From IMG/VR virus record IMGVR_UViG_3300047557_003487, positions 1-64,000 of that record: a stretch of DNA of 64,000 bases, one strand, 5' to 3'. This document shows, one piece after another, positions 1 through 64,000 of the stretch (its first letter is position 1; each line of letters opens with the position of its first letter). The position numbers and the translations under genes are program-made. Below the pieces are notes generated by a model, which searched no databases, was not told where the DNA came from, and saw only the letters and a list, made by a program, of their open reading frames with translations. Origin of the DNA: a virus.

Positions 1-768
1 GTTTATACTGATTTCAATAAAGCACGATTTGGTAATCAATTATTTTTTGTTTCGGCAACAATAGGTACTGCGATTAAAAATGGAACAGACTATGGGTTTT
101 CAAGTCAAATGGGTCATGGTGGAATCAATTATCAACAAATTTTTAAAAATGAATTACCAATAACCCAAACAATACCACAAAATAAACATTATCAAAATGG
201 TTTTGGATATGAGGATATTATAACCCAAGATGCAGAATTGATTGGTTACTTTCAATCAGAAAGTTTTTTCAAACATTGTGAAGACGTAATTAGAAATCAG
301 TTTGAATTGAAGACTGATATTGTCGAAATGTGTCTTGAAAAATACCCAACTATCAAGGAATCCTTGACCATTCATATTAGAAGAGGTGATTACGTTGGTC
401 AACCAAACCATCATCCAGTTGTTCCTTTATCTTATTATAAAAAAATATTGGACCAAATTTCACAAAACTATAATAACATTTATGTATTCAGTGACGATAT
501 TGAATGGGTTAAACAAAACTTTGTAGGGGATAAATTTATATTTCCACAATTTGATTCTAACGACGATTTGTATTGTTTTGTTCTCATGTCTTTGGCTAAA
601 GACAATGTAATTGGTAATTCAACATACAGTTGGTGGGCTGCTTGGTTAAACAAAAACCCAAACAAAAAAGTTTACTCGCCACATTATAAACAATGGTTCG
701 GTCTTTCGTATTCTAATTTAGACACGAAAGATTTGATACCTAAAACTTGGATACAAACCGAATACTAA
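1..768 (+). CDS. GT11-like alpha-1,2-fucosyltransferase, 5'-truncated by window edge
   Basis: The reading frame is open from base 1, so the start lies outside the window. The first visible residues include GNQLFF, matching the N-terminal GNQLFQ-type motif of GT11 fucosyltransferases. HIRRGDY (about nt 370-395) is the conserved GDP-fucose-binding motif, and NSTYSWWAAWL (about nt 616-648) is the C-terminal GT11 signature. The family transfers fucose from GDP-fucose to galactose-containing glycans in the cytoplasm. The 256 visible residues are close to full family length (about 290). The gene ends in a TAATG overlap with the next glycosyltransferase, so the four genes up to 3943 look like one operon. 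Targets could be host surface glycans or phage proteins; the sequence does not say which. Confidence 0.85.
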   Translation, partial: VYTDFNKARFGNQLFFVSATIGTAIKNGTDYGFSSQMGHGGINYQQIFKNELPITQTIPQNKHYQNGFGYEDIITQDAELIGYFQSESFFKHCEDVIRNQFELKTDIVEMCLEKYPTIKESLTIHIRRGDYVGQPNHHPVVPLSYYKKILDQISQNYNNIYVFSDDIEWVKQNFVGDKFIFPQFDSNDDLYCFVLMSLAKDNVIGNSTYSWWAAWLNKNPNKKVYSPHYKQWFGLSYSNLDTKDLIPKTWIQTEY

Positions 769-1406
769 TGAATCACCAAATAGTTTCATTTTACCACAAG
801 CATTTGAATCCTGAAATAAAAGAACTTCAGAAAAAAGCATTCGATAAAATCGAAGTAGAGTTAATCCAATTTGAGTTTGAAGGAACTCATGGTTCGGCAA
901 TTAAATCATTTTTAGATAATAACGATTGGGATTTAGTAACATTATTTGATGTTGATTGCATTCCTAAAGACAGAAAAGTTTTTCAAACAGTAATCGATTT
1001 AGTCGACGATAACACGATATATGGAAATGCACAAGTATCCAACGCATATCCTTATGCTGCGCCAAGCTTCGTGTCTTTTACACGAAATCTATATGAAAAT
1101 TCACCTCATAAAAATTTTGAGGGAATGTATTACCCCAACGAACACGGGAACCATGTAGAGGCTGATTGCGGAGAAGTATTTGTTAAAGAAAAATTAAGAA
1201 TAGGTAAAAAACAAATTTTGAGTTATCCTATTAGTGTAATAGAACCTAAATGGAAATATAGTGGTAATGACCAATATAATGCTTTTGAATACGGTAACGG
1301 TACTCTATTCGATAATAAAACTTTCCATTGTTTTCAGATTAGGCTACCCGAAGCACAATCTATTTTTATTAATTATGTAAAAGAATTTTTAGATGAAAAA
1401 AACTAA
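768..1406 (+). CDS. putative GT-A type glycosyltransferase
   Basis: This 212-residue protein starts at the ATG inside TAATG (768-770), which overlaps the stop of the fucosyltransferase; an in-frame ATG at 747 is less likely. Around residue 61 it has DVDCIP, a DxD-type motif for metal and nucleotide-sugar binding, preceded by WDLVTLFD, typical of GT-A folds. EADCGEVF near residue 130 resembles the later acceptor-site region. No named family is recognised with certainty. It overlaps the next gene by 14 nt, which fits translational coupling. The role is probably transfer of a sugar to a glycan, in step with its neighbours. It could be a degenerate nucleotidyl-sugar enzyme; substrate unknown. Confidence 0.6.
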   Translation: MNHQIVSFYHKHLNPEIKELQKKAFDKIEVELIQFEFEGTHGSAIKSFLDNNDWDLVTLFDVDCIPKDRKVFQTVIDLVDDNTIYGNAQVSNAYPYAAPSFVSFTRNLYENSPHKNFEGMYYPNEHGNHVEADCGEVFVKEKLRIGKKQILSYPISVIEPKWKYSGNDQYNAFEYGNGTLFDNKTFHCFQIRLPEAQSIFINYVKEFLDEKN

Positions 1407-2277
1407 ATTCATAACGTGTATATACACAGACCTATACGGTTCAGAACTTGGTGGTAGACCAGGAAGATATAATCATTATAGATGGAGTTTGATTTCTCTT
1501 TTGAAGATGACCGATGCAGATTTTGTATGCTACACTTCAGAGAAAGAATTACCTTCTTTAGAAGATTTTTTCTACAATCAAAATAACATATCGAGAGAAC
1601 AACTTCAGTTTTCCGTATATGATATTTGGAATTGTAAGTACAAAGATTTAATCAATTCACGTAAAGATGTTGAGTTCACCAAAAACGGAGACAGATGTAT
1701 TGAAATTCAATACTCAAAGTTTGCTTGGTGGTACAATGAAGATGGTTCTTATGAGAACTATTATTGGATTGATGCGGGATTGTCTCATTGTGGCTTAATT
1801 CCTGTAAAATATTTGGACCAAATTAATTACATGAGAGGTTTTTATGAAAGCCCTTTATTCAACAATGAATTTTTGAAAAATTTAATTGAGTTTACTGGTG
1901 ATAAATTCTTCTTAATAGGTAAAGAAAACAACAGAAACTTTTGGTCACAGACCGTTTCTCCTAAATGGTATACAAACTATGATAGGTCAATTCACATAAT
2001 CGGAGGATTGTTTGGAGGTAAAAAGGAAAAATGGCAACCAGTTGTTGACCTATTTGAATCATACATGGAAAAAATTCTTACAGAAGATGCTGGTTTACCA
2101 CATGAGGAACTTATAATGAGTTTGATGCATATAAACCACAATGAATTATTCGAAAGAAAACATTTCGATATTTGGTGGTGTCCTGATAATGCACCACAAG
2201 GTGTAACTCCTGAATTGTTCGAACAGAATAAAAGTTTCTATAAAATATTAGAAGAACTAAATAACATTTATGAGTAA
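1393..2277 (+). CDS. HtrL/YibB-like (WlaTC/HtrL family) putative glycosyltransferase
   Basis: The 294-residue protein opens with KFITCIYTDLYGSELGGRPG and has FAWWYNEDG followed by YYWIDAGLSH near residue 124. The WIDAG motif after a run of aromatic residues is characteristic of the HtrL/YibB (WlaTC) family linked to LPS or surface polysaccharide biosynthesis. GGLFGGKKEKW near residue 203 is another conserved segment of this group. It sits between another glycosyltransferase and a longer HtrL-like fusion, with 14-nt and 8-nt overlaps on each side. The biochemical activity of the family is not firmly established; transferase activity is inferred from context and the acidic WID motif. Confidence 0.65.
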   Translation: MKKTKFITCIYTDLYGSELGGRPGRYNHYRWSLISLLKMTDADFVCYTSEKELPSLEDFFYNQNNISREQLQFSVYDIWNCKYKDLINSRKDVEFTKNGDRCIEIQYSKFAWWYNEDGSYENYYWIDAGLSHCGLIPVKYLDQINYMRGFYESPLFNNEFLKNLIEFTGDKFFLIGKENNRNFWSQTVSPKWYTNYDRSIHIIGGLFGGKKEKWQPVVDLFESYMEKILTEDAGLPHEELIMSLMHINHNELFERKHFDIWWCPDNAPQGVTPELFEQNKSFYKILEELNNIYE

Positions 2278-3943
2278 GATTACATTAGTAACAGGGATAT
2301 GGGATATTGGTAGGTCAGGTTTAACTGAAGGATGGTCAAGACCTTATCAACATTATTTGGATAAGTTCGAAAAATTATTAGAGGTTGATTGTAATTTGAT
2401 AATTTTTGGTGATAAAGAACTTGAACAATTCGTGTATTCAAAAAGAGATACATCCAACACACAGTTCATCAACAGAGATTTATCTTGGTTCACAAACTCG
2501 GAGTTTTTTGAGATGATTCAGAAAATTAGAACAAACCCTGATTGGTATAATCAGGTTGGATGGTTGAAAGAGTCTACACAAGCAAGATTGGAAAACTACA
2601 ATCCGTTGGTGATGTCGAAAGTTTATTTATTGCACGATGCAAAAATAATGGACAAATTCAATTCCGAGTATCTATTTTGGATTGATGGTGGTCTTACAAA
2701 TACAGTACATCCTGGTTATTTCACCCACGATAAAGTTTTAGATAAGTTAGATAAGTATATTTCAAAATTTTCATTCGTGTGTTTTCCTTATGATGCAAAC
2801 ACAGAAATCCATGGATTTGAATATGATAAATTGAATGAACTTGCGGGTGCCAAAGTAAACAAAGTTGCGCGTGGTGGATTTTTCGGTGGACCCAAGGAAT
2901 CAATTTCTGAAATAAATGCTATCTACTATGGGTTGATGAAGTCCACTCTTGCTCAGGGATATATGGGTACTGAAGAATCAATTTTTAGTATTATGTCCTA
3001 CAAACACTCCGATTTAATTAATTATTTTGAAATCGAAGGTAATGGATTATTTGGAAAGTTTTTTGAGGATTTGAAAGAGGATAGATTACAAGTTAAAAAC
3101 GAAAACATTGTTAAACCATCATATAATTTAGATTCAAGTAAAGTTGGTCTTTATGTAATAACGTTCAATAGCCCAAATCAATTCAAAACTCTAATTGATT
3201 CAATGTTGGCATACGACAAAGATTATATAAATAAAACAACTAAGTTTTTATTGGACAACTCGTCTGATGAGACAACTTTCAACGATTACAAAGATTTGTG
3301 TGAAAAATATGGATTTGAACACATCAAAAAAGACAACTTAGGTATTTGTGGTGGAAGACAATGGATTGCTGAACACTTTCAAGAAACAGACTTAGATTTC
3401 TATTTGTTTTTCGAAGATGATATGTTCTTCTATCCAAATGAAGGAACAACATGTAGAAATGGATTTAATAGGTATGTTGAAAACCTATTTGTTAAAACTT
3501 TGGAAATAATGCAAAAAGAAAATTTTGATTTTCTTAAGATGAATTACTCCGAATTCTACGGTGATAATGGAACTCAATGGTCTTGGTATAACGTACCTCA
3601 AAGTGTTAGGTCTGAATTTTGGCCAGGTAAACCAAGGCTTCCACAAATGGGATTAGACCCTAATGCCCCGAAAACAGAATTCAAGAAAATTTTATCTCAC
3701 AAAGGTGTACCTTACGCTACAGGTGAAGTGTATTATTGTAATTGGCCTCAAGTTGTATCAAGACCAGGTAATCAAAGAATGTTTTTAGATGTTACTTGGG
3801 CACACCCTTTTGAACAAACTTGGATGAGTCACATGTATCAACTTGTTAAGAAAGGCGAATTGAACCCTGGTTTACTATTAATGACTCCGACCGAACACGA
3901 CAGGTTTGAGCATTATGATGGAAAACTTCGTAAAGAGTCATAA
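2270..3943 (+). CDS. two-domain protein: HtrL/YibB-like domain fused to GT-A glycosyltransferase
   Basis: The protein has 557 residues. Residues 1-280 resemble the HtrL/YibB family: NPLVMSKVYLLHDA is followed by YLFWIDGGLTN near residue 137 and RGGFFGGPKE near 204. From about residue 290 a second domain begins with VGLYVITFNSPNQF, passes NLGICGGRQWI, and reaches FFEDDMFFYP near 382. That is the pattern of a GT2/GT-A glycosyltransferase with an acidic metal-binding motif. A fusion of the two is unusual and suggests sequential sugar additions by one polypeptide. The start overlaps the upstream gene by 8 nt. A TATTTAT element just after the stop marks the end of this operon. Substrates cannot be told from sequence. 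Confidence 0.65.
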   Translation: MSKITLVTGIWDIGRSGLTEGWSRPYQHYLDKFEKLLEVDCNLIIFGDKELEQFVYSKRDTSNTQFINRDLSWFTNSEFFEMIQKIRTNPDWYNQVGWLKESTQARLENYNPLVMSKVYLLHDAKIMDKFNSEYLFWIDGGLTNTVHPGYFTHDKVLDKLDKYISKFSFVCFPYDANTEIHGFEYDKLNELAGAKVNKVARGGFFGGPKESISEINAIYYGLMKSTLAQGYMGTEESIFSIMSYKHSDLINYFEIEGNGLFGKFFEDLKEDRLQVKNENIVKPSYNLDSSKVGLYVITFNSPNQFKTLIDSMLAYDKDYINKTTKFLLDNSSDETTFNDYKDLCEKYGFEHIKKDNLGICGGRQWIAEHFQETDLDFYLFFEDDMFFYPNEGTTCRNGFNRYVENLFVKTLEIMQKENFDFLKMNYSEFYGDNGTQWSWYNVPQSVRSEFWPGKPRLPQMGLDPNAPKTEFKKILSHKGVPYATGEVYYCNWPQVVSRPGNQRMFLDVTWAHPFEQTWMSHMYQLVKKGELNPGLLLMTPTEHDRFEHYDGKLRKES

Positions 3944-3948
3944 CAATA

Positions 3949-3955
3949 TATTTAT
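3949..3955 (+). promoter_or_regulatory. TATTTAT motif upstream of gene at 3960
   Basis: The 7-mer lies 5 nt before the ATG, directly after the stop of the glycosyltransferase. It belongs to the recurrent set described in the findings. Confidence 0.45.
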
Positions 3956-3959
3956 TGTT

Positions 3960-4337
3960 ATGGAATTTTATATCAAGAAAAACGCCACTCTCCCAGTATT
4001 AAAAATGCAGGTAGTAAAAGATGGTAGGGCGGGTTATATTCAATTTATGGATGCTTTGGAAATCTCAACAATTTTTTTCACGATGATTGAGGTTGAGACT
4101 GGCATTCCAAAGATTGTGTCTGCACCATGCGAGATTGTTAACTTGATATTGGACCCAGGTGCTCCTGCTGAGTATTATATTTATTTCAAATTTTCTTCAA
4201 GGGATACAGACACAGTAGGAAGATATCAGGGACAATTTTTGATTAAGAATGACGAAGGAAATCTGATTCTACCTATCAGAGAAGAACTTTATATTAATAT
4301 CCAAGACAGTTTTATTTCTGAAACTGCGTGTTGTTAG
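3960..4337 (+). CDS. unrecognised small virion-like protein
   Basis: The best start is ATG 3960, giving 125 residues that begin MEFYIKKNATLP; an upstream in-frame ATG at 3906 would lie inside the previous gene and is disfavoured. The sequence is beta-rich with no catalytic motif. The C-terminal half contains VGRYQGQFLIKNDEG and LPIREELYINIQDSF, a pattern seen in Ig-like or BppU-type N-terminal domains of phage tail and decoration proteins. It ends with a Cys pair (ACC). A TATTTAT element 5 nt upstream groups it with the tail genes rather than with the glycosyltransferases. A structural role is inferred only from fold resemblance and the motif. Confidence 0.5.
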   Translation: MEFYIKKNATLPVLKMQVVKDGRAGYIQFMDALEISTIFFTMIEVETGIPKIVSAPCEIVNLILDPGAPAEYYIYFKFSSRDTDTVGRYQGQFLIKNDEGNLILPIREELYINIQDSFISETACC

Positions 4338-4338
4338 T

Positions 4339-4366
4339 TTGACCATCAAATAGTTTTTTTTATATT
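4339..4366 (+). promoter_or_regulatory. sigma70-like promoter candidate for DNA polymerase gene
   Basis: TTGACC (4339-4344) and TATATT (4361-4366) are separated by 16 nt. The -10-like box overlaps the TATTTAT motif at 4363, so the two signals cannot be separated by sequence alone. Confidence 0.4.
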
Positions 4367-4369
4367 TAT
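4363..4369 (+). promoter_or_regulatory. TATTTAT motif upstream of DNA polymerase
   Basis: The 7-mer sits within TATATTTATA, 63 nt before the polymerase ATG. This is the longest leader among genes with the motif, and it contains the structured segment at 4371-4424. Confidence 0.4.
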
Positions 4370-4370
4370 A

Positions 4371-4424
4371 GATGAATGAGAAGGTGAACTTCACGATAGT
4401 GTGAAAGCCAATAAACCACTCGTC
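4371..4424 (+). promoter_or_regulatory. structured leader of DNA polymerase mRNA, possible translational operator
   Basis: The 62 nt before the ATG at 4432 hold three complementary blocks: GTGAA (4384-4388), TTCAC (4390-4394) and GTGAA (4401-4405). TTCAC can pair with either copy, giving alternative hairpins; the second has a six-base loop, GATAGT. An outer helix can form between 4371-4378 and 4417-4424 with one G-U pair and one mismatch. In T4 and RB69, gp43 represses its own translation through a hairpin in its leader. An analogous role here is inference. Confidence 0.45.
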
Positions 4425-4431
4425 TAAAAAT

Positions 4432-7155
4432 ATGTACACTCACGAAGAAATTGAGTCGTTCCTAACAGGAAACGACCCCGAAGAATTTATAGTTGCCATC
4501 GAGTTTGACTACGTTTCAAACTCTATCTTCAAAATCAAAGAAATTCCTGGTAAAGGAAAAGAAATCCGCAAAGACACGTTTATCCCTTTTGCTTGGGTCG
4601 GAGACCTAAGAGGTTTGAACTTCTATAATGATTCTAAAATGGCTCAGAAAGAAGCCATGACTAAGTATGGAATTGTTATTGAAAAATTGGAAACTATGGA
4701 TAACGAACGCCTTCAAAACGGTTTGACCTATATGGTTAAGTCTCTTAAAGGTTATCGTGAACTTATTCAATTTTTCAGAGATGGGGGTTGTGACCCTTGG
4801 GGTGATAAAGCAAAAGAAAAGATTTCAATTTTACCTCCCGTAGAACAATATTTAATTTCCAAAGAAAAAAGATTATTCAAAGGTTTTACGGATTATGATG
4901 AAGTGACTCGTCTTGTATTCGACTTAGAAACTGATGCTCTTGACCCTAAAGATGGTCGAATATTCATGATTGGAATCAAAACCAACAAAGGATATCATAG
5001 GGTCATTGAGTGTCTTGATGAGTCACAAGAAAAAGGTGCGATACTTGAATTTCTGAATGTTATTGACCAAATAAAACCATCTATCATTGGTGGTTACAAC
5101 TCAGCAAACTTCGACTGGCACTGGATTTTTGAGAGGGCTCAAAGACACGGAATTGATATGAGAAAAGCTGTAAAATCTTTACACCCCCAACATTCATATA
5201 CAAGAAAAGATAGTATGTTAAAACTCGCTAACGAAGTAGAGGAGTTTTTACAAACATCTATATGGGGGTACAATGTAATTGATATTATCCACGCGGTTCG
5301 TAGAGCTCAAGCAATCAACTCTAACATCAAAGCCGCGGGTCTTAAGTATATTACAAAATTTATTAACAAAGAGGCACCTGACCGTGTTTACATTGAACAT
5401 ACTGATATTGGTAAGTTATATAGAGAAAAAGAAGAATATTGGTTAAACACTCAAAACGGAAAATATAAGAAAGCTTCTGAGTATCAGGATTTAGATATTA
5501 AGTTTCCTGGCGTCTACATTAAAACAACAGGAGATAACTTGGTTGAGAGATATCTTGATGATGACTTGGAAGAAACTTTGGCTGTTGATAAAGAGTTCAA
5601 CCAAGGTTCATTCCTACTTGCGGCAATGATTCCAACTACGTACGAGAGGGTTTCCACTATGGGTACTGCAACTCTATGGAAGATGCTTATGCTTGCATGG
5701 TCTTACAAACACAAACTCGCTATTCCCGCTAAACAATCGAAGACAGACTTCGTAGGAGGTCTTTCCCGACTACTTAAGGTGGGTTATAGTAAGAACGTAC
5801 TGAAGCTCGACTTCTCGTCTCTATACCCTTCTATTCAGCTTGTACACGATGTTTTCCCCGACTGTGATGTGACGGGTGCGATGAAAGGTATGCTTAAGTA
5901 TTTCCGTGATACCCGTATTCGATACAAACAACTTGCCGAAGAATTCGAAAAGACTGACCCTCAGAAATCTGCGTCATATTCAAACAAACAATTACCGATT
6001 AAGATTTTCATTAACTCAATGTTCGGAGCCTTATCGGCACCTCAAGTATTTGCTTGGGGGGACATGTATATGGGGGAACAAATCACTTGTACAGGTCGTC
6101 AGTACCTTCGTCAAATGATTAAGTTCTTTATGTCTCGTGGTTACATTCCACTTGTAATGGATACGGACGGTGTAAACTTCTCAAGTCCTGACGATGCCGA
6201 TACTCACCATTATGTTGGTCGTGGTTTAAATTGGAAAGTTAAAGCGGGTAAAGTTTATAAAGGACCTGAAGCAGATGTTGCAGAATACAATGATATATTC
6301 ATGAGAGGAGAAATGGCTCTTGATACAGATGGTGTTTGGCCATCATGTATAAATCTTGCCAGAAAAAATTATGCTGTTATGGATGCGAAGGGTAAGATAA
6401 AATTGACTGGCAATTCCATCAAGTCAAAAAAACTCCCTTTGTATATTGAGGAGTTTTTGGATAAAGGGGTTAAGTTATTATTGAATGGTCAGGGTAAGGA
6501 GTTCATTGAATATTATTATGAGTACCTTCAGAAAATATTTGACCAAAAAATCGCCTTGTCCAAGATTGCTCAGAGAGCTAAGGTTAAGTTGACGATGGAT
6601 GATTATGTTAAAAGACTAACTCAGAAGACCAAAGCGGGAAATCAAATGTCTCGTATGGCACACATGGAGTTGGCTTTACAAGCGGGTATTGGTGTTAACC
6701 TAGGTGATGTTATTATGTATGTTAATAACGGAGTAAAGGCGTCTCACGGTGATGTTCAGAAAAAAGGTGATGGGGTACAAATCAACTGTTATATGTTGGA
6801 TGCTAACATATTGGAGAATAATCCCGATATGACTGGTGAGTACAATGTCCCAAGAGCGATTGTGACTTTCAACAAAAGAATTGAACCGTTACTCGTTTGT
6901 TTTAAACAAGATGTAAGAGACCAACTTTTAGTTACTGACCCCTCAGATAGAGGAATATTCACAACAGAACAATGTGAACTGATAAACGGAATGCCTTTTG
7001 AAGATGGGGACCAAGACAAGTTAGATGAAGACGTACTTCAAATTACTGAAGCAGAATTAAAATATTGGGAAAAAAGAGGTGTAAAACCTGATTATATCTA
7101 CGACTTAGCCGAACAAGGTTGGGAAAGGAAATTAGGATTGTTTGAGTCCGTCTGA
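4432..7155 (+). CDS. 43: family B DNA polymerase, T4 gp43-like
   Basis: The replicative polymerase of the phage, 907 residues against 898 in T4. The 3'-5' exonuclease domain has Exo I at FDLETD (D164, E166) and Exo II-type GGYNSANFDWHWI near 218-231. The polymerase palm has motif A DFSSLYPS near 459, motif B KIFINSMFGALS near 525 and motif C MDTDGVNF (D577, D579), all catalytic carboxylates present. Motif C reads DTDGV rather than the common DTDS. No intein or frameshift interrupts it. Its leader (4371-4424) can form hairpins. Its 3' end overlaps by 24 nt the end of a convergent minus-strand gene. It would act with gp32, the gp41-like helicase and other replisome parts encoded at 36-41 kb. 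Confidence 0.97.
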   Translation: MYTHEEIESFLTGNDPEEFIVAIEFDYVSNSIFKIKEIPGKGKEIRKDTFIPFAWVGDLRGLNFYNDSKMAQKEAMTKYGIVIEKLETMDNERLQNGLTYMVKSLKGYRELIQFFRDGGCDPWGDKAKEKISILPPVEQYLISKEKRLFKGFTDYDEVTRLVFDLETDALDPKDGRIFMIGIKTNKGYHRVIECLDESQEKGAILEFLNVIDQIKPSIIGGYNSANFDWHWIFERAQRHGIDMRKAVKSLHPQHSYTRKDSMLKLANEVEEFLQTSIWGYNVIDIIHAVRRAQAINSNIKAAGLKYITKFINKEAPDRVYIEHTDIGKLYREKEEYWLNTQNGKYKKASEYQDLDIKFPGVYIKTTGDNLVERYLDDDLEETLAVDKEFNQGSFLLAAMIPTTYERVSTMGTATLWKMLMLAWSYKHKLAIPAKQSKTDFVGGLSRLLKVGYSKNVLKLDFSSLYPSIQLVHDVFPDCDVTGAMKGMLKYFRDTRIRYKQLAEEFEKTDPQKSASYSNKQLPIKIFINSMFGALSAPQVFAWGDMYMGEQITCTGRQYLRQMIKFFMSRGYIPLVMDTDGVNFSSPDDADTHHYVGRGLNWKVKAGKVYKGPEADVAEYNDIFMRGEMALDTDGVWPSCINLARKNYAVMDAKGKIKLTGNSIKSKKLPLYIEEFLDKGVKLLLNGQGKEFIEYYYEYLQKIFDQKIALSKIAQRAKVKLTMDDYVKRLTQKTKAGNQMSRMAHMELALQAGIGVNLGDVIMYVNNGVKASHGDVQKKGDGVQINCYMLDANILENNPDMTGEYNVPRAIVTFNKRIEPLLVCFKQDVRDQLLVTDPSDRGIFTTEQCELINGMPFEDGDQDKLDEDVLQITEAELKYWEKRGVKPDYIYDLAEQGWERKLGLFESV

Positions 7156-7467
7156 AGAAAGTATATACCAATTACCACTTACGAATTGAAATTCAACACA
7201 GGCAAATTTGTCCAAAACAATTTCATCCCATTCTTCATCAATTCTACCAACATCGGGTCTAACAGTAACTTTGGTCAAGGCTTTAACAACTACGTGGTCA
7301 GTTGTTCTTGAATCTAAAACTAAATAAGACTCGGGAATCCCTTTTACGATAATACAAAATTCACCATTGGTGCGGTAATCCAACTCAGATACTACAGAAA
7401 GTTCTGAAGTTTGGATTACATGTCCACTGATGACTTTTTTTGATGGTATAGATTTAATAATTGCCAT
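7132..7467 (-). CDS. unrecognised 111-residue protein, possibly virion component
   Basis: The protein starts MAIIKSIPSKKVISG and is predicted by eye to be mostly beta strand, with alternating hydrophobics (EFCIIVKGI, HVVVKALTKVTV). No catalytic motif or signal peptide is seen. The start lies 1 nt after the stop of the 375-residue gene upstream on the same strand, so the two are very likely cotranscribed and coupled. The last 24 nt overlap the polymerase gene tail-to-tail. Small beta-rich proteins next to connector-like genes are often head-decoration or neck proteins in phages, but that is only a guess here. Confidence 0.6.
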   Translation of the reverse strand: MAIIKSIPSKKVISGHVIQTSELSVVSELDYRTNGEFCIIVKGIPESYLVLDSRTTDHVVVKALTKVTVRPDVGRIDEEWDEIVLDKFACVEFQFVSGNWYILSSDGLKQS

Positions 7468-7468
7468 A

Positions 7469-8596
7469 TTAGATTACATATATTTGACGAGGCATTGCTC
7501 TAAACTTCATTTGTTTATTTAAGTTCTCTGCAATTAAAGCCTCTCTTTCCATTACTTTTTCAGGTCTCAATCTTGATAGCCACCCGTTTTCACCGATTAA
7601 TTCCTCTAATAATTTGGTCTTTTCGTCTTTAGCTTCAGTTAAAAGACTTGTATAGTCCATCGTAATTTCTGAGTCAGGTGTTTTAAGATTACCACTATAC
7701 TTACCACGAACTCTTGCTAATGTTTCTTTACAATATGCGGTAAACCATCTTCTAATCCACTGTTGACCAGGAACGTTTATATCTTCCCAACTTAAATTTT
7801 CGATTGGAACATCGGTTGGTAATTTAATAATATCAGGATTGTTTTTCAAACAATCGGCTCTACTATCAGGTTCAACATCATAATACCAATACCAAACTGC
7901 TTTACCAGCGTAAAGACTATAGTTATTCCAATTGAATCTACCACCAGGAGTATTGTACAAATGAACTAATTTCTTACCATCAGGTAATCCTGTGATTCTG
8001 TAAGTAAGTGAACCACCTAATATTCTATTGAGGATGTTTGCTTCTTGCATTCTAATCAGATAGTCAAAGCCAGACATCATAAAGTATGAACCTTGATATC
8101 CCATTTGAGCATATCCTGCTTCATTAGCACCCAAACCAATACCACCAAATCCAAATCCACCAACACCACCCAATCCAAAAGCGGTCCAGGGTTGGTTACT
8201 GAACCATAATAGTTCGTTTACCTCACGACCAGCAGGAATTTCGTAATCTTGTTTGTTTTTTTCTAAAATAAAATAATCCTTTTTCAGAACCCAAGGACCT
8301 ACTGTTTGTAGACCTACAATTTTTGAATATGAATACGCGAACTGTTGTTCAAAATCCATAGTTCTTGTTACAAGCGCTCTTGCAACGGATTTTTCGTTCA
8401 TGTTTAAATTTACGAGGTTAACCCATTGAGAGTCAATTAACCACTGAAGAACATATTCTTCATAGTCTCCTATAGATAACTCCATAAGAGAATCCATCAT
8501 CTCATCCTCAAGTTCAACACTTCTGAGAGGTGCACCCAAGAGATGTTTGATTCTTGTGTATATCCTACTTCTTTCTGGTTCTGGTAATGCTGCCAT
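7469..8596 (-). CDS. unrecognised 375-residue protein, probably structural
   Basis: The N-terminus has HLLGAPLRSVELEDEMMDSLM and WLIDSQWVNLVN, helical segments of the kind found in phage connector and neck proteins. Residues 142-162 are strikingly glycine-rich (GLGGVGGFGFGGIGLG), followed by an aromatic region (YQGSYFMMSGFDY) and RWFTAYCKETLARVRGKYS near 290. No enzyme motif is seen. A TATTTAT motif on the minus strand lies 7 nt before its start, as with the tail genes, which supports a late, structural role. It forms a tight pair with the 111-residue gene downstream. A portal-proximal or neck function is possible but not shown. Confidence 0.6.
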   Translation of the reverse strand: MAALPEPERSRIYTRIKHLLGAPLRSVELEDEMMDSLMELSIGDYEEYVLQWLIDSQWVNLVNLNMNEKSVARALVTRTMDFEQQFAYSYSKIVGLQTVGPWVLKKDYFILEKNKQDYEIPAGREVNELLWFSNQPWTAFGLGGVGGFGFGGIGLGANEAGYAQMGYQGSYFMMSGFDYLIRMQEANILNRILGGSLTYRITGLPDGKKLVHLYNTPGGRFNWNNYSLYAGKAVWYWYYDVEPDSRADCLKNNPDIIKLPTDVPIENLSWEDINVPGQQWIRRWFTAYCKETLARVRGKYSGNLKTPDSEITMDYTSLLTEAKDEKTKLLEELIGENGWLSRLRPEKVMEREALIAENLNKQMKFRAMPRQIYVI

Positions 8597-8602
8597 ATCT
8601 TA

Positions 8603-8609
8603 ATAAATA
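8603..8609 (-). promoter_or_regulatory. TATTTAT motif (minus strand) upstream of gene ending at 8596
   Basis: On the minus strand the 7-mer lies 6 nt before the ATG of the 375-residue gene, within the 19-nt gap after the SOD-fusion gene. This shows that the motif follows gene orientation. Confidence 0.5.
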
Positions 8610-8615
8610 TTCAAT

Positions 8616-10154
8616 TTATTCTATTTCGTGTAATAAAGAATTGATGTTAAAAACATACTGGTCTTTATCACTTATTGGGTCATTCTTGAATATAAGTATC
8701 TTATTAGTTTTTGGATTAGAGAAAATTAACCAATCAACTTTGTATGATTTAACATTTCCTGTATCCATTAACTTAATTTCGTCATCAGCGATTACAAGAT
8801 TTGAAAACGGTTTAACTTGAGCGGAATATTCTGTTCCATCCAAATTAATTTTCATATCAATTCCTTTAAAGGCATCCATCTTAGCACCATGTGAACCAAT
8901 CTTTTCCACTTTCGCACGACCTTCAAAATAATCTTCAATTTTTTTGTTTGCGTTGTTTTCAGATTTTTGTCCTCTATCCCAAAGTTTTTTCAAAACTCTG
9001 ATGATGTTTAAAAAATCCTCATTGTTTTTAGTAAAAATATCGTCTTTGAAATGGTCCAATGCGACTATGAATCTGGCAGTCTCTTTCGGATTCCTTTTTT
9101 CTTGTTTCCAAAAATGAAACTTTTTTTCTGGTTTACCTATATTATCAATTTGTTTGTTAACCGCTTTAACTAACAGACAGAATGCGTTGAAGTTAGTGTT
9201 CAGGTTGTTTAGTATAGACCTGCCTTCAGGCGATTCGACCCCATAAAATCCAGACATTTCTTCTGTTGTTCCATCGACCCACCATTGTGAAAATTTCTTC
9301 TTCAGAACATATGTAACTCCGTCTTGATATATTTTTTTTATTTTGAAGTTATTAATTAAATCTCTATAATAGATTACTTCTTTCGGACTACAGAATTGTG
9401 GTTCGTCAGACTCAGTCAAAAGTTTCTGAAAATTTCTAGATTCGAGAAGCTTTGTTTCCGTTTTCATTTCATACATCTTCGTAACAAAATCCCAGTTAAC
9501 AACTTTCCAAAAGTTGGAAATGTATTCATCTCTTTTGTTTCTATATTTCAAGTAGTACGCATGTTCCCATAAATCTAAACCAAGTAATGGAAACCCACCA
9601 CCTTCAATCACATTCATCAAAGGATTGTCTTGGTTTGGTGTGGACATTATTTTTAACGTGTTCTTAGATGTTAGAACTAACCAAACCCAACCAGAACCAA
9701 ATCTTTCTTTGGCAATTGTTTCAAATTTTTTCTTGAAACTCGTGAAGGTTCCGTATTGTTTGGTTATTTTGTTGTAGAGTTCCCCTGTTAATTTTTTTGG
9801 TGTTGGGGTCAACATGTTCCAAAAAAGTGCGTGGTTAAAAGCCCCTCCTGCGTTGTTTCTTACTACTTGGTCATATCGACTTATGTTTTTAACAATTTTT
9901 TCTAAGTCTAAATCTCCGTGTTTTTTCTTTGATAGGGCTGCGTTTAATTTATCTACATAGCCCTTATAGTGTTTGTTGTAGTGGAAATTCATCGTTTCTG
10001 CATCGATAAATCCTTTGAGGGCTGAATAGGAATATGGTAGTTTTTCTATTCCAATTTTCTTCATTTCGGTAATCAACAATTGTTTCTCTGTTTCGATATG
10101 GTTTTCGGTAATTTGTTTTTCAATTTGTTGAATCCTTTCTTCAATTTTCTTCAT
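8616..10154 (-). CDS. Mn/Fe superoxide dismutase domain fused to C-terminal nuclease-like domain
   Basis: The protein has 512 residues. A short coiled-coil-like N-terminus (1-33) is followed by a complete Fe/Mn SOD domain (about 38-228). All four metal ligands are visible: H58 (MNFHYNKHY), H108 (FNHALFWN), D194 and H198 (LDLWEHAYY). FGSGWVWLV and NFWKVVNWDF are further signatures. NNAGGAFNH and NQDNPLM match the MnSOD pattern, so manganese is the likelier metal. The family converts superoxide to oxygen and hydrogen peroxide. Residues 230-512 are unlike any SOD; near the end GIDMKI followed by SAQVKPF resembles a PD-(D/E)xK nuclease core, with Q in place of E. A TATTTAT motif 22 nt upstream suggests late expression. 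The fusion is unusual; the SOD call is firm, the nuclease call tentative. Confidence 0.88.
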   Translation of the reverse strand: MKKIEERIQQIEKQITENHIETEKQLLITEMKKIGIEKLPYSYSALKGFIDAETMNFHYNKHYKGYVDKLNAALSKKKHGDLDLEKIVKNISRYDQVVRNNAGGAFNHALFWNMLTPTPKKLTGELYNKITKQYGTFTSFKKKFETIAKERFGSGWVWLVLTSKNTLKIMSTPNQDNPLMNVIEGGGFPLLGLDLWEHAYYLKYRNKRDEYISNFWKVVNWDFVTKMYEMKTETKLLESRNFQKLLTESDEPQFCSPKEVIYYRDLINNFKIKKIYQDGVTYVLKKKFSQWWVDGTTEEMSGFYGVESPEGRSILNNLNTNFNAFCLLVKAVNKQIDNIGKPEKKFHFWKQEKRNPKETARFIVALDHFKDDIFTKNNEDFLNIIRVLKKLWDRGQKSENNANKKIEDYFEGRAKVEKIGSHGAKMDAFKGIDMKINLDGTEYSAQVKPFSNLVIADDEIKLMDTGNVKSYKVDWLIFSNPKTNKILIFKNDPISDKDQYVFNINSLLHEIE

Positions 10155-10176
10155 GTATTGGAGTTATTTGTTTTAT

Positions 10177-10183
10177 ATAAATA
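10177..10183 (-). promoter_or_regulatory. TATTTAT motif (minus strand) upstream of SOD-fusion gene
   Basis: The minus strand reads TATTTATATAAAA here, the same extended sequence as before the genes at 22323 and 35476. It lies 22 nt before the SOD-fusion ATG. Confidence 0.5.
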
Positions 10184-10206
10184 ACTCGTTGTTCTTTTAA
10201 TGTCTT

Positions 10207-10422
10207 TCATTTTTGGATTTTTTCATAGATATCACTGAAAGTTGGGAGGGCTAATGTGTTATGATGATATATTATTTTTCCGTCTTCTGAAAAACTTGTG
10301 ATTGTGATTGTATCCCCTTCGGACACGTTTGCTAGTAATTTGTTTGATATTCTGTCTGAAATAATTTTTATCTCATCACCGACTTTTAACTCAACATTTT
10401 GGTGATTGATTATTCTATCCAT
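10207..10422 (-). CDS. small SH3/KOW-like hypothetical protein
   Basis: A 71-residue protein beginning MDRIINHQNVELKVGDEIKI. The stretch VGDEIKI...VSEGDTITITSFSEDGKIIY looks like a small SH3-like or KOW-type beta barrel with regularly spaced Gly and Asp turns. It lies 9 nt downstream of the SNF2 gene on the same strand, so it probably belongs to the SET-SNF2 operon. No active site is seen. It may be a nucleic-acid or protein-binding accessory factor; that is inferred from the fold resemblance only. Confidence 0.6.
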   Translation of the reverse strand: MDRIINHQNVELKVGDEIKIISDRISNKLLANVSEGDTITITSFSEDGKIIYHHNTLALPTFSDIYEKIQK

Positions 10423-10431
10423 TAAAAAATA

Positions 10432-12192
10432 TTATGGTCTCAGTTCATTAATTCTTTTTAGAATTTCTTCCGCAACATCACCTCCTCCGAGGTTGTCTCC
10501 CATAACTGTTGCGATTACTTGTTTTTTGTTATTTAAGATATCATAAATAACACCCTCGATAGTATTTTCAAAGATAGGATAATATACAAGTACGTTGTTT
10601 TTTTGACCAAATCTATATGCTCTGTCTTCGGCTTGTGAGTGGTCTGATGGTAAAAAAGACAAGTCGTTCATAATAACAGCTTCCGCAGCCGTTAGAGTTA
10701 AACCAACACCAGCGGCTTTTATGTTACCAACAAAAACTTTGATTTTTTCGTTTTCTTGAAATTGGTCAACACTGAACTGTCTATCTTGTTTGGTCATTGA
10801 CCCGTCAACCTTAACTGCGGATTTACCAAAGTGTTCAACTATTTGGTTGAGTGAATCTGTAAAATTACAAAAAATGATTACTTTTTTTCCTTGTTCCAAA
10901 ATGTTCTCAGCCAATTCTATGGTTTGAGATATTTTTTCATTTGCAATCACCTGTCTTACTTTTGTTAGTTTGGTGAATTGAACTGTTAGTGATTTAGATT
11001 CATCAGGGTTTTTATCATACCAATTATAATATTCACCCATCAATTCTTCATAGTCTTTGGATTTCAACCTAAGATAAACAGGTGTGATTATTTTATCAGG
11101 TAAATCTAAAACATCTTCTTTTAATCTTCTCGTTATCGTGTTTGAAGTTCTTTCTCTTAATTCCTCCAAATTTGATGAACCCATTACATTCCAAACTTTT
11201 CTTGCACCAACTTTGAATTGATACCCACTACAATATCTAATAACATATGCCATCCAATTTTTTGCAACGGGAGAGTCAACGAGACTCAATAAGTTATAAT
11301 AGTCAATTGGTCTCGAGGTCATAGGTGTACCTGTTAATAACCAAAGTCTATCAACTCTTTTCACTATATCGTTGATTAGTTTAGTTCTTTGGGCTTGAGC
11401 ATTTTTGATATAGTGTGCTTCATCAACGACCACCAAATCAAAATTGGAAGCCAAAATTTGAGAATCATCTTTCTTCTTAGAGTCATGGAAATTTTTTAAT
11501 ATGTCGTAGTTTATTATAACAAAGTCGTGTTCAGTACTAAAATGTTTACCTTCAGCAATGTATATTGTCCTGTCTGAATAATTTTCAATTTCTCTTTTCC
11601 AATTTATCTTGAGTGTGGCGGGGCAAATGATTAATACCTTTTTAGCACCAGATTCTAAAGCGGCAATGATAGTAGATGTGGTTTTACCCAAACCCATGTC
11701 GTCTGCCAAAATATATTTTTTGTTTTCCACAAGTTTTTGGATTGCTTCTTTTTGGTGTGCCAGTGGAGGTCTTTTCGAATACTTTTCATAATTGATTACA
11801 ACATCTTTAACGGTGTTGTCTTTTATAATAGAAGCTTTAGGTAACCAAAAATCATGAAACTGTTCTGTTTCCCAAACTCTACCCCAAATGTGATATGCTT
11901 TATCCTTTTCTGCCAATAACTTTTCTACCCAAACCCTTTGCGGAACTTCGGTGTATAATTTATCATCAGCAAGTTTTTGTGCGAAATATGCATCAAGAAT
12001 CACCCACTTCTTTGCAACTTTTGGTTGTTTGTCGTGGTTGTTAATTATATATTCAGATTGATTTCTTGTTGGGTAAAACTTTTTGTTGACTTGAGACTTT
12101 CGTTTTAACTCCAATATATAATTGTTCGCTCCTTCATAATTTTCAAGTAGCGAAATTGCTTTTGATTCTAATGATATTTCTGTTGAACTCAT
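10432..12192 (-). CDS. SNF2-family DNA-dependent ATPase/helicase
   Basis: The protein has 586 residues with the full superfamily 2 SNF2 motif set. Motif I is DDMGLGKT (164-171), motif Ia LIICPATLKINWKRE (187-201), motif II DEAH (257-260), motif III LTGTPM (286-291), motif IV KVIIFCNFTDS, motif V GVGLTLTAA and motif VI QAEDRAYRFGQ. It resembles the SMARCAL1-type annealing-helicase group more than T4 UvsW. Residues 1-130 form an N-terminal extension of unknown fold. Its ATG overlaps the stop of the SET-domain gene (ATGA), indicating coupled translation. In phages such enzymes probably remodel recombination or replication forks; displacing bound host proteins is another possibility. Confidence 0.93.
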   Translation of the reverse strand: MSSTEISLESKAISLLENYEGANNYILELKRKSQVNKKFYPTRNQSEYIINNHDKQPKVAKKWVILDAYFAQKLADDKLYTEVPQRVWVEKLLAEKDKAYHIWGRVWETEQFHDFWLPKASIIKDNTVKDVVINYEKYSKRPPLAHQKEAIQKLVENKKYILADDMGLGKTTSTIIAALESGAKKVLIICPATLKINWKREIENYSDRTIYIAEGKHFSTEHDFVIINYDILKNFHDSKKKDDSQILASNFDLVVVDEAHYIKNAQAQRTKLINDIVKRVDRLWLLTGTPMTSRPIDYYNLLSLVDSPVAKNWMAYVIRYCSGYQFKVGARKVWNVMGSSNLEELRERTSNTITRRLKEDVLDLPDKIITPVYLRLKSKDYEELMGEYYNWYDKNPDESKSLTVQFTKLTKVRQVIANEKISQTIELAENILEQGKKVIIFCNFTDSLNQIVEHFGKSAVKVDGSMTKQDRQFSVDQFQENEKIKVFVGNIKAAGVGLTLTAAEAVIMNDLSFLPSDHSQAEDRAYRFGQKNNVLVYYPIFENTIEGVIYDILNNKKQVIATVMGDNLGGGDVAEEILKRINELRP

Positions 12193-12584
12193 TTTACATC
12201 TACGTGTGTTCTGCCGTCAGACCAATAATTTTCATCTCCATAGTAGATAAAAATTTCCTCCCCTTTCTTAATTGGTTTAGTTGAAAAGAATATGAATGTT
12301 TTGTTTTCAACATCGTTAGTCCAGTTCGCGTTTGGTGTGTTGGAGTGGTTGTAAAGTGACCCATAACCTAAAGCGACAACGAAGTTTTGCCAATCGTCTG
12401 TTCTTGGCCATTGGAATGCGTAATCTACAAGTGTGTAGTTAATCTCTCCTCTTTTTGCTGGAAGAAACAAAACAGGACATACCTCGATTATCTCATCTTT
12501 ATTTATGTCTTGAGTTGCAAATACACCCCAACCGTGTATTGGACTCTCTTTAAATTGTACCTTTTGTTGTGTTTTGTTTTCCAT
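12189..12584 (-). CDS. SET-domain protein, putative lysine methyltransferase
   Basis: A compact 131-residue SET domain. It has the N-terminal HGWGVFA (17-23), the pseudoknot-forming GYGSLYNHSNTPNANW (73-88) with the invariant NHS for S-adenosylmethionine binding, and KKGEEIFIYYGDENYW (106-121) with the catalytic-type tyrosines. There are no pre-SET or post-SET cysteines, as in small bacterial and viral SET proteins. The expected reaction is SAM-dependent methylation of a protein lysine; the target is unknown. The stop overlaps the SNF2 start by 4 nt. The gene is first in the minus-strand operon and has a sigma70-like promoter at 12594-12623. Confidence 0.88.
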   Translation of the reverse strand: MENKTQQKVQFKESPIHGWGVFATQDINKDEIIEVCPVLFLPAKRGEINYTLVDYAFQWPRTDDWQNFVVALGYGSLYNHSNTPNANWTNDVENKTFIFFSTKPIKKGEEIFIYYGDENYWSDGRTHVDVK

Positions 12585-12593
12585 ATAGTTTAA

Positions 12594-12623
12594 AATATAA
12601 TTATTAATTGGGTATTTATCAAT
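12594..12623 (-). promoter_or_regulatory. sigma70-like promoter candidate for SET-SNF2 operon
   Basis: On the minus strand TTGATA (12623-12618) and TATATT (12599-12594) are 18 nt apart, about 9 nt before the SET start. The -35 box overlaps the plus-strand TATTTAT at 12614, so the divergent units share control DNA. Confidence 0.4.
12614..12620 (+). promoter_or_regulatory. TATTTAT motif upstream of neck gene at 12643
   Basis: The 7-mer lies 22 nt before the ATG in the 58-nt divergent gap between the SET gene and the first tail-module gene. The following bases, CAATAA, are the same as before the sheath gene. Confidence 0.5.
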
Positions 12624-12642
12624 AAGAATAAATCAATTAAGG

Positions 12643-13158
12643 ATGGCAGAGAAATTAGTTCCTATAACAAGACTTGGTAAATTTTTTGGGGGTGAGGATT
12701 ATGCCCTTGATATTGGTATGGGTGAAGAGTGGTTAATTGGTGATATGAACTTTACTGTTATTCTTTACAGGATTGATAGATATAAGACAAAAACTGATGA
12801 TGTATATGGTGAAGTCTTGGAAGACGGAATTCAGTTTCTTGCCCCCGTTGAGTTGAAGGGATTAGTTCAGGTTATGGCTCCAACAAACAAAAACGTTGGT
12901 AGTTCAAAAATTGAACAACAAGAACCAGGTAATATGAAATTTAGTATCTATCAAAAAACGTTAGATGATATGGGTGTTGAGATATTCATGGGGGATTACT
13001 TAGGATATTATGAGAGTGAAGATAGAGTGAGATATTATGTTGTAAGTGATGATGGATATGTAAAGTCAGATAATAAACACACTTATGGTGGCTACAAACC
13101 TTTTTACAGAACAGTTGTTGCTACATGGGTAAGTGAAAATGAATTCAACGGAATATAA
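12643..13158 (+). CDS. putative neck/head-completion protein
   Basis: A 171-residue protein starting MAEKLVPITRLGKFF. The sequence is beta-rich. FSIYQKTLDDMGVEIFMGDYLGYY is followed by VRYYVVSDDGYVKSDNKHTYGGYKPFYRTVVA, a pattern like the 'interface to measured environment' segment of head-completion and neck proteins. No specific T4 homologue is recognised; gp13 or gp14 would fit by position, since a gp15-like gene follows directly and the sheath comes next. A TATTTAT motif is 22 nt upstream. Functional assignment rests mainly on location. Confidence 0.5.
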   Translation: MAEKLVPITRLGKFFGGEDYALDIGMGEEWLIGDMNFTVILYRIDRYKTKTDDVYGEVLEDGIQFLAPVELKGLVQVMAPTNKNVGSSKIEQQEPGNMKFSIYQKTLDDMGVEIFMGDYLGYYESEDRVRYYVVSDDGYVKSDNKHTYGGYKPFYRTVVATWVSENEFNGI

Positions 13159-13159
13159 T

Positions 13160-14461
13160 ATGCCTTTACCTAAACAAGTCATACCAACATTACCTTTAGT
13201 ACCTAAGAAGACTTTGTCTGAAAGGAGAGAACAACTTCTCCAATATATAAAAAAGGATGGTACGTATCTTCCTAAGTCAGTCCTACATGCGGATTTGGAT
13301 AGAGGGATGTTGGATTTTGTTAAAGGTGACTTACAAGTTGTGACGGGGGGTAAGATAGTTCCTATGATTGATATTATATTAACAACACAAAACTGGTCAC
13401 AGTATGTTGAATCAGCAACTTTTGTTAACTTAGATTATAACGTAGAGCCTCCGTTTATTACAGTCGTTAGACAACCCGAGGTTAAGTATGGCACCAATCC
13501 ATCTCTACAATATACAATACCAAATAGAAAACAATTTTATTACGCTTCAGTTCCTACATGGAATGGTAACGAACAAGGTATGGACATATACACAATACCT
13601 CAACCTGTACCTGTGGATATCAACTACAGTGTTAAGATTGTGTGTAACAGAATGAGAGAACTCAATCAATTAAATAAAATTGTATTACAAAAGTTTTCAT
13701 CAAGACAGGCATATACTTTTATCAAAGGTCAGTATGTTCCAATCATAATGAACAATATCTCAGATGAGTCACAAATGACTATGGATGCTAGAAAGTATTA
13801 TGTACAAAGTTATGACTTTACAATGTTAGGATATCTTATTGATGAAGAAGAATTTCAAGTTAAGCCTGCAATCGCAAGAGTTGCACAAGTTGTTGAAGTT
13901 GATACATCCCTTATCAGAAAAAGAAGAGACAAGTTTCCTGAAAACCCGTCAGAATTTTTATCTAAGTTTTCATACTTAAATGGTAATACAACTTTGTCTG
14001 AAAGCATTGGATATCAAGCCAATATGACTTTTATAGGTGCGGACAATGTAACTAATTATGAAGTTTTCATCAATGGTGATTACTACGGAGATAATGTAAA
14101 CAAAATTCAAATATCAACTAATGATTTGTTAACGGTAAACATTACAAAATCAGATATAACAAAAAACTCAGAAATTGAGTTTAATGTTGAATTGTATTCT
14201 TCAGAACCTATCAACGTCGGAAGAGTTAGCTATTCAACAAATTTATATACATTAGGTACAGTGAGTGGTTCTACTTTCAATATTTCCACTAACCTTGGTT
14301 TTGTGAAAGGAAATAAAATTAAAATTTCTCATGATTTGAGAAACTATCAATATTCTGAAGTTGTATCTTATGAACCTAACACTGGTTTGTTAGTTTTTTC
14401 TGGTGCTTCTGACGTAGTTTTTTCGGGTAGTGGAACTTATTCTGAGTGGAATATATTTTAA
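13160..14461 (+). CDS. tail terminator/sheath stabiliser, T4 gp15-like, with C-terminal extension
   Basis: The start chosen is ATG 13160, one base after the upstream stop; GTG 13133 and ATG 13139 lie in the same frame. The protein is 433 residues. The middle part has PVPVDINYSVKIVCNRMRE, then NKIVLQKFSSRQAY, and later DARKYYVQSYDFTMLGYLID. That order matches gp15, in which a strand-helix core for hexamer formation is followed by a strand pair. T4 gp15 is only 272 residues; the extra 150 C-terminal residues here are beta-rich and may form an added decorating domain. It sits one gene before the sheath, where a terminator is expected. Moderate confidence, based on remote similarity and order. 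Confidence 0.6.
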   Translation: MPLPKQVIPTLPLVPKKTLSERREQLLQYIKKDGTYLPKSVLHADLDRGMLDFVKGDLQVVTGGKIVPMIDIILTTQNWSQYVESATFVNLDYNVEPPFITVVRQPEVKYGTNPSLQYTIPNRKQFYYASVPTWNGNEQGMDIYTIPQPVPVDINYSVKIVCNRMRELNQLNKIVLQKFSSRQAYTFIKGQYVPIIMNNISDESQMTMDARKYYVQSYDFTMLGYLIDEEEFQVKPAIARVAQVVEVDTSLIRKRRDKFPENPSEFLSKFSYLNGNTTLSESIGYQANMTFIGADNVTNYEVFINGDYYGDNVNKIQISTNDLLTVNITKSDITKNSEIEFNVELYSSEPINVGRVSYSTNLYTLGTVSGSTFNISTNLGFVKGNKIKISHDLRNYQYSEVVSYEPNTGLLVFSGASDVVFSGSGTYSEWNIF

Positions 14462-14619
14462 TTTTCTCCGTAAACGTCTTTCTTTTCTTTACACTTTTCT
14501 TGTATCAAATTTTCTAGGAATTTGTAAATTTTGATTCCCCTCTTATCACAGTATTTTTTTAACATATCGTGGGATTCTGGTGATATCTTAATATTCTTTA
14601 TTTCCTTCTTTGTTTTCAT
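14458..14619 (-). CDS. small ribbon-helix-helix-like protein
   Basis: A 53-codon frame on the minus strand begins MKTKKEIKNIKISPESH and continues with MLKKYCDKRGIKIYKFLENL, ending EKKDVYGEN. A short basic strand followed by two amphipathic helices is the layout of Arc/MetJ-type ribbon-helix-helix DNA-binding proteins. It occupies most of the 277-nt gap between the gp15-like and sheath genes, opposite in direction to both, and its stop overlaps the stop of the gp15-like gene. A possible role is local repression of tail genes, since the sheath leader lies just upstream of its start. No Shine-Dalgarno sequence is present, as elsewhere. Real coding status is likely but unproven. Confidence 0.55.
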   Translation of the reverse strand: MKTKKEIKNIKISPESHDMLKKYCDKRGIKIYKFLENLIQEKCKEKKDVYGEN

Positions 14620-14698
14620 AGGCAGAAAAAAGGCAGAATTAATTCTCCCTGTTTACAAATAGATATCTAAAAGTCAAGTTTTTTCATTCAGATATGAA

Positions 14699-14705
14699 TA
14701 TTTAT
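14699..14705 (+). promoter_or_regulatory. TATTTAT motif upstream of tail sheath
   Basis: The 7-mer lies 33 nt before the sheath ATG, in the 119-nt gap between the antisense small gene's start and the sheath start. It is followed by CAATAA, as at 12614. Confidence 0.5.
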
Positions 14706-14738
14706 CAATAAAATAAATCTGCAAAGAACAATTTTATA

Positions 14739-17700
14739 ATGGCAACACAAGTAAATCAAAAAGTATATGTATCACCTGGAGTTTATACCTCTGAGACAGA
14801 TTTGTCCTTCGTGGCACAAAGTGTCGGTGTAACTACATTAGGTTTGGTTGGAGAGACAATCAAAGGTCCTGCATTCGAACCAATTTTCATCACGAACTAT
14901 GACGAGTTTCAAGCCTACTTCGGTGGCACTGAACCAACAAAATTTGTGAACACACAAATCCCAAAGTATGAGGCGGCTTATATTGCTAAGTCTTACTTAC
15001 AACAATCAAACCAATTATTCGTAACGAGAATTCTTGGATTGTCTGGATATGATGCGGGTCCTTCATGGAGCATCAAGGTAAAGGCAAACGTTGACCCAAC
15101 AACTATTGGATTCAACCCTATTACACCAACTCCTTGGTCGGTGAACTTTACTTTCAATTCATCTGCGAACACAATATCTTTCGGTAGTGTATTCCCTTAT
15201 GAGATTCAAAGTAATTTAACAGAACAATATAGAATGTTCGATGGAAGTACTTCCAATATTCAAGCAGATATTATAGGATTTATTAATAACATCATCGCGA
15301 ACAACGCGATTTCAGGTAACACGGGTAACATTTATGGTACACTTCCTGAAGGTGATTTTTACGCATTTTTAGCAAAGTATCCTAATCTTAATAACGTATA
15401 CCTTACAGATAGTATGAACATAGCTGGGAATGATTTAACAGCTTCTTCGAATGACGCTTGGTACTACGCAAACTTTGATAACTACAGTGGTGATAACTAC
15501 TCGGGTTATTCAATGGATTATGGAGTAACTGCAATTGCTTCAGGTGCAAGTTCAACCTACACTGGTACTTTATCAGGTAATGTTTATACTTGGTCAGGTA
15601 CTGCTTTCTCAGATTACAACAACATGGTTGTTGCAACACTTCGTTCAAGAGGTATTTCATTATTTGAAAACAGTGCTTCAAGTAATGCACATGGTCCTAT
15701 ATATGAAGTTAATTCAGGAGGTACGGTTTCAGGATTGAGTGCTCTTACAATGGTTTGTAGTGGTCAATATTCAGGTGTTACAAAAAACCCATATGAAACT
15801 TTCTTACTATCGGGTATCACAAAAGATAACGACACATTTAGTTTCGAAGTTTCTTTATCAGCGGCTTCATCTAAATTTATAACTAAAGTTTTAGGTTTCG
15901 ACAACTTTGGTAAATCAAGACAAGAGGTTCCTATTTTCGTGGAGGAAGCATATCCTGCTTCTTTAGCTTACGCTTATAATCAAAGTTATATTCGTGGTTT
16001 AGATTGTGAATTGATTGGTTTACCTGGGGCAAGAACTGAAGATTCAAGTTCAATCGCTTACAACCTTGAAAAATATCAATCACCTATGACTCCATTCTTG
16101 GTTTCAGAATTGAGAGGTAATAAGGTTTATAAGTTATTCAGATTTATTTCAATTTCTGATGGGGATGCGGCTAACGTAGAAGTTAAAGTTTCTATTGCGA
16201 ACTTATCATTCAACAATATGACGTTTGATGTCCTTGTTAGAAATTTCTTCGATTCAGATGCTAACCCAATAGTTATCGAGAAGTTTACAAACTGTAATAT
16301 GGACCCAGCTTCTAACAACTTCGTTGCTAAGAAGATTGGTTCGTCTAACGGTGAATACGCTCTGATTTCAAAATATATTATGGTTGAGATGTCGGATGAA
16401 GCTCCAATCGATGCTTTACCATGTGGATTCTACGGATATACACAAAGAGAATACGGTTCAGTATTGAATCCTTCTCCTGTACCTCAATTCAAAACAAAAT
16501 ATTATTTCCCTGGTGAAACAATATATAACCCTCCTTTTGGTACTCCATCAGGTGGTGATAATTCAGTGGAATCTGCTGGTGATGTTGTAAGAAGAAGTTA
16601 CTTAGGATTTTCAACAGTGTTAGGTGTTGACGAATCATTATTAACGTACAAAGGTAAACAAAATCCAAATAATTGGATTGTATCTCCTGTTCCTGTTGAT
16701 GGAGCTTCTTGGAATTACCTTTCGAAAGGATTCCATATGGACTCAGGTGCAACTGTTGTAACAATAGCAAATTCTTATCAAACGAGTGGTACTCCAGCTT
16801 TCGAGTGTGGAGTTGCTGATTTCAGATTTGACCCTGAAACTCAAGAAAACCCTTACTACTTTATTTACTCAAGAAAATACACAGTATGTTTCGCGGGTGG
16901 ATTTGACGGATGGGATATCTACAGAGAATATAGAACAAATGCTGATAGATTCCAACTTGGAGCATCAGGTTACTTGGCAGGAGCTGCGGCTTCTACAAGA
17001 TACCCAACAGCAACAGGTGAAGGTTTGTTCAAGAGAATTGTTGTTGAAAACAACACACAAGATTTTGCGAACACTGACTACTACGCATACCTTTTAGGTA
17101 TTCTATCGTTCAGAAATCCTGAAGCAACAAACATCAACGTATTTGCAACTTCAGCAATAGATTATGTAAATAACTCTAATCTTGTAGAGGAAGCAATCGA
17201 TATGATTCAATTCCAAAGAGCTGACTCAGTTTACATCGCAACAACACCTGACTATCAGATGTTTACACCAGATGGAACTAACTCACTTGATATCATCTAC
17301 CCACAAGAGGCTGTTGATAACTTGGATAACACAGGAATTGACTCCAACTATACCGCTACTTACTACCCATGGATTCTTGTAAGAGATACTGTTAACAATA
17401 CACAAATCTACTTACCACCAACAGGTGAAGTTTGTAGAAACTTGGCTCTAACAGATAACATTTCATTCCCATGGTTCGCATCAGCGGGTTACACAAGAGG
17501 TCTTGTTAACTCAATCAAAGCGAGAGTGAAGTTGACTCAAGAAGATAGAGATACACTTTATCAAGGTAGAATCAACCCAATCGCTACTTTTGCTGACGTA
17601 GGAACTGTAATTTGGGGTAACAAAACTTTACAAGTTGCAGACACAGCACTTAACAGATTGAACGTAAGAAGACTTTTACTTCAAGCTCGTAAATTGATTT

Positions 17701-17963
17701 CAGCTGTGGCGGTAAGATTGTTGTTCGAACAAAACGACCAAGTAGTAAGACAACAGTTCTTGGATAGTGTTAATCCAATCCTTGATTCAATCAGAAGAGA
17801 TAGAGGTCTTTACGATTTCCGTGTGACTGTATCATCTTCTCCTGAAGATTTGGATAGAAACACTTTAACAGGAAAGATTTACTTAAAACCAACGAAGGCG
17901 TTAGAATTCATAGATATTGAATTCTTCATCACACCAACAGGTGCTTCGTTTGAAAATATCTAA
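14739..17963 (+). CDS. 18: contractile tail sheath protein, gp18-like
   Basis: The 1074-residue protein starts VNQKVYVSPGVYTSETDLSF, the typical N-terminus of contractile sheaths, and contains VGVTTLGLVGETIKGPAFEP, PIFITNYDEFQAYFGG and YIAKSYLQQ. The C-terminal 150 residues carry the conserved sheath core: NPIATFADVGTVIWGNKTL, NVRRLLLQARKLISAVAVR, and ending with ALEFIDIEFFITPTGASF. T4 gp18 has 659 residues, so about 400 extra residues (roughly 110-400 and parts of 540-700, rich in Ser, Thr, Asn and Gly) form added surface domains. The sheath contracts to drive the tube through the envelope. A strong terminator follows the gene. Confidence 0.95.
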   Translation: MATQVNQKVYVSPGVYTSETDLSFVAQSVGVTTLGLVGETIKGPAFEPIFITNYDEFQAYFGGTEPTKFVNTQIPKYEAAYIAKSYLQQSNQLFVTRILGLSGYDAGPSWSIKVKANVDPTTIGFNPITPTPWSVNFTFNSSANTISFGSVFPYEIQSNLTEQYRMFDGSTSNIQADIIGFINNIIANNAISGNTGNIYGTLPEGDFYAFLAKYPNLNNVYLTDSMNIAGNDLTASSNDAWYYANFDNYSGDNYSGYSMDYGVTAIASGASSTYTGTLSGNVYTWSGTAFSDYNNMVVATLRSRGISLFENSASSNAHGPIYEVNSGGTVSGLSALTMVCSGQYSGVTKNPYETFLLSGITKDNDTFSFEVSLSAASSKFITKVLGFDNFGKSRQEVPIFVEEAYPASLAYAYNQSYIRGLDCELIGLPGARTEDSSSIAYNLEKYQSPMTPFLVSELRGNKVYKLFRFISISDGDAANVEVKVSIANLSFNNMTFDVLVRNFFDSDANPIVIEKFTNCNMDPASNNFVAKKIGSSNGEYALISKYIMVEMSDEAPIDALPCGFYGYTQREYGSVLNPSPVPQFKTKYYFPGETIYNPPFGTPSGGDNSVESAGDVVRRSYLGFSTVLGVDESLLTYKGKQNPNNWIVSPVPVDGASWNYLSKGFHMDSGATVVTIANSYQTSGTPAFECGVADFRFDPETQENPYYFIYSRKYTVCFAGGFDGWDIYREYRTNADRFQLGASGYLAGAAASTRYPTATGEGLFKRIVVENNTQDFANTDYYAYLLGILSFRNPEATNINVFATSAIDYVNNSNLVEEAIDMIQFQRADSVYIATTPDYQMFTPDGTNSLDIIYPQEAVDNLDNTGIDSNYTATYYPWILVRDTVNNTQIYLPPTGEVCRNLALTDNISFPWFASAGYTRGLVNSIKARVKLTQEDRDTLYQGRINPIATFADVGTVIWGNKTLQVADTALNRLNVRRLLLQARKLISAVAVRLLFEQNDQVVRQQFLDSVNPILDSIRRDRGLYDFRVTVSSSPEDLDRNTLTGKIYLKPTKALEFIDIEFFITPTGASFENI

Positions 17964-17970
17964 TAAAAAC

Positions 17971-17996
17971 GGGGGGACCAAATCCCCCCATTTTTT
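17971..17996 (+). terminator. intrinsic terminator after tail sheath
   Basis: GGGGGGA (17971-17977) pairs with TCCCCCC (17983-17989) around a five-base loop, followed by six T. The stem is 7 bp and very GC-rich for this genome. Confidence 0.85.
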
Positions 17997-18007
17997 AGCC
18001 TTATATA

Positions 18008-18838
18008 ATGAGAAAACAAATTTCAGAAGGGTTCAAAGATGAAAAAACCCCAGATTTAAAATATTACGCTTTTGACTGGGACGATAATATTGTGCACATG
18101 CCAACCAAAATCATTTTGAAAGACGATAAAGGTGATGAGGTCGGAATGTCTACGGAGGACTTTGCTGAGTACAGACATAAAGTAGGTAAAGGTGATTTTG
18201 ACTACGATGGTCACACAATTGTAGGTTATGCTGAAAACCCATTCAGAAACTTTAGAACAGAAGGAGACAAAGATTTTATAATCGATTCAATGAAAGCCAA
18301 GAAAGGACCAGCGTTTGATGACTTTAGAGAAGCTATTAATAACGGTTCAATATTTGCAATCATAACAGCCCGAGGACATAATCCTGAAACTTTAAAACAG
18401 GCGGTCTACAATTACATCGTCAATGACTTCGAAGGTATCTCAAAAGACGAGTTACTTAAAAATTTAAAAAAATACAGGTCTTTCTTAGGTGAAGATGAAA
18501 TGTCTGATAAAGAATTAATCGACACATACTTGGCGTTGAACAAATACCACCCCGTTTCTTTTGGAGACGAAGGAGGGGCCACAAACCCCGAAGAAGCAAA
18601 GGTCAAAGCAATGAATGATTTTGTGGATTACATAAAGGGGATGGCTGCAATACTTAATAAAAAAGCCTGGTTAAAAAACGATTTAGGACACAAATTCACA
18701 CCTACTAAACCAATGATAGGCTTTTCAGATGATGACCCTAAAAACGTAGAAGTAATGAGAAAAGCATTTAAAGATAAACCAGATAATTTAGTTAAGACTT
18801 ATTCTACTGCTGGAGGAATTAAGAAGGAAGTGCAATAA
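18008..18838 (+). CDS. HAD-superfamily phosphatase-like protein
   Basis: The protein has 276 residues. Motif I is YAFDWDDNIVHMP, with D23 as nucleophile and D25 as acid/base; motif II is AIITARGHN near 115-123; motif IV is IGFSDDDPKNVEVM near 238. These are the HAD phosphohydrolase motifs, in the right order. An insertion between I and II (about residues 35-100) acts as a cap. It lies between the sheath terminator and the tube gene, an unusual place for an enzyme. The substrate is unknown; T4 PseT has a HAD 3'-phosphatase domain, but no kinase P-loop is present here. It may modify nucleotides or RNA ends. Confidence 0.75.
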   Translation: MRKQISEGFKDEKTPDLKYYAFDWDDNIVHMPTKIILKDDKGDEVGMSTEDFAEYRHKVGKGDFDYDGHTIVGYAENPFRNFRTEGDKDFIIDSMKAKKGPAFDDFREAINNGSIFAIITARGHNPETLKQAVYNYIVNDFEGISKDELLKNLKKYRSFLGEDEMSDKELIDTYLALNKYHPVSFGDEGGATNPEEAKVKAMNDFVDYIKGMAAILNKKAWLKNDLGHKFTPTKPMIGFSDDDPKNVEVMRKAFKDKPDNLVKTYSTAGGIKKEVQ

Positions 18839-18889
18839 AGGTACTTTTTTTAAAAATTGAAGTAAATAGAAAAATTTTATACTTACCTA

Positions 18890-18896
18890 TATTTAT
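18890..18896 (+). promoter_or_regulatory. TATTTAT motif upstream of tail tube
   Basis: The 7-mer lies within TATATTTATAT, 34 nt before the tube ATG. The rest of the 92-nt gap is AT-rich without a clear hairpin. Confidence 0.45.
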
Positions 18897-18930
18897 ATCA
18901 TATAAACACTGAAAACAAAAATTTAATAAT

Positions 18931-19419
18931 ATGGCTGATTTACTGATGAAAATGCCGATACCTTACGAACCGAAACGTCAGAATCGATTCATCTTAAGGT
19001 TTCCTTCAAGTTTGGGGATTAATGAGTGGTTTGTAGAGACCGCGGCAAGACCTTCTATCAAAATCGCAGCAACTGAAATTCAGTTCTTGAATACATCAAC
19101 TTTCGTTGCGGGTAGATTCAATTGGGACCCAATCTCTGTGAAATTTAGAGACCCAATCGGTCCATCAGCAGCTCAAGCTCTAATGGAATGGGTTCGTCTA
19201 CACGCTGAATCTGTAACAGGACGTATGGGATATGCTGCGGGTTATAAAAAAGATATCGACCTCGAAATGCTTGACCCAACAGGTGTGGTTGTAGAAAAGT
19301 GGATTCTTTATGGAACATTCTTAACAGACGTTAACTTTGGTTCATTGAGTTACGCTACAGACGCACTTGCAGATATTACTTGTAGTTTGAGAATGGATAG
19401 ATGTGTGTTAGTGTACTAA
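18931..19419 (+). CDS. 19: tail tube protein, gp19-like
   Basis: A 162-residue protein, the same size as T4 gp19 (163). Key segments are KRQNRFILRFPSSLGINEWFVETAARPSIK, FNWDPISVKFRDPIGPSAAQALMEWVR, DLEMLDPTGVVVEKWILYGTFLTDV and YATDALADITCSLRMDRCVLVY. This is the gp19/Hcp-type beta-barrel that stacks as hexamers to form the inner tube. It has its own upstream TATTTAT motif and a downstream terminator, so it can be made at high level as a single-gene unit. The assignment is firm. Confidence 0.95.
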   Translation: MADLLMKMPIPYEPKRQNRFILRFPSSLGINEWFVETAARPSIKIAATEIQFLNTSTFVAGRFNWDPISVKFRDPIGPSAAQALMEWVRLHAESVTGRMGYAAGYKKDIDLEMLDPTGVVVEKWILYGTFLTDVNFGSLSYATDALADITCSLRMDRCVLVY

Positions 19420-19453
19420 TACTATATACAAAAACTTAAAACCTTTTATATTT

Positions 19454-19489
19454 AACCGTAAAGACATAAACTTTACGGTTATTTTTTTT
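19454..19489 (+). terminator. intrinsic terminator after tail tube
   Basis: AACCGTAAAG (19454-19463) pairs perfectly with CTTTACGGTT (19471-19480) around a seven-base loop, followed by an eight-T run. It ends 3 nt before the next ATG. Confidence 0.9.
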
Positions 19490-19491
19490 AT

Positions 19492-20235
19492 ATGGACGAA
19501 CAATCAAGACAGTATGGTCAACAAAATTTAACGTTACCACACGACATAGTACAACTTCCTTCAGAAGGATTATTTTACAAAAATAAAAAGAAAGCGGTTA
19601 AGGTGGGATATCTTACTGCCGCTGATGAAAATATTTTAATGGGTGGGGGAAACGACCTAACATATACCTTATTGAGAAATAAGTTATACGAACCAGACAT
19701 GAAAATAGATGATATGTTAGAAGGTGATGTGGAGGCTATTCTTGTGTTTTTAAGAAATACAGGTTTTGGACCAGAAGTTGAATTAAATTTAACAGACCCA
19801 CAAACGAGAAAATCTTTTAAGACGACAGTTCTGTTGGACCAACTTTCAATTATAAAAGGAGTTGCACCATCAGAAGACGGGACATTTACAGTAAAACTTC
19901 CAAAGTCTGAAGCGGTTATCAAATTAAAACCTATGACTTATGGTGAGATTAATGAAATCCAAAAAATGATTGATTCATATCCTGCAGGAAGAACCGCACC
20001 AAGGGTAACATGGAGACTCAACAAAGAAATTGTAGAGGTAAACGGAAACCCTGATAAAGGAGAAATTGCTAAATTTGTTGAATCAATGCCAATTGGTGAT
20101 TCAAAATTTATTAGACAATTCATGAATGAAAATGAACCAAGGCTGGATATGACCAGAGAAGCAATAGCCCCGTCAGGAGAAAAACTAACAGTGAATGTTG
20201 GTTTCGGGGTTGAATTTTTTCGTGCTTTCTTCTGA
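19492..20235 (+). CDS. 26: baseplate hub assembly protein, T4 gp26-like
   Basis: A 247-residue protein of the T4 gp26 family. The N-terminal signature is HDIVQLPSEGLFYKNKKKAVKVGYLTAADENIL, followed by LEGDVEAILVFLRNTGFG, the alpha-beta core found in gp26 and related tail-assembly proteins. It ends GFGVEFFRAFF, which looks like the natural domain end. T4 gp26 is needed for assembling the central hub; it is 208 residues. The last 41 nt overlap a second frame (20195-20374). The start lies 3 nt after the terminator of the tube gene and no promoter motif fits in between, so expression may come from read-through or an internal signal. Confidence 0.8.
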   Translation: MDEQSRQYGQQNLTLPHDIVQLPSEGLFYKNKKKAVKVGYLTAADENILMGGGNDLTYTLLRNKLYEPDMKIDDMLEGDVEAILVFLRNTGFGPEVELNLTDPQTRKSFKTTVLLDQLSIIKGVAPSEDGTFTVKLPKSEAVIKLKPMTYGEINEIQKMIDSYPAGRTAPRVTWRLNKEIVEVNGNPDKGEIAKFVESMPIGDSKFIRQFMNENEPRLDMTREAIAPSGEKLTVNVGFGVEFFRAFF

Positions 20236-20374
20236 TTATAGAAAAGGACAAATAGATGAGTTCTATTATTTGAACAAACTCTTAGGTATAAGTTGGGTAG
20301 ATTTTGAAACGATGCCACTATTTGTTAGAAAATATCTTTTGGATAAATGGATTGAAGATAATAGAAAGGACTGA
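20195..20374 (+). CDS. overlapping small tail-assembly ORF, possibly reached by +1 frameshift
   Basis: This 59-residue frame lies +1 relative to the gp26-like gene. It starts at ATG 20195 (MLVSGLNFF) and runs to TGA 20374. The unique part reads as DEFYYLNKLLGISWVDFETM then PLFVRKYLLDKWIEDN: helical, charged, and similar in style to small helical extensions of tail chaperones (gp51-like position in T4). The shared region has TTT TTT CGT (20215-20223), where a +1 slip of tRNA-Phe from TTT to TTC would fuse it to the gp26-like protein. Whether it is made alone or as a fusion cannot be decided by sequence. Its stop lies inside the terminator stem. Confidence 0.6.
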   Translation: MLVSGLNFFVLSSDYRKGQIDEFYYLNKLLGISWVDFETMPLFVRKYLLDKWIEDNRKD

Positions 20375-20389
20375 AAAATCAGTCCTTTT
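20365..20389 (+). terminator. intrinsic terminator overlapping stop codon of small ORF
   Basis: AAAGGACTGA (20365-20374) pairs perfectly with TCAGTCCTTT (20379-20388) around AAAA; T4 follows. The left arm includes the TGA stop of the overlapping ORF. Confidence 0.8.
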
Positions 20390-20390
20390 G

Positions 20391-20397
20391 TATTTAT
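20391..20397 (+). promoter_or_regulatory. TATTTAT motif upstream of tape measure
   Basis: The 7-mer begins 2 nt after the terminator hairpin and lies 16 nt before the tape measure ATG, a compact terminator-promoter junction. Confidence 0.5.
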
Positions 20398-20413
20398 ATA
20401 ATATTAAGAATGT

Positions 20414-22282
20414 ATGGCACCTGATAATTTAAATTACGGTACACCACCAAGTAGTGATGATATAGGTAGTTTTGGTAAGAATCTTGAAAGCATGCTCAAG
20501 ATTGGTGTACGTGATTTTGCGGACGCAATCACAAGGCTAACGAACAGTGCGAACATTATTAACAAAACCTTCACCCAAGGACGACAAAGAGTTGTAGAAC
20601 TTCAACAAGCGGTTGCCGACACAGTACCAAGTGTTAACAGAATTGGAGGTACGTTATCGGATGTTGAAAATACAATTTCAAAAGTTGCTGAGGCTTCTAG
20701 AAGAAACGTTATTGCCAATACAGAAGATGTAACAAAGCTTGTTGCTGCAACTAAAGTCTTGAATGAAGACGCGGAAGTTCTTACTAACGCATTCATGGAC
20801 GTTGGTATGAGTGTAAGTCAGATTGGACCAGAATTAGAAAGCTCAATCAGATATGTTCAAAGTATTGGTGGAAACGCCTCAGAGGTTGTTAAGATGATGA
20901 GAACCAATATGGACCAACTCAATCGTTACCAATTTGAAGGTGGAGTACAAGGACTTACAAAAATGGCGGCTCAAGCATCAATGTTGAGATTCGACATGAA
21001 CGAGACTTTTAGATTGGCGGACAAAGTTATGTCTCCTGAAAATGCGATTGAGGTTGCATCCGCTTTCCAAAGATTAGGAGTGTCTGCAGGAAACTTAGTT
21101 GACCCTTTCCAATTGATGAATCAATCAATTAATGACCCTTCAGGTCTTCAAGACAGTTTAGCCCAAGTTTCAAAACAATTCACTTATTTTGATGAAAAAA
21201 CAAAATCTTTCAAAATTAACCCACAAGGTGTAATGATATTGAAAGAAATGGAAGCCCAAACAGGTGTAAGTGCTAAAGAGTTGAGCAAGATGGGACTTGC
21301 AGCAGCTGAGCTTGATAAAAGACTTTCTGCTGTTAGTGCAGCGGGACTTAAGGTCGGTAGCGAAGAGGACAAACAATTTTTGGCAAATATTGCTAAAATG
21401 GGTGAAGGGGGTGAGTATGAAGTTCAAATCAAAGATGATAAAGGTCAAATGCAGACCAGAAAACTATCGGAGATTACCCAAACAGAATTCGATAAATTAA
21501 TCAAAGAGCAAAAAGACGGACCAAAAACATTAGAAGAACTTGCAAGAAGTCAGATGAACCTGACTCAACTTATGGAAGCTGACGTTTCCGCAATCCGTAA
21601 CAAAATTGTTGGAGGTGTATCCACAGCAGCCCCTGTACTCAATAACTTAGAAGGATTCAGAAATATTACAGATGTAATCGGTGGACTGTTATCCGATGCC
21701 AAAAAATCGGGTACCACAAAAGGAGTTAGAGAAGATACCGAAAAGTTCATATACGGTACGGAACAGATGTTCAAAGATTTGAAAGACCCATCCAAAAATG
21801 GACTCACTGTTCTAACATCATATGCCAAAGATTTTGGTTCGGCTTTGAAAGAAAGAGGTCTCAATATAATGGACAGATTGAAAGAAGTTACTCAAGAGGC
21901 TCGACAAGGTATTAAGGGAAATGATTTGGCTTCAAGAACCGCCAGAGGAATTTTGAGTAGTGTGCCTGGTCAATCAACTTCATCAGTTACTCCATCATCG
22001 AACCAAAGTAGAACAGAACAAATACAACAAGAAGTGAAGTCTGTTGCTCAAAGTTACGGGGCAAGCTCATCCACAAAGATTGATATGGGTGGTAAAATTG
22101 TGATTGATATTAACTTCAACGGTGCTCAAGGATTGACTCAAGAACAGATTAATCAAATTACAAAAATACTTTCAGACAAGTTGAGTGGAACAGAGTTCCA
22201 AAATTATATTATCAACGTTCAAAGTGCTTCAAAACAATCTCCAACACAAAGACAAGGGTCAAATACTTATGGTGGTGGATAA
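20414..22282 (+). CDS. tail tape measure protein (gp29-like)
   Basis: The 622-residue protein is dominated by long amphipathic helices: VRDFADAITRLTNSANIINK, QRVVELQQAVADTV and NTISKVAEASRRNVIANTED near the N-terminus and long helical stretches to about 470. The last 100 residues are Ser/Gln-rich with a beta segment (GKIVIDINFNGAQGL). This fits a tape measure, which sets tail length and is threaded through the tube; T4 gp29 has 590 residues. It follows the gp26-like gene and precedes the hub region, as expected. No transmembrane helix of strong hydrophobicity is evident. The call rests on composition, size and location. Confidence 0.75.
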   Translation: MAPDNLNYGTPPSSDDIGSFGKNLESMLKIGVRDFADAITRLTNSANIINKTFTQGRQRVVELQQAVADTVPSVNRIGGTLSDVENTISKVAEASRRNVIANTEDVTKLVAATKVLNEDAEVLTNAFMDVGMSVSQIGPELESSIRYVQSIGGNASEVVKMMRTNMDQLNRYQFEGGVQGLTKMAAQASMLRFDMNETFRLADKVMSPENAIEVASAFQRLGVSAGNLVDPFQLMNQSINDPSGLQDSLAQVSKQFTYFDEKTKSFKINPQGVMILKEMEAQTGVSAKELSKMGLAAAELDKRLSAVSAAGLKVGSEEDKQFLANIAKMGEGGEYEVQIKDDKGQMQTRKLSEITQTEFDKLIKEQKDGPKTLEELARSQMNLTQLMEADVSAIRNKIVGGVSTAAPVLNNLEGFRNITDVIGGLLSDAKKSGTTKGVREDTEKFIYGTEQMFKDLKDPSKNGLTVLTSYAKDFGSALKERGLNIMDRLKEVTQEARQGIKGNDLASRTARGILSSVPGQSTSSVTPSSNQSRTEQIQQEVKSVAQSYGASSSTKIDMGGKIVIDINFNGAQGLTQEQINQITKILSDKLSGTEFQNYIINVQSASKQSPTQRQGSNTYGGG

Positions 22283-22302
22283 CAAAAAAATTATCCCTAA
22301 CC

Positions 22303-22309
22303 TATTTAT
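22303..22309 (+). promoter_or_regulatory. TATTTAT motif upstream of giant baseplate protein
   Basis: The sequence TATTTATATAAAAAG lies 13 nt before ATG 22323 and is identical to the motif before the gene at 35476. Confidence 0.5.
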
Positions 22310-22322
22310 ATAAAAAGATTTG

Positions 22323-25300
22323 ATGGCAAGTTTATTAGATTTTTCTGCAACAAACGGTTTTAGAAAAAAGCTCCTAACTAGGAACTTAACACCGTATGCC
22401 AAAGCCCCAAATCGACCAACACTTCCAATAGATACAACTTATGTTCAGACCGATAGTTCTGTTCAAGACAGTCCAGATAAATTAATTGACGAACCAAGTT
22501 TTGCAAACAAACTATATCCACTCAATGAGTGGGGTTCTGAAGGTGGATACAAACAAGTTCCAGACCCAACAGGATTATTAAATACGAAATCAAATAAGGG
22601 AGAGTATGGACCAGGTCAACAGGACGCAAAAATAATAGACCAATCTCAAGTTGCATCTAATAAAGGTTTCGGAAGTATTTCTCCAGCTTGGAAACCTTTG
22701 AATGCTTATGCGAACGGAACACAGACATCTTTAGATAGTGGTGAATACATCACACAACCAGACTTTGTGGTGGGCGGTACTAGGTTATACAACAATCAAC
22801 CATATCCAACAACCTTTAACCCATCATCATACGGACCCGTAGGAATTTTATTATCGAGAGACCCACTCGGAAGTAATGGACTTTTGAGTCAAGACTCTTT
22901 TATTGCCAAACTAGGTGCTCAGACTCTTAGAAAATCATTCGAAGAAAGAATAGCACAACAAATTTATCAAAACACTGCAGCAAGAGCAAATTTATTCAGT
23001 GTAGATAGTGGAATTGACGTAGTGAATTTAGTAACAGGAAGGGTGCCTCTGATAGAACCTAATTGGACTATTACAGTACCTTCAAATCCAATTTTAGCCG
23101 CCACAGATTTTGCTTTGAGATTGGCTGGAAGTATAATTCCTGTATCACCGATTCCTGGTTCTTATTGGGACACGTCAATAAATTCAGGACAGCCAACAAC
23201 AATACAACAGTTACAAAATGCTTTTAGGAGAAGTACAGTAGGTAACTTTTTCAATAGATTATTGGGGGCACCTCAGACGGGTTCACAACTTTTCTTGAAC
23301 AATACTGGTGGCGGACAAAGGTCTATACTTTTTAGAAACATTAACTTCAATAAGTATAAACCAAGTTATGATAGAGGATTCCTAAATAGAGGTGGTGGTG
23401 CATTAGTTGGTGGTGTATCAAATAACTCGAACTACTACGTCGGTTCAAGAAGCTCAGAACCGTCACAAGTCTTCTCACCACCAGGTGCCCTACCTGTTAA
23501 CGACTTTGGTGTTGTTCAACAGTCTCCTGTCTTTGGACCTACTGAACTTGCACAACTATACGAAGGACCAAGTAAAGAAATTAAGTTAGGTGCCAACGGC
23601 CCAACATATGGTAATGGTGGTGGTATTGAAGGTGGATTTACATGGGTATCTCCAAAATATAAAGGAAATGCTGGTAAGAGAGTTGGGTTAGGGGGTGAGA
23701 TAACAAGTGAAGACGAAGATTTTAAACCATCATCATATAATTCAACCGAATCAACAGAAAGAACTTTCAGAGAAGGTTCAATTCTTGACGACACCCAAAG
23801 GTTAATTAATAGTCAACCGCAAGGAGGTAAGAGATTACAACACGTAGGAAATGCCATAGACCAAGTATCCAAAGTATTCAATGATGGATACAAAGAAATG
23901 ACCAAAGGTTCAAGAGTTTATAGATATGTTGGTGACCCTGGTCAAGAAGTTGGTACTGAATACTGTAGAGTTTTTGCTAAAGATACTCCATATCTTCAAT
24001 ACAACGACTTACAAAAAGCCGACGGTATCACAACACAAGGAAGAAGATTTTCTGACTCAGTTTTGGATAACACATACAATTTGAATATTGTTCCTAATAA
24101 ACAAGAAGGAGGTCAAAGTTCAACGAATTTGATTGGAACTGAAAACAATGCTTTTGCGAAAAAATACATGTTTTCACTCGAAAACTTGGCTTGGAGAACA
24201 TCATCAAGTCCTGGATATTCTGTATCTGATTTGCCAATTTGTGAAAGAGGACCAAATGGTGGTAGAGTTATGTGGTTCCCACCATATGGATTAACCTTTA
24301 GTGAAAGTGTTTCTGCGAACTGGAACTCAAGTGATTTCTTAGGAAGGCCTGAACCAATATACACATACAAGTCAACACAGAGAGGTGGTACACTATCATG
24401 GAAAATAGTTGTTGACCACCCTTCCGTGTTAAATGTTATCGTTAACAAAGTACTTTCCAACGAAACAAACGCAACAAGAGTTAACAGTATTCTCGATTCG
24501 TTCTTTGCTGGATGTAGAAAATATGACTTATATGAGTTAGCTAAAAGATATTGGAAAGTGAATCCGAACGACTTGTATCAATTACAAGAAGCGATTACTT
24601 CTAAAAAACTTTCCCGTGAACAAATTGAATGGTCTAAGTCTACAATTCAAACAGGTGTTGATGGAGGTCAAGGGCAACCTTTAGCGCAGGGTACAAGTAC
24701 TACAGTTTCTCTGAAAGATTATGAACAAATAGGTTTATACTTTGGAAATGATTATCCTAAACAAGGTAGTGTAACAAACTACTCAAATGAATTTTCAAGG
24801 TACACATCTACTTCCAATATAGATTATTACAAATCAAAAAGTCCGAGTACTGCGGCACAGACAACATCTTTTTTCGACAACGTTGTAAAACCGAACTATA
24901 AAATTGCACAAAAAATGGTTACTGACTTAGCCACAAAATTAAGTGGCTCCACAGGAACAATAACCATAACAATTGACTCAAGTTGTTCTGCGCCCGCAAC
25001 AGTTCAATACAACCAAGAACTCTCCAAAAGAAGAGTTGAATCCGCCGTCTTATTCTTTTCACAACAAGATGCTTTGAAGAAATTTATTGAAGAAAAAAGA
25101 CTTTTAATAGTTCCTTCGAAAGGTTTAGGAGAATCAACAAGAACTCAACCTAAACAGTTCAAGGTTGCGGACCCAACCGACCCAAAAGATTTCACTTTAG
25201 GTAATACTGTGAGATGTACAGACGAAGACAAGACAGTCCCTGTAGTTGGTGGCGACGTACAAGTTGAAGCTAAAGAAATTTTTACATATGGGGCCATGGC

Positions 25301-27413
25301 TTGTAGAAGAGCCTACATAAGTTCAATCAAAGACGACACAAGTACAAACGTTCCATCATCAACACCAACACCAAAGTATACAGACGTTTTTCAAGCAAAC
25401 ACCGTAACAACAACAGTTGATACAGAAGAAACCGTCAGAGAATGGAAACCAAGAGATAATATAACCAAGAGAGTTCTTAGGTCATTACTTTCTGAGTGTG
25501 ATTATTTTGAGACTATCAAACAAGACTCGCCGATGGTTTACGATAACTTGAGAGACAAGTTGAAGTTTTTTCAACCAGCATTTCACTCAATAACCCCCGA
25601 AGGGTTGAACTCAAGACTTACATTCTTACAACAATGTATGAGACCAGGTGATACAATCCCTACAATTAAAACTGTTAATGGGACTGAATCTTTACAATAT
25701 AACAATGCTGTAAACACAGCCTTTGGAGCACCACCAGTTTTGGTTCTCAGAATTGGTGATTTCTATAATACGAAAATTATACCTGATTCACTTAACATAA
25801 GTTATGAAGATTTGGATATAAATCCTGAAGGGATTGGTGTACAACCAATGATTGCAACTATTCAGTTGGGATTTAAGTTTGTGGGAGGTAGTGGACTGAA
25901 AGAGTCTGTAGACAAATTACAAAACGCATTATCGTTCAACTATTATGCCAACACAGAAATTTATGATGATAGAGCGGATGTAACAGCTCAGGAAGACTTC
26001 TTAAAAGTATTGGACGCTGAGTTCTTGGCGATGGCTAATCCACCAGCTCCTCCAGCGGTTAATCAAGCGGAACCGAACAATGGTCAGAACAATAACCAAA
26101 CCATTGGAACAATTATAAGTAAAGAAATTGTTTCAACTTTTGAGACAGGTAAAATTTCTTATCAAAATTATATGGTAAATTTGGTTAATCAAACACAAAC
26201 ATATTTCCAAAACGTTGTTAACAAACAAAAAGAAGTTAACGCACAATACAATAACGCAATGAGACAACAGTGGATGTTAGAAAGGAATTACGCTGAGGGA
26301 GTTACACCTGTAAATTCAACAAGTAAGTTTGTGTTGTTTGGTAAGCCCAATAATGTTGAAAAAAGGGTAAATAATATCTTTGCGGAGTATGAGAAAAACA
26401 TTTCTGTAGGTAATGATGAATTTATCAAATACGTTTCAGACGTTAATTGGGATTTTTCACAAAGATTAAAAGAAACTGTAAAAACAAACTATGCTAATTT
26501 TGTAAAAAACAAAAGAGGTAATTATCAAAACGCAATAACAAAAATCATTCAGGATATTACCAATATTGAGACTCAGTACATCCAACAACTATCAAGAGCT
26601 AACATATTGACTTTTGAGGGTATGGCTAACAATGGAACAGATGGTTTTCAATCTAGTAATGGTAATGTTACTTTATACCGTACAATAGGTACTAACGAAT
26701 TTGACCCTTCTTCTCAACCTGTGCCCGCGGATACATTTGTTGAATTAAGGAACGACTATAAAAAAATTCAAGATGATGTTATAACTTTCAATAATGTAAT
26801 TTGGAAAAATCATAGTTTTGTAAACACACAGGACGGTAAAGAATATACTGGTGTTTTAGTTTTCAATCTTGGTGGTGGAAAGGCTCTAAATTCATATTTG
26901 GGTGAAAAGCCTGAAGAAATTGTTTTCAAACCTTTCTCTAAAAACAGATTGTTCGAAACTAATTTTACTTTCAGAAGACAATACATGATTGTTTCGGACG
27001 ACATATTAGATGATAAAAAATATCAAACTTTCAAACAAGCAATCATCGGTAATATAATTGGTAATCAGGCAATTATCGGTGATAAGAAAACAAATATTGA
27101 AGAGGTTTTCGACGCTTACTGGTTAACAAAAGCAAAACCTCTATTTACTGAGGAAAACAATTTGACTAAATCTTTTATTGATAACTTGGAAAAGAACGAT
27201 TTGAAAAACTTTATAAAATATACCCCGTTCCCATCAAAGAAAAGAGTGCTCTCATTCACATCTGAAAAACCAGCAGACACCGAAGGAGAAATAAAATCAC
27301 AAGAGGCTATGGTTAAAAACTTAGCAGCACAGACAAATTCCAATACCGACCAATTGACGTGGAACATAAAGAACGATGGAGGTGCATATATTTCAAAAGC
27401 AAAACTTAACTAA
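22323..27413 (+). CDS. giant baseplate/hub-region protein with OmpA-like domain
   Basis: ATG 22323 is preferred over the in-frame TTG 22320; the protein has 1696 residues. The N-terminal 550 residues are Gly/Asn/Pro-rich. A core segment near 630-700 (FSLENLAWRTS, GGRVMWFPPYGLTFSES, WNSSDFLGRPEPIYTYKST) looks like a beta-structured baseplate protein. Residues about 874-945 resemble an OmpA C-terminal domain: TITIDSSCSAP, NQELSKRRVESAVLFF, then GLGEST. That domain binds peptidoglycan in other proteins. LNISYEDLDINPEGIGVQPM near 1160 recalls phage proteins with a LysM-associated fold. The C-terminal third is helical. TAATG overlap with the LysM-like gene suggests partnership. The exact T4 counterpart is not recognised. 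Confidence 0.65.
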   Translation: MASLLDFSATNGFRKKLLTRNLTPYAKAPNRPTLPIDTTYVQTDSSVQDSPDKLIDEPSFANKLYPLNEWGSEGGYKQVPDPTGLLNTKSNKGEYGPGQQDAKIIDQSQVASNKGFGSISPAWKPLNAYANGTQTSLDSGEYITQPDFVVGGTRLYNNQPYPTTFNPSSYGPVGILLSRDPLGSNGLLSQDSFIAKLGAQTLRKSFEERIAQQIYQNTAARANLFSVDSGIDVVNLVTGRVPLIEPNWTITVPSNPILAATDFALRLAGSIIPVSPIPGSYWDTSINSGQPTTIQQLQNAFRRSTVGNFFNRLLGAPQTGSQLFLNNTGGGQRSILFRNINFNKYKPSYDRGFLNRGGGALVGGVSNNSNYYVGSRSSEPSQVFSPPGALPVNDFGVVQQSPVFGPTELAQLYEGPSKEIKLGANGPTYGNGGGIEGGFTWVSPKYKGNAGKRVGLGGEITSEDEDFKPSSYNSTESTERTFREGSILDDTQRLINSQPQGGKRLQHVGNAIDQVSKVFNDGYKEMTKGSRVYRYVGDPGQEVGTEYCRVFAKDTPYLQYNDLQKADGITTQGRRFSDSVLDNTYNLNIVPNKQEGGQSSTNLIGTENNAFAKKYMFSLENLAWRTSSSPGYSVSDLPICERGPNGGRVMWFPPYGLTFSESVSANWNSSDFLGRPEPIYTYKSTQRGGTLSWKIVVDHPSVLNVIVNKVLSNETNATRVNSILDSFFAGCRKYDLYELAKRYWKVNPNDLYQLQEAITSKKLSREQIEWSKSTIQTGVDGGQGQPLAQGTSTTVSLKDYEQIGLYFGNDYPKQGSVTNYSNEFSRYTSTSNIDYYKSKSPSTAAQTTSFFDNVVKPNYKIAQKMVTDLATKLSGSTGTITITIDSSCSAPATVQYNQELSKRRVESAVLFFSQQDALKKFIEEKRLLIVPSKGLGESTRTQPKQFKVADPTDPKDFTLGNTVRCTDEDKTVPVVGGDVQVEAKEIFTYGAMACRRAYISSIKDDTSTNVPSSTPTPKYTDVFQANTVTTTVDTEETVREWKPRDNITKRVLRSLLSECDYFETIKQDSPMVYDNLRDKLKFFQPAFHSITPEGLNSRLTFLQQCMRPGDTIPTIKTVNGTESLQYNNAVNTAFGAPPVLVLRIGDFYNTKIIPDSLNISYEDLDINPEGIGVQPMIATIQLGFKFVGGSGLKESVDKLQNALSFNYYANTEIYDDRADVTAQEDFLKVLDAEFLAMANPPAPPAVNQAEPNNGQNNNQTIGTIISKEIVSTFETGKISYQNYMVNLVNQTQTYFQNVVNKQKEVNAQYNNAMRQQWMLERNYAEGVTPVNSTSKFVLFGKPNNVEKRVNNIFAEYEKNISVGNDEFIKYVSDVNWDFSQRLKETVKTNYANFVKNKRGNYQNAITKIIQDITNIETQYIQQLSRANILTFEGMANNGTDGFQSSNGNVTLYRTIGTNEFDPSSQPVPADTFVELRNDYKKIQDDVITFNNVIWKNHSFVNTQDGKEYTGVLVFNLGGGKALNSYLGEKPEEIVFKPFSKNRLFETNFTFRRQYMIVSDDILDDKKYQTFKQAIIGNIIGNQAIIGDKKTNIEEVFDAYWLTKAKPLFTEENNLTKSFIDNLEKNDLKNFIKYTPFPSKKRVLSFTSEKPADTEGEIKSQEAMVKNLAAQTNSNTDQLTWNIKNDGGAYISKAKLN

Positions 27414-27736
27414 TGGCATACACATATTGGAATAGATATAGTCAATTTATAATCAATGGTGAACAAACTGTTGTGCCTTATGTTCAATTGCCTTCAAAAC
27501 CAACAGATAAAACTTACATTTATAAAGTAGGTAGGAGTAGATTAGATAGAGTATCACAAGAGTATTACAACTCCCCAACTTTTGGTTGGTTGATACTTCA
27601 AGCAAACCCACAGTTTGTGGGTATGGAAAATAATATTTTCGATGGTGCTATTCTAATTGTCCCCTTCCCATTATTACCCTCCTTACAGGATTATAAGGCG
27701 GCGATAGAAAACCATTTCTTTTATTATGGCAGGTAA
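27413..27736 (+). CDS. small LysM-like baseplate protein (gp53-like)
   Basis: A 107-residue protein; the start lies in a TAATG overlap with the giant gene. After a strand-rich N-terminus (YWNRYSQFIINGE), residues 35-90 read VGRSRLDRVSQEYYNSPTF, GWLILQANPQ and ENNIFDGAILIVPFPL. This is a LysM-like module, as found in T4 gp53 and other small baseplate wedge or hub proteins. In tailed phages these small proteins link the hub to the wedge. T4 gp53 is longer (196 residues). The gene overlaps the next one by 11 nt. The fold call is good; equivalence to gp53 is likely by context. Confidence 0.7.
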   Translation: MAYTYWNRYSQFIINGEQTVVPYVQLPSKPTDKTYIYKVGRSRLDRVSQEYYNSPTFGWLILQANPQFVGMENNIFDGAILIVPFPLLPSLQDYKAAIENHFFYYGR

Positions 27737-30700
27737 CGTACAGGCGGATAACAGTGGGAACATTTATGTTGAGTTTGATTATAACAACATTATCGTAGTT
27801 GACCCTAACAAAACAATCGATTCTTTAGGAAAGATTCGTGAAAGGTTGGTTGACCACGAGAACCTTGTTATGTATGCAAACTTGGAAGCTGAATTACTTC
27901 CAAGAACAAAACTTGCTATTGGAGCTTCTCCTGAAGATAGGGTACGAATTGTTTCAATTGCCAAGATGGATTTCCTAAAACCAACTAAGGATTCATATTT
28001 GGGTACAGGTTATTATGATGAATTAACAGGGGACAATACAACTAAATTCAAGGGTGTAAATCAGATGATGAGTCAAACCGTTGTTCCAAAAGACGGTACT
28101 AAGCCTTACGTTGTTGAAAAACCATCTGACTTAACAAGTGTATTGGATAATGGATTACTTGGAATTACAAACATAAGTGTTGATACAAACCTATCTTTTG
28201 TACCATCTGTAAGAATTTCTTTGGAAGATGTTCAAGGAAGGGCTTTATTTCAGTTAGGTAACAACTCACCTTACGCAGCATTTTTTAATTTACCATACCC
28301 ACCATTTTATTTGACTCTCAAAGGGTATTACGGTCAAGCCATAAGATACCAACTTAATTTGGAAAAATTCAACGCAAGGTTTAACACCTTCAGTGGAAAC
28401 TACCAAATTGATTTGGATTTCAAAGGATATAAGTTTAACATCCTTAACGAAGTTGCAATGGGTCATCTTATTGCGACACCACACATGTATAGTCAACAGT
28501 TCAATGTTTCGGCACAACCTGTTGGACCACAACAAACAAATCGCGAACAACAGACCTCAGTTGCAACACAGGTGGGAGCTGCTAATCAGGTTAATGATGG
28601 TAGACAATCAGAAGGCACTGTACAAGTTACATCTGAAAGAGGTTATCAGAAGATAAAAGAAGTTTATAGTGAATATAAATCAAAGGGGTTGATACCTCCC
28701 GACTTTCCTGAATATACTTTAGTGCAATTCATTAATAAGTTAGACCTGTTCGAGCAAAACGTGGCCAATAAGTTTGCAAAGGCAGATGTGGACCCTTTGA
28801 CTAATATTAGAGGATACAAACAAGTATTAACAAACTATTTCGGAACTTCTGCAAATAGAGGTGTTAGAGCGGGTGAAACTTCTTGGTTTTCAGATTATTT
28901 GAATCCCGCACCCATTATTCTAAATAATGGCGATAGGACTTACATGTATAAGGAGTTAAACCTTGAAACTAAACTTGCTGCCACGAACCAACTTGAGAGT
29001 ATAATTAAACAGTATAATGAACTTTTGGCTAAGAACCCAACGTTGGGGGCTGGAGGGGCTGCACCGATACCAAATCCAATTAACATTAATACGGTCAAAA
29101 TAAAAGCACCAAACGCGGATGCTGTGAATTGGACCGCAACTACTATTGCTCAAACTGGTATCTATAAACCAACCGAGCAAGACGTTAATAGGATAAAAGG
29201 AGAGTTCGAAAGGTTCACAAAGCCAATTTATAAAACAGAGATTGTAAACGGGAAAGAAACACTAGTTGATATAAGAGCACCATTTTTTGTTTTTGAAGGT
29301 GATGGAAGATTCGACAAACAGATTCAATTATTAGAGGCACAAGCCAACAAAAAACTTTCGCAGTTTGAAGACCAAATAACTAAGAAACTACTTGAAAAAA
29401 TTGAAAGTGGAACTGAAGGTATTGGATTCAAACCTACTGTTAGAAACATTATGGCGGTTTTAATGGCATCTGCAGAAGCCTTTATTAGACTCTTAGATGA
29501 TGTTCATAATAATGCATGGAATGTTAAGTATGACCCTGTAAGAAAAAAGGCGATACTCAACAATCCATCATCAGCATCAGGTTCAGATACCGTTGATGAT
29601 TTGAAATTGACTCAAACCGCTATTGAACAGAGTACAGGATTGAAATATGCAGAAATCCCTGTATACCCTTGGCCACAATTCTTCATTGAGACACCCGAGG
29701 ACAAAAAGGGTAGGTTCCAATTGAAGTATCCCGCAGACCCATCTGTTGTTGAGCTAACACAAGGATGGGATTATTCAAAGTGGCCTGAAGTAGAGTTTGT
29801 TGAGGAGTACATGAGAGGGATAACACAAAAGTTTAATCCACCATTGACTCCTGAACCATTAGACAATCAACAGGATACAAATATAATTAATATCAATGCA
29901 ATAGAATTTCCATCTGAAGGTATTGCTTACGTAAACAAAGAGGAGATTAAATTTTTCTATGAAATTTGGGAAAGACAACTACTAACATCAAGGTATTCCA
30001 ATTTTGTTAGGGCAAACGGAAATCAAGTTGACGAAATTATAAAGTTGAACACTGAAGCCGAAGCTAGCAATATTGTAACAAGTTTGGGTCTGAACGCTCC
30101 ATACATCACAATGAAGCTGAAAAATTATGGTTTGAATTCTACCAATTACAGAGCTTTCTTGGAGAACATATCTAATGGTGGGACTGGTAGAGCATGGCAA
30201 GACTTCATAAGGGATTTCTTCGTAACACCATATATCAGAAATCTAACTGAAAATTCGTTCAGCATTTTGGACATCAATGAGTTTGGTAAGATACCACAAC
30301 TTTTCACAAAGTCTGCCGCCCTTCAAAAGTTGGTAACAAATTCAACCAATGAGCCAAACATTACAGATACAATACCATTTACAGACTCAGTTTGGGTTAC
30401 CGATAATATGGCGGATGGTAAAACCGCACAGGGTACTAATGTTTATAACACAAATAAAGTACTAACTGTTTTCGAACCAAGAAAAATTATATCGAACTTT
30501 AATGATGTATATAATTTTGATGAGAAAAGACCAGTAACTAACTTCTCATATAAAAACACAAACAACAATCCGTACCCTATTGTTTCGGCAACAAATTTGA
30601 ACCAAACAGGATTAAATGATTTTTATAGAATAAGAATAGATTCTGGAAATTTCATTGCGACCGAGGGTGTTTATGTTCACTTTGCACCTTCATTTCAATT

Positions 30701-33700
30701 ATTTGGAGTTACAAATCCTATCCCTTTCCAAACAACAACTTCAATTCTTAACACACCATTTATGGTAAACGCCATACAAAATGGGGTTCAGGATTTCAGA
30801 AATAAAGCAAAATATCCTTATGTACAAGCGGCATATTTGTTTTTGAATTCTTTACCATTGGCATCACTGAAGGAGAAATATAAATCATTTAATAACAACA
30901 CTTCATCTGATTTAGATTACATAGCATCTTGTTTAAAAAAGTTTGGTGCAATTCACAAGTTACCATACGCTTGGATTCTTAAAATGGGTTCGGTATATCA
31001 CAGATATAAAGTATTCAAAGAAACAAACGTGGATATTCTAAACACCGCTTGGACAAACTTTGATTACGTAAAAAACTTTTCACCAATCCAAGGTACAACA
31101 ACGCAAACATATAACGTAAAGATAGGTGGACAGACAAAACCAATTACCTTACAAAATGAAACTAATACCGATGTTAATATACAAGTTGGATTCTATCCTA
31201 AAGTTATAAATGATTTTTATACATTCCTCACGGGATATGAAGTATACAAAGATTATACGGATACTGAAATTCAAAATACCATAAACGGAGGAATGAAAAT
31301 TTTCAATTTTTCTGAATCCGATATCCAAACAATTCAACAGACAAAAAGATTGAGGTTATCTACTTGGTCAGTGCTTATTCCAAGTGTAGTGAAGAATGGA
31401 ATTAAGTGTGACCCGAACGATAATACCTTAGCCACCGCTTACACAATTGTTCCTTCTTTTGGTTCGACAGTAAACCAAGCCGCCTTGGAATGTGTTGTGA
31501 ATCAGAATACACCAACATCTTTTACTAAAGTAAATTTATCGAACAACCCATCGATGTATAATGGCTCTGTTAGACTTTTTTGGGCGGCACCAAACTATGG
31601 TTATTTTGATAATCAGACGTTGGTAAAACCGTCACCTGAAAGTTACATGAATAAAATTGATAGTAAAAAAAGTAATCAAACACCTTTCAAACTTTCAATG
31701 GTTGATGAGTATTCTAAAATTGAGGAGATATTTTCAGTGTTCGAAAAAAGAGTTTTGGATTCCTTCGAACAAGAGTTTTTGAATTTTTCAAAACCAATAA
31801 CTGATGTAGATTTACCTGTAAGTACTCAAATTGGTGCATCATCTGTTGCTATTAACGCCGATTTTAAAAATTTTCAATCACTTTTCAAAAGTTTGTTGAC
31901 GGTGGTTCCTAAACCATCAACAACAAACGACCAAGAATATTTCACAGGTATAATAAATGCTCAGTACCAAAATGTTCAAAACACATTGAGAGGATTTTTG
32001 GAATATGATATATTATTCAGATATGGTAATCCATCTAATTACAAGAGAAGAATCGTTGACTCGTATTTGTCTCACAATAGTGCTCCTGTTATAACCGACC
32101 CAATAAAGTTCAAGCCATACGTAAAAGGAACACTTCCTAGCAGAGGAGGAACTATTTCTGTTTCTCAATCAAAGGTTCAAAACCCCGCCGCGTGGTTTGC
32201 ACTTGAAACAGAGGTTGGATTTTCAACAATACCAAATGTGGTGTATTCTTCAACTGGTTCGTACATTACAGATTTCTTTATCGATAATGATATCGAGTTC
32301 ACCGCTGATAATGTTGTACTCCTAAGTCAGATAATTAAAATGTATGCAACGTACAAACTTAAATTACCGAGTGCGGCGGTTGACCAATTCAAAAATCAAA
32401 TTCAATATCTAATTAATGCTGAGGATTTATTACAGGGTAATTTCCTAAATGACTTATTGGCAAGACTTAACAAAGATTTACCAAGTCAGTATCAAGTTCC
32501 CCAAGGGACGGTTAATAGTGTAATTACAGGTGAACAAAGTAAGATAGAAAATTGGGAGATATTCAAAGCATTAAACGATAAGTGGATTGCAGGGGGTGAC
32601 TACAAGTCTAAGACATTGTTTGAAGATATTATGTTCTTGGACAGAGCTTCAAGGAATATCGGACAGACAGTACTAATAGACATATTTGACCTGAAGAGCA
32701 TGTTAGGAAAAGATTCATTGAATAACGCTATGAGTGTTTTCACACTTATGAGTGGTATTCTAATCAAAAACAACTTCACGGTTATGAATCTTCCTGCTTA
32801 CGTAAACTTCTACAATGTTCAGGATGTGGATGGAACAACAATACCAAAACCTGAAGGTACATTAGACTTCGCCAACAACTTATGGGGTACATTCCTTAAT
32901 GTTGATTATAGAAACGCAACATCAAAGATGGTGTGTTTTTATGTAGGGAAGCCGTCACAATATTTGGACTTACCTAAAGGAAACTTCAGATTTAGAGATG
33001 ATGGTTTCGAAATGAGGAGAGCATCAGAAAATCCGTTGATTGAGAATCAAGATGGTAAAAAAGATTGGTCTTTATCAAATAAATGTGTTGGATTCAATGT
33101 TGATATTGGTATAAGAAATCAAAACATATTTTATTCATTCCAAGTTGACCAAAGTGCTGGTGTTGCAACCTCAGAATCTATTAACACCCAACTCAATATG
33201 GTTAATCAAGCCTCAGGTAGAAATGTTGCAACTCAAAACGTTTCATTATATAATCTTTATAAAAACAGAAGTTATAAATGTACTGTAGTTTGTTTGGGTA
33301 ATGCTCTACTACAGCCGAGTATGTATTTTAACTTGAGACATGTTCCGATGTTTAATGGACCGTATATGATACAAAGTATACAACATACGATTCAGCCTGG
33401 TAATTTCCAAACATCATTCACTGGTATAAGACAGGGTATATACGACCTACCTTCAATAGATTCGTTCTTACAAAGTATGAATCAAAATCTATTAACAAAG
33501 ATTGAGGAAATTTTAAAAATCAAAAAAGACCAACCACCAGCAATCAAAATTACGGAAGAACAAAAAGCAACTCAGACTGTTCAAAAAGCGGATAACACGC
33601 TTGATACACAAAATAGTTGTTCAACTAAAGTTGACCTTACTGCTTATCAAGGGTATTCAGTACAGGCAGGGGTACCAATTAATATAACCCCTGATGCTTT

Positions 33701-35447
33701 TGCTGCTAAGCTGTTGGCAACATTACCAGGTCAATCGAATCAACTTCTCAGAACTTACATTTATTGTATATCATATGTAACAAGTTTTGTTAAGAGCTCA
33801 AACACAGGTGCGGGTAATTTTGTTTCTTACAATAATAACTTGGGACTATTATCACTTGAAAATAATTTCCAACCAAGAGCTAACAAATACTTCAAGAAAG
33901 AATTTTGTTGTGTTAATGTAAAGATTGGTACACAATCTCAATCGAAACCAATAGTATCTTTCGCAACCATTGAAGATTATATTAAATTTATGGTTGATAG
34001 TTTGAAAGAAAGAGTACCTCAAATTGAAAGACTAGGTTTGGATAAATTCTACGTTTGCCACTGGCCAAAAGAAAACGTGTCGGAATCTTATTTTGAGTCT
34101 AATTTTGGTGAATTTGAAACTGTAAGAAAGACCATGGAAGAGGCAATCCAATCATCAGTCAAAGTGAAATTGGTAACTGAAGCTACCGCAGATGCTGTTG
34201 ACGCTTCGAATAACAGACAAGGTGGAAGTACGCCTGGTGTTACACCAACACCTACACCTCTTTTCCCATTACCTGGCCAAGTATGTCCTCCTCCTTATAT
34301 CAACTCATTTGCACCTGCGATTGGATTCACAGGAACTCAAATGGTTATAAATGGTAGAAACTTAGACACAACAACAAAGGTATTCTTCAAAGAGGGTAAT
34401 TCACAATATGAAGTTGAACAAAGGTATATTACAATTATTGATGCTCAAACATTAAGAATTGTTGTACCTAAATTTGCTGATGGTACACAGGTTAAAACTA
34501 CAAATCTTGCAGTACAAACAAGTTATGGTACCTTTACAACTGTTGGTACGTTTAAATATGACCCAGCGGTTCCTGCAAGTGCTGCATCATCTCCTGGTTC
34601 ATTTGTTAATGGAGCATCAGGTACTCAAAATCAAAACATATCAAATACAAATCCAACGGTTCCAGCGTTGATTGAGACTCAAAGAACAACGTCACCAAAT
34701 CAAACTACTGATTTAATTAGAGTGGACGTTGCTCCAAATGTTGGGGTGTGGACGATAAGTGCAACACAGACATTGACTTATTCTTATAAGAAAATAACAA
34801 GGGGTCCAAACAACACAGTAACAAAAACAGAAAAATATAAGGGGAGTCAGTCACTTACAGGATTTGTTTCAAATAACGGACAAACATTCCAGTTCACAAA
34901 AGCCGCGGCTGAAGTGGTTCTTAATGGAGCCATACCACAAATAGATAGAGTCAACGGTGAAGTAAACTGCCAAATACAGGTAACAGCAATACCTGCAGAT
35001 AGAGTAAAAAATCCACAGAACCAAACACTTTCATTTAATTTCAATTACGTTTACCCAACACAAGTCACTAATAACACTACAGAACCTGGCTCTCTCGTAA
35101 TTGTTCAAGAAACAAGTAGTGGTGAATTACCAAACTTCTCAGGTGATAACTACTACAATATTAAGAAAGGACCTGGCGGATACATTACTTTGAAATTTAG
35201 TTGTACGAACCTAATAGAAAAAGGAGCTTTTGCACTTACATCAATTCCAGACTTAGTTGACCAACAAATTAGAATTACAAATAATTCCGATACAAAGTAT
35301 ACAAATTTGATTGAAACAAATGCAATAGGTAGGTTCCAAGCAAGTGTAAGGTATAAATCAAGTGATTTAACAGTCACCTTCCCGAACACAAGTACACCCG
35401 TACCTGCTAATGCGGGTGCTACGAGTCCGATAATTACTTTATCTTAA
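27726..35447 (+). CDS. giant baseplate hub protein with gp27/gpD-like, hydrolase-like and IPT/TIG domains
   Basis: The protein is 2573 residues, the largest in the window. Residues 180-260 contain PPFYLTLKGYYGQAIRYQLN and NTFSGNYQIDLDFKGYKFNI, a hub-like core. Residues 1846-1920 end with GNALLQPSMYFNL, FNGPYMIQSIQHTIQPGNFQ and TSFTGIRQGI, the typical closing strand pattern of gp27/gpD/VgrG-type hubs. Residues about 1988-2118 (YIYCISYVTSFVK, NNNLGLLSLE, FATIEDYIKFMVDSLKERV) loosely resemble a glucosaminidase-type lysozyme domain but with no secure catalytic residue. Residues 2188-2280 form an IPT/TIG Ig-like domain (PPYINSFAPAIGFTGTQMVI). More beta-rich sequence follows. It probably forms the tail tip that meets the cell wall. 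Only the hub and TIG parts are well supported. Confidence 0.7.
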   Translation: MAGNVQADNSGNIYVEFDYNNIIVVDPNKTIDSLGKIRERLVDHENLVMYANLEAELLPRTKLAIGASPEDRVRIVSIAKMDFLKPTKDSYLGTGYYDELTGDNTTKFKGVNQMMSQTVVPKDGTKPYVVEKPSDLTSVLDNGLLGITNISVDTNLSFVPSVRISLEDVQGRALFQLGNNSPYAAFFNLPYPPFYLTLKGYYGQAIRYQLNLEKFNARFNTFSGNYQIDLDFKGYKFNILNEVAMGHLIATPHMYSQQFNVSAQPVGPQQTNREQQTSVATQVGAANQVNDGRQSEGTVQVTSERGYQKIKEVYSEYKSKGLIPPDFPEYTLVQFINKLDLFEQNVANKFAKADVDPLTNIRGYKQVLTNYFGTSANRGVRAGETSWFSDYLNPAPIILNNGDRTYMYKELNLETKLAATNQLESIIKQYNELLAKNPTLGAGGAAPIPNPININTVKIKAPNADAVNWTATTIAQTGIYKPTEQDVNRIKGEFERFTKPIYKTEIVNGKETLVDIRAPFFVFEGDGRFDKQIQLLEAQANKKLSQFEDQITKKLLEKIESGTEGIGFKPTVRNIMAVLMASAEAFIRLLDDVHNNAWNVKYDPVRKKAILNNPSSASGSDTVDDLKLTQTAIEQSTGLKYAEIPVYPWPQFFIETPEDKKGRFQLKYPADPSVVELTQGWDYSKWPEVEFVEEYMRGITQKFNPPLTPEPLDNQQDTNIININAIEFPSEGIAYVNKEEIKFFYEIWERQLLTSRYSNFVRANGNQVDEIIKLNTEAEASNIVTSLGLNAPYITMKLKNYGLNSTNYRAFLENISNGGTGRAWQDFIRDFFVTPYIRNLTENSFSILDINEFGKIPQLFTKSAALQKLVTNSTNEPNITDTIPFTDSVWVTDNMADGKTAQGTNVYNTNKVLTVFEPRKIISNFNDVYNFDEKRPVTNFSYKNTNNNPYPIVSATNLNQTGLNDFYRIRIDSGNFIATEGVYVHFAPSFQLFGVTNPIPFQTTTSILNTPFMVNAIQNGVQDFRNKAKYPYVQAAYLFLNSLPLASLKEKYKSFNNNTSSDLDYIASCLKKFGAIHKLPYAWILKMGSVYHRYKVFKETNVDILNTAWTNFDYVKNFSPIQGTTTQTYNVKIGGQTKPITLQNETNTDVNIQVGFYPKVINDFYTFLTGYEVYKDYTDTEIQNTINGGMKIFNFSESDIQTIQQTKRLRLSTWSVLIPSVVKNGIKCDPNDNTLATAYTIVPSFGSTVNQAALECVVNQNTPTSFTKVNLSNNPSMYNGSVRLFWAAPNYGYFDNQTLVKPSPESYMNKIDSKKSNQTPFKLSMVDEYSKIEEIFSVFEKRVLDSFEQEFLNFSKPITDVDLPVSTQIGASSVAINADFKNFQSLFKSLLTVVPKPSTTNDQEYFTGIINAQYQNVQNTLRGFLEYDILFRYGNPSNYKRRIVDSYLSHNSAPVITDPIKFKPYVKGTLPSRGGTISVSQSKVQNPAAWFALETEVGFSTIPNVVYSSTGSYITDFFIDNDIEFTADNVVLLSQIIKMYATYKLKLPSAAVDQFKNQIQYLINAEDLLQGNFLNDLLARLNKDLPSQYQVPQGTVNSVITGEQSKIENWEIFKALNDKWIAGGDYKSKTLFEDIMFLDRASRNIGQTVLIDIFDLKSMLGKDSLNNAMSVFTLMSGILIKNNFTVMNLPAYVNFYNVQDVDGTTIPKPEGTLDFANNLWGTFLNVDYRNATSKMVCFYVGKPSQYLDLPKGNFRFRDDGFEMRRASENPLIENQDGKKDWSLSNKCVGFNVDIGIRNQNIFYSFQVDQSAGVATSESINTQLNMVNQASGRNVATQNVSLYNLYKNRSYKCTVVCLGNALLQPSMYFNLRHVPMFNGPYMIQSIQHTIQPGNFQTSFTGIRQGIYDLPSIDSFLQSMNQNLLTKIEEILKIKKDQPPAIKITEEQKATQTVQKADNTLDTQNSCSTKVDLTAYQGYSVQAGVPINITPDAFAAKLLATLPGQSNQLLRTYIYCISYVTSFVKSSNTGAGNFVSYNNNLGLLSLENNFQPRANKYFKKEFCCVNVKIGTQSQSKPIVSFATIEDYIKFMVDSLKERVPQIERLGLDKFYVCHWPKENVSESYFESNFGEFETVRKTMEEAIQSSVKVKLVTEATADAVDASNNRQGGSTPGVTPTPTPLFPLPGQVCPPPYINSFAPAIGFTGTQMVINGRNLDTTTKVFFKEGNSQYEVEQRYITIIDAQTLRIVVPKFADGTQVKTTNLAVQTSYGTFTTVGTFKYDPAVPASAASSPGSFVNGASGTQNQNISNTNPTVPALIETQRTTSPNQTTDLIRVDVAPNVGVWTISATQTLTYSYKKITRGPNNTVTKTEKYKGSQSLTGFVSNNGQTFQFTKAAAEVVLNGAIPQIDRVNGEVNCQIQVTAIPADRVKNPQNQTLSFNFNYVYPTQVTNNTTEPGSLVIVQETSSGELPNFSGDNYYNIKKGPGGYITLKFSCTNLIEKGAFALTSIPDLVDQQIRITNNSDTKYTNLIETNAIGRFQASVRYKSSDLTVTFPNTSTPVPANAGATSPIITLS

Positions 35448-35454
35448 ACCAATA

Positions 35455-35461
35455 TATTTAT
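35455..35461 (+). promoter_or_regulatory. TATTTAT motif upstream of gene at 35476
   Basis: TATTTATATAAAAAG lies 14 nt before the ATG and just after the stop of the hub gene. Confidence 0.5.
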
Positions 35462-35475
35462 ATAAAAAGAATTTT

Positions 35476-35700
35476 ATGGATTTAAAATCAACATTGAACA
35501 ACTACCTTGGTAAGTCTGTTAAATTTTCAGAAGAAGATTTAGGGGATGGTACCAAACAAGTTTGCGATTTGGAAACAGGTGACTGTTATGTGGTAAGAGA
35601 AAGAGATGGTCTTATTGAAAGAGCAGGTCATATGCAAACAGCAAACAGAAAAGTAAGAGTTGAAACCGCTAGAGGTATAAAACAATTACTAAACGACTAA
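35476..35700 (+). CDS. hypothetical 74-residue protein
   Basis: The protein begins MDLKSTLNNYLGKSVKFSEE and contains VCDLETGDCYVVRERDGLIER, a short beta hairpin with two cysteines, then a basic C-terminus (NRKVRVETARGIKQLL). No family is recognised. It has the TATTTAT motif 14 nt upstream and lies 5 nt before the next gene, so both are probably cotranscribed in the late period. A virion or assembly role is possible. Confidence 0.65.
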   Translation: MDLKSTLNNYLGKSVKFSEEDLGDGTKQVCDLETGDCYVVRERDGLIERAGHMQTANRKVRVETARGIKQLLND

Positions 35701-35705
35701 TAGAT

Positions 35706-36392
35706 ATGAGTTTGGATAAGAAAATATTAAGCGAGATTGAACGTTATAGACAAATAAATAAGTATATAACTGAGCAAGCAGTTCCACCACCGCCTCCACC
35801 AGGAGCAGATGCGGGAGCTGTACCACCACCCCCACCACCAGCGGGAGGGGCGGTACCACCCCCACCAGGAGGTGCGGTACCAGGTGCTGAAGTCGCACCA
35901 CCAACACCAATAGATGTTGAAAACGACCCTGATGTTGAAAAAATCGACGACGAGGGTAAATCAGAGGAAAAAGGTGGAGGAGAATCAGGTACAGAAGAAC
36001 TTGATGTGACTCAACTTGTTGACTCACAAAAAAACATTGAAACTAAACAAGAAGAGTATTTCAATAACTTATTTGGACAACTCAACAACTTGGAGTCAAA
36101 ATTAAAAGAGATGGATTCGCTTATGAATAAGTTGAACTCTCTTGAGATGAAAATTGAAAAATATAGAGATAAGACTCCACAGGAAAAACTTGAGTTGAGA
36201 ACATACGATTCATATCCATTCAATCAAAAACTATCTGATTTTTTTGAAGATAAAAAAGATGAGATGGAAAAGACAGGAAAAAATGATTATGTTTTAACTG
36301 CGGACCAAGTTACTGATATTAATGTAAATGATATCAAAAACTCGTTCCAACCAGGAAAAATGGATAGTTACGACAACGAATTCAAAAGATAA
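35706..36392 (+). CDS. proline-rich coiled-coil protein, unknown function
   Basis: A 228-residue protein in three parts. Residues 1-24 form a short helix; 25-75 are polyproline/glycine (AVPPPPPPGADAGAVPPPPP and similar); 76-110 are acidic; 110-155 (KNIETKQEEYFNNLFGQLNN through LNSLEMKIEKYRD) form a likely coiled coil. A C-terminal segment of about 50 residues ends DSYDNEFKR. Polyproline followed by a coiled coil suggests an extended, oligomeric scaffold or linker protein. No homologue is recognised. A terminator directly follows, so the hub-to-35706 transcript ends before gp32. Confidence 0.65.
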   Translation: MSLDKKILSEIERYRQINKYITEQAVPPPPPPGADAGAVPPPPPPAGGAVPPPPGGAVPGAEVAPPTPIDVENDPDVEKIDDEGKSEEKGGGESGTEELDVTQLVDSQKNIETKQEEYFNNLFGQLNNLESKLKEMDSLMNKLNSLEMKIEKYRDKTPQEKLELRTYDSYPFNQKLSDFFEDKKDEMEKTGKNDYVLTADQVTDINVNDIKNSFQPGKMDSYDNEFKR

Positions 36393-36397
36393 AAAAG

Positions 36398-36421
36398 AAA
36401 GGGACTGAAAGGTCCCTTTTT
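36398..36421 (+). terminator. intrinsic terminator before gp32
   Basis: AAAGGGAC (36398-36405) pairs with GTCCCTTT (36412-36419) around a six-base loop, followed by T residues. It separates the late tail block from the replication block. Confidence 0.85.
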
Positions 36422-36424
36422 AAT

Positions 36425-36453
36425 TTGACTAATAGGGATTTCCCAATTATAAT
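36425..36453 (+). promoter_or_regulatory. sigma70-like promoter for gp32
   Basis: TTGACT (36425-36430), a 17-nt spacer and TATAAT (36448-36453) give a near-consensus sigma70 promoter, 25 nt before ATG 36479 and directly after a terminator. It is the best such site seen in the window. Confidence 0.65.
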
Positions 36454-36478
36454 TAATAAACAATTAAAACACTTTAAA

Positions 36479-37336
36479 ATGAGTAATGTATTAGATGCCG
36501 TATTGGCGCAGTATGAAAAAAACCAAATCGGGGGCGGGGCCCAATCCAAAATGTCGCAAGACGAAAGAATGAAAAAGTATTTCGCTTTAATCCTTGGGGA
36601 TAAAGAGAAATCAGGTCAGAGAAGAGTTAGAATTCTTCCTACAACAGATGGTTCCTCACCATTCAAAGAGGCTTGGTATCATGAAATCCAAGTAGGTGGT
36701 CAGTGGCAGAAATTCTACGACCCAGGAAAAAACGACAACGAGCGTTCTCCACTTAATGAAGTTTACGAAGAGTTGATGAGTACAGGTAAGGATTCCGATA
36801 AGGAACTTGCTAAGCAGTACAAATCTCGTAAGTTTTACATCGTAAAAGTTATCGACCGTGATAACGAAGCTGATGGACCAAAGTTTTGGAGATTCAAGCA
36901 CAATTACAAAAATGAGGGTATCCTCGACAAGATTATTCCAATTTGGAGAAACAAAGGTGATATCACTGACGCAGAAACAGGTCGTGACCTTATCATTGAA
37001 CTTGCTAAGTCAAAGACTCCAAAAGGAAAAGAATACACAACTGTTTCAGCAATCATGTATGATGACCCAGCTCCTGTGTCTCAAGACAAAGACCAAGCTA
37101 AAGAGTGGGTTAATGATGAGTTGAGTTGGACAGATGTATACAGCAAAAAACCTGTAGAATACCTTGAAGCAATTGCAAGAGGTGAAACACCAAAGTGGGA
37201 TAACGAAAAGGGTGGATACGTTTATGGTGACTCAACTGTATCAGAAGAGTCATATGGCGGAACATCTAAGTCTTCTTCTAAGAAGATGGTTGACCCACAA
37301 GCAGACGCTGAGGTAGATGGTGATTTACCATTCTAA
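36479..37336 (+). CDS. 32: single-stranded DNA-binding protein, gp32-like
   Basis: The start at ATG 36479 gives 285 residues (T4 gp32: 301); an in-frame ATG-less extension to 36425 would run through the promoter. The OB core shows GQRRVRILPTTDGSSPFKEA, then WYHEIQVGGQWQKFYDPGKN and FYIVKVIDRDNEADGPKFWRFK. The C-terminal tail is Ser-rich then acidic, ending EVDGDLPF, the hallmark that recruits replisome partners. The zinc-binding Cys/His residues of T4 gp32 are absent; the protein has no cysteine. It coats ssDNA during replication, recombination and repair, with the polymerase, UvsX and helicase encoded nearby. Confidence 0.92.
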   Translation: MSNVLDAVLAQYEKNQIGGGAQSKMSQDERMKKYFALILGDKEKSGQRRVRILPTTDGSSPFKEAWYHEIQVGGQWQKFYDPGKNDNERSPLNEVYEELMSTGKDSDKELAKQYKSRKFYIVKVIDRDNEADGPKFWRFKHNYKNEGILDKIIPIWRNKGDITDAETGRDLIIELAKSKTPKGKEYTTVSAIMYDDPAPVSQDKDQAKEWVNDELSWTDVYSKKPVEYLEAIARGETPKWDNEKGGYVYGDSTVSEESYGGTSKSSSKKMVDPQADAEVDGDLPF

Positions 37337-37347
37337 TTAATTAATTT

Positions 37348-37381
37348 GATGTTCCCGACATCTCTGTCGGGAACATCTTTT
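37348..37381 (+). terminator. strong intrinsic terminator after gp32
   Basis: A perfect 13-bp stem joins GATGTTCCCGACA (37348-37360) to TGTCGGGAACATC (37365-37377) around TCTC, followed by TTTT. It would let gp32 be made in excess of the downstream genes. Confidence 0.93.
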
Positions 37382-37392
37382 ATAAGAACAAT

Positions 37393-38394
37393 ATGGCAAT
37401 CAAAAAGAACGATTTTTCAAACTTAAAAAAGAAGTTTTCAACTTCTGCAAAATATAAACCTCAAAGGTTTTTGGACTTAGGTCCTGACTTTTTGGATGCA
37501 GTTGGACTTCCAGGTCCCGCAGTTGGACATATCAATATGTTCTTGGGTCACTCTGATACGGGTAAGACCACTGCAGCAATCAAAGCCGCTGTAGACGCAC
37601 AGAAAAAAGAAATCCTCCCTGTATTCATTATTACAGAACAAAAGTGGAGTTTTGACCATGCCAAGATTATGGGATTCCAATGTGAGGAAGTGGTAGACAA
37701 AGAAACAGGAGAACTTGATTGGGATGGATTTTTCCTATTCAACAATAACTTCAGTTATATAGAACAAATTACAGATTACATCAACGAACTCCTTGATGCT
37801 CAAGAAAAGGGAGAGTTGAACTATAGTCTTTGTTTCATTTGGGATTCAGTAGGTTCTGTACCTTGTAAGATGACTTTCGAAGGTAAAGGTGGTAAACAAC
37901 ACAATGCTTCAGTACTATCAGACAAGATTGGTATGGGAATCAACCAAAGAATTTCAGGCTCAAGAAAGTCCGACAACGAATACGAAAATACTCTTATCAT
38001 CATTAACCAACCATGGGTTGAATTACCTGATAATCCTTTTGGACAACCAAAGATAAAAGCTAAAGGTGGTGAATCAGTATGGTTAAACTCATCTCTCGTT
38101 TTCTTATTTGGAAATCAAAAAGGTGCGGGTACAACAAAGATTACCGCAACGAAGGACAAACGTTCAGTTAAGTTTGCAGTAAGAAGTAAGGTATCTGTGA
38201 TGAAGAACCACATCAATGGACTCGGTTTTGATGACGGAAAGATTATTGTTACACCTCATGGATTTTTAGCAGGAAAAGATTCAACAGAAGAGAAAGCTTC
38301 TATTGAAAAATATAAGAAAGAATATGCTGATTATTGGAAAGATATAATCGGCGCGGATGGTGATTTTACACTTACAGAAGAAAAAGAAGATTGA
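37393..38394 (+). CDS. uvsX: UvsX/RecA-like recombinase
   Basis: A 333-residue RecA-fold ATPase. Walker A is GHSDTGKTT (52-60). Walker B-type LCFIWDSVGSVP lies near 147. NTLIIINQPWVELPDN and AKGGESVWLNSSLVFLFGNQ match the L1/L2 region and the UvsX core. T4 UvsX is 391 residues. It forms filaments on ssDNA for recombination-dependent replication and repair. It follows the gp32 terminator by 11 nt, so transcription probably depends on read-through. The UvsY mediator was not recognised in this window; the 149-residue protein at 39425 is not clearly it. Confidence 0.93.
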   Translation: MAIKKNDFSNLKKKFSTSAKYKPQRFLDLGPDFLDAVGLPGPAVGHINMFLGHSDTGKTTAAIKAAVDAQKKEILPVFIITEQKWSFDHAKIMGFQCEEVVDKETGELDWDGFFLFNNNFSYIEQITDYINELLDAQEKGELNYSLCFIWDSVGSVPCKMTFEGKGGKQHNASVLSDKIGMGINQRISGSRKSDNEYENTLIIINQPWVELPDNPFGQPKIKAKGGESVWLNSSLVFLFGNQKGAGTTKITATKDKRSVKFAVRSKVSVMKNHINGLGFDDGKIIVTPHGFLAGKDSTEEKASIEKYKKEYADYWKDIIGADGDFTLTEEKED

Positions 38395-38417
38395 TTGTTC
38401 ACCCTTAAATTGAATAT

Positions 38418-39419
38418 GTGACGAAGACATTGTTGGTGGATGGGGATAACCTATTCAAAATTGGATTCCACGGGGTAAAGGAACTCTATAGTGACGGCTC
38501 CCACATTGGTGGGGTGTATCACTTCATTAATACACTAAGACGATTTTTAGAGGAGCACAATCACGATAAAGTGGTTGTATTTTGGGATGGTGATTCCAAC
38601 TCTTCAATACGCAAATCAATTTATCCTCAATACAAGGGTAATCGTCGACAAGACATGAATGAGTACAAATACGAATCTTACTTGCAACAAAAGGCAAGAG
38701 TAAAGACGTATTTGGAGGAGGTGTTTGTGCGACAGGTTGAAATGGTGAACAACGAAGCCGATGATTTGATAGCTTACTATACACAAGTTGCCATTGACGA
38801 ACAAATCATAATCTTTTCAGGAGACAAGGACCTCACCCAACTAATATCAGAAAGAGTAACTATTTTTTCACCCGTAAGTAAAACTTACTATAAGAACGGG
38901 GACAAGATATTAATCAACAAAGTTGAGATACCTCACTATAACGTTACACTAACAAAAATCTTTACAGGAGATAAGTCTGATAACATCGATGGTATTGAAG
39001 GGTTAGGTGAAAAGACTTTGGTTAAATTTTTTCCTCAATTGCAGGAAAAACCATGCACTATCAACGAAATCCTAATTAATGCACAAAATATCCCGCAGAA
39101 AAAACCTATCAAAAGTTTATCTAATATTTTGACTGGACGTACCAAAAGCGGTATACTTGGTGAAGAGTTCTACAGAGTAAATTCTAAAATTGTTGACCTT
39201 ACAAATCCTCTGATTACAGATGAAGGAAAACAATTGGTAGAACAAATCCACACCGATACAATAGACCCCACCGACAGAGGATATAAAAATTTGATGAGAC
39301 TTATGATGGAAGATGGTCTTTTCAAATACCTTCCTAAAAATGATGAAGCTTGGGTAAACTTTCTCAAGCCATTTATGAAATTAACTAGAAAAGAAAAACG
39401 AAACAATAACAAAAATTAA
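38418..39419 (+). CDS. rnh: 5'-3' exonuclease / flap endonuclease (T4 RNase H-like)
   Basis: A GTG start gives 333 residues (T4 RNase H: 305); no ATG fits upstream. Conserved acidic clusters are all present: LLVDGDNL (D8, D10), VVVFWDGDSN, NNEADDLIAYY and FSGDKDLTQL. A helix-hairpin-helix follows at FTGDKSDNIDGIEGLGEKTL. It removes RNA primers and flaps during lagging-strand synthesis, in partnership with gp32 and the polymerase. It lies in the replication operon after UvsX with a 23-nt gap. Confidence 0.92.
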   Translation: MTKTLLVDGDNLFKIGFHGVKELYSDGSHIGGVYHFINTLRRFLEEHNHDKVVVFWDGDSNSSIRKSIYPQYKGNRRQDMNEYKYESYLQQKARVKTYLEEVFVRQVEMVNNEADDLIAYYTQVAIDEQIIIFSGDKDLTQLISERVTIFSPVSKTYYKNGDKILINKVEIPHYNVTLTKIFTGDKSDNIDGIEGLGEKTLVKFFPQLQEKPCTINEILINAQNIPQKKPIKSLSNILTGRTKSGILGEEFYRVNSKIVDLTNPLITDEGKQLVEQIHTDTIDPTDRGYKNLMRLMMEDGLFKYLPKNDEAWVNFLKPFMKLTRKEKRNNNKN

Positions 39420-39424
39420 AAACT

Positions 39425-39874
39425 ATGAAAGAGCAAGAAAGCACGAAGATGGAGTTTCTATTAACTCTAAACGACAACATTGTTGTTCAAAGATTTTTCA
39501 ACGTAAGAGGGTATGTTCCCAAAGCTAAAAATTCTTTGGAGTTACATGAATTCGTCAAAGCTTTGAGTGAAGAACTTCACTACTATCTCAAAATGAAAAC
39601 AGTTGTCTACATGATGGAGAATCAAGAGGCAATAATTCACGACCCAACAATTATGGAAACTTCATTCACTGAAGGTCCTGAAAACTTCAACATTTACATC
39701 AAGGTTGGGGACACAGTGTTGAACCACAGACAGTTTGATGGAAAACTTTACCCACCAAAAGTGCGTTACACAGTTGATGTTAGACCATTCTTAAAAGAGG
39801 TTTTGAGAGAACTCACAGACATCTTCTCAAGCAAAAAATTAACTTACAAATATTTGGAACTTGACCTCGCTTAA
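39425..39874 (+). CDS. unrecognised 149-residue protein of the replication operon
   Basis: The protein begins MKEQESTKMEFLLTLNDNIV and has a conserved-looking core (FFNVRGYVPKAKNSLELHEF) followed by VKALSEELHYYLKMKTVVYM. The C-terminus (YTVDVRPFLKEVLRELTDIF) is helical. No motif of known enzymes is seen. It lies 5 nt after the exonuclease and 41 nt before the helicase, so a replication or helicase-loading accessory role is possible by location. The gap before the helicase holds a G-run (CAGGGGGGTAAG), one of few purine-rich leaders in the window. Confidence 0.65.
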   Translation: MKEQESTKMEFLLTLNDNIVVQRFFNVRGYVPKAKNSLELHEFVKALSEELHYYLKMKTVVYMMENQEAIIHDPTIMETSFTEGPENFNIYIKVGDTVLNHRQFDGKLYPPKVRYTVDVRPFLKEVLRELTDIFSSKKLTYKYLELDLA

Positions 39875-39915
39875 CAAATATTTAAAATAATACAGGGGGG
39901 TAAGAGACGCAATAT

Positions 39916-41298
39916 ATGAACAAGAATTTCGATTATTTAGGTAACACTTTTCAAATTCAATTAATCAATCAGATTGTTGTAGACAAGGATTTTTCATCTT
40001 CAATCATTGATGTTTTGGAAAGTTCTTACTTCGACAACAAGTATTTCAAAATCATAATTCAGATGATTAAGGAGTACTATGTTAAGTACGAATCTACACC
40101 CAACTTCGAAACCTTGGAACAGATTGTTAAATCTGAAGTCTCACAAGAATTGGTTGCAAAAATTGTTTTAGATACTTTAAAACAAATCAAAGAAGCACCT
40201 TTTGAAGGAACTCAATTTGTTCAAGAAAAAGCATTGAAATTCTGTAAACAACAAGAGTTACAGAAAGCAATGAACAAGGCTCAAAAGATTATCACAGAAG
40301 GAGACTTCGAGTCCTACGACAAAGTTGAAGGTCTTGTGAGAGAAGCTTTACAGGTTGGGGAAATTGAGAAGGGACAATCAGATGTTTTCGCAGATTTGGA
40401 CACTGTTCTAGAGGAAGATTATAGACATCCAATTCCTATGGGAATTGCGGGGATAGACAAACTACTCAAAGGTGGATTGGCTAAAGGTGAGATTGGAGTG
40501 ATACTAGCACCTACAGGAGTTGGTAAAACTACTGTACTTACAAAAATTGCAAACACAGCTTTCAATATGGGATACAATGTTCTTCAGATATTTTTTGAAG
40601 ACAACCCAAAAATTGTACAAAGAAAACACTTCACAATTTGGACAGGAATTGAACCCGACAATTTGGTATTCCATAAAGAAAAAGTTATGGAAAAAATCAC
40701 TGAGATTAGGGAGACAATGCCAAACAAGTTAGTTCTAAAAAAACTAGCATCTGATACTATGACTATGAATCAAATCAAAAACCAAGTCAGAAAAATGATT
40801 GCTGACGGTACAAAAATAGATATGATTCTTTTGGATTACATTGATTGTGTATTACCTGAGTCAAGTGCTAAAGATGAGTGGAAAGCTGAAGGGTCCGTGA
40901 TGAGAGCTTTTGAAGCGATGTGCCACGAGTTAGACATAGCTGGGTGGACAGCAACTCAAGGAAACAGAAGTTCAATCTCCTCTGAGGTTGTTACAACTGA
41001 CCAAATGGGTGGTTCAATCAAGAAAGCACAAGTTGGTCACGTAATCATTACCGTTGCTAAGACTCTACAACAAAAAGAGATGAATCTTGCAACAATCGCC
41101 ATCACAAAATCCCGTCTTGGTAAGGACGGTGTTGTCTTCGAGAACTGTAAGTTCAATAATGAATTATTGGAAATAGATACCGAATCATCGGTAACATTCC
41201 TTGGTTTCGAAGAACAACAAGAAGAAAGAAAAAGAGATAGAGTTAAGGAGCTCCTTGAAAAAAGAAAGGAAAGGGAAAAAACCCAAAATCAGACTTAA
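39916..41298 (+). CDS. 41: DnaB-type replicative helicase, gp41-like
   Basis: A 460-residue protein (T4 gp41: 475). The N-terminal helical domain covers about 1-130. The RecA-like motor has Walker A LAPTGVGKTT near 198-206, preceded by GIDKLLKGGLAKGEIGV; Walker B MILLDYID near 300; GWTATQGNRSS near 343 (H3-type motif); and TIAITKSRLGKDG near 392. The C-terminal 35 residues are highly charged (EEQQEERKRDRVKELLEKR). It forms a hexamer that unwinds DNA ahead of the polymerase. The primase partner (gp61) is not in this window. Confidence 0.93.
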   Translation: MNKNFDYLGNTFQIQLINQIVVDKDFSSSIIDVLESSYFDNKYFKIIIQMIKEYYVKYESTPNFETLEQIVKSEVSQELVAKIVLDTLKQIKEAPFEGTQFVQEKALKFCKQQELQKAMNKAQKIITEGDFESYDKVEGLVREALQVGEIEKGQSDVFADLDTVLEEDYRHPIPMGIAGIDKLLKGGLAKGEIGVILAPTGVGKTTVLTKIANTAFNMGYNVLQIFFEDNPKIVQRKHFTIWTGIEPDNLVFHKEKVMEKITEIRETMPNKLVLKKLASDTMTMNQIKNQVRKMIADGTKIDMILLDYIDCVLPESSAKDEWKAEGSVMRAFEAMCHELDIAGWTATQGNRSSISSEVVTTDQMGGSIKKAQVGHVIITVAKTLQQKEMNLATIAITKSRLGKDGVVFENCKFNNELLEIDTESSVTFLGFEEQQEERKRDRVKELLEKRKEREKTQNQT

Positions 41299-41349
41299 TT
41301 AAATATCTACTTTTTCTCAAAAAAACTTATTTTTTTTTTAATTATTTTC

Positions 41350-41400
41350 GTGGTCGCTTAGTTGCCGACCGCATATTTATCTTAAAAATCGGTGATTTTT
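41350..41400 (+). promoter_or_regulatory. structured leader of ribonucleotide reductase gene
   Basis: The 135-nt gap 41299-41433 holds GGTCG (41352-41356) pairing with CGACC (41366-41370), extendable by a G-C and a T-G pair; then TATTTAT (41374-41380); then AAAAATC (41384-41390) pairing with GATTTTT (41394-41400) around GGT. The function is unknown; the second hairpin lies downstream of the promoter-like motif and could act in the mRNA leader. Confidence 0.35.
41374..41380 (+). promoter_or_regulatory. TATTTAT motif upstream of ribonucleotide reductase
   Basis: The 7-mer lies 53 nt before the ATG, between two hairpins. Confidence 0.4.
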
Positions 41401-41433
41401 TGATAAAAAAGTTATACCTTAAAAATTTAAAAA

Positions 41434-43296
41434 ATGGACATTTCGAACAGAATTTTATCAGACATTACAGTGTACATGAAGTACGCGAAGTACATGCCTG
41501 AACTCAAGAGAAGAGAGACTTGGCAAGAGCTAGTTACAAGAAACATGGAGATGCATATTAAAATGTATCCAAAATTAGAAAAAGAGATTAGAGAGAATTA
41601 TCAGTATGTTTACAAGAAACAAGTATTACCCTCAATGAGGTCGATGCAGTTCGCTGGTAAACCTATTGAAATCTCACCAAACAGAATTTACAACTGTGCG
41701 TTTGCGCCGATTGATGATTGGAGAGTATTTTCAGAAATTATGTTCTTACTTTTAGGTGGAACAGGAGTTGGTTATTCAGTTCAAAAACACCACGTTGATG
41801 TTTTACCTGAAATCAGAAAACCAAATAAAGAAAGAGGAAGAAGATGGTTAGTTGCTGACTCAATTGAGGGTTGGGCTGACGCAGTTAAAGTATTAGTTAA
41901 ATCTTACTTCTTTGGTGGTTCACACATTCAGTTTGATTTCAGTGATATCAGACCAAAGGGTGCAAGACTTGTAACCTCAGGTGGTAAAGCTCCTGGTCCT
42001 CAACCATTGAAAGAGTGTCTTATAAAACTTGAGGGTATTTTAGACTCAAAAGAAGACGGTGAAAAACTATCTCCAATCGAAGTTCACGACATCGTTTGCC
42101 ATATTGCAGACGCTGTACTTGCAGGTGGTATTAGAAGAGCGGCACTTATTTGTTTGTTCTCAGCAACAGATGAAGATATGATTGGTAGTAAGAGTGGTTC
42201 ATGGTGGGAAACAAATCCACAAAGAGGTAGAGCTAACAACTCAGCAGTTCTTATGAGACACAAAATCACCAAAGAGTATTTCATGGAGTTGTGGAAAAGA
42301 ATTGAAGCAAGTGGAGCTGGTGAACCAGGTATTTACCTATCAAACGACAAAGATTGGGGAACTAACCCTTGTTGTGAAATTGCACTTAGACCTTTCCAAT
42401 TCTGTAACTTAACTGAGGTTAACGTATCAAACGTGGTATCTCAAGAAGATTACGAAGACAGAGTAAGAGCAGCTTCATTTATCGGAACATTACAGGCAGG
42501 ATATACAGACTTCCATTATCTCAGACCAATTTGGCAGAGAACAACTGAAAAAGATGCTCTTGTTGGAATTTCAATGACGGGTATCGGTTCAGGAGCAGTC
42601 TTAGGTCTTAACATGAAATCCGCTTCAAAAGTTGTTAAAGAAGAAAATGAAAGAGTTGCTAACTTAATTGGTATCAATAAAGCGGCAAGAACCACAACTG
42701 TAAAACCAGCAGGTACTACCTCTTTAACATTGGGTACATCATCAGGAATCCACGCTTGGCATAACGATTACTACATCAGAAGAGTTAGAGTTGGTAAGAA
42801 CGAATCAATCTACACCCATCTCAAGGAAAATCACCCTGAGTTAGTAGAAGATGAATACTTTAGACCTCACGACACTGCGGTAATTAGTATTCCACAAAAA
42901 GCACCTGAAGGGTCTATTCTAAGAAATGAATCACCAATTCAATTACTTGAAAGAGTAAAGAAGGTTCAACAAGAATGGATTAGACCTGGTCATAGAAGTG
43001 GTTCAAATGCTCACAACGTATCTGCAACAATTTCTATTCGTGAACACGAATGGCCAGCTGTAGGTGAGTGGATGTGGGAAAACAAAGAACACTACAATGG
43101 TCTATCTTGTCTACCCTACAACGGTGGAACATACGTACAAGCACCTTTCGAGGACTGTACAAAAGAAAAGTATGAGGAATTGATGCTCACTCTTAAAGAC
43201 GTTGATTTGTCTAAAATTGTTGAGAATAATGACGAGACTGATTTGAGTGGGGAACTTGCATGTGCAGGAGGTGCTTGTGAGATTACATTAGTATAA
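41434..43296 (+). CDS. nrdJ: class II (adenosylcobalamin-dependent) ribonucleotide reductase, monomeric type
   Basis: A 620-residue reductase. The active site is NPCCEI (C313 as likely thiyl-radical Cys, E315), with redox cysteines C88 (NCAFAPI) and C324 (FCNLTEVN). The C-terminal pair C610/C615 (LACAGGACEITLV) would pass electrons from thioredoxin or glutaredoxin. PAGTTSLTLGTSSGIH near 430 is the conserved phosphate-binding loop. No NrdB partner is present, and the short form resembles monomeric B12-dependent RtpR/NrdJ enzymes. Most T4-like phages carry the class Ia pair instead. It supplies deoxynucleotides for phage replication and depends on host cobalamin. The second Cys of NPCCEI replaces the usual Gly. 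Confidence 0.88.
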   Translation: MDISNRILSDITVYMKYAKYMPELKRRETWQELVTRNMEMHIKMYPKLEKEIRENYQYVYKKQVLPSMRSMQFAGKPIEISPNRIYNCAFAPIDDWRVFSEIMFLLLGGTGVGYSVQKHHVDVLPEIRKPNKERGRRWLVADSIEGWADAVKVLVKSYFFGGSHIQFDFSDIRPKGARLVTSGGKAPGPQPLKECLIKLEGILDSKEDGEKLSPIEVHDIVCHIADAVLAGGIRRAALICLFSATDEDMIGSKSGSWWETNPQRGRANNSAVLMRHKITKEYFMELWKRIEASGAGEPGIYLSNDKDWGTNPCCEIALRPFQFCNLTEVNVSNVVSQEDYEDRVRAASFIGTLQAGYTDFHYLRPIWQRTTEKDALVGISMTGIGSGAVLGLNMKSASKVVKEENERVANLIGINKAARTTTVKPAGTTSLTLGTSSGIHAWHNDYYIRRVRVGKNESIYTHLKENHPELVEDEYFRPHDTAVISIPQKAPEGSILRNESPIQLLERVKKVQQEWIRPGHRSGSNAHNVSATISIREHEWPAVGEWMWENKEHYNGLSCLPYNGGTYVQAPFEDCTKEKYEELMLTLKDVDLSKIVENNDETDLSGELACAGGACEITLV

Positions 43297-43299
43297 CCT

Positions 43300-43485
43300 A
43301 TGGAAAACAACCAAAATAAAAGGGAGAAGGTAGAACTTCTCCCTTCTTATTTCTACACAGAAAACGGAAGAAAAGTTATGACCGAACAATATCACTTGGA
43401 TAGAGGGTATTGTTGCGGTAATGGTTGTAGACATTGTCCATACGAACCTAAAGCTCAGAAGGGAAATACTACAATAAAAAAATAA
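43300..43485 (+). CDS. DUF5522-like cysteine-rich protein
   Basis: A 61-residue protein starting 4 nt after the reductase. The core YHLDRGYCCGNGCRHCPY, preceded by YFYTENGRKVMTEQ, matches the DUF5522 pattern, which is widespread in Bacteroidota genomes. Four closely spaced cysteines and a histidine suggest metal binding. Its role is unknown. Tight coupling to the reductase suggests a link to redox or cobalamin-dependent chemistry, but that is inference. Confidence 0.75.
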   Translation: MENNQNKREKVELLPSYFYTENGRKVMTEQYHLDRGYCCGNGCRHCPYEPKAQKGNTTIKK

Positions 43486-43493
43486 TCAAAGTA

Positions 43494-43500
43494 TATTTAT
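43494..43500 (+). promoter_or_regulatory. TATTTAT motif upstream of gp25-like gene
   Basis: The 7-mer lies 6 nt before the ATG at the start of the baseplate wedge block. Confidence 0.5.
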
Positions 43501-43506
43501 CACTAT

Positions 43507-43977
43507 ATGGCAGATGGTATTACATATGGTATAAATTTTCCTTTTAGAGATTCTAGAAAAGGGGATTACTTAGCACTGACTGAATTTGAGACACAGCAAA
43601 TTAAAGCTGACTTGATTCATTTAATTTTGACGAGAAAAGGTTCAAGATATTATTTACCTGAATTTGGAACGAGAATCTATGAATTTATTTTTGAGCCCTA
43701 TGATGGACTAACGTTTGATGCAATTCAATCAGATATAAGAGATGCTGTTGCACAATTTATGCCACAATTACTTTTGAATCAAATAACTATCGAACCCGCA
43801 AACATAGATGATGAAGTACCCCCTACAACAAGTAGAACCGCCGCAGACCCTAGAATGTACGACATATATAGAGTGCCAGGAAAAGGGACTTCAGAATATA
43901 CTGCCAAGGTGAGAATAGATTATTCAACAGAACGAAATGCCTTTGGACAAAGTGATTTTGTTATTATCAATATTTAA
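43507..43977 (+). CDS. 25: baseplate wedge protein, gp25-like
   Basis: A 156-residue protein (T4 gp25: 132) with the GPW/gp25 core: IKADLIHLILTRKGSRYYLPEFGTRIYEFIFEP, then FDAIQSDIRDAVAQFMPQLLL. The segment with EFGT contains the EPR-like core residues of the family. gp25 joins the sheath to the wedge and starts sheath assembly. A loop insertion (about 100-125, PPTTSRTAADPRMYDIYRVP) accounts for the extra length. It is followed after 5 nt by the gp6-like gene, as in many contractile systems. Confidence 0.9.
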   Translation: MADGITYGINFPFRDSRKGDYLALTEFETQQIKADLIHLILTRKGSRYYLPEFGTRIYEFIFEPYDGLTFDAIQSDIRDAVAQFMPQLLLNQITIEPANIDDEVPPTTSRTAADPRMYDIYRVPGKGTSEYTAKVRIDYSTERNAFGQSDFVIINI

Positions 43978-43982
43978 CATAG

Positions 43983-45821
43983 ATGGCAAATAGAAAAATA
44001 TCATACGCAACAAGAGATTATCAGGCAATAAGAACTGAGTTACTCAATTATGTAAGAACATATTATCCTGAACTCATTCAAGATTTCAATGACGCGTCTG
44101 TCTTTTCTGTTTTTTTGGATTTGAATGCCGCAGTTGCAGACAACCTGAATTACAATATTGATAGAAGTATTCAAGAAACAGTCCTTCAGTATGCACAACA
44201 AAGGTCATCAGTATATAACATTGCAAGAACTTATGGTTTAAAAGTACCAGGGCAAAGACCATCCGTAGCTTTGGTAGACTTTTCAATTACAGTTCCAGCT
44301 TTTGGTGATAAAGAAGATGAGAGATACCTTGGAGTCTTAACAAGAGGTTCCCAAGTTGTCGGGGCTGGTATAGTTTTTGAAAACATTCATGATATTGATT
44401 TCGCATCACCCTACAACTCACAGGGTTTTCCTAACAGATTGAAAATTCCTAACTTCAATGCGAATAACGTTCTTATAAATTACACAATAACTAAAAGAGA
44501 ATTAGTTGTTAATGGTATAACTAAGGTATTCAAAAGAGTCATAACACCAAATGATGTTAAACCATTCTTCGAATTATTTTTACCTGAGAAGAATGTTCTT
44601 GGTATCACAAGTGTTTTATTAAAAAATGGAACAGAATATACAAATGTTCCGTCAGTTGCAGAATTTTTAGGGGCTCAAAATAGATGGTATGAGGTTGATA
44701 CCTTAGCGGAAGATAGAATTTTTGTAGAAGACCCAACTAAAGTTTCCGACCAACCTGGGATTAAAGTAGGTAGATATATACAAACAGCAAATCGTTTTAT
44801 AAGTGAATTTACCGCAGAAGGATTCAAAAAAATGACCTTTGGTGGAGGAACAAATACTGCACAGGATGCTCTTAACGAGTTTACAACACTTGGAGTTACT
44901 GCAGATATACAGAGATATTCTAATAATATATCATTAGGTTCAACATTAGTACCAAATTCAACATTGTTTATTCAATATAGAGTCGGTGGTGGATTGGCTA
45001 CAAACTTGGGAACAAATGTAATTAACCAAATTGGTACCGTTTCATTTTACGTTAATGGACCTTCTGAATCGACAAACTCATCAGTTGTTAACTCATTGAG
45101 ATGTACCAACGTAACTGCTGCAATCGGTGGTGCAGGTGTACCATCAGTAGAGGAGGTTAGAAACTACGTCGCCTACAACTTCGCAGCACAGAAAAGAGCG
45201 GTTACTATAAGGGATTATGAATCTTTAATCAGAACAATGCCATCTGAATATGGTGCACCAGCCAAGGTTTCAATTACAGAAAACGACAACAAAATATTAA
45301 TTCAACTTTTATCTTACGATACATCAGGTAAATTAACTAACATGGTATCTAATACTATTAGACAGAATGTTGCAACTTATTTATCAAACTACAGAATGAT
45401 GAATGATTATATATCTATCCTTTCTGCGGAAGTAATAGATTTAAGTTTTGAAGTTAGTATTGTTTTAGATTCGGCACAAAACTCAGGACAAGTAATTTCT
45501 GCAGTTGTTGATAGACTTGCAACCTATATGGACCCACAAGGAAGAGAATTAGGTCAGAATGTTAATCTTTCTGAAATTAGTAGCATTATTCAGAACGAGA
45601 ACGGAGTATTATCTGTTACGGAAATTAAAGTATTCAATAAGGTAGGTGGACAATACTCATCAGCGGAAACTTCGATGCTTTATGAAGACCCTGAAACAAA
45701 ACAAATTCAACCTGTTGATAACACGATATTCGCACAACCTTCCCAAGTTTATCAAATAAGATATCCTGCAAAGGACATCAAGGTATCTGTTAAGAATTTT
45801 CAGTCTACTACTTTTTCTTAA
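43983..45821 (+). CDS. 6: baseplate wedge protein, gp6-like
   Basis: A 612-residue protein (T4 gp6: 660). The N-terminus YATRDYQAIRTELLNYVRTYYPE then SVFLDLNAAVADNLNYNIDR is typical of gp6/baseplate J proteins. Later, VEEVRNYVAYNFAAQKRAVTIRDYESLI and SEYGAPAKVSITENDN match the baseplate J-like core, and YMDPQGRELGQNVNLSEISS the C-terminal region. It dimerises to form the inner baseplate ring. It lies downstream of gp25, as in other contractile tails. Confidence 0.92.
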   Translation: MANRKISYATRDYQAIRTELLNYVRTYYPELIQDFNDASVFSVFLDLNAAVADNLNYNIDRSIQETVLQYAQQRSSVYNIARTYGLKVPGQRPSVALVDFSITVPAFGDKEDERYLGVLTRGSQVVGAGIVFENIHDIDFASPYNSQGFPNRLKIPNFNANNVLINYTITKRELVVNGITKVFKRVITPNDVKPFFELFLPEKNVLGITSVLLKNGTEYTNVPSVAEFLGAQNRWYEVDTLAEDRIFVEDPTKVSDQPGIKVGRYIQTANRFISEFTAEGFKKMTFGGGTNTAQDALNEFTTLGVTADIQRYSNNISLGSTLVPNSTLFIQYRVGGGLATNLGTNVINQIGTVSFYVNGPSESTNSSVVNSLRCTNVTAAIGGAGVPSVEEVRNYVAYNFAAQKRAVTIRDYESLIRTMPSEYGAPAKVSITENDNKILIQLLSYDTSGKLTNMVSNTIRQNVATYLSNYRMMNDYISILSAEVIDLSFEVSIVLDSAQNSGQVISAVVDRLATYMDPQGRELGQNVNLSEISSIIQNENGVLSVTEIKVFNKVGGQYSSAETSMLYEDPETKQIQPVDNTIFAQPSQVYQIRYPAKDIKVSVKNFQSTTFS

Positions 45822-45833
45822 TTAGTTTATTTA

Positions 45834-45854
45834 AAGTCAGTTTGACTTATTTTT
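45834..45854 (+). terminator. weak intrinsic terminator after gp6-like gene
   Basis: AAGTCA (45834-45839) pairs with TGACTT (45843-45848) around GTT, followed by ATTTTT. The stem is only 6 bp. Confidence 0.5.
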
Positions 45855-45859
45855 AAGAT

Positions 45860-45887
45860 GTGTAATTATGTCCTTGGAAAATTACAC
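45860..45887 (+). other. stem-loop in leader of giant protein gene
   Basis: GTGTAATT (45860-45867) pairs perfectly with AATTACAC (45880-45887) around a 12-nt loop. It lies between the terminator and the TATTTAT motif at 45894. Function unknown. Confidence 0.35.
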
Positions 45888-45893
45888 TTAAAC

Positions 45894-45900
45894 TATTTAT
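45894..45900 (+). promoter_or_regulatory. TATTTAT motif upstream of giant protein with membrane segments
   Basis: The 7-mer lies 15 nt before ATG 45916. Confidence 0.5.
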
Positions 45901-45915
45901 TGCATAAAGAATTTG

Positions 45916-48900
45916 ATGGGTCAATCCTACAGAATTAGAACGGAGTTAGGAGTTAACAAAACACTAAACCTACAGTTGGACCAAGATTTTGAGTTTTTAG
46001 AAATCTTGTCTTTGACTATACAACAAACAGATATCTACACAAGAGCTTGTGCAGACTATGGTGTTATTGTTGGTAGGGTGACTGCAAACAACGGACTTGG
46101 GTTACCAAACGCTAGAGTATCTGTCTTCATACCAATTCAACAGGTCGATGAATCAAATCCTGTAATCTCAAGTATATACCCCTACAAATCACCAACGGAC
46201 AAAAACGAAGATGGTTATAGATATAATCTTTTACCATACGAAGCCTCATACACAGGACACGCAGCCTCGGGAACATTACCAACACGAGTAGACGCTCTTA
46301 CTGGCTCCACCGCAGTTGAAATCTACGACAAGTATTACAAATTTACATCAAAGACTAATGATAGTGGTGATTATATGATTATGGGTGTTCCTGTTGGAAC
46401 CCAACAATTAGTCATGGATGTAGACCTATCCGACATAGGTGAATTTTCTTTGACCCCTCAAGATTTAATAAGAGTTGGTAGAGCAACAGAAGGACAGGTT
46501 GCGGGTAACAGATTTAGAACATCTACAGATTTAAACTCTTTACCTCAAATTATAAATCTAACAAAAAGTGTTGAAGTGGCTCCTTTATGGGGTGACCCTG
46601 ATGTTTGCCAAATTGCAATTAATCGTGTTGATTTTGATTTGAGAGATGATGCTAACATAGATATTCAACCAACAGCAGTCTTCATGGGCTCATTGACTTC
46701 CACACCCGACCAAATGAGGGTGAGAAGAAATGCTAAGCCGAAAGATAATATGGGTAATCTTTGCCAGTTAACAACAGGACCTGGTCAAATATTGGCACTC
46801 AGACAAACTATCCAACAAGACGAAAACGGAAATCCAATTTTGGAACAATACGAATTGGAACAATCTGGAAATATAATCGATGGAAATGGTGTATGGTTAA
46901 CTGAATTACCTATGAACTTGGATTATATAGTCACAAATGAGTTCGGGGAAAGAGTGATTTCAAATGACCCAACAATCGGTATTCCAACGAAGGGTAAGTA
47001 TAGATTTAAAGTAAAATGGCAACAACCACCAACTCTTACTGAACAAACACGAAGACCATACTATCTTATTCCAAACATCAAAGAGTATGGGTGGAACAAC
47101 CAATCGCAAGACCCTAACATTGCAACGACAACATCACAAATACAAAAAGATAGACTAAATAGTACGTATTATTTCGGTTTGGATTGGTCAGGGTATACCC
47201 AAGGATTCACAGGTCAAGAGCAAATAGACAGACTTACTGAGGTTATAAACTGCGAAGATACATTCTATGAATTCATTTTTAATAAAGTTTATACAGTATC
47301 AAGTTTCATCGATGAGTTTAAGAACGGTGCCAAAGGAAGATTTATTGGTATTAAAGAGATTGATAGTCAGGATTGTGAAAGCACTGTGAACAAATTCCCA
47401 GTCAATGAGGGTTTCAGAAACTTTGACCTTCTGTACTTTTTATTTGCGATAATAATTCAAGTTTTACAATTGGTAGGGATACCCTTACTAATTATATTCC
47501 ATTTTCTTGCGTTCTTGTGGAATAATTTTGCAGTACCTTTCTTAGCATTTATAACTGCATATTTCTTTAGAGAAGCGATACAGAACTTTATTGCCGCTGG
47601 TTTATCATTTCCTGCTTTGGGTTTGGCTGCACCATTTATAATCAAAGGGATAATAAATTTAGGAATAGCAATATTGATTATTTTAAATTTCCGAAAAATT
47701 ACAAGGTATAGATTTGGTAAATTCAAAATACCAATGATACAGTATCCTGATTGCCAAGCTTGTGATTGCGAAGAAGAACAAACAAGAGAAGGTGGAGATG
47801 TTAATGCAACAAGTCTCCTAACACAACTTACAAACCCTGGATTATATTATGATAGGTTATTACCTATAGTTAGTAGAAATACTTACACGAATGTTGATAA
47901 CGACGAGGACACCAACCTCCCAACTGAAACCGATAGTGGAGTACTGACTTTAGTGTTCACCCAAGCACTAGCGGGTAGAGCGGACGAAAAAAATGATATA
48001 AAGATTTACAAAGCTCCTGAATCTCAAGTTTTGAGGCTTCCTGATAGCGGTGCGTCACCAAGACAAGTTTTTGCTTTTAGCCAACAGATAACATATGGAG
48101 ATAGGGTCAATCTATTCAACGGAAGAAAAAAATATTTTGACGGTGTTAATAGAATCTCTGTTTCATTCAACCATTTAGATAATATTGGAAAGAGTCACTA
48201 CGACAACACAATTACTGTTCTTACCAATACAAAATTAGCGTCAGGTTCTCTGTATACTACAATTGACCCGTTTACTTCAGGTGATGTTAACTTTACCTAT
48301 ACGGCATCTACAGGCACAGAATTTATAACAGGGATTAGTGGTTTTTCTAAAGGAATTGGTGCACGTTCAGTAACAGTAAATTATTGTAGTATAAGTAATC
48401 AGACACAATCTCAGTCATTACAATATTTCTTGAATACTGGCACAACAGAGGACAACTATAAGTTTCCAATGGACGTTGAGTATTTTCAAGTTGTAACGGC
48501 ACTTACAATTTCAGAAGCGGCACAACTTTGGAACACAAGTAACTCATCAACCTTTGCTGGTATCATGAGTTCCTGTACACAAAGTTATTATAATGTAAGG
48601 AAAAACTTTCCAGGTAGTTGGGGACAAGAAGACCCCGCGCCAAATTTCTGTTTAAGTCAAACGTTTGAAGATTTTCAAAATCAATATATTACTATTTTCC
48701 AAAGAGGTGTCGACCCATATTCTCCGAAATACAATAACAAATATGGTATTGGAAAAATATTAGGATTGGCTAACGAAAACGATTTGGTAATCACAGCGTC
48801 CACAAGACTAAACGTACCAATTCAACCAATCTCTTCAGGTCTATCGGTTCAAAATCATAGATTGGTGAGTGATATATTTTACCCATCTTATTTTTGGGAA

Positions 48901-50814
48901 GCAGGTAACGGGTTTTCCTCGTTTACAACTTCTAAGGTTGGTTACTATAGTGCGTTCGATGCCAACTATACTTCAGCACCAATCAACAGGCCTAATTTTG
49001 ATGGACTTAGAGGGTCAACATCCGTGAGTTATAACGACAGTTATCGTAGCTTTATTTCTCCCGCATATTATGATGCATCTGAGGACCTCTCAGGTGTTGG
49101 ATATCTATATACAGATACAGGTAAAGGTAAGAAGCCTAAACAAGTAAACATGTGGGTTTACAGCCCAAGTTTCGTTGGTTCTTTCACAGCAAGTCCATTG
49201 AGTATAAGTTCGAAAGTGAACAATGTTATGAGAACAGACAGACTTCCGACCTCTGACTTTTTGGATGGTAGTGGTTGGAATTACAATCAGAACGCCGCTG
49301 TTTTACAAAAAAACTTAGGATTCCAACTTTATTTACTTAATACCGATTCTGAAGATTTTACATCAGATAGATACGATACAGGTGCCGATATAGTTACACC
49401 AGACATTGACGGACAACTTTACGAAAGTGAGGTTTTAACCAGCTTGAACACTTGTTCAAACATGGTTGGATTAAATTGTTATTCAGGTTTTGGTTCTACA
49501 TTTGGAATCGACGTGACTTGTAAAGAAACCGACCCCGTTCAGAATGGATGTTATGTTATGATGGTTAGACCGTTGCTCGACTTAGGAAAAGATTTGAAAA
49601 CGTGGTCAGAGTGGGGATTCAGATTTAGATTCTTCTATGGATTGTGTAGAGGAGTCTTAGCACAAACTTTCACGAATAACTGGATTAATGGAACACTTTT
49701 TGCTTTCCCAATTCAGGTTGATACATTTTATGATAGACAGAACAAACCTAAACCACCAATATTTGCTAAAGAGTTGGTTTATTTTGATTCGAAAACAAAC
49801 AATTTCTATTATAGAAGTTCTCCTTGGCAAGGGGATGTTACATCAGGTAATTTTATCGGTAGACCATTAACGGGGCAACCAAGACCGTTATCACCAAATG
49901 TTCCATCTGTCCTGAGAGAACCTGTTAACAAAAGAAACTTATTATTCCCAACTACAATTATCAATTTAGGTTACAAGGATTCTTTTTATCAAGAAATAAT
50001 TTTTGACCCGTCAGCAAGAGCCTACATTATGAAGTCTCTAAACCCAACATCATATTCGGATACTTCGGATTTGGTGAATTTGTTTGTTATATCAAGAATC
50101 ACTGACGAGACATTTTTGAAAAGGTTATTTGCAGGATTCAATCCTAATAATAACCTAAACCAACTATTCTCTAGGCCACAAAAAAGAATAGATGGTGATT
50201 TGGCACAAGCCATGTCTATTAATTCAGAGTATGGTGTAATACCTTTTTCACCTGAATACTATGCAATTACAGGACAAGTCGGTCAACCAGTCGTTGTTGC
50301 GGGACCAGCAAGTAATCCTGCGATAGGTGTTTTCTTTTCATCAACAACTGAGGACTTACAGAATAAAGACTTTGTCTCACCAGGTATAATTGATTTTAGA
50401 CCTACAAACAATATTAATGCAATCACTTATCCTTTCGAATTGAAATCTCAGAAAGTTCCATTCTATCAGTGGGGGTTAGAGGGTTCAACAGGTGGAATAT
50501 TTGGTTCTGAAAAAAACAATTGGAAAACAAATATAGGAGACGGAATTACATCATACAGATATCAAGCTTTGAGTAGAAGATTCACAGCAACACCTGCATA
50601 TTTCAATAGTGGATATAACAACGTTGGAGACATATACCAAAGAGGTTACATATTTGCTGTGGACCAAAATCAGAATTATGCAACATATCAAGCACAAGCT
50701 GGAACATTTTCAACTATGTTCATGGTAGGTGCCCCATATCAATTCTATTTTGGGGTTATAAAAGGAGAGACCGCACTCGATAAATTCAAAACAAAGTATT
50801 CAATAGATGAATAA
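45916..50814 (+). CDS. giant baseplate-region protein with internal membrane helices
   Basis: ATG 45916 is preferred to the in-frame TTG 45913; 1632 residues. The N-terminal part has a carboxypeptidase-regulatory-like Ig domain (VIVGRVTANNGLGLPNARVSV, about 50-75, and SGDYMIMGVPVGTQQLVMDV, about 150-170). Residues about 503-592 are strongly hydrophobic, with perhaps four membrane-spanning helices (LLYFLFAIIIQVLQLVGIPL, LLIIFHFLAFLWNNFAVPFL, AAGLSFPALGLAAPFIIKGI, INLGIAILIILNF). A basic stretch and a Cys cluster (CQACDC, near 613) follow. The remaining 1000 residues are beta-rich, like a fibre or baseplate surface. Membrane helices in a baseplate-region protein are unusual and may serve membrane insertion at infection. 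No T4 counterpart is recognised. Confidence 0.65.
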   Translation: MGQSYRIRTELGVNKTLNLQLDQDFEFLEILSLTIQQTDIYTRACADYGVIVGRVTANNGLGLPNARVSVFIPIQQVDESNPVISSIYPYKSPTDKNEDGYRYNLLPYEASYTGHAASGTLPTRVDALTGSTAVEIYDKYYKFTSKTNDSGDYMIMGVPVGTQQLVMDVDLSDIGEFSLTPQDLIRVGRATEGQVAGNRFRTSTDLNSLPQIINLTKSVEVAPLWGDPDVCQIAINRVDFDLRDDANIDIQPTAVFMGSLTSTPDQMRVRRNAKPKDNMGNLCQLTTGPGQILALRQTIQQDENGNPILEQYELEQSGNIIDGNGVWLTELPMNLDYIVTNEFGERVISNDPTIGIPTKGKYRFKVKWQQPPTLTEQTRRPYYLIPNIKEYGWNNQSQDPNIATTTSQIQKDRLNSTYYFGLDWSGYTQGFTGQEQIDRLTEVINCEDTFYEFIFNKVYTVSSFIDEFKNGAKGRFIGIKEIDSQDCESTVNKFPVNEGFRNFDLLYFLFAIIIQVLQLVGIPLLIIFHFLAFLWNNFAVPFLAFITAYFFREAIQNFIAAGLSFPALGLAAPFIIKGIINLGIAILIILNFRKITRYRFGKFKIPMIQYPDCQACDCEEEQTREGGDVNATSLLTQLTNPGLYYDRLLPIVSRNTYTNVDNDEDTNLPTETDSGVLTLVFTQALAGRADEKNDIKIYKAPESQVLRLPDSGASPRQVFAFSQQITYGDRVNLFNGRKKYFDGVNRISVSFNHLDNIGKSHYDNTITVLTNTKLASGSLYTTIDPFTSGDVNFTYTASTGTEFITGISGFSKGIGARSVTVNYCSISNQTQSQSLQYFLNTGTTEDNYKFPMDVEYFQVVTALTISEAAQLWNTSNSSTFAGIMSSCTQSYYNVRKNFPGSWGQEDPAPNFCLSQTFEDFQNQYITIFQRGVDPYSPKYNNKYGIGKILGLANENDLVITASTRLNVPIQPISSGLSVQNHRLVSDIFYPSYFWEAGNGFSSFTTSKVGYYSAFDANYTSAPINRPNFDGLRGSTSVSYNDSYRSFISPAYYDASEDLSGVGYLYTDTGKGKKPKQVNMWVYSPSFVGSFTASPLSISSKVNNVMRTDRLPTSDFLDGSGWNYNQNAAVLQKNLGFQLYLLNTDSEDFTSDRYDTGADIVTPDIDGQLYESEVLTSLNTCSNMVGLNCYSGFGSTFGIDVTCKETDPVQNGCYVMMVRPLLDLGKDLKTWSEWGFRFRFFYGLCRGVLAQTFTNNWINGTLFAFPIQVDTFYDRQNKPKPPIFAKELVYFDSKTNNFYYRSSPWQGDVTSGNFIGRPLTGQPRPLSPNVPSVLREPVNKRNLLFPTTIINLGYKDSFYQEIIFDPSARAYIMKSLNPTSYSDTSDLVNLFVISRITDETFLKRLFAGFNPNNNLNQLFSRPQKRIDGDLAQAMSINSEYGVIPFSPEYYAITGQVGQPVVVAGPASNPAIGVFFSSTTEDLQNKDFVSPGIIDFRPTNNINAITYPFELKSQKVPFYQWGLEGSTGGIFGSEKNNWKTNIGDGITSYRYQALSRRFTATPAYFNSGYNNVGDIYQRGYIFAVDQNQNYATYQAQAGTFSTMFMVGAPYQFYFGVIKGETALDKFKTKYSIDE

Positions 50815-52504
50815 CTACACAATAGTACCAAGTAATCTTAGATACAAGAGTGCACCGTTTGTTGACGAGGAAATTTCAATATCATTAAATTCCAAACAAC
50901 AAGAGATTACTGAATATGATAGAAGTCAGACTCTTTCTTTGGCACAAGTTTATGATGATGAGAGACAATCCTGCACTGTCTTTAGACCGACTTTCAAAAT
51001 TAGTTATTTATACGCCAATGCATATACTGGTACAACAACCTATATTCCATTCAGAAATAACTTGTACTTAATGGATAATGAAAATTCTGTAGTATCAGGT
51101 ATTTGGAAAGGTTATCCTCAGTATTACGAGTTTGATTTTTATAGACCTGACGTACAAGACCAACATTTTTCATATAAAGCAAAGAGTGCTTTAACATATA
51201 ATTGGATGTATTATCTAACATATGATTATGAAAATCAATACAACAAACAGATGACCTATTATTCCAATAACACTCCGATAAATTGGGTTGCGGGTGATGG
51301 AATTCCATTTGAAATTTTAAATTTACAAGAAAGAGGAGATAGTGTTATAAGTTTTAATTGTATTGCTCCTCATGGATTGGTACCAAACGAATACGTTGAA
51401 CTTTCAATAAGTTATAAAAATAATAGAATTTTCCAAGTTCTCTCTTTAGGTAATAGATTGGTTAACAGTGAGCCATTTATTTTCAATGTACTAAATGTTG
51501 GATATACTGGTAACACATTTAACAATGGCACAAGGGGTACTTTCAAAAGAGTCATTAACCCTGATAATTTGAACGAGACAAGGTCAAAGTACTATGTAAA
51601 AAAACTTAAAGTTTTAACTAATCTCGAAGATATCATTGTTACTAAAGCTGGTTTTGAAAAGAACGTATTTAACGAAGAAAAAAAATATCAATTCAGTTCC
51701 CTTACACCAAACAATTTATCTAGAGTCACTCAGAAAACAAGTAGTAATGCGTATACGTTCACTGTTGCGTATGATTTGGATTTTGCTGGCGTGAGAGACA
51801 ACCAAAACAGACCTCTTAGTCAAATCAATCTTTCAATTATCAATAAAGGATATTCAGGGTATTTTAATCAGCCAAACAATGGTATAGGCTTAAAACAAGG
51901 TTGGGAGTTTAATCTATCCAAAACGGTAAATCCTTGGTGGGATTTGAATAACACAAATTCAAATACTAGTATTCAAACCTCTGCTTATACTCTCACAAGT
52001 GGTTCTACAAAAACATTTTATTATAATGCAAATTTAAAACCAGGAGATATAATTGATGGAGATTTTTGTGAATGGAATGATTATACTCAAGTTGAAAGAG
52101 TTGTTTCGCCATATTATCATAAGATAAAGTTTAACCAAAACGTATTTCAAACAACTAATACAACTGATACTAATTCACCAGGTTATTATTACAAACCACA
52201 TATTTCAATGACCTTGAGAGTCTTCTCGGATTATGTTGAAACAGGTGATGTTGGAACTGTTGACGGAGTTCCTAGTTGGGCGTTTTATTCAACACAAGAC
52301 CAAGAATTTAGATGGAGAGACTTGTACACTTATGGTTTCATTGATGAACAAGATAGAGGCGTTGACTATCCATTTTTTAACACTGCCCAATACCCATTTA
52401 CAGATGCGGTATTTAGATTAATACCTGAAGGTGTTAATTATAACGAAGCTCTTCAAGGAGTTAATGATATAACAATTAAACCGTTGATTGATGGATGTGA
52501 ATAA
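50807..52504 (+). CDS. unrecognised tail/baseplate structural protein
   Basis: A 565-residue protein starting MNNYTIVPSNLRYKSAPFVD, overlapping the giant gene by 8 nt. The sequence is rich in Tyr, Asn and Thr with strand-type alternation (YYEFDFYRPDV, YTFTVAYDLDFAGV) and a regular spacing of turns, as in phage fibre or baseplate surface proteins. WEFNLSKTVNPWWDLNN and FRWRDLYTYGFIDEQ stand out as possible conserved blocks. No enzyme motif or collagen repeat is seen. It is probably exposed at the baseplate periphery, where gp8-gp10 would lie in T4, but homology is not recognised. Confidence 0.65.
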   Translation: MNNYTIVPSNLRYKSAPFVDEEISISLNSKQQEITEYDRSQTLSLAQVYDDERQSCTVFRPTFKISYLYANAYTGTTTYIPFRNNLYLMDNENSVVSGIWKGYPQYYEFDFYRPDVQDQHFSYKAKSALTYNWMYYLTYDYENQYNKQMTYYSNNTPINWVAGDGIPFEILNLQERGDSVISFNCIAPHGLVPNEYVELSISYKNNRIFQVLSLGNRLVNSEPFIFNVLNVGYTGNTFNNGTRGTFKRVINPDNLNETRSKYYVKKLKVLTNLEDIIVTKAGFEKNVFNEEKKYQFSSLTPNNLSRVTQKTSSNAYTFTVAYDLDFAGVRDNQNRPLSQINLSIINKGYSGYFNQPNNGIGLKQGWEFNLSKTVNPWWDLNNTNSNTSIQTSAYTLTSGSTKTFYYNANLKPGDIIDGDFCEWNDYTQVERVVSPYYHKIKFNQNVFQTTNTTDTNSPGYYYKPHISMTLRVFSDYVETGDVGTVDGVPSWAFYSTQDQEFRWRDLYTYGFIDEQDRGVDYPFFNTAQYPFTDAVFRLIPEGVNYNEALQGVNDITIKPLIDGCE

Positions 52505-53432
52505 ATTTCAAATATTACGTCAGGGTGGTGTTAGTAAACAAATTAACATACCAATTGAGTTAACCTGGGATTATCTCGGGTTAGATGATGCGATTGACGA
52601 ATATGAAACCAAAATTATTGAAGAAGTAATTGGTAAAGGAAGAGACTTTGAAGTTTCAAGATTTAGTCACGCACCACATAATAGTCCGTCAATTTATATC
52701 AATACAACAACGGGTCAAATAGGAAATGGTAATAACCAATCAATACCTGGCCAATCAGAATCGACATTTATAAATTATGAATTTTATTTTTATTCAGGAG
52801 GTTCAATAAATGATTTAAATAACTGGCAGATAAATTATTTGGGGGAGGGTTTTTCACCACAAGACTTATACTATTATTCCAATGCTTTTACAAATTCTTT
52901 TTTCAAATTGGACTTGTATGATACTCCTGATGAGAAAAGACAAACAAATTATGTAACAATCATTATACCAACACAACAAGGTTTAATGATGAATACTCAA
53001 ATGCAAAGAGATGTTGTGTCTGTAAGAAAACCTGAATTTGTTTTGGATTTCAACGGAGACAAAGAAGGATTTTTTATCTATTGGTTAAAGAAAAGAAACT
53101 TTCTGAACATATCTACGTTTTACATGTCCGCTAAGTTCTATAATGCACGAACAGGACAATTTACAAAAATGATGACGGGAAGAGGATGGGACCCATCAAG
53201 CTCAACTCCACCTTGCCAGCAACAGTGGCCGAGTTATTTAAACATAGATAAGACCTTGGGTCCACAAGCTTGTATGTCTGCAGGAGAAAGAACAACTTTC
53301 GACAATACACAATACTTTTATTATACGGTTCAATTGGACTATCCAACACAAACCTACCAAATATATAACACTTTTGGACAGAGGTTAGGGACAAATATAC
53401 CCATAAAATGGTTTGAATATATTAATCCATGA
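52491..53432 (+). CDS. unrecognised tail/baseplate structural protein
   Basis: ATG 52491 (MDVNKFQIL) overlaps the previous gene by 14 nt; an in-frame TTG at 52488 is less likely. The 313-residue protein contains QINIPIELTWDYLGLDDAID, VIGKGRDFEVSRFSHAPHN, then a repetitive aromatic region and FILDFNGDK-like VLDFNGDKEGFFIYWLKKRN near 185. Cysteines appear at 244 (PPCQQQW) and near 260. No family is recognised. Four-base overlap (ATGA) with the next gene suggests coupled synthesis of subunits of one assembly. Confidence 0.65.
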   Translation: MDVNKFQILRQGGVSKQINIPIELTWDYLGLDDAIDEYETKIIEEVIGKGRDFEVSRFSHAPHNSPSIYINTTTGQIGNGNNQSIPGQSESTFINYEFYFYSGGSINDLNNWQINYLGEGFSPQDLYYYSNAFTNSFFKLDLYDTPDEKRQTNYVTIIIPTQQGLMMNTQMQRDVVSVRKPEFVLDFNGDKEGFFIYWLKKRNFLNISTFYMSAKFYNARTGQFTKMMTGRGWDPSSSTPPCQQQWPSYLNIDKTLGPQACMSAGERTTFDNTQYFYYTVQLDYPTQTYQIYNTFGQRLGTNIPIKWFEYINP

Positions 53433-54535
53433 GTCAAGATTATTACAAATATATCATATCACCTGAGAATGTAAGAGGTGATTTGGCTACTGTGAACTAT
53501 CAAGGAACACAGGTAGGTGTTTACTCAGCAATGACTCGTGTGGTTAGTTCAGGTCCTGGTGGTTCATCTTTGTTGAAACAAGTCTCGATACCAGTACTTT
53601 TGAGACAAAGTGCGGTTGATGCGGGATATTATTCACCTTTTGATGGTGCAGTTCAGCAAAAAGATGTTGTAACAAGTTTTCTTTTTTCAGCTACGACAGG
53701 AAGTCCTATGACTTATTATGTTTATAACACGTCTGAACAATTTGCAAACTACTTGGCTTTATCATCATACAGAGTAGATTGGGGGGATAATTCGCCTAAA
53801 CAAACAATTACAACTTACGCACCCAATTCAATATCACACACATATCCAACACCACCAATCAATCAATCCAAAACTTATAAAATAACGTTGGAGCAAATAA
53901 ATCCTTGGGGAGTGAACACTGTTACAAAAACAGTTACAGTACCGTATAAAAATATTTCTCCAGCCAACCCTCAAGGAGAATGTTTCTTTGCACCTTCATT
54001 TGGTAAATGGATTGGAACACCAGTTTCCTACGACTATATTTTTTCGGGTGATGCAGTTAACGAAGTGTCTGCTCAAGTATCATCAGATTATATAACAGTA
54101 CCTTTTACAATTACAGGATTAACACCTTCAAGGATTACCGAATTGAAACCTTATGGTACTTTAACAACAGCCCAAAGAATTAATTTACCAATTATTAATA
54201 ATGGTGTTTTGTGGGGGTCAATCACAAACATAGGAAATGGATTCACGGCCTATACAATTCAAGGAACAAGTTACGTTGATTATTCAGATGGTGTTACAAT
54301 TTTTTATCAACAATCATCAGGACTAACTTCACAAAACTTAACTGCCGAACCAATAACAAAAAACGAAACCTTACTTAAAGTAATGGACCAACCGAAAATT
54401 TTAACAAACGTATTTGTTGAGAGAGGTAAAAACAGTGCTTATGAAAGGGTACAAAGACTTGGTGAAGTTGATAATTTGGGAGACATGATAAACTATGGTT
54501 ACGGATTTTTCAATGTCGTAGAAAAAGGCTCATAA
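53429..54535 (+). CDS. structural protein with PKD-like domain
   Basis: A 368-residue protein starting MSQDYYKYIISPENVRGDLA. Residues about 110-175 resemble a PKD (polycystic kidney disease) Ig-like fold: YRVDWGDNSPKQTI, then SISHTYPTPP and KTYKITLEQINPWGVNTVTK, with the WGDN/HTY signature. PKD domains occur in surface adhesins of Bacteroidota and in phage tails. The C-terminal half is beta-rich and ends DNLGDMINYGYGFFNVVEKGS. It probably contributes to a fibre or attachment structure of the baseplate. Confidence 0.7.
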   Translation: MSQDYYKYIISPENVRGDLATVNYQGTQVGVYSAMTRVVSSGPGGSSLLKQVSIPVLLRQSAVDAGYYSPFDGAVQQKDVVTSFLFSATTGSPMTYYVYNTSEQFANYLALSSYRVDWGDNSPKQTITTYAPNSISHTYPTPPINQSKTYKITLEQINPWGVNTVTKTVTVPYKNISPANPQGECFFAPSFGKWIGTPVSYDYIFSGDAVNEVSAQVSSDYITVPFTITGLTPSRITELKPYGTLTTAQRINLPIINNGVLWGSITNIGNGFTAYTIQGTSYVDYSDGVTIFYQQSSGLTSQNLTAEPITKNETLLKVMDQPKILTNVFVERGKNSAYERVQRLGEVDNLGDMINYGYGFFNVVEKGS

Positions 54536-54537
54536 AC

Positions 54538-54544
54538 TATTTAT
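54538..54544 (+). promoter_or_regulatory. TATTTAT motif upstream of gene at 54561
   Basis: The 7-mer lies 16 nt before the ATG, just after the stop of the PKD-domain gene. Confidence 0.5.
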
Positions 54545-54560
54545 AGAAAATTAAACTTAT

Positions 54561-55469
54561 ATGGCAATAGGTTCATATGGAACAATAAGACCGAGTGATG
54601 TTTCTCCTGCAGATGTAGAAATTATCATGAACTACACTCCTACAAGAGACGCCACAGATTCTTTTGTATTAACTAAACTTGACGCTCAAAGTCTTTTGAG
54701 ACCTTACTTTGAAAACACAGAAACAGGTGGGAACGCTGGTGTTGAGGTGATTGGGGGGTTATACAATTTAACTCTACCAGCAAATCAATTTAACGCATTG
54801 GGTATATACACACTTTACTTAAGACCTGCACAAATCAGAACTGTAATTACGGATTGTGGTGTTTTAAGTGCATTGCCTAACGTAAAAGGTCTGGTTATAG
54901 ACTTGGCTAATGTTGACCCACAGTTTCAAAATAAATTTGTACCTCAAGGATTAGTTGGATTCAGAATTGAATACTTGAATCCTGATGGTTCAAAAATACC
55001 AAATTTCTTTAGGGTAGTAACCTCATGTTTCTTCTGTGAACCAGTTGTTACTAACGAAGTTAACACGACTCAAAAGGCTATTAGATATAGATATGTTGAG
55101 GGAGATTCCAATTTGTTGTTCTTAACAGTATCACCTTCTTCATCACCAACTAATAAACCAAATGCCACACCATACATCGGTCAACCTGACCAAGATATTC
55201 TTATATCAAACACATTTTTCAATCCTGTAACCTTAGAGATTGAAATGGTTGAGTACGACATATCTACTCTGGCTATCGCACTTTACGGTAATCAGACTAA
55301 ATCAATTGACGATGGTATCTACACTATCTACGACAGTCAGAATAACATCTTCAGACAATACAACTTGTATGAGGTTAGAGACCAATTTAATGCTCTGTTG
55401 TACGAGGTTAGACAAAATAGAGGTGATAACATCGATTTCAGTAAAAACTTCACTTCAATTACTAGCTAA
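54561..55469 (+). CDS. unrecognised structural protein of wedge block
   Basis: A 302-residue protein beginning MAIGSYGTIRPSDVSPADVE. Beta-rich N-terminal blocks (GVEVIGGLYNLTLPANQFNA, LYLRPAQIRTVITDCGVL) precede a C-terminal helical segment (YNLYEVRDQFNALLYEVRQN). No motif of a named family is seen. Its stop overlaps the start of the gp7-like gene as TAATG, so the two proteins are probably made in step. A wedge or adaptor role is likely by location. Confidence 0.65.
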   Translation: MAIGSYGTIRPSDVSPADVEIIMNYTPTRDATDSFVLTKLDAQSLLRPYFENTETGGNAGVEVIGGLYNLTLPANQFNALGIYTLYLRPAQIRTVITDCGVLSALPNVKGLVIDLANVDPQFQNKFVPQGLVGFRIEYLNPDGSKIPNFFRVVTSCFFCEPVVTNEVNTTQKAIRYRYVEGDSNLLFLTVSPSSSPTNKPNATPYIGQPDQDILISNTFFNPVTLEIEMVEYDISTLAIALYGNQTKSIDDGIYTIYDSQNNIFRQYNLYEVRDQFNALLYEVRQNRGDNIDFSKNFTSITS

Positions 55470-58447
55470 TGGCAACAACAATAAGAAAGACCAAATTCTT
55501 TTATCCGCCGAGACCAGGTAGTGGTGCGGCGACCTTCTCTGATAACATTGTAGGTTTACAAACAGTGGAGGGTGGAGGTCTTACGCAAGGTAACTTCGAG
55601 TTTACTACAGCGGTTGTTGAAAAAGTTAATAGAAGATTTAATGTAGGTGCATTCTCTGAACCAATTGATTTAAGTCAGTTGGATATAGACAATGTATTTG
55701 AGAGTAGAAGAATAATGGCAACTCAATTTAGGGTCTATCCTAACTTTGACGTGTCTCAAGTAATGAACTTTTCTTTGTATGGTTCTTTATCTAAAAGATT
55801 TCAAGTTTCTATTGGACATATAATAAATTTATTCCCCGCTTCATTGGATGTTCAGTTCTTAAACCAAGAATATTTCACAGGATTTACGGCAGAAAATATT
55901 GTTTATGACCCGATTTATGACGAAACAAGTTTTGAGGTTAACGTTGATAGAATTAAAAATCCTTTCGACATTGATTATTCTGTAAGTGCGGCAACTAACT
56001 TGAATTTAAGAGAAATTACAGTTTCACCTTATAGAAACTTGTATAATACATATTTGGACTACTGTGTAGCAATCAATGATGATATATTCAAAGTAGTTTC
56101 TTTTACACCATCACCGACACTATCTTCAGGTGCTATTAAATTTACAGTTTCAGGGGCTCCTTTTGGTCAGACAGCTACAACTATTATAGAGGAGTACCAA
56201 ATAAGACCAAACGATTTTATAGTTGATAAAATATTTGCTGAGTCATTAGATGAAGTTGAAAAATTCTTGGTTAATAGATTGGTACAACCTGAATACACTT
56301 CTGTTTTTCAGGTACCGAGACAAAATGCCGATGGACAATATTATACAGACAACCAATCGGTTACTTGGCCAAAGGATGGACCATGGAATTTAGATATACG
56401 TTCTTTTCTTTTTGAGGATTATTTGACTCAACTTGGAGCAATCGCTGAAGATTTAGACTCCTACAAAACTAATTTAATCTCAAGATTTCTTATATCGGCA
56501 TCACTCAAAGAATTCGATACTTTGGACAGGAAAGTTGAAAAGATATTCCAAATATACGGTAGAAGTTTCGATGAAGTAAAACAATTTATAGATGCTTTAG
56601 CGTTTATGAACTCCGTTAACTATAATGTAGGTAATGATATACCATCTCAATTGTTGGTAAACTTAGCACAGACATTAGGATGGACTGCAAACTTTTCACC
56701 AATTACAGACATGGACTTTTTGGATTCAGTTTTCGGTAACACCCAAACACCTACCTATCCTGGTTACGCAAGAGCCCTTACTCCTACAGAGTTGAATTAT
56801 GCTTTTTATAGAAACTTAATTCTCAACTCAGCATATCTTTTCAAATCTAAAGGAACAAGAAGGTCAGTTGAATTTATGATGAGATTAATTGGCGCCCCAG
56901 ATTCGTTGGTAGAGTTCAATGAACACATATATCTCGCTGACCAAAAAATTAATATTGACCAATTTGATGCCCAATATGCTCAGATTTCGGGAGGTACTTA
57001 TGTTCAGAGGACACCAGCATACTTACCAAACTCAACATATAAAATAAAAGGTAAATTATTCAGTGCATTTACAACTGAAGATACGTATGAGGATGTTCAA
57101 ATTGAACTTGATGATTACCCAATAGATGAAGAGGGTTATCCTAAAGCTCCAAGAAACACAGAAGACTACTTTTTCCAATTGGGTGCTGGTTGGTATGAGA
57201 CAACGCCATCACATAGAAGTCCTGACGAGGTTCAAATCACGGGAGAAGTTTATACAGGTCAGAACTTCGACATTCAAACACAACTACAACCTTTTACTTA
57301 CGGTCAACAGTACCTTAACAGGTTCAGAAAATTCCCTTATATGACTGAGGGATTCAAACTAAAAAAAGTAGTAGACAACAATAAGTCGTGGTTAGAGGAA
57401 GACGATAAGATAAGGGTATCTACAGACGCAAACTTTAACGCATATTATTATGCGGACAATGAAAAACTTGTATTGAATGTTAAGAATATAGATTTGTTTT
57501 TAAATCCAGCCCAAGGACTTGTATATGACGTGTGGGATTCATCTGTAAGATATGATTATCCTATACCTGAATCAGGATTTACCGTAGGATATCCTGTTCC
57601 TGGTGGAGTAGATTCCACATTTATAAATCCTGAACCTAAAAAGAAAACATTTTTTGAGTTTTATCAAACTTTTTGGGAGAACATGATTAATGTGAGGAAT
57701 AGACAATACATTACCGATGGTAAAACAGGGGGATATCCAACATTACAGTCTATTTGGTGGAAGTATATTGAATCAGAACAAACAGTTGGTATACCAAATA
57801 ACAAATATACATACCAAAAACTGATTGATTATATAAATGGGATGGGTCCATATTGGATGAAGTTAGTTGAACAGATGATTCCTGCTACAACAATATGGAA
57901 TACAGGTACAAAATTAGAAAACTCAGTACTTCAAAAACAAAAATTTGTTTATAGAAGACAAAGAGGATGCCAATTTATACCAGTACCAGTAGACCCTTGT
58001 TTTATAATCACAAATATATTTGACTACACTTGCCAAACTGAGTATGTTGACTTTAATATCTATGCTTGGCTCAACGGAGACACATCAGTTTCAAACTTTC
58101 AATCCATTCTTGCTAACAGGATAAATGTAATGTTAGCTCAACAAGGATTAACCCTGAACGATTGTATACAAAGTTCCGTGCAAACAGTTTGGTATGTAGA
58201 TTTGATGATAGGAAACACACAAATTATAAAAAAACCATTCTATACTGGTTATGGATTGACCGACGTACCAACCAATTCTAATTGGAGAAATGCTTTGATT
58301 CAAAATTTACCTTTGTTGTATCCTTTTGGGTTTACATATTTCTTAAATGGGAATAATTTGACTATTACAAACATGACCTGTACTCCAACAAACTTAAATA
58401 AATCAGTAAAACTAAATGTCTGTATGGACATTGGAATAAATTGTTAA
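55469..58447 (+). CDS. baseplate wedge protein, gp7-like, with tail-protein-I-like segment
   Basis: A 992-residue protein, near T4 gp7 in size (1032). The most telling part is residues about 439-476: TPTELNYAFYRNLILNSAYL, FKSKGTRRSVEFMMRLIGAP. A helix followed by SKGT and a helix ending in G-A-P is characteristic of phage tail protein I (P2 gpI) and the matching part of gp7. The N-terminal 150 residues are a beta domain; the C-terminal 250 contain YNYDYTCQTEYVDFN-like Cys-bearing sequence. gp7 clamps the wedge and links gp6 to fibres. It comes directly before the fibre genes, as a fibre-connecting wedge protein should. Confidence 0.65.
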   Translation: MATTIRKTKFFYPPRPGSGAATFSDNIVGLQTVEGGGLTQGNFEFTTAVVEKVNRRFNVGAFSEPIDLSQLDIDNVFESRRIMATQFRVYPNFDVSQVMNFSLYGSLSKRFQVSIGHIINLFPASLDVQFLNQEYFTGFTAENIVYDPIYDETSFEVNVDRIKNPFDIDYSVSAATNLNLREITVSPYRNLYNTYLDYCVAINDDIFKVVSFTPSPTLSSGAIKFTVSGAPFGQTATTIIEEYQIRPNDFIVDKIFAESLDEVEKFLVNRLVQPEYTSVFQVPRQNADGQYYTDNQSVTWPKDGPWNLDIRSFLFEDYLTQLGAIAEDLDSYKTNLISRFLISASLKEFDTLDRKVEKIFQIYGRSFDEVKQFIDALAFMNSVNYNVGNDIPSQLLVNLAQTLGWTANFSPITDMDFLDSVFGNTQTPTYPGYARALTPTELNYAFYRNLILNSAYLFKSKGTRRSVEFMMRLIGAPDSLVEFNEHIYLADQKINIDQFDAQYAQISGGTYVQRTPAYLPNSTYKIKGKLFSAFTTEDTYEDVQIELDDYPIDEEGYPKAPRNTEDYFFQLGAGWYETTPSHRSPDEVQITGEVYTGQNFDIQTQLQPFTYGQQYLNRFRKFPYMTEGFKLKKVVDNNKSWLEEDDKIRVSTDANFNAYYYADNEKLVLNVKNIDLFLNPAQGLVYDVWDSSVRYDYPIPESGFTVGYPVPGGVDSTFINPEPKKKTFFEFYQTFWENMINVRNRQYITDGKTGGYPTLQSIWWKYIESEQTVGIPNNKYTYQKLIDYINGMGPYWMKLVEQMIPATTIWNTGTKLENSVLQKQKFVYRRQRGCQFIPVPVDPCFIITNIFDYTCQTEYVDFNIYAWLNGDTSVSNFQSILANRINVMLAQQGLTLNDCIQSSVQTVWYVDLMIGNTQIIKKPFYTGYGLTDVPTNSNWRNALIQNLPLLYPFGFTYFLNGNNLTITNMTCTPTNLNKSVKLNVCMDIGINC

Positions 58448-58453
58448 TAGAAG

Positions 58454-60592
58454 ATGGCATTATTTGATTATAATTTATCGGTTAGTGGTGATTGCCAAGG
58501 AACGGGAATAGGTGCCTACCAAATTTCATTTTCAGGTGCAGTTCCTCCATATACAATACAATTTATTAGTCCATCTTACCCAAGTGTGAACGTTGGTGAA
58601 AATGTACCTTATACTAAAACAGGATTATTTTCACAAATAATTGAATTAACAGTAAATGATAGTACTCTACCCACAAACCAAAGTTTCAATATTAATATAC
58701 CAATATCAAGCGGACTTTGTTGTAGTGTTGTTGCGGTGGATAACACAACATGTGGGTTGAATAATGGTTCAGTCACTGGGACATCGACCACAGTCTACTC
58801 ATCCGCAGATTACTTTGTTTATTCAGGTGACGGAACATTTATTAATTCTGCATCGACAAACCAATCAACTGTAATATTCACAAATTTAACCGCAGGAACT
58901 TACTATCTCACGGTTGAAGATTTAGGTGGGTGTTCAGGTTCTAGCCAAACATTCATAGTAGAACAATCTACAGTAACAAACTATGGTTTGTATTCGGTTC
59001 CTAACTCAAGTTGTGGTGGAACCCCGATTGGTAAAATTATGATTACAGGATTGACTGGTCAACAACCTTTCACTTATCTGTGGTCAAATGGACAGACAGG
59101 ACAAACTGCAACAGGATTAACCGCAGCTGACTACTCAGTTCAAGTTACTGATGGATTCGGATGTATTACATCAAAAGAAGCAACAGTCGTTAATGTTGAC
59201 CCAATGGGTGCATTCTTCACAGCTGTTACAAACCCCACTTGTTTCCAAAGTGATGGAGCTATAAAGTTAACTTTAACAGGGGGAAGTGCACCATACTATT
59301 ATTCCGCGTCAACGGGTGCGGTTTTGGTGTCCTATGCTCAAGAATTTAGTATCTCAGGACTTTCGGCTGGTGATTATCAATTTATGGTAACCGACGCAGC
59401 TCTTTGCCAAATCATTACAGGTACTACTTTATCTCAACCAAACGGGATGAGTTCAGTTAGTATTGTTGGAACAAACTCATTTTGTTCAACAAGTGATGGT
59501 GAAATAACCGTAACAGTTCTCGGAGGTCAAGCTCCTTACACGTATACCGTTATCAATGAACTTGGAGACCAAGACGTTATTGTTGGTAATCAGCAGATTC
59601 AAGTTTTTTCAAACCTTTCCGCAGGAACTTATTCTGTTTTCGTTGAGGACTCAACAGGATGTGTTTTTGCTAAAGAAATATATATTGTCGCAACTGATAA
59701 ATTCACAATAAGTACTGATGTTACAGGCACAACTTGTAACCAAAACAATGGTAGTGTTTACATAACAACATCTACAGGTTTTACCCTTCCTTTGGATTTC
59801 TCCGTTGATGGAATCCAAAACGTGATTGATACAAACATGACCGCGGTCACTTTCAATAACCTTTCATCAGGTAATCATGTAGTTACAGTAACCGATGCTA
59901 CAGGATGTGCACAAAAACAAACAATTTTTGTACCCAAAGGAGACTCATTGGACTTCAGTCTATATAGTGTGAACTGTGGAAGTGGAGATAGTGGTCAAAT
60001 TACAGCTTTCATCACATCAGGTACTCCACCATTTACCTTCAATTGGTCTAACAACGTTCCATCAAATCCACAACAAATACAAGTATCATCCTTAACTGCT
60101 GGAACTTATTCACTTTCTATTGTCGATAGTGTTGGATGTTCACTAAGTAGGTCAACCACAATCACATGTAATACAAACTATACATCTTATCAATGTTATG
60201 TGATGGGACAAGAGGTCTTCAATATCCAATCACCGTCCAAATTTGGTTTACTTCAGATGTTAAATGAAGGATATGTAGATTTAAGTTCAGGAAATACAAA
60301 TTGTACTTTAATATCGGCGATATTCACCGCTAAGGTATCTGCACAGCCTATCGGATTGAACGCTCAAAACACATTCTTTACCGCAACGACCCTTAACAAC
60401 CCACCATCCGACAACTTATGGTATGATACTATCAAACAATTACTATTATCAATACCTGGTATATTGAGTGTAACAATTGACCAACTAAATAATCAGATAA
60501 CAATCGCAACAAACCCAGCAAGTAATTCACTTGATGGTCAAGAAATTATTGTTGAACTTGCTATCGAGTATGATATAATGTGTTTAACATAA
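58454..60592 (+). CDS. SprB-repeat adhesin-like tail protein
   Basis: A 712-residue protein, 6 nt after the gp7-like gene. About six copies of an 80-residue unit run from residue 95 to 570. Each begins with a Cys (as in PTCFQSDGAIKLTLTGGSAP), continues with APYxY, then a Leu-Ser/Thr-AGxY block (LSAGDYQFMVTD), and ends in GC or LC. This is the SprB repeat pattern (PF13573) of Bacteroidota gliding-motility adhesins. The C-terminal 140 residues are different and Asn/Thr-rich with a final Cys. It is probably a fibre or receptor-binding component that interacts with host surface adhesins or polysaccharides. Family match by eye is strong. Confidence 0.8.
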   Translation: MALFDYNLSVSGDCQGTGIGAYQISFSGAVPPYTIQFISPSYPSVNVGENVPYTKTGLFSQIIELTVNDSTLPTNQSFNINIPISSGLCCSVVAVDNTTCGLNNGSVTGTSTTVYSSADYFVYSGDGTFINSASTNQSTVIFTNLTAGTYYLTVEDLGGCSGSSQTFIVEQSTVTNYGLYSVPNSSCGGTPIGKIMITGLTGQQPFTYLWSNGQTGQTATGLTAADYSVQVTDGFGCITSKEATVVNVDPMGAFFTAVTNPTCFQSDGAIKLTLTGGSAPYYYSASTGAVLVSYAQEFSISGLSAGDYQFMVTDAALCQIITGTTLSQPNGMSSVSIVGTNSFCSTSDGEITVTVLGGQAPYTYTVINELGDQDVIVGNQQIQVFSNLSAGTYSVFVEDSTGCVFAKEIYIVATDKFTISTDVTGTTCNQNNGSVYITTSTGFTLPLDFSVDGIQNVIDTNMTAVTFNNLSSGNHVVTVTDATGCAQKQTIFVPKGDSLDFSLYSVNCGSGDSGQITAFITSGTPPFTFNWSNNVPSNPQQIQVSSLTAGTYSLSIVDSVGCSLSRSTTITCNTNYTSYQCYVMGQEVFNIQSPSKFGLLQMLNEGYVDLSSGNTNCTLISAIFTAKVSAQPIGLNAQNTFFTATTLNNPPSDNLWYDTIKQLLLSIPGILSVTIDQLNNQITIATNPASNSLDGQEIIVELAIEYDIMCLT

Positions 60593-60960
60593 TGGTACAA
60601 GTAAGACTTACAGAAATAAGTGGGGGTACTTACCCCATCAGTGTTTACCTATCAGACATATACGGTAACAACCAAACTTTGCTTGGAACCATATCAATTG
60701 GTTCAACAGTACCCCCTACAATTTATTTCAACACCGTAATCCCTTCAATATTTCAGACAGCACCTGAAATAATGTTGAAATTGGTTGATGCCAATGGTTG
60801 TGAAGCCATCAAAATATTGGATTGTACCTTTGGTTGTACATTCAATATCACAATTGAATTGGCGAGTTGTAATGTTAACATTGATATTCAAAATTCGGAT
60901 TGTGCAATTTCTTTAGATATTACTGACCCAAGTTGTGGTTATACTATTTCAGTAAGTTAA
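60592..60960 (+). CDS. small cysteine-containing protein of fibre block
   Basis: The start at ATG 60592 gives 122 residues and a TAATG overlap with the SprB-like gene. The protein begins MVQVRLTEISGGTYPISVYL, with a second beta block (KLVDANGCEAIKILDC) and a Cys-rich end (CTFGCTFNITIELASC, DCAISLDITDPSCGY). Paired cysteines spaced about 15 apart recall half a SprB repeat (LVDANGC). It may be an accessory fibre subunit or assembly factor. The function is unknown. Confidence 0.65.
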   Translation: MVQVRLTEISGGTYPISVYLSDIYGNNQTLLGTISIGSTVPPTIYFNTVIPSIFQTAPEIMLKLVDANGCEAIKILDCTFGCTFNITIELASCNVNIDIQNSDCAISLDITDPSCGYTISVS

Positions 60961-61011
60961 AAAAAAGAATCAATAATTTTTTCTTAACTCAATTCAATTG
61001 CTCATTCGTGG

Positions 61012-61018
61012 TATTTAT
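61012..61018 (+). promoter_or_regulatory. TATTTAT motif upstream of Thr/Pro-rich gene
   Basis: The 7-mer lies 17 nt before the ATG in a 75-nt gap. Confidence 0.5.
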
Positions 61019-61035
61019 AAAATAAAAAACCGCGG

Positions 61036-62628
61036 ATGTCCACTTTATATTCAGTTTTCGTTGTAAATAATGCCTCAGGTTGCAATACTGAAATTGAACA
61101 ACAACTCACAGTCACAGGTTGTACGACTTATATCATTAGATTATCTCAGAATTCTAACGCTTTAGGTCCTTTTGATGTTTTTTATAGTTTATATCCGACT
61201 CCTTTATCTGGTGCCACTTTAGTAGCTTCTGCACAAACAAGAACTCAAATGTTCAACGGAGTTGTACTCGAATTGGAATGTACAACACCAACTCCTACAC
61301 CAACAGTAACACCACAAACACCAACCCCAACTCCGACTCCGACCACAACTACAACACTTACAGCTACGCCTTCTCAAACACCAACTGAAACACCTGCATT
61401 AACTGCAACTCCGACCGAAACACCAACAAGCACTCCATCAGAAACACCAACTGAAACACCAACAAGTACTCCAACTAATACTCAAACGCCAACTACGACC
61501 ACAACACCTGGTCTTACACCTACTGCAACTCCGCAAGAAACTCCTTCATCGACACCAGCAGTTACTGCGACACAAACACCAACAACAACTCAAACACCTT
61601 CTCCAACAGTTGGAACAGTAACAATCGTAATAACGGGTTCATATTCTTCAGGTTCAATCCAAGCAGGGTATTCGGCGGTATCTAACACTGCTTTAGATGT
61701 TGATACTGAAATTAGTTTTGTAAACACCCTTGAAACATTCTCAGGTAGTCCATACGTGATAAGTGGTTCTGTTTCAATTCTTTCAGGACAGACAACAGGA
61801 TTCAGTAATTACATAATACCTGGAGATTACGCAGATTTAAGTGATGTGAGTTCTTTCTCAGGTATTTCACAAACATTTACAGGAAGCTCGACTTATACAT
61901 ACGTGATTCAAACTACATCTGAGTTTGATGTTACACCTACACCAACTCCAAGTATAACGGCTTCACCTACCGCGACTCCTAATGCAAGTCCAGCGGAGAC
62001 TCCTACACCTACCGCAACACCAACAACTACTACCACATTAACTGCAACTGAAACACCTACGCCAACTCAAACTCAAACGCCAACAACTACTACCACATTA
62101 ACTGCAACTGAAACACCTACGCCAACCCAAACTCCAACTCCTGAACCAACGCCGACAACGACACCAACCGCATCGAGAAATTATTGGGAATATACGTTTG
62201 GATATGACGCGACAGTAGCACTTAATGCATGTTCGAACTACTCTTCTTCTCCAACAACATATTATGGAGCACCTGGTGACGGACCTGGACCAAACATTGG
62301 AGAGGTTCTTTACTCTGACTCTGCTCTTACAACACCTGTTCCTAATGGATATTACTCAAACGGAGTGGCTTGGTATCAAGTAACAGGAGGGGCTGGTGTG
62401 GTAACAAGCCAAGACCCTAACGGATGTCTTTTATCTCCAACACCAACACCTACAGAGACAGCAACACCAACACCATCGGTAACTGAAACACCAACAGGAA
62501 CACCTTCGGTGACTTCAACACCAACACCTTCACCAACGTCAGATTTGGTAATTTATATCATAACACAAGATGGTATTGAATTGATTACACAAGACGGTAT
62601 AAACATTATCAGCCAACAATCGCCTTGA
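61036..62628 (+). CDS. Thr/Pro-rich linker protein with small globular domains
   Basis: A 530-residue protein. Residues 1-80 form a small Cys-bearing domain ([20 protein letters not shown]). Two long linkers of TPTPT/ETPT type (about 85-195 and 300-377) flank a globular domain at about 195-295 ([20 protein letters not shown]). A third domain ([20 protein letters not shown], about 378-470) precedes a last linker, and the end is [20 protein letters not shown]. Such linkers are rigid and often O-glycosylated in bacterial secreted proteins; glycosyltransferases do lie at the window start. It is likely a long stalk-like fibre. A 60-bp tandem duplication lies within the second linker. Confidence 0.75.
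62020..62139 (+). repeat. 60-bp tandem duplication in Thr/Pro linker
   Basis: 62020-62079 and 62080-62139 are direct repeats, identical over the first 46 bases and differing first at 62067/62127. They encode consecutive 20-residue linker units. Confidence 0.85.
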
Positions 62629-62662
62629 TAATAAAAAAATTATAAAAATCAATAGAATTAAA

Positions 62663-62669
62663 TATTTAT
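62663..62669 (+). promoter_or_regulatory. TATTTAT motif upstream of collagen-like fibre gene
   Basis: The 7-mer lies 5 nt before the ATG, in a 46-nt gap. Confidence 0.5.
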
Positions 62670-62674
62670 AAGCT

Positions 62675-64000
62675 ATGGCAACAACAAGAATAACGGATTT
62701 ACCTATAGTACTATCGGCAGCCCCCGACGATAGATTATATATAGTAACAGACTATACTGGGGGAACATCAGGAACCTCGGGGCAAATTGCGTTTTCCGCC
62801 TTAACAGCTAGTATCACAGGGGGGACTTCTGGTACTAGTGGTTCATCTGGCACAGACGGAACTTCAGGAACTGATGGTACTTCAGGTATTAATGGTACAA
62901 GTGGTACAGATGGTACTTCGGGTGTTAATGGCACATCGGGAACAGATGGTACTTCGGGTACTGATGGTTCATCAGGAACAGATGGTACTTCAGGTATTAA
63001 TGGTACAAGCGGAACAGACGGAACTTCAGGAACTGATGGTACTTCAGGAATAAATGGTACAAGTGGTACAGACGGTACTTCAGGTACAAGTGGTTCTTCA
63101 GGAACGGACGGAAGTTCAGGAACTGATGGGTCTTCTGGAACTTCAGGAATTAGTGGAGTTAATGGCACAGATGGTTCTTCAGGAACATCTGGTTCAAGTG
63201 GAACCGATGGTACTTCAGGTATAAACGGAACCTCAGGAACAGACGGTACTTCAGGAGTTAACGGTACTAGTGGTACGGACGGTACTTCAGGAGTTAACGG
63301 TACTAGTGGTACGGATGGTACTTCAGGTATAAATGGTACAAGCGGTACAGACGGTACAAGTGGTACGGATGGTTCATCAGGAATAAGTGGTACTTCAGGT
63401 ACAGATGGTACAAGCGGTACGGATGGTAGTTCAGGTATCAATGGAACAAGTGGTACAGATGGTTCATCAGGTATAAGTGGTACTTCAGGTACAGACGGCT
63501 CTTCGGGAACAAGTGGTACTTCAGGTACAGATGGCTCTAGTGGGACATCAGGTATTAGTGGTCAAGGATTAACTTGGGAAGGGACATGGAGTATTGCAAC
63601 AGGTTACCAAGCGTATGATATTGTAGAATTTAATGGTAGTTCATATATTGCTATATCAAATAACGTAGCAACTCAACCTGATTTGTTTCCAGCGGTTTGG
63701 GGTTTAGTTGCTCAAGCAGGGACTAGTGGAACAGATGGTTCTTCAGGAACAAGTGGTACATCAGGTACAGATGGCTCTTCAGGCACATCAGGAACTAGTG
63801 GAACAGATGGTTCTTCAGGAACAAGTGGAACATCAGGTACAGACGGTTCTTCAGGAACAAGTGGAACATCAGGTACAGATGGCTCTTCAGGCACATCAGG
63901 AACTAGTGGAACAGATGGTTCTTCAGGAACAAGTGGAACATCAGGTACAGATGGCTCTTCAGGCACATCAGGAACTAGTGGAACATCAGGTACAGACGGT
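62675..64000 (+). CDS. collagen-like fibre protein, 3'-truncated by window edge
   Basis: The frame is open from ATG 62675 to the window end, 442 codons. The first 30 residues (TTRITDLPIVLSAAPDDRLYI) look like a fibre attachment or trimerisation start. From about residue 30, glycine occurs at every third position in runs such as GTSGTDGTSGINGTSG, the G-X-Y rule of collagen triple helices, but with no proline; Thr, Ser and Asp fill X and Y. Residues about 298-349 form a carbohydrate-binding-like insert (TWEGTWSIATGYQAYDIVEF, then NGSSYIAI and FPAVWGLVAQ) of the ChtBD3/CBM5_12 pattern. Runs resume after it. It is likely a trimeric side fibre. Confidence 0.85.
   Translation, partial: MATTRITDLPIVLSAAPDDRLYIVTDYTGGTSGTSGQIAFSALTASITGGTSGTSGSSGTDGTSGTDGTSGINGTSGTDGTSGVNGTSGTDGTSGTDGSSGTDGTSGINGTSGTDGTSGTDGTSGINGTSGTDGTSGTSGSSGTDGSSGTDGSSGTSGISGVNGTDGSSGTSGSSGTDGTSGINGTSGTDGTSGVNGTSGTDGTSGVNGTSGTDGTSGINGTSGTDGTSGTDGSSGISGTSGTDGTSGTDGSSGINGTSGTDGSSGISGTSGTDGSSGTSGTSGTDGSSGTSGISGQGLTWEGTWSIATGYQAYDIVEFNGSSYIAISNNVATQPDLFPAVWGLVAQAGTSGTDGSSGTSGTSGTDGSSGTSGTSGTDGSSGTSGTSGTDGSSGTSGTSGTDGSSGTSGTSGTDGSSGTSGTSGTDGSSGTSGTSGTSGTDG
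63245..63316 (+). repeat. 36-bp tandem repeat in collagen-like gene
   Basis: 63245-63280 and 63281-63316 are direct repeats differing only in the last base. They encode 12 residues, four G-X-Y triplets. Related units recur through 63721-64000 with several silent differences. Confidence 0.85.

Follow-up and report, generated by a model that had tools for sequence, protein, structure and literature searches.

A conserved gene of T4-type jumbo phages joins a superoxide dismutase to a nuclease-like module behind a covarying hairpin

Introduction

In bacteriophage T4, a late promoter lies inside a hairpin at the translation start of gene e and of I-TevI, and the starts of soc and of gene 49 are also hidden in a helix (PMC3014915). 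The T4 prohead protease gp21 cuts after L/I-x-E (PMC9026906). Superoxide dismutases (SODs) have already been annotated as stand-alone proteins of jumbo phages, in Vibrio phage 2.275.O (189 aa) and in Pseudomonas phages Callisto and PA5oct (182 aa), so that the view of an initial annotation of the present DNA, that SOD genes are uncommon in tailed phages, needs to be corrected.

The gene described here lies in a 64,000-nt stretch of viral DNA (positions 1 to 64,000 of IMG/VR record IMGVR_UViG_3300047557_003487), referred to below as the window. Like the stand-alone proteins it places an Fe/Mn SOD domain in a large phage; however, those proteins are less than 30% identical, have no C-terminal domain and lie in another gene neighbourhood. 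Phage SODs and PD-(D/E)XK nucleases are both known kinds of protein, whereas their combination and its regulation are new to us and to the literature that we searched. That search found neither an SOD–nuclease fusion nor a virion SOD in a tailed phage, and we know of no earlier case of an SOD joined to a DNA nuclease or of a virion SOD in a tailed phage. The fusion had been called unfamiliar from the sequence alone; it is indeed absent from the searched literature, but it is not unique to this phage.

Results

The fusion gene is conserved in domain order and in position

The gene and its neighbours are arranged as follows:
8616..10154, minus strand: fusion gene of an SOD and a putative nuclease, 512 aa (from the open reading frame and about 270 IMG/VR loci)
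7469..8596, minus strand: head-tail adaptor Ad2 or neck protein gene, downstream (PHROG 211), with its own TATTTAT at 8609
10207..10422, minus strand: ORF of 71 aa that separates the helicase gene from the fusion gene; function unknown, no clear family
10432..12192, minus strand: DNA helicase gene, upstream (PHROG 62, E 5e-115)

The fusion ORF is intact, with its ATG at 10154 and its stop at 8616, and encodes a complete Mn-type SOD followed by a C-terminal part of 283 residues. The SOD preceded the C-terminal part in all of the approximately 270 loci fetched from IMG/VR (duplicates counted; a few are cut by contig ends), and the C-terminal module was missing from no relative fetched. Even a query with the C-terminal part alone returned only SOD fusions among the loci fetched, so the homologue search proposed in the initial annotation recovered the same fusion every time. 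One search confirmed 379 of 382 pattern matches and two others gave at least 580 and at least 507, from which we estimate that the family counts at least several hundred relatives in IMG/VR. Their identity to the window protein runs from 99% down to about 57%, and the largest contigs (317–321 kb) belong to T4-type jumbo phages. The fusion is old.

Its position is similarly fixed: the neck gene lies directly downstream at all 249 loci where this is visible, and the helicase lies upstream at 231 of 232. A SET-domain (lysine methyltransferase-like) gene is found nearby in the window (12189-12584, minus strand; Pfam E 4e-19) and is present upstream in 105 of the 232 loci.

The N-terminal half is an Mn-type SOD

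9477..10049, minus strand: Mn-type SOD domain, residues 36–226 (from Pfam, invariance in 133 proteins and PDB fold matches)

Pfam assigned residues 36–115 to Sod_Fe_N (E 1.6e-22) and residues 123–226 to Sod_Fe_C (E 1.3e-39), both above the Pfam cut-offs. The metal ligands named in the initial annotation, H58, H108, D194 and H198, are invariant in 133 distinct homologous proteins, the set over which all residue invariance was counted, as are H62, Y66, W156, Q175, E197 and Y201, which include the gateway His/Tyr and the outer-sphere Gln. Q175 lies within NQDNPLM and a Gly occupies the FeSOD Gln position, features that mark the Mn type by sequence; the PDB fold matches of the domain were MnSODs or cambialistic SODs. 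We consider the identity of the N-terminal half as an SOD, already proposed from the sequence alone, to be certain, while dismutation and the bound metal are inferred.

With the Mn-type members of the Fe/Mn SOD family (SodFM; Geobacillus and Staphylococcus MnSOD, Bacteroidota SodA) the phage domain shares the full active site, Gln175 and the Gly. In contrast to cellular SodFM proteins, it carries a helical N-terminal extension of 30 aa and the C-terminal nuclease module, and it falls in a separate clade. The nearest cellular SODs are mostly from Bacteroidota; identity to Bacteroidota SODs is at most about 57%, and this along only part of the domain. In a phylogenetic tree the fusion SODs form one long-branched phage clade apart from the Bacteroidota SODs. 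Because these branches are long, the donor of the SOD cannot be named. No enrichment of Shine-Dalgarno-like sequences was seen (16 of 268, compared with 24 in a control window); since in addition the nearest cellular SODs are mostly from Bacteroidota, we infer that a Bacteroidota host is likely. In the 'phages' collection, several of the best SOD matches fell in unannotated or bacterial-looking records (OR845917, OR851122, MW462191 and others). MW462191 carries aminotransferase and efflux genes, and records of both sorts were left out as phage evidence.

The C-terminal half is most likely a nuclease

9015..9404, minus strand: helical domain of the nuclease module, residues 251–380 (from alignment, model and a stand-alone homologue)
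8619..8972, minus strand: PD-(D/E)XK-like core, residues 395–512, with E399, D427, G431, D433 and Q446-x-K448

The first suspicion of a nuclease had rested on a GID...QVK pattern. This pattern is present (residues 431–433 and 446–448), and E399, D427, G431, D433, Q446 and K448 are each invariant in 133 of 133 proteins; the helical domain has its own invariant residues, C255 and GRS..N.LN.N. With E399 on helix 1, D433 on strand 2 and Q446-x-K448 on strand 3, the residue pattern of PD-(D/E)XK enzymes is complete. QxK variants occur among Mrr-type PD-(D/E)XK nucleases. Sequence profiles gave less: no curated family matched residues 229–512 above threshold, Pfam being silent past the SOD, no family-level PD-(D/E)XK profile match was obtained, and profiles of the C-terminal part found only chance matches in the PDB. 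Some members alone gave weak profile matches, to PADLOC PD_DExK (0.0025), DUF6602 (9e-4) and phrog_5018 (8e-5), and also to EcoO109I. None of 81 C-terminal pattern matches in GTDB genomes was confirmed, so this method revealed no cellular homologue.

An AlphaFold model of the C-terminal part, built from 74 diverse aligned sequences, reached a pLDDT of 84 and superseded a poor full-length model from 16 sequences (pLDDT 59). In it, the helical domain is followed by a long helix that bears E399 and by a mixed sheet that bears D433 and Q446-x-K448; a second core helix, as is usual in PD-(D/E)XK enzymes, is not clear. When the model was compared with the PDB using Foldseek, each of the top 15 matches was a nuclease or a nuclease complex. 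I-Ssp6803I, the SPARDA nuclease and Hjc ranked highest, and RecU was also among the fold matches. The leading PD-(D/E)XK matches had probabilities near 1 but weak E-values (0.016–0.2); this structural check, which the initial annotation had suggested, therefore ranked PD-(D/E)XK enzymes first, if only weakly by E-value. The module, as modelled, shares with I-Ssp6803I, Hjc, RecU and the SPARDA nuclease the order of the core and the E/D/QxK residues, and differs from known PD-(D/E)XK enzymes in having no family-level sequence match, an extra helical domain and a fused SOD.

Among predicted viral structures (BFVD), the best match was A0A6J5L953, a 501-aa protein named 'superoxide dismutase [uncultured Caudovirales phage]', which aligned with the whole C-terminal model (TM 0.77, E 2e-17). 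Because the match spans the whole model and the protein is named an SOD, A0A6J5L953 is probably the same SOD–nuclease fusion; it is 28% identical and labelled as an SOD only, its nuclease half having gone unrecognised. The second match, A0A8D9CCA0, is a 1113-aa marine phage protein that covers the same C-terminal module. In the 735-kb phage LR756501 the module is a separate gene of 290 aa (hhalign 97.7%, E 1.4e-12), with the E, D and QxK residues aligned and the helical domain also present. A 251-aa gene of the 634-kb phage LR745206 (L275:3494-4249, plus strand) likewise contains the core (E 8.5e-9). No relatives of the stand-alone nuclease of the 735-kb phage were found in IMG/VR. Since the module occurs without an SOD, the simplest reading is that its fusion with an SOD took place in this lineage. 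Two further observations concern these phages: a SET-like ORF, read by eye, adjoins the stand-alone nuclease of the 735-kb phage (L274 5275-5712, minus strand), and the 251-aa protein of LR745206 begins with MKKFTEYIKES, which resembles a T4 capsid-targeting sequence.

The structure comparison of a predicted model, the invariant E/D/QxK residues and a stand-alone homologue with the same residues thus support the earlier guess, and the C-terminal half is most likely a nuclease, although the activity is inferred and there is no biochemical proof. Mean column conservation over the 133 proteins is 0.91 for the SOD and 0.62 for the C-terminal part. Because the SOD and the nuclease residues are alike invariant in this set, both inferred activities are probably under selection.

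A late-promoter-like motif lies within a covarying hairpin

10161..10187, minus strand: hairpin GAGTTATTT-ATATAAAAC-AAATAACTC, ending 6 nt before the ATG

The TATTTAT reported before the gene was located at 10183–10177, where it forms part of the 5' arm and loop of this hairpin. Among 86 distinct motif-bearing leaders, 68 pair at all seven of seven positions, and the arms have undergone compensatory exchanges (GGA/TCC, 48; GAG/CTC, 12; GGG/CCC). When arms were swapped between sequences, a mean of 38 and a maximum of 47 still paired 7/7, and shuffling left 2.9. The length of the loop varies, which fits an RNA structure; in some relatives the hairpin is incomplete. The arrangement matches that of T4, with a late-promoter-like motif in the 5' arm of a hairpin at the start of the fusion gene.

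In the 321-kb relative (G001), TATTTAT occurs on the same strand at most about 40 nt upstream of the ATG in 99 of 323 genes, with a peak 5–9 nt before the ATG and few copies in the opposite orientation (Fisher p 2e-13), so the motif before the fusion gene is not a chance occurrence. In the window it precedes tail sheath, tube, baseplate and neck genes, and a sigma factor gene is present in the lineage (PF04542, E 2.5e-16). Late expression of the fusion gene, as first proposed, is well supported by this lineage-wide distribution, with promoter activity itself inferred from sequence. Comparable stems are the exception in G001, where about 6 of the 99 genes with the late motif have one. The peak at 5–9 nt suggests near-leaderless late mRNAs. 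At 8609, 43494 and 62663 of the window, TATTTAT is merely 5–6 nt from the ATG, which suggests leaderless late mRNAs. A second late gene, of unknown function (530 and 495 aa), has TATTTAT in a strong hairpin directly before its ATG (window 61012-61036, plus strand; G001 5456-6943, minus strand), and at 3949-3960 of the window (plus strand) the motif lies in a perfect hairpin (AACAATA...TATTGTT) just before the ATG of a 125-aa ORF.

Sites of prohead-protease type mark the domain borders

10065..10154, minus strand: N-terminal helical extension, residues 1–30, ending in a conserved [L/I]28-x-E30-M31, which may be a site for the prohead protease
9405..9470, minus strand: linker, residues 229–250, with L236-x-E238^S and [LI]246-x-E248^(S/G)

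AlphaFold predicts, with low confidence, a helix at residues 2–33 of the extension. A substrate motif of gp21 type, [L/I]-x-E^, is present at residues 28–30, 236–238 and 246–248. [LIM]xE is conserved at these three places and at only one other, the buried SOD metal site DLWEH; the three sites outside the SOD (30, 238 and 248) lie at domain borders and stand within otherwise variable stretches. E238 is kept in 133 of 133 proteins and E248 in 131. Conservation of the two linker motifs was seen among 101 distinct linkers. A relaxed double-site pattern matched 132 of 133 linkers against 177 of 7905 internal windows, and a strict one matched 83 of 133 against 7 of 7905.

The strict pattern also occurs at 11 of 234 N-termini of G001, against 0.15 in shuffles, and the late motif is more frequent for proteins of this phage with the relaxed N-terminal element (27 of 48, compared with 72 of 275; p 6e-5). 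This N-terminal element could be a capsid-targeting signal shared by many packaged proteins. Dozens of G001 proteins open with a related element, for example M..IIRLTESDLIRLVKKVIKEQ or MKYIITESQYNFLLEQ, that ends in a hydrophobic pair-x-E(Q/S/G); ORFs that bear it (loci L276-L292) include 199373-199729, 206721-207713 and 215492-216007.

Both relatives of 317–321 kb encode a T4 gp21-type protease (PF03420) and a gp23-type capsid protein (PF07068). The latter has HLINE^ASS near its N-terminus, at about the position of the T4 gp23 cut site. The fusion protein has in common with the T4 internal head proteins that carry capsid-targeting sequences its [L/I]-x-E^ sites and a gp21-type protease in the phage lineage; in contrast to them, its two-site element is internal, between two enzymes, and not N-terminal. 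The likeness of the linker to the N-terminal elements is one of motif and proves neither homology nor cutting. [L/I]xE is short, the first site precedes Met31, and with the element internal the likeness to capsid targeting is loose. Packaging, which had been raised as a possibility, appears plausible from the conserved sites at the domain borders, but it has not been demonstrated: cleavage and packaging are both inferred, without virion proteomics or cleavage data. The initial annotation had missed these sites, the covarying hairpin around the motif and the fixed position between helicase and neck gene.

Discussion

The explanation that we prefer, tentatively and with the feeling that it is nearly as apt to be right as wrong, is that the gene encodes a late, head-assembly-associated, hairpin-gated and prohead-processed bifunctional protein of T4-type jumbo phages, an SOD with a DNA-processing nuclease. 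The N-terminal half would be an active Mn-type (or cambialistic) SOD, and the PD-(D/E)XK nuclease would process the DNA of the phage at about the packaging stage, with branched DNA as its most likely substrate, as for T4 gp49. RNA reading through from the helicase gene may fold into the hairpin and hide the region of the start codon, whereas late transcripts, starting at the TATTTAT promoter within the hairpin, would lack the 5' arm and be translated, so that the nuclease would be made only late. The prohead protease would then cut at the [L/I]xE^ sites at 30, 238 and 248 and so separate the SOD from the nuclease within or at the head. The two enzymes could remain in the virion, the SOD guarding the DNA or the entering genome against superoxide. 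In its full form, the proposal is that a globally common jumbo-phage lineage packs the antioxidant enzyme and the nuclease into its heads as one polyprotein, which the prohead protease cuts in the head and of which the virion carries the products. This is a serious possibility on which we would hesitate to insist; if true, it would provide the first tailed-phage virion SOD known to us.

T4 gp49 (endonuclease VII) offers a functional parallel, as a late nuclease whose start is hidden by a hairpin on early RNA, and with it possible junction resolution. Endonuclease VII has a His-Me finger fold, which differs from the one predicted for the fusion nuclease, and the two are not homologous. In two relatives, whose completeness as genomes is not stated, there was no match to five Pfam families, Endonuclease_7, RuvC, Hjc, RecU and RusA, and no TnsA-like packaging nuclease of T4 gp4 type (PF08722) was found in two relatives. 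In the absence of a PF08722 nuclease the fusion could fill that packaging role, and since neither a tested resolvase nor a TnsA-like nuclease was found, a resolvase or packaging role is attractive, although function is inferred. A reading as Holliday-junction resolvase rests on the fold likeness to Hjc and RecU and on the absence of the tested families, and junction cleavage is an inference.

These same observations would serve an enzyme that acts late in the cytoplasm and is never packaged or cut, with the nuclease as the packaging or Holliday-junction resolvase of the lineage beside the helicase, the SOD serving for stable dimerization and for local protection, and the motifs of the linker being mere helix residues. 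Hairpin-gated late expression like that of T4 gene 49, the neighbouring helicase, the presence of Hjc and RecU among the fold matches and the lack of any other tested resolvase family agree with it, as does a review of jumbo phages that describes REase-fold proteins reminiscent of resolvases in phages without a known resolvase (PMC7824862). It leaves unexplained why [LI]xE is conserved exactly at both domain borders and why many other late proteins have an N-terminal element that is similar to the linker, and we consider it possible but on balance unlikely. An auxiliary metabolic gene, with an SOD that reduces the superoxide level of the infected cell and a C-terminal DNA-binding or repair module that has little role of its own, seems improbable to us. 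The fully conserved catalytic residues and the higher mean conservation of the SOD would fit such a gene, other jumbo phages carry stand-alone SODs, and for Microcystis blooms an Fe/Mn SOD has been suggested to be an auxiliary gene of viruses (PMC12542629); yet the nuclease residues are equally invariant, no relative fetched lacks the C-terminal module, and a metabolic helper is not usually encoded by a late, hairpin-gated gene next to a neck gene.

Lastly, the nuclease might be injected as a weapon that cuts host or rival DNA in the next host with the SOD acting against an oxidative response at entry. Protease-type sites and the likeness to capsid-targeting elements leave room for this, T4 ejects its internal proteins and can package foreign nucleases by the same route (PMC9026906), and SOD is among the virion-packaged enzymes of giant viruses (PMC9405923). 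However, there is no clear match to any defence-type family, and the neighbouring genes point to DNA processing and neck assembly and not to host takeover, which makes this account very doubtful.

On our preferred reading of a processed head-associated protein, one conserved gene would link the removal of superoxide to the processing of phage DNA. The lineage is present in many metagenomes and widespread in aquatic settings. Such a link suggests that large phages shield their DNA from oxidation at one particular point during assembly or entry. The T4 hairpin switch for late genes would be extended to a distant lineage that probably infects Bacteroidota, and the N-terminal [L/I]xE element marks candidate packaged proteins genome-wide. 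The window also encodes, at 41434-43296 on the plus strand, a ribonucleotide reductase that matches the insertion domain of the B12-dependent (class II) type.
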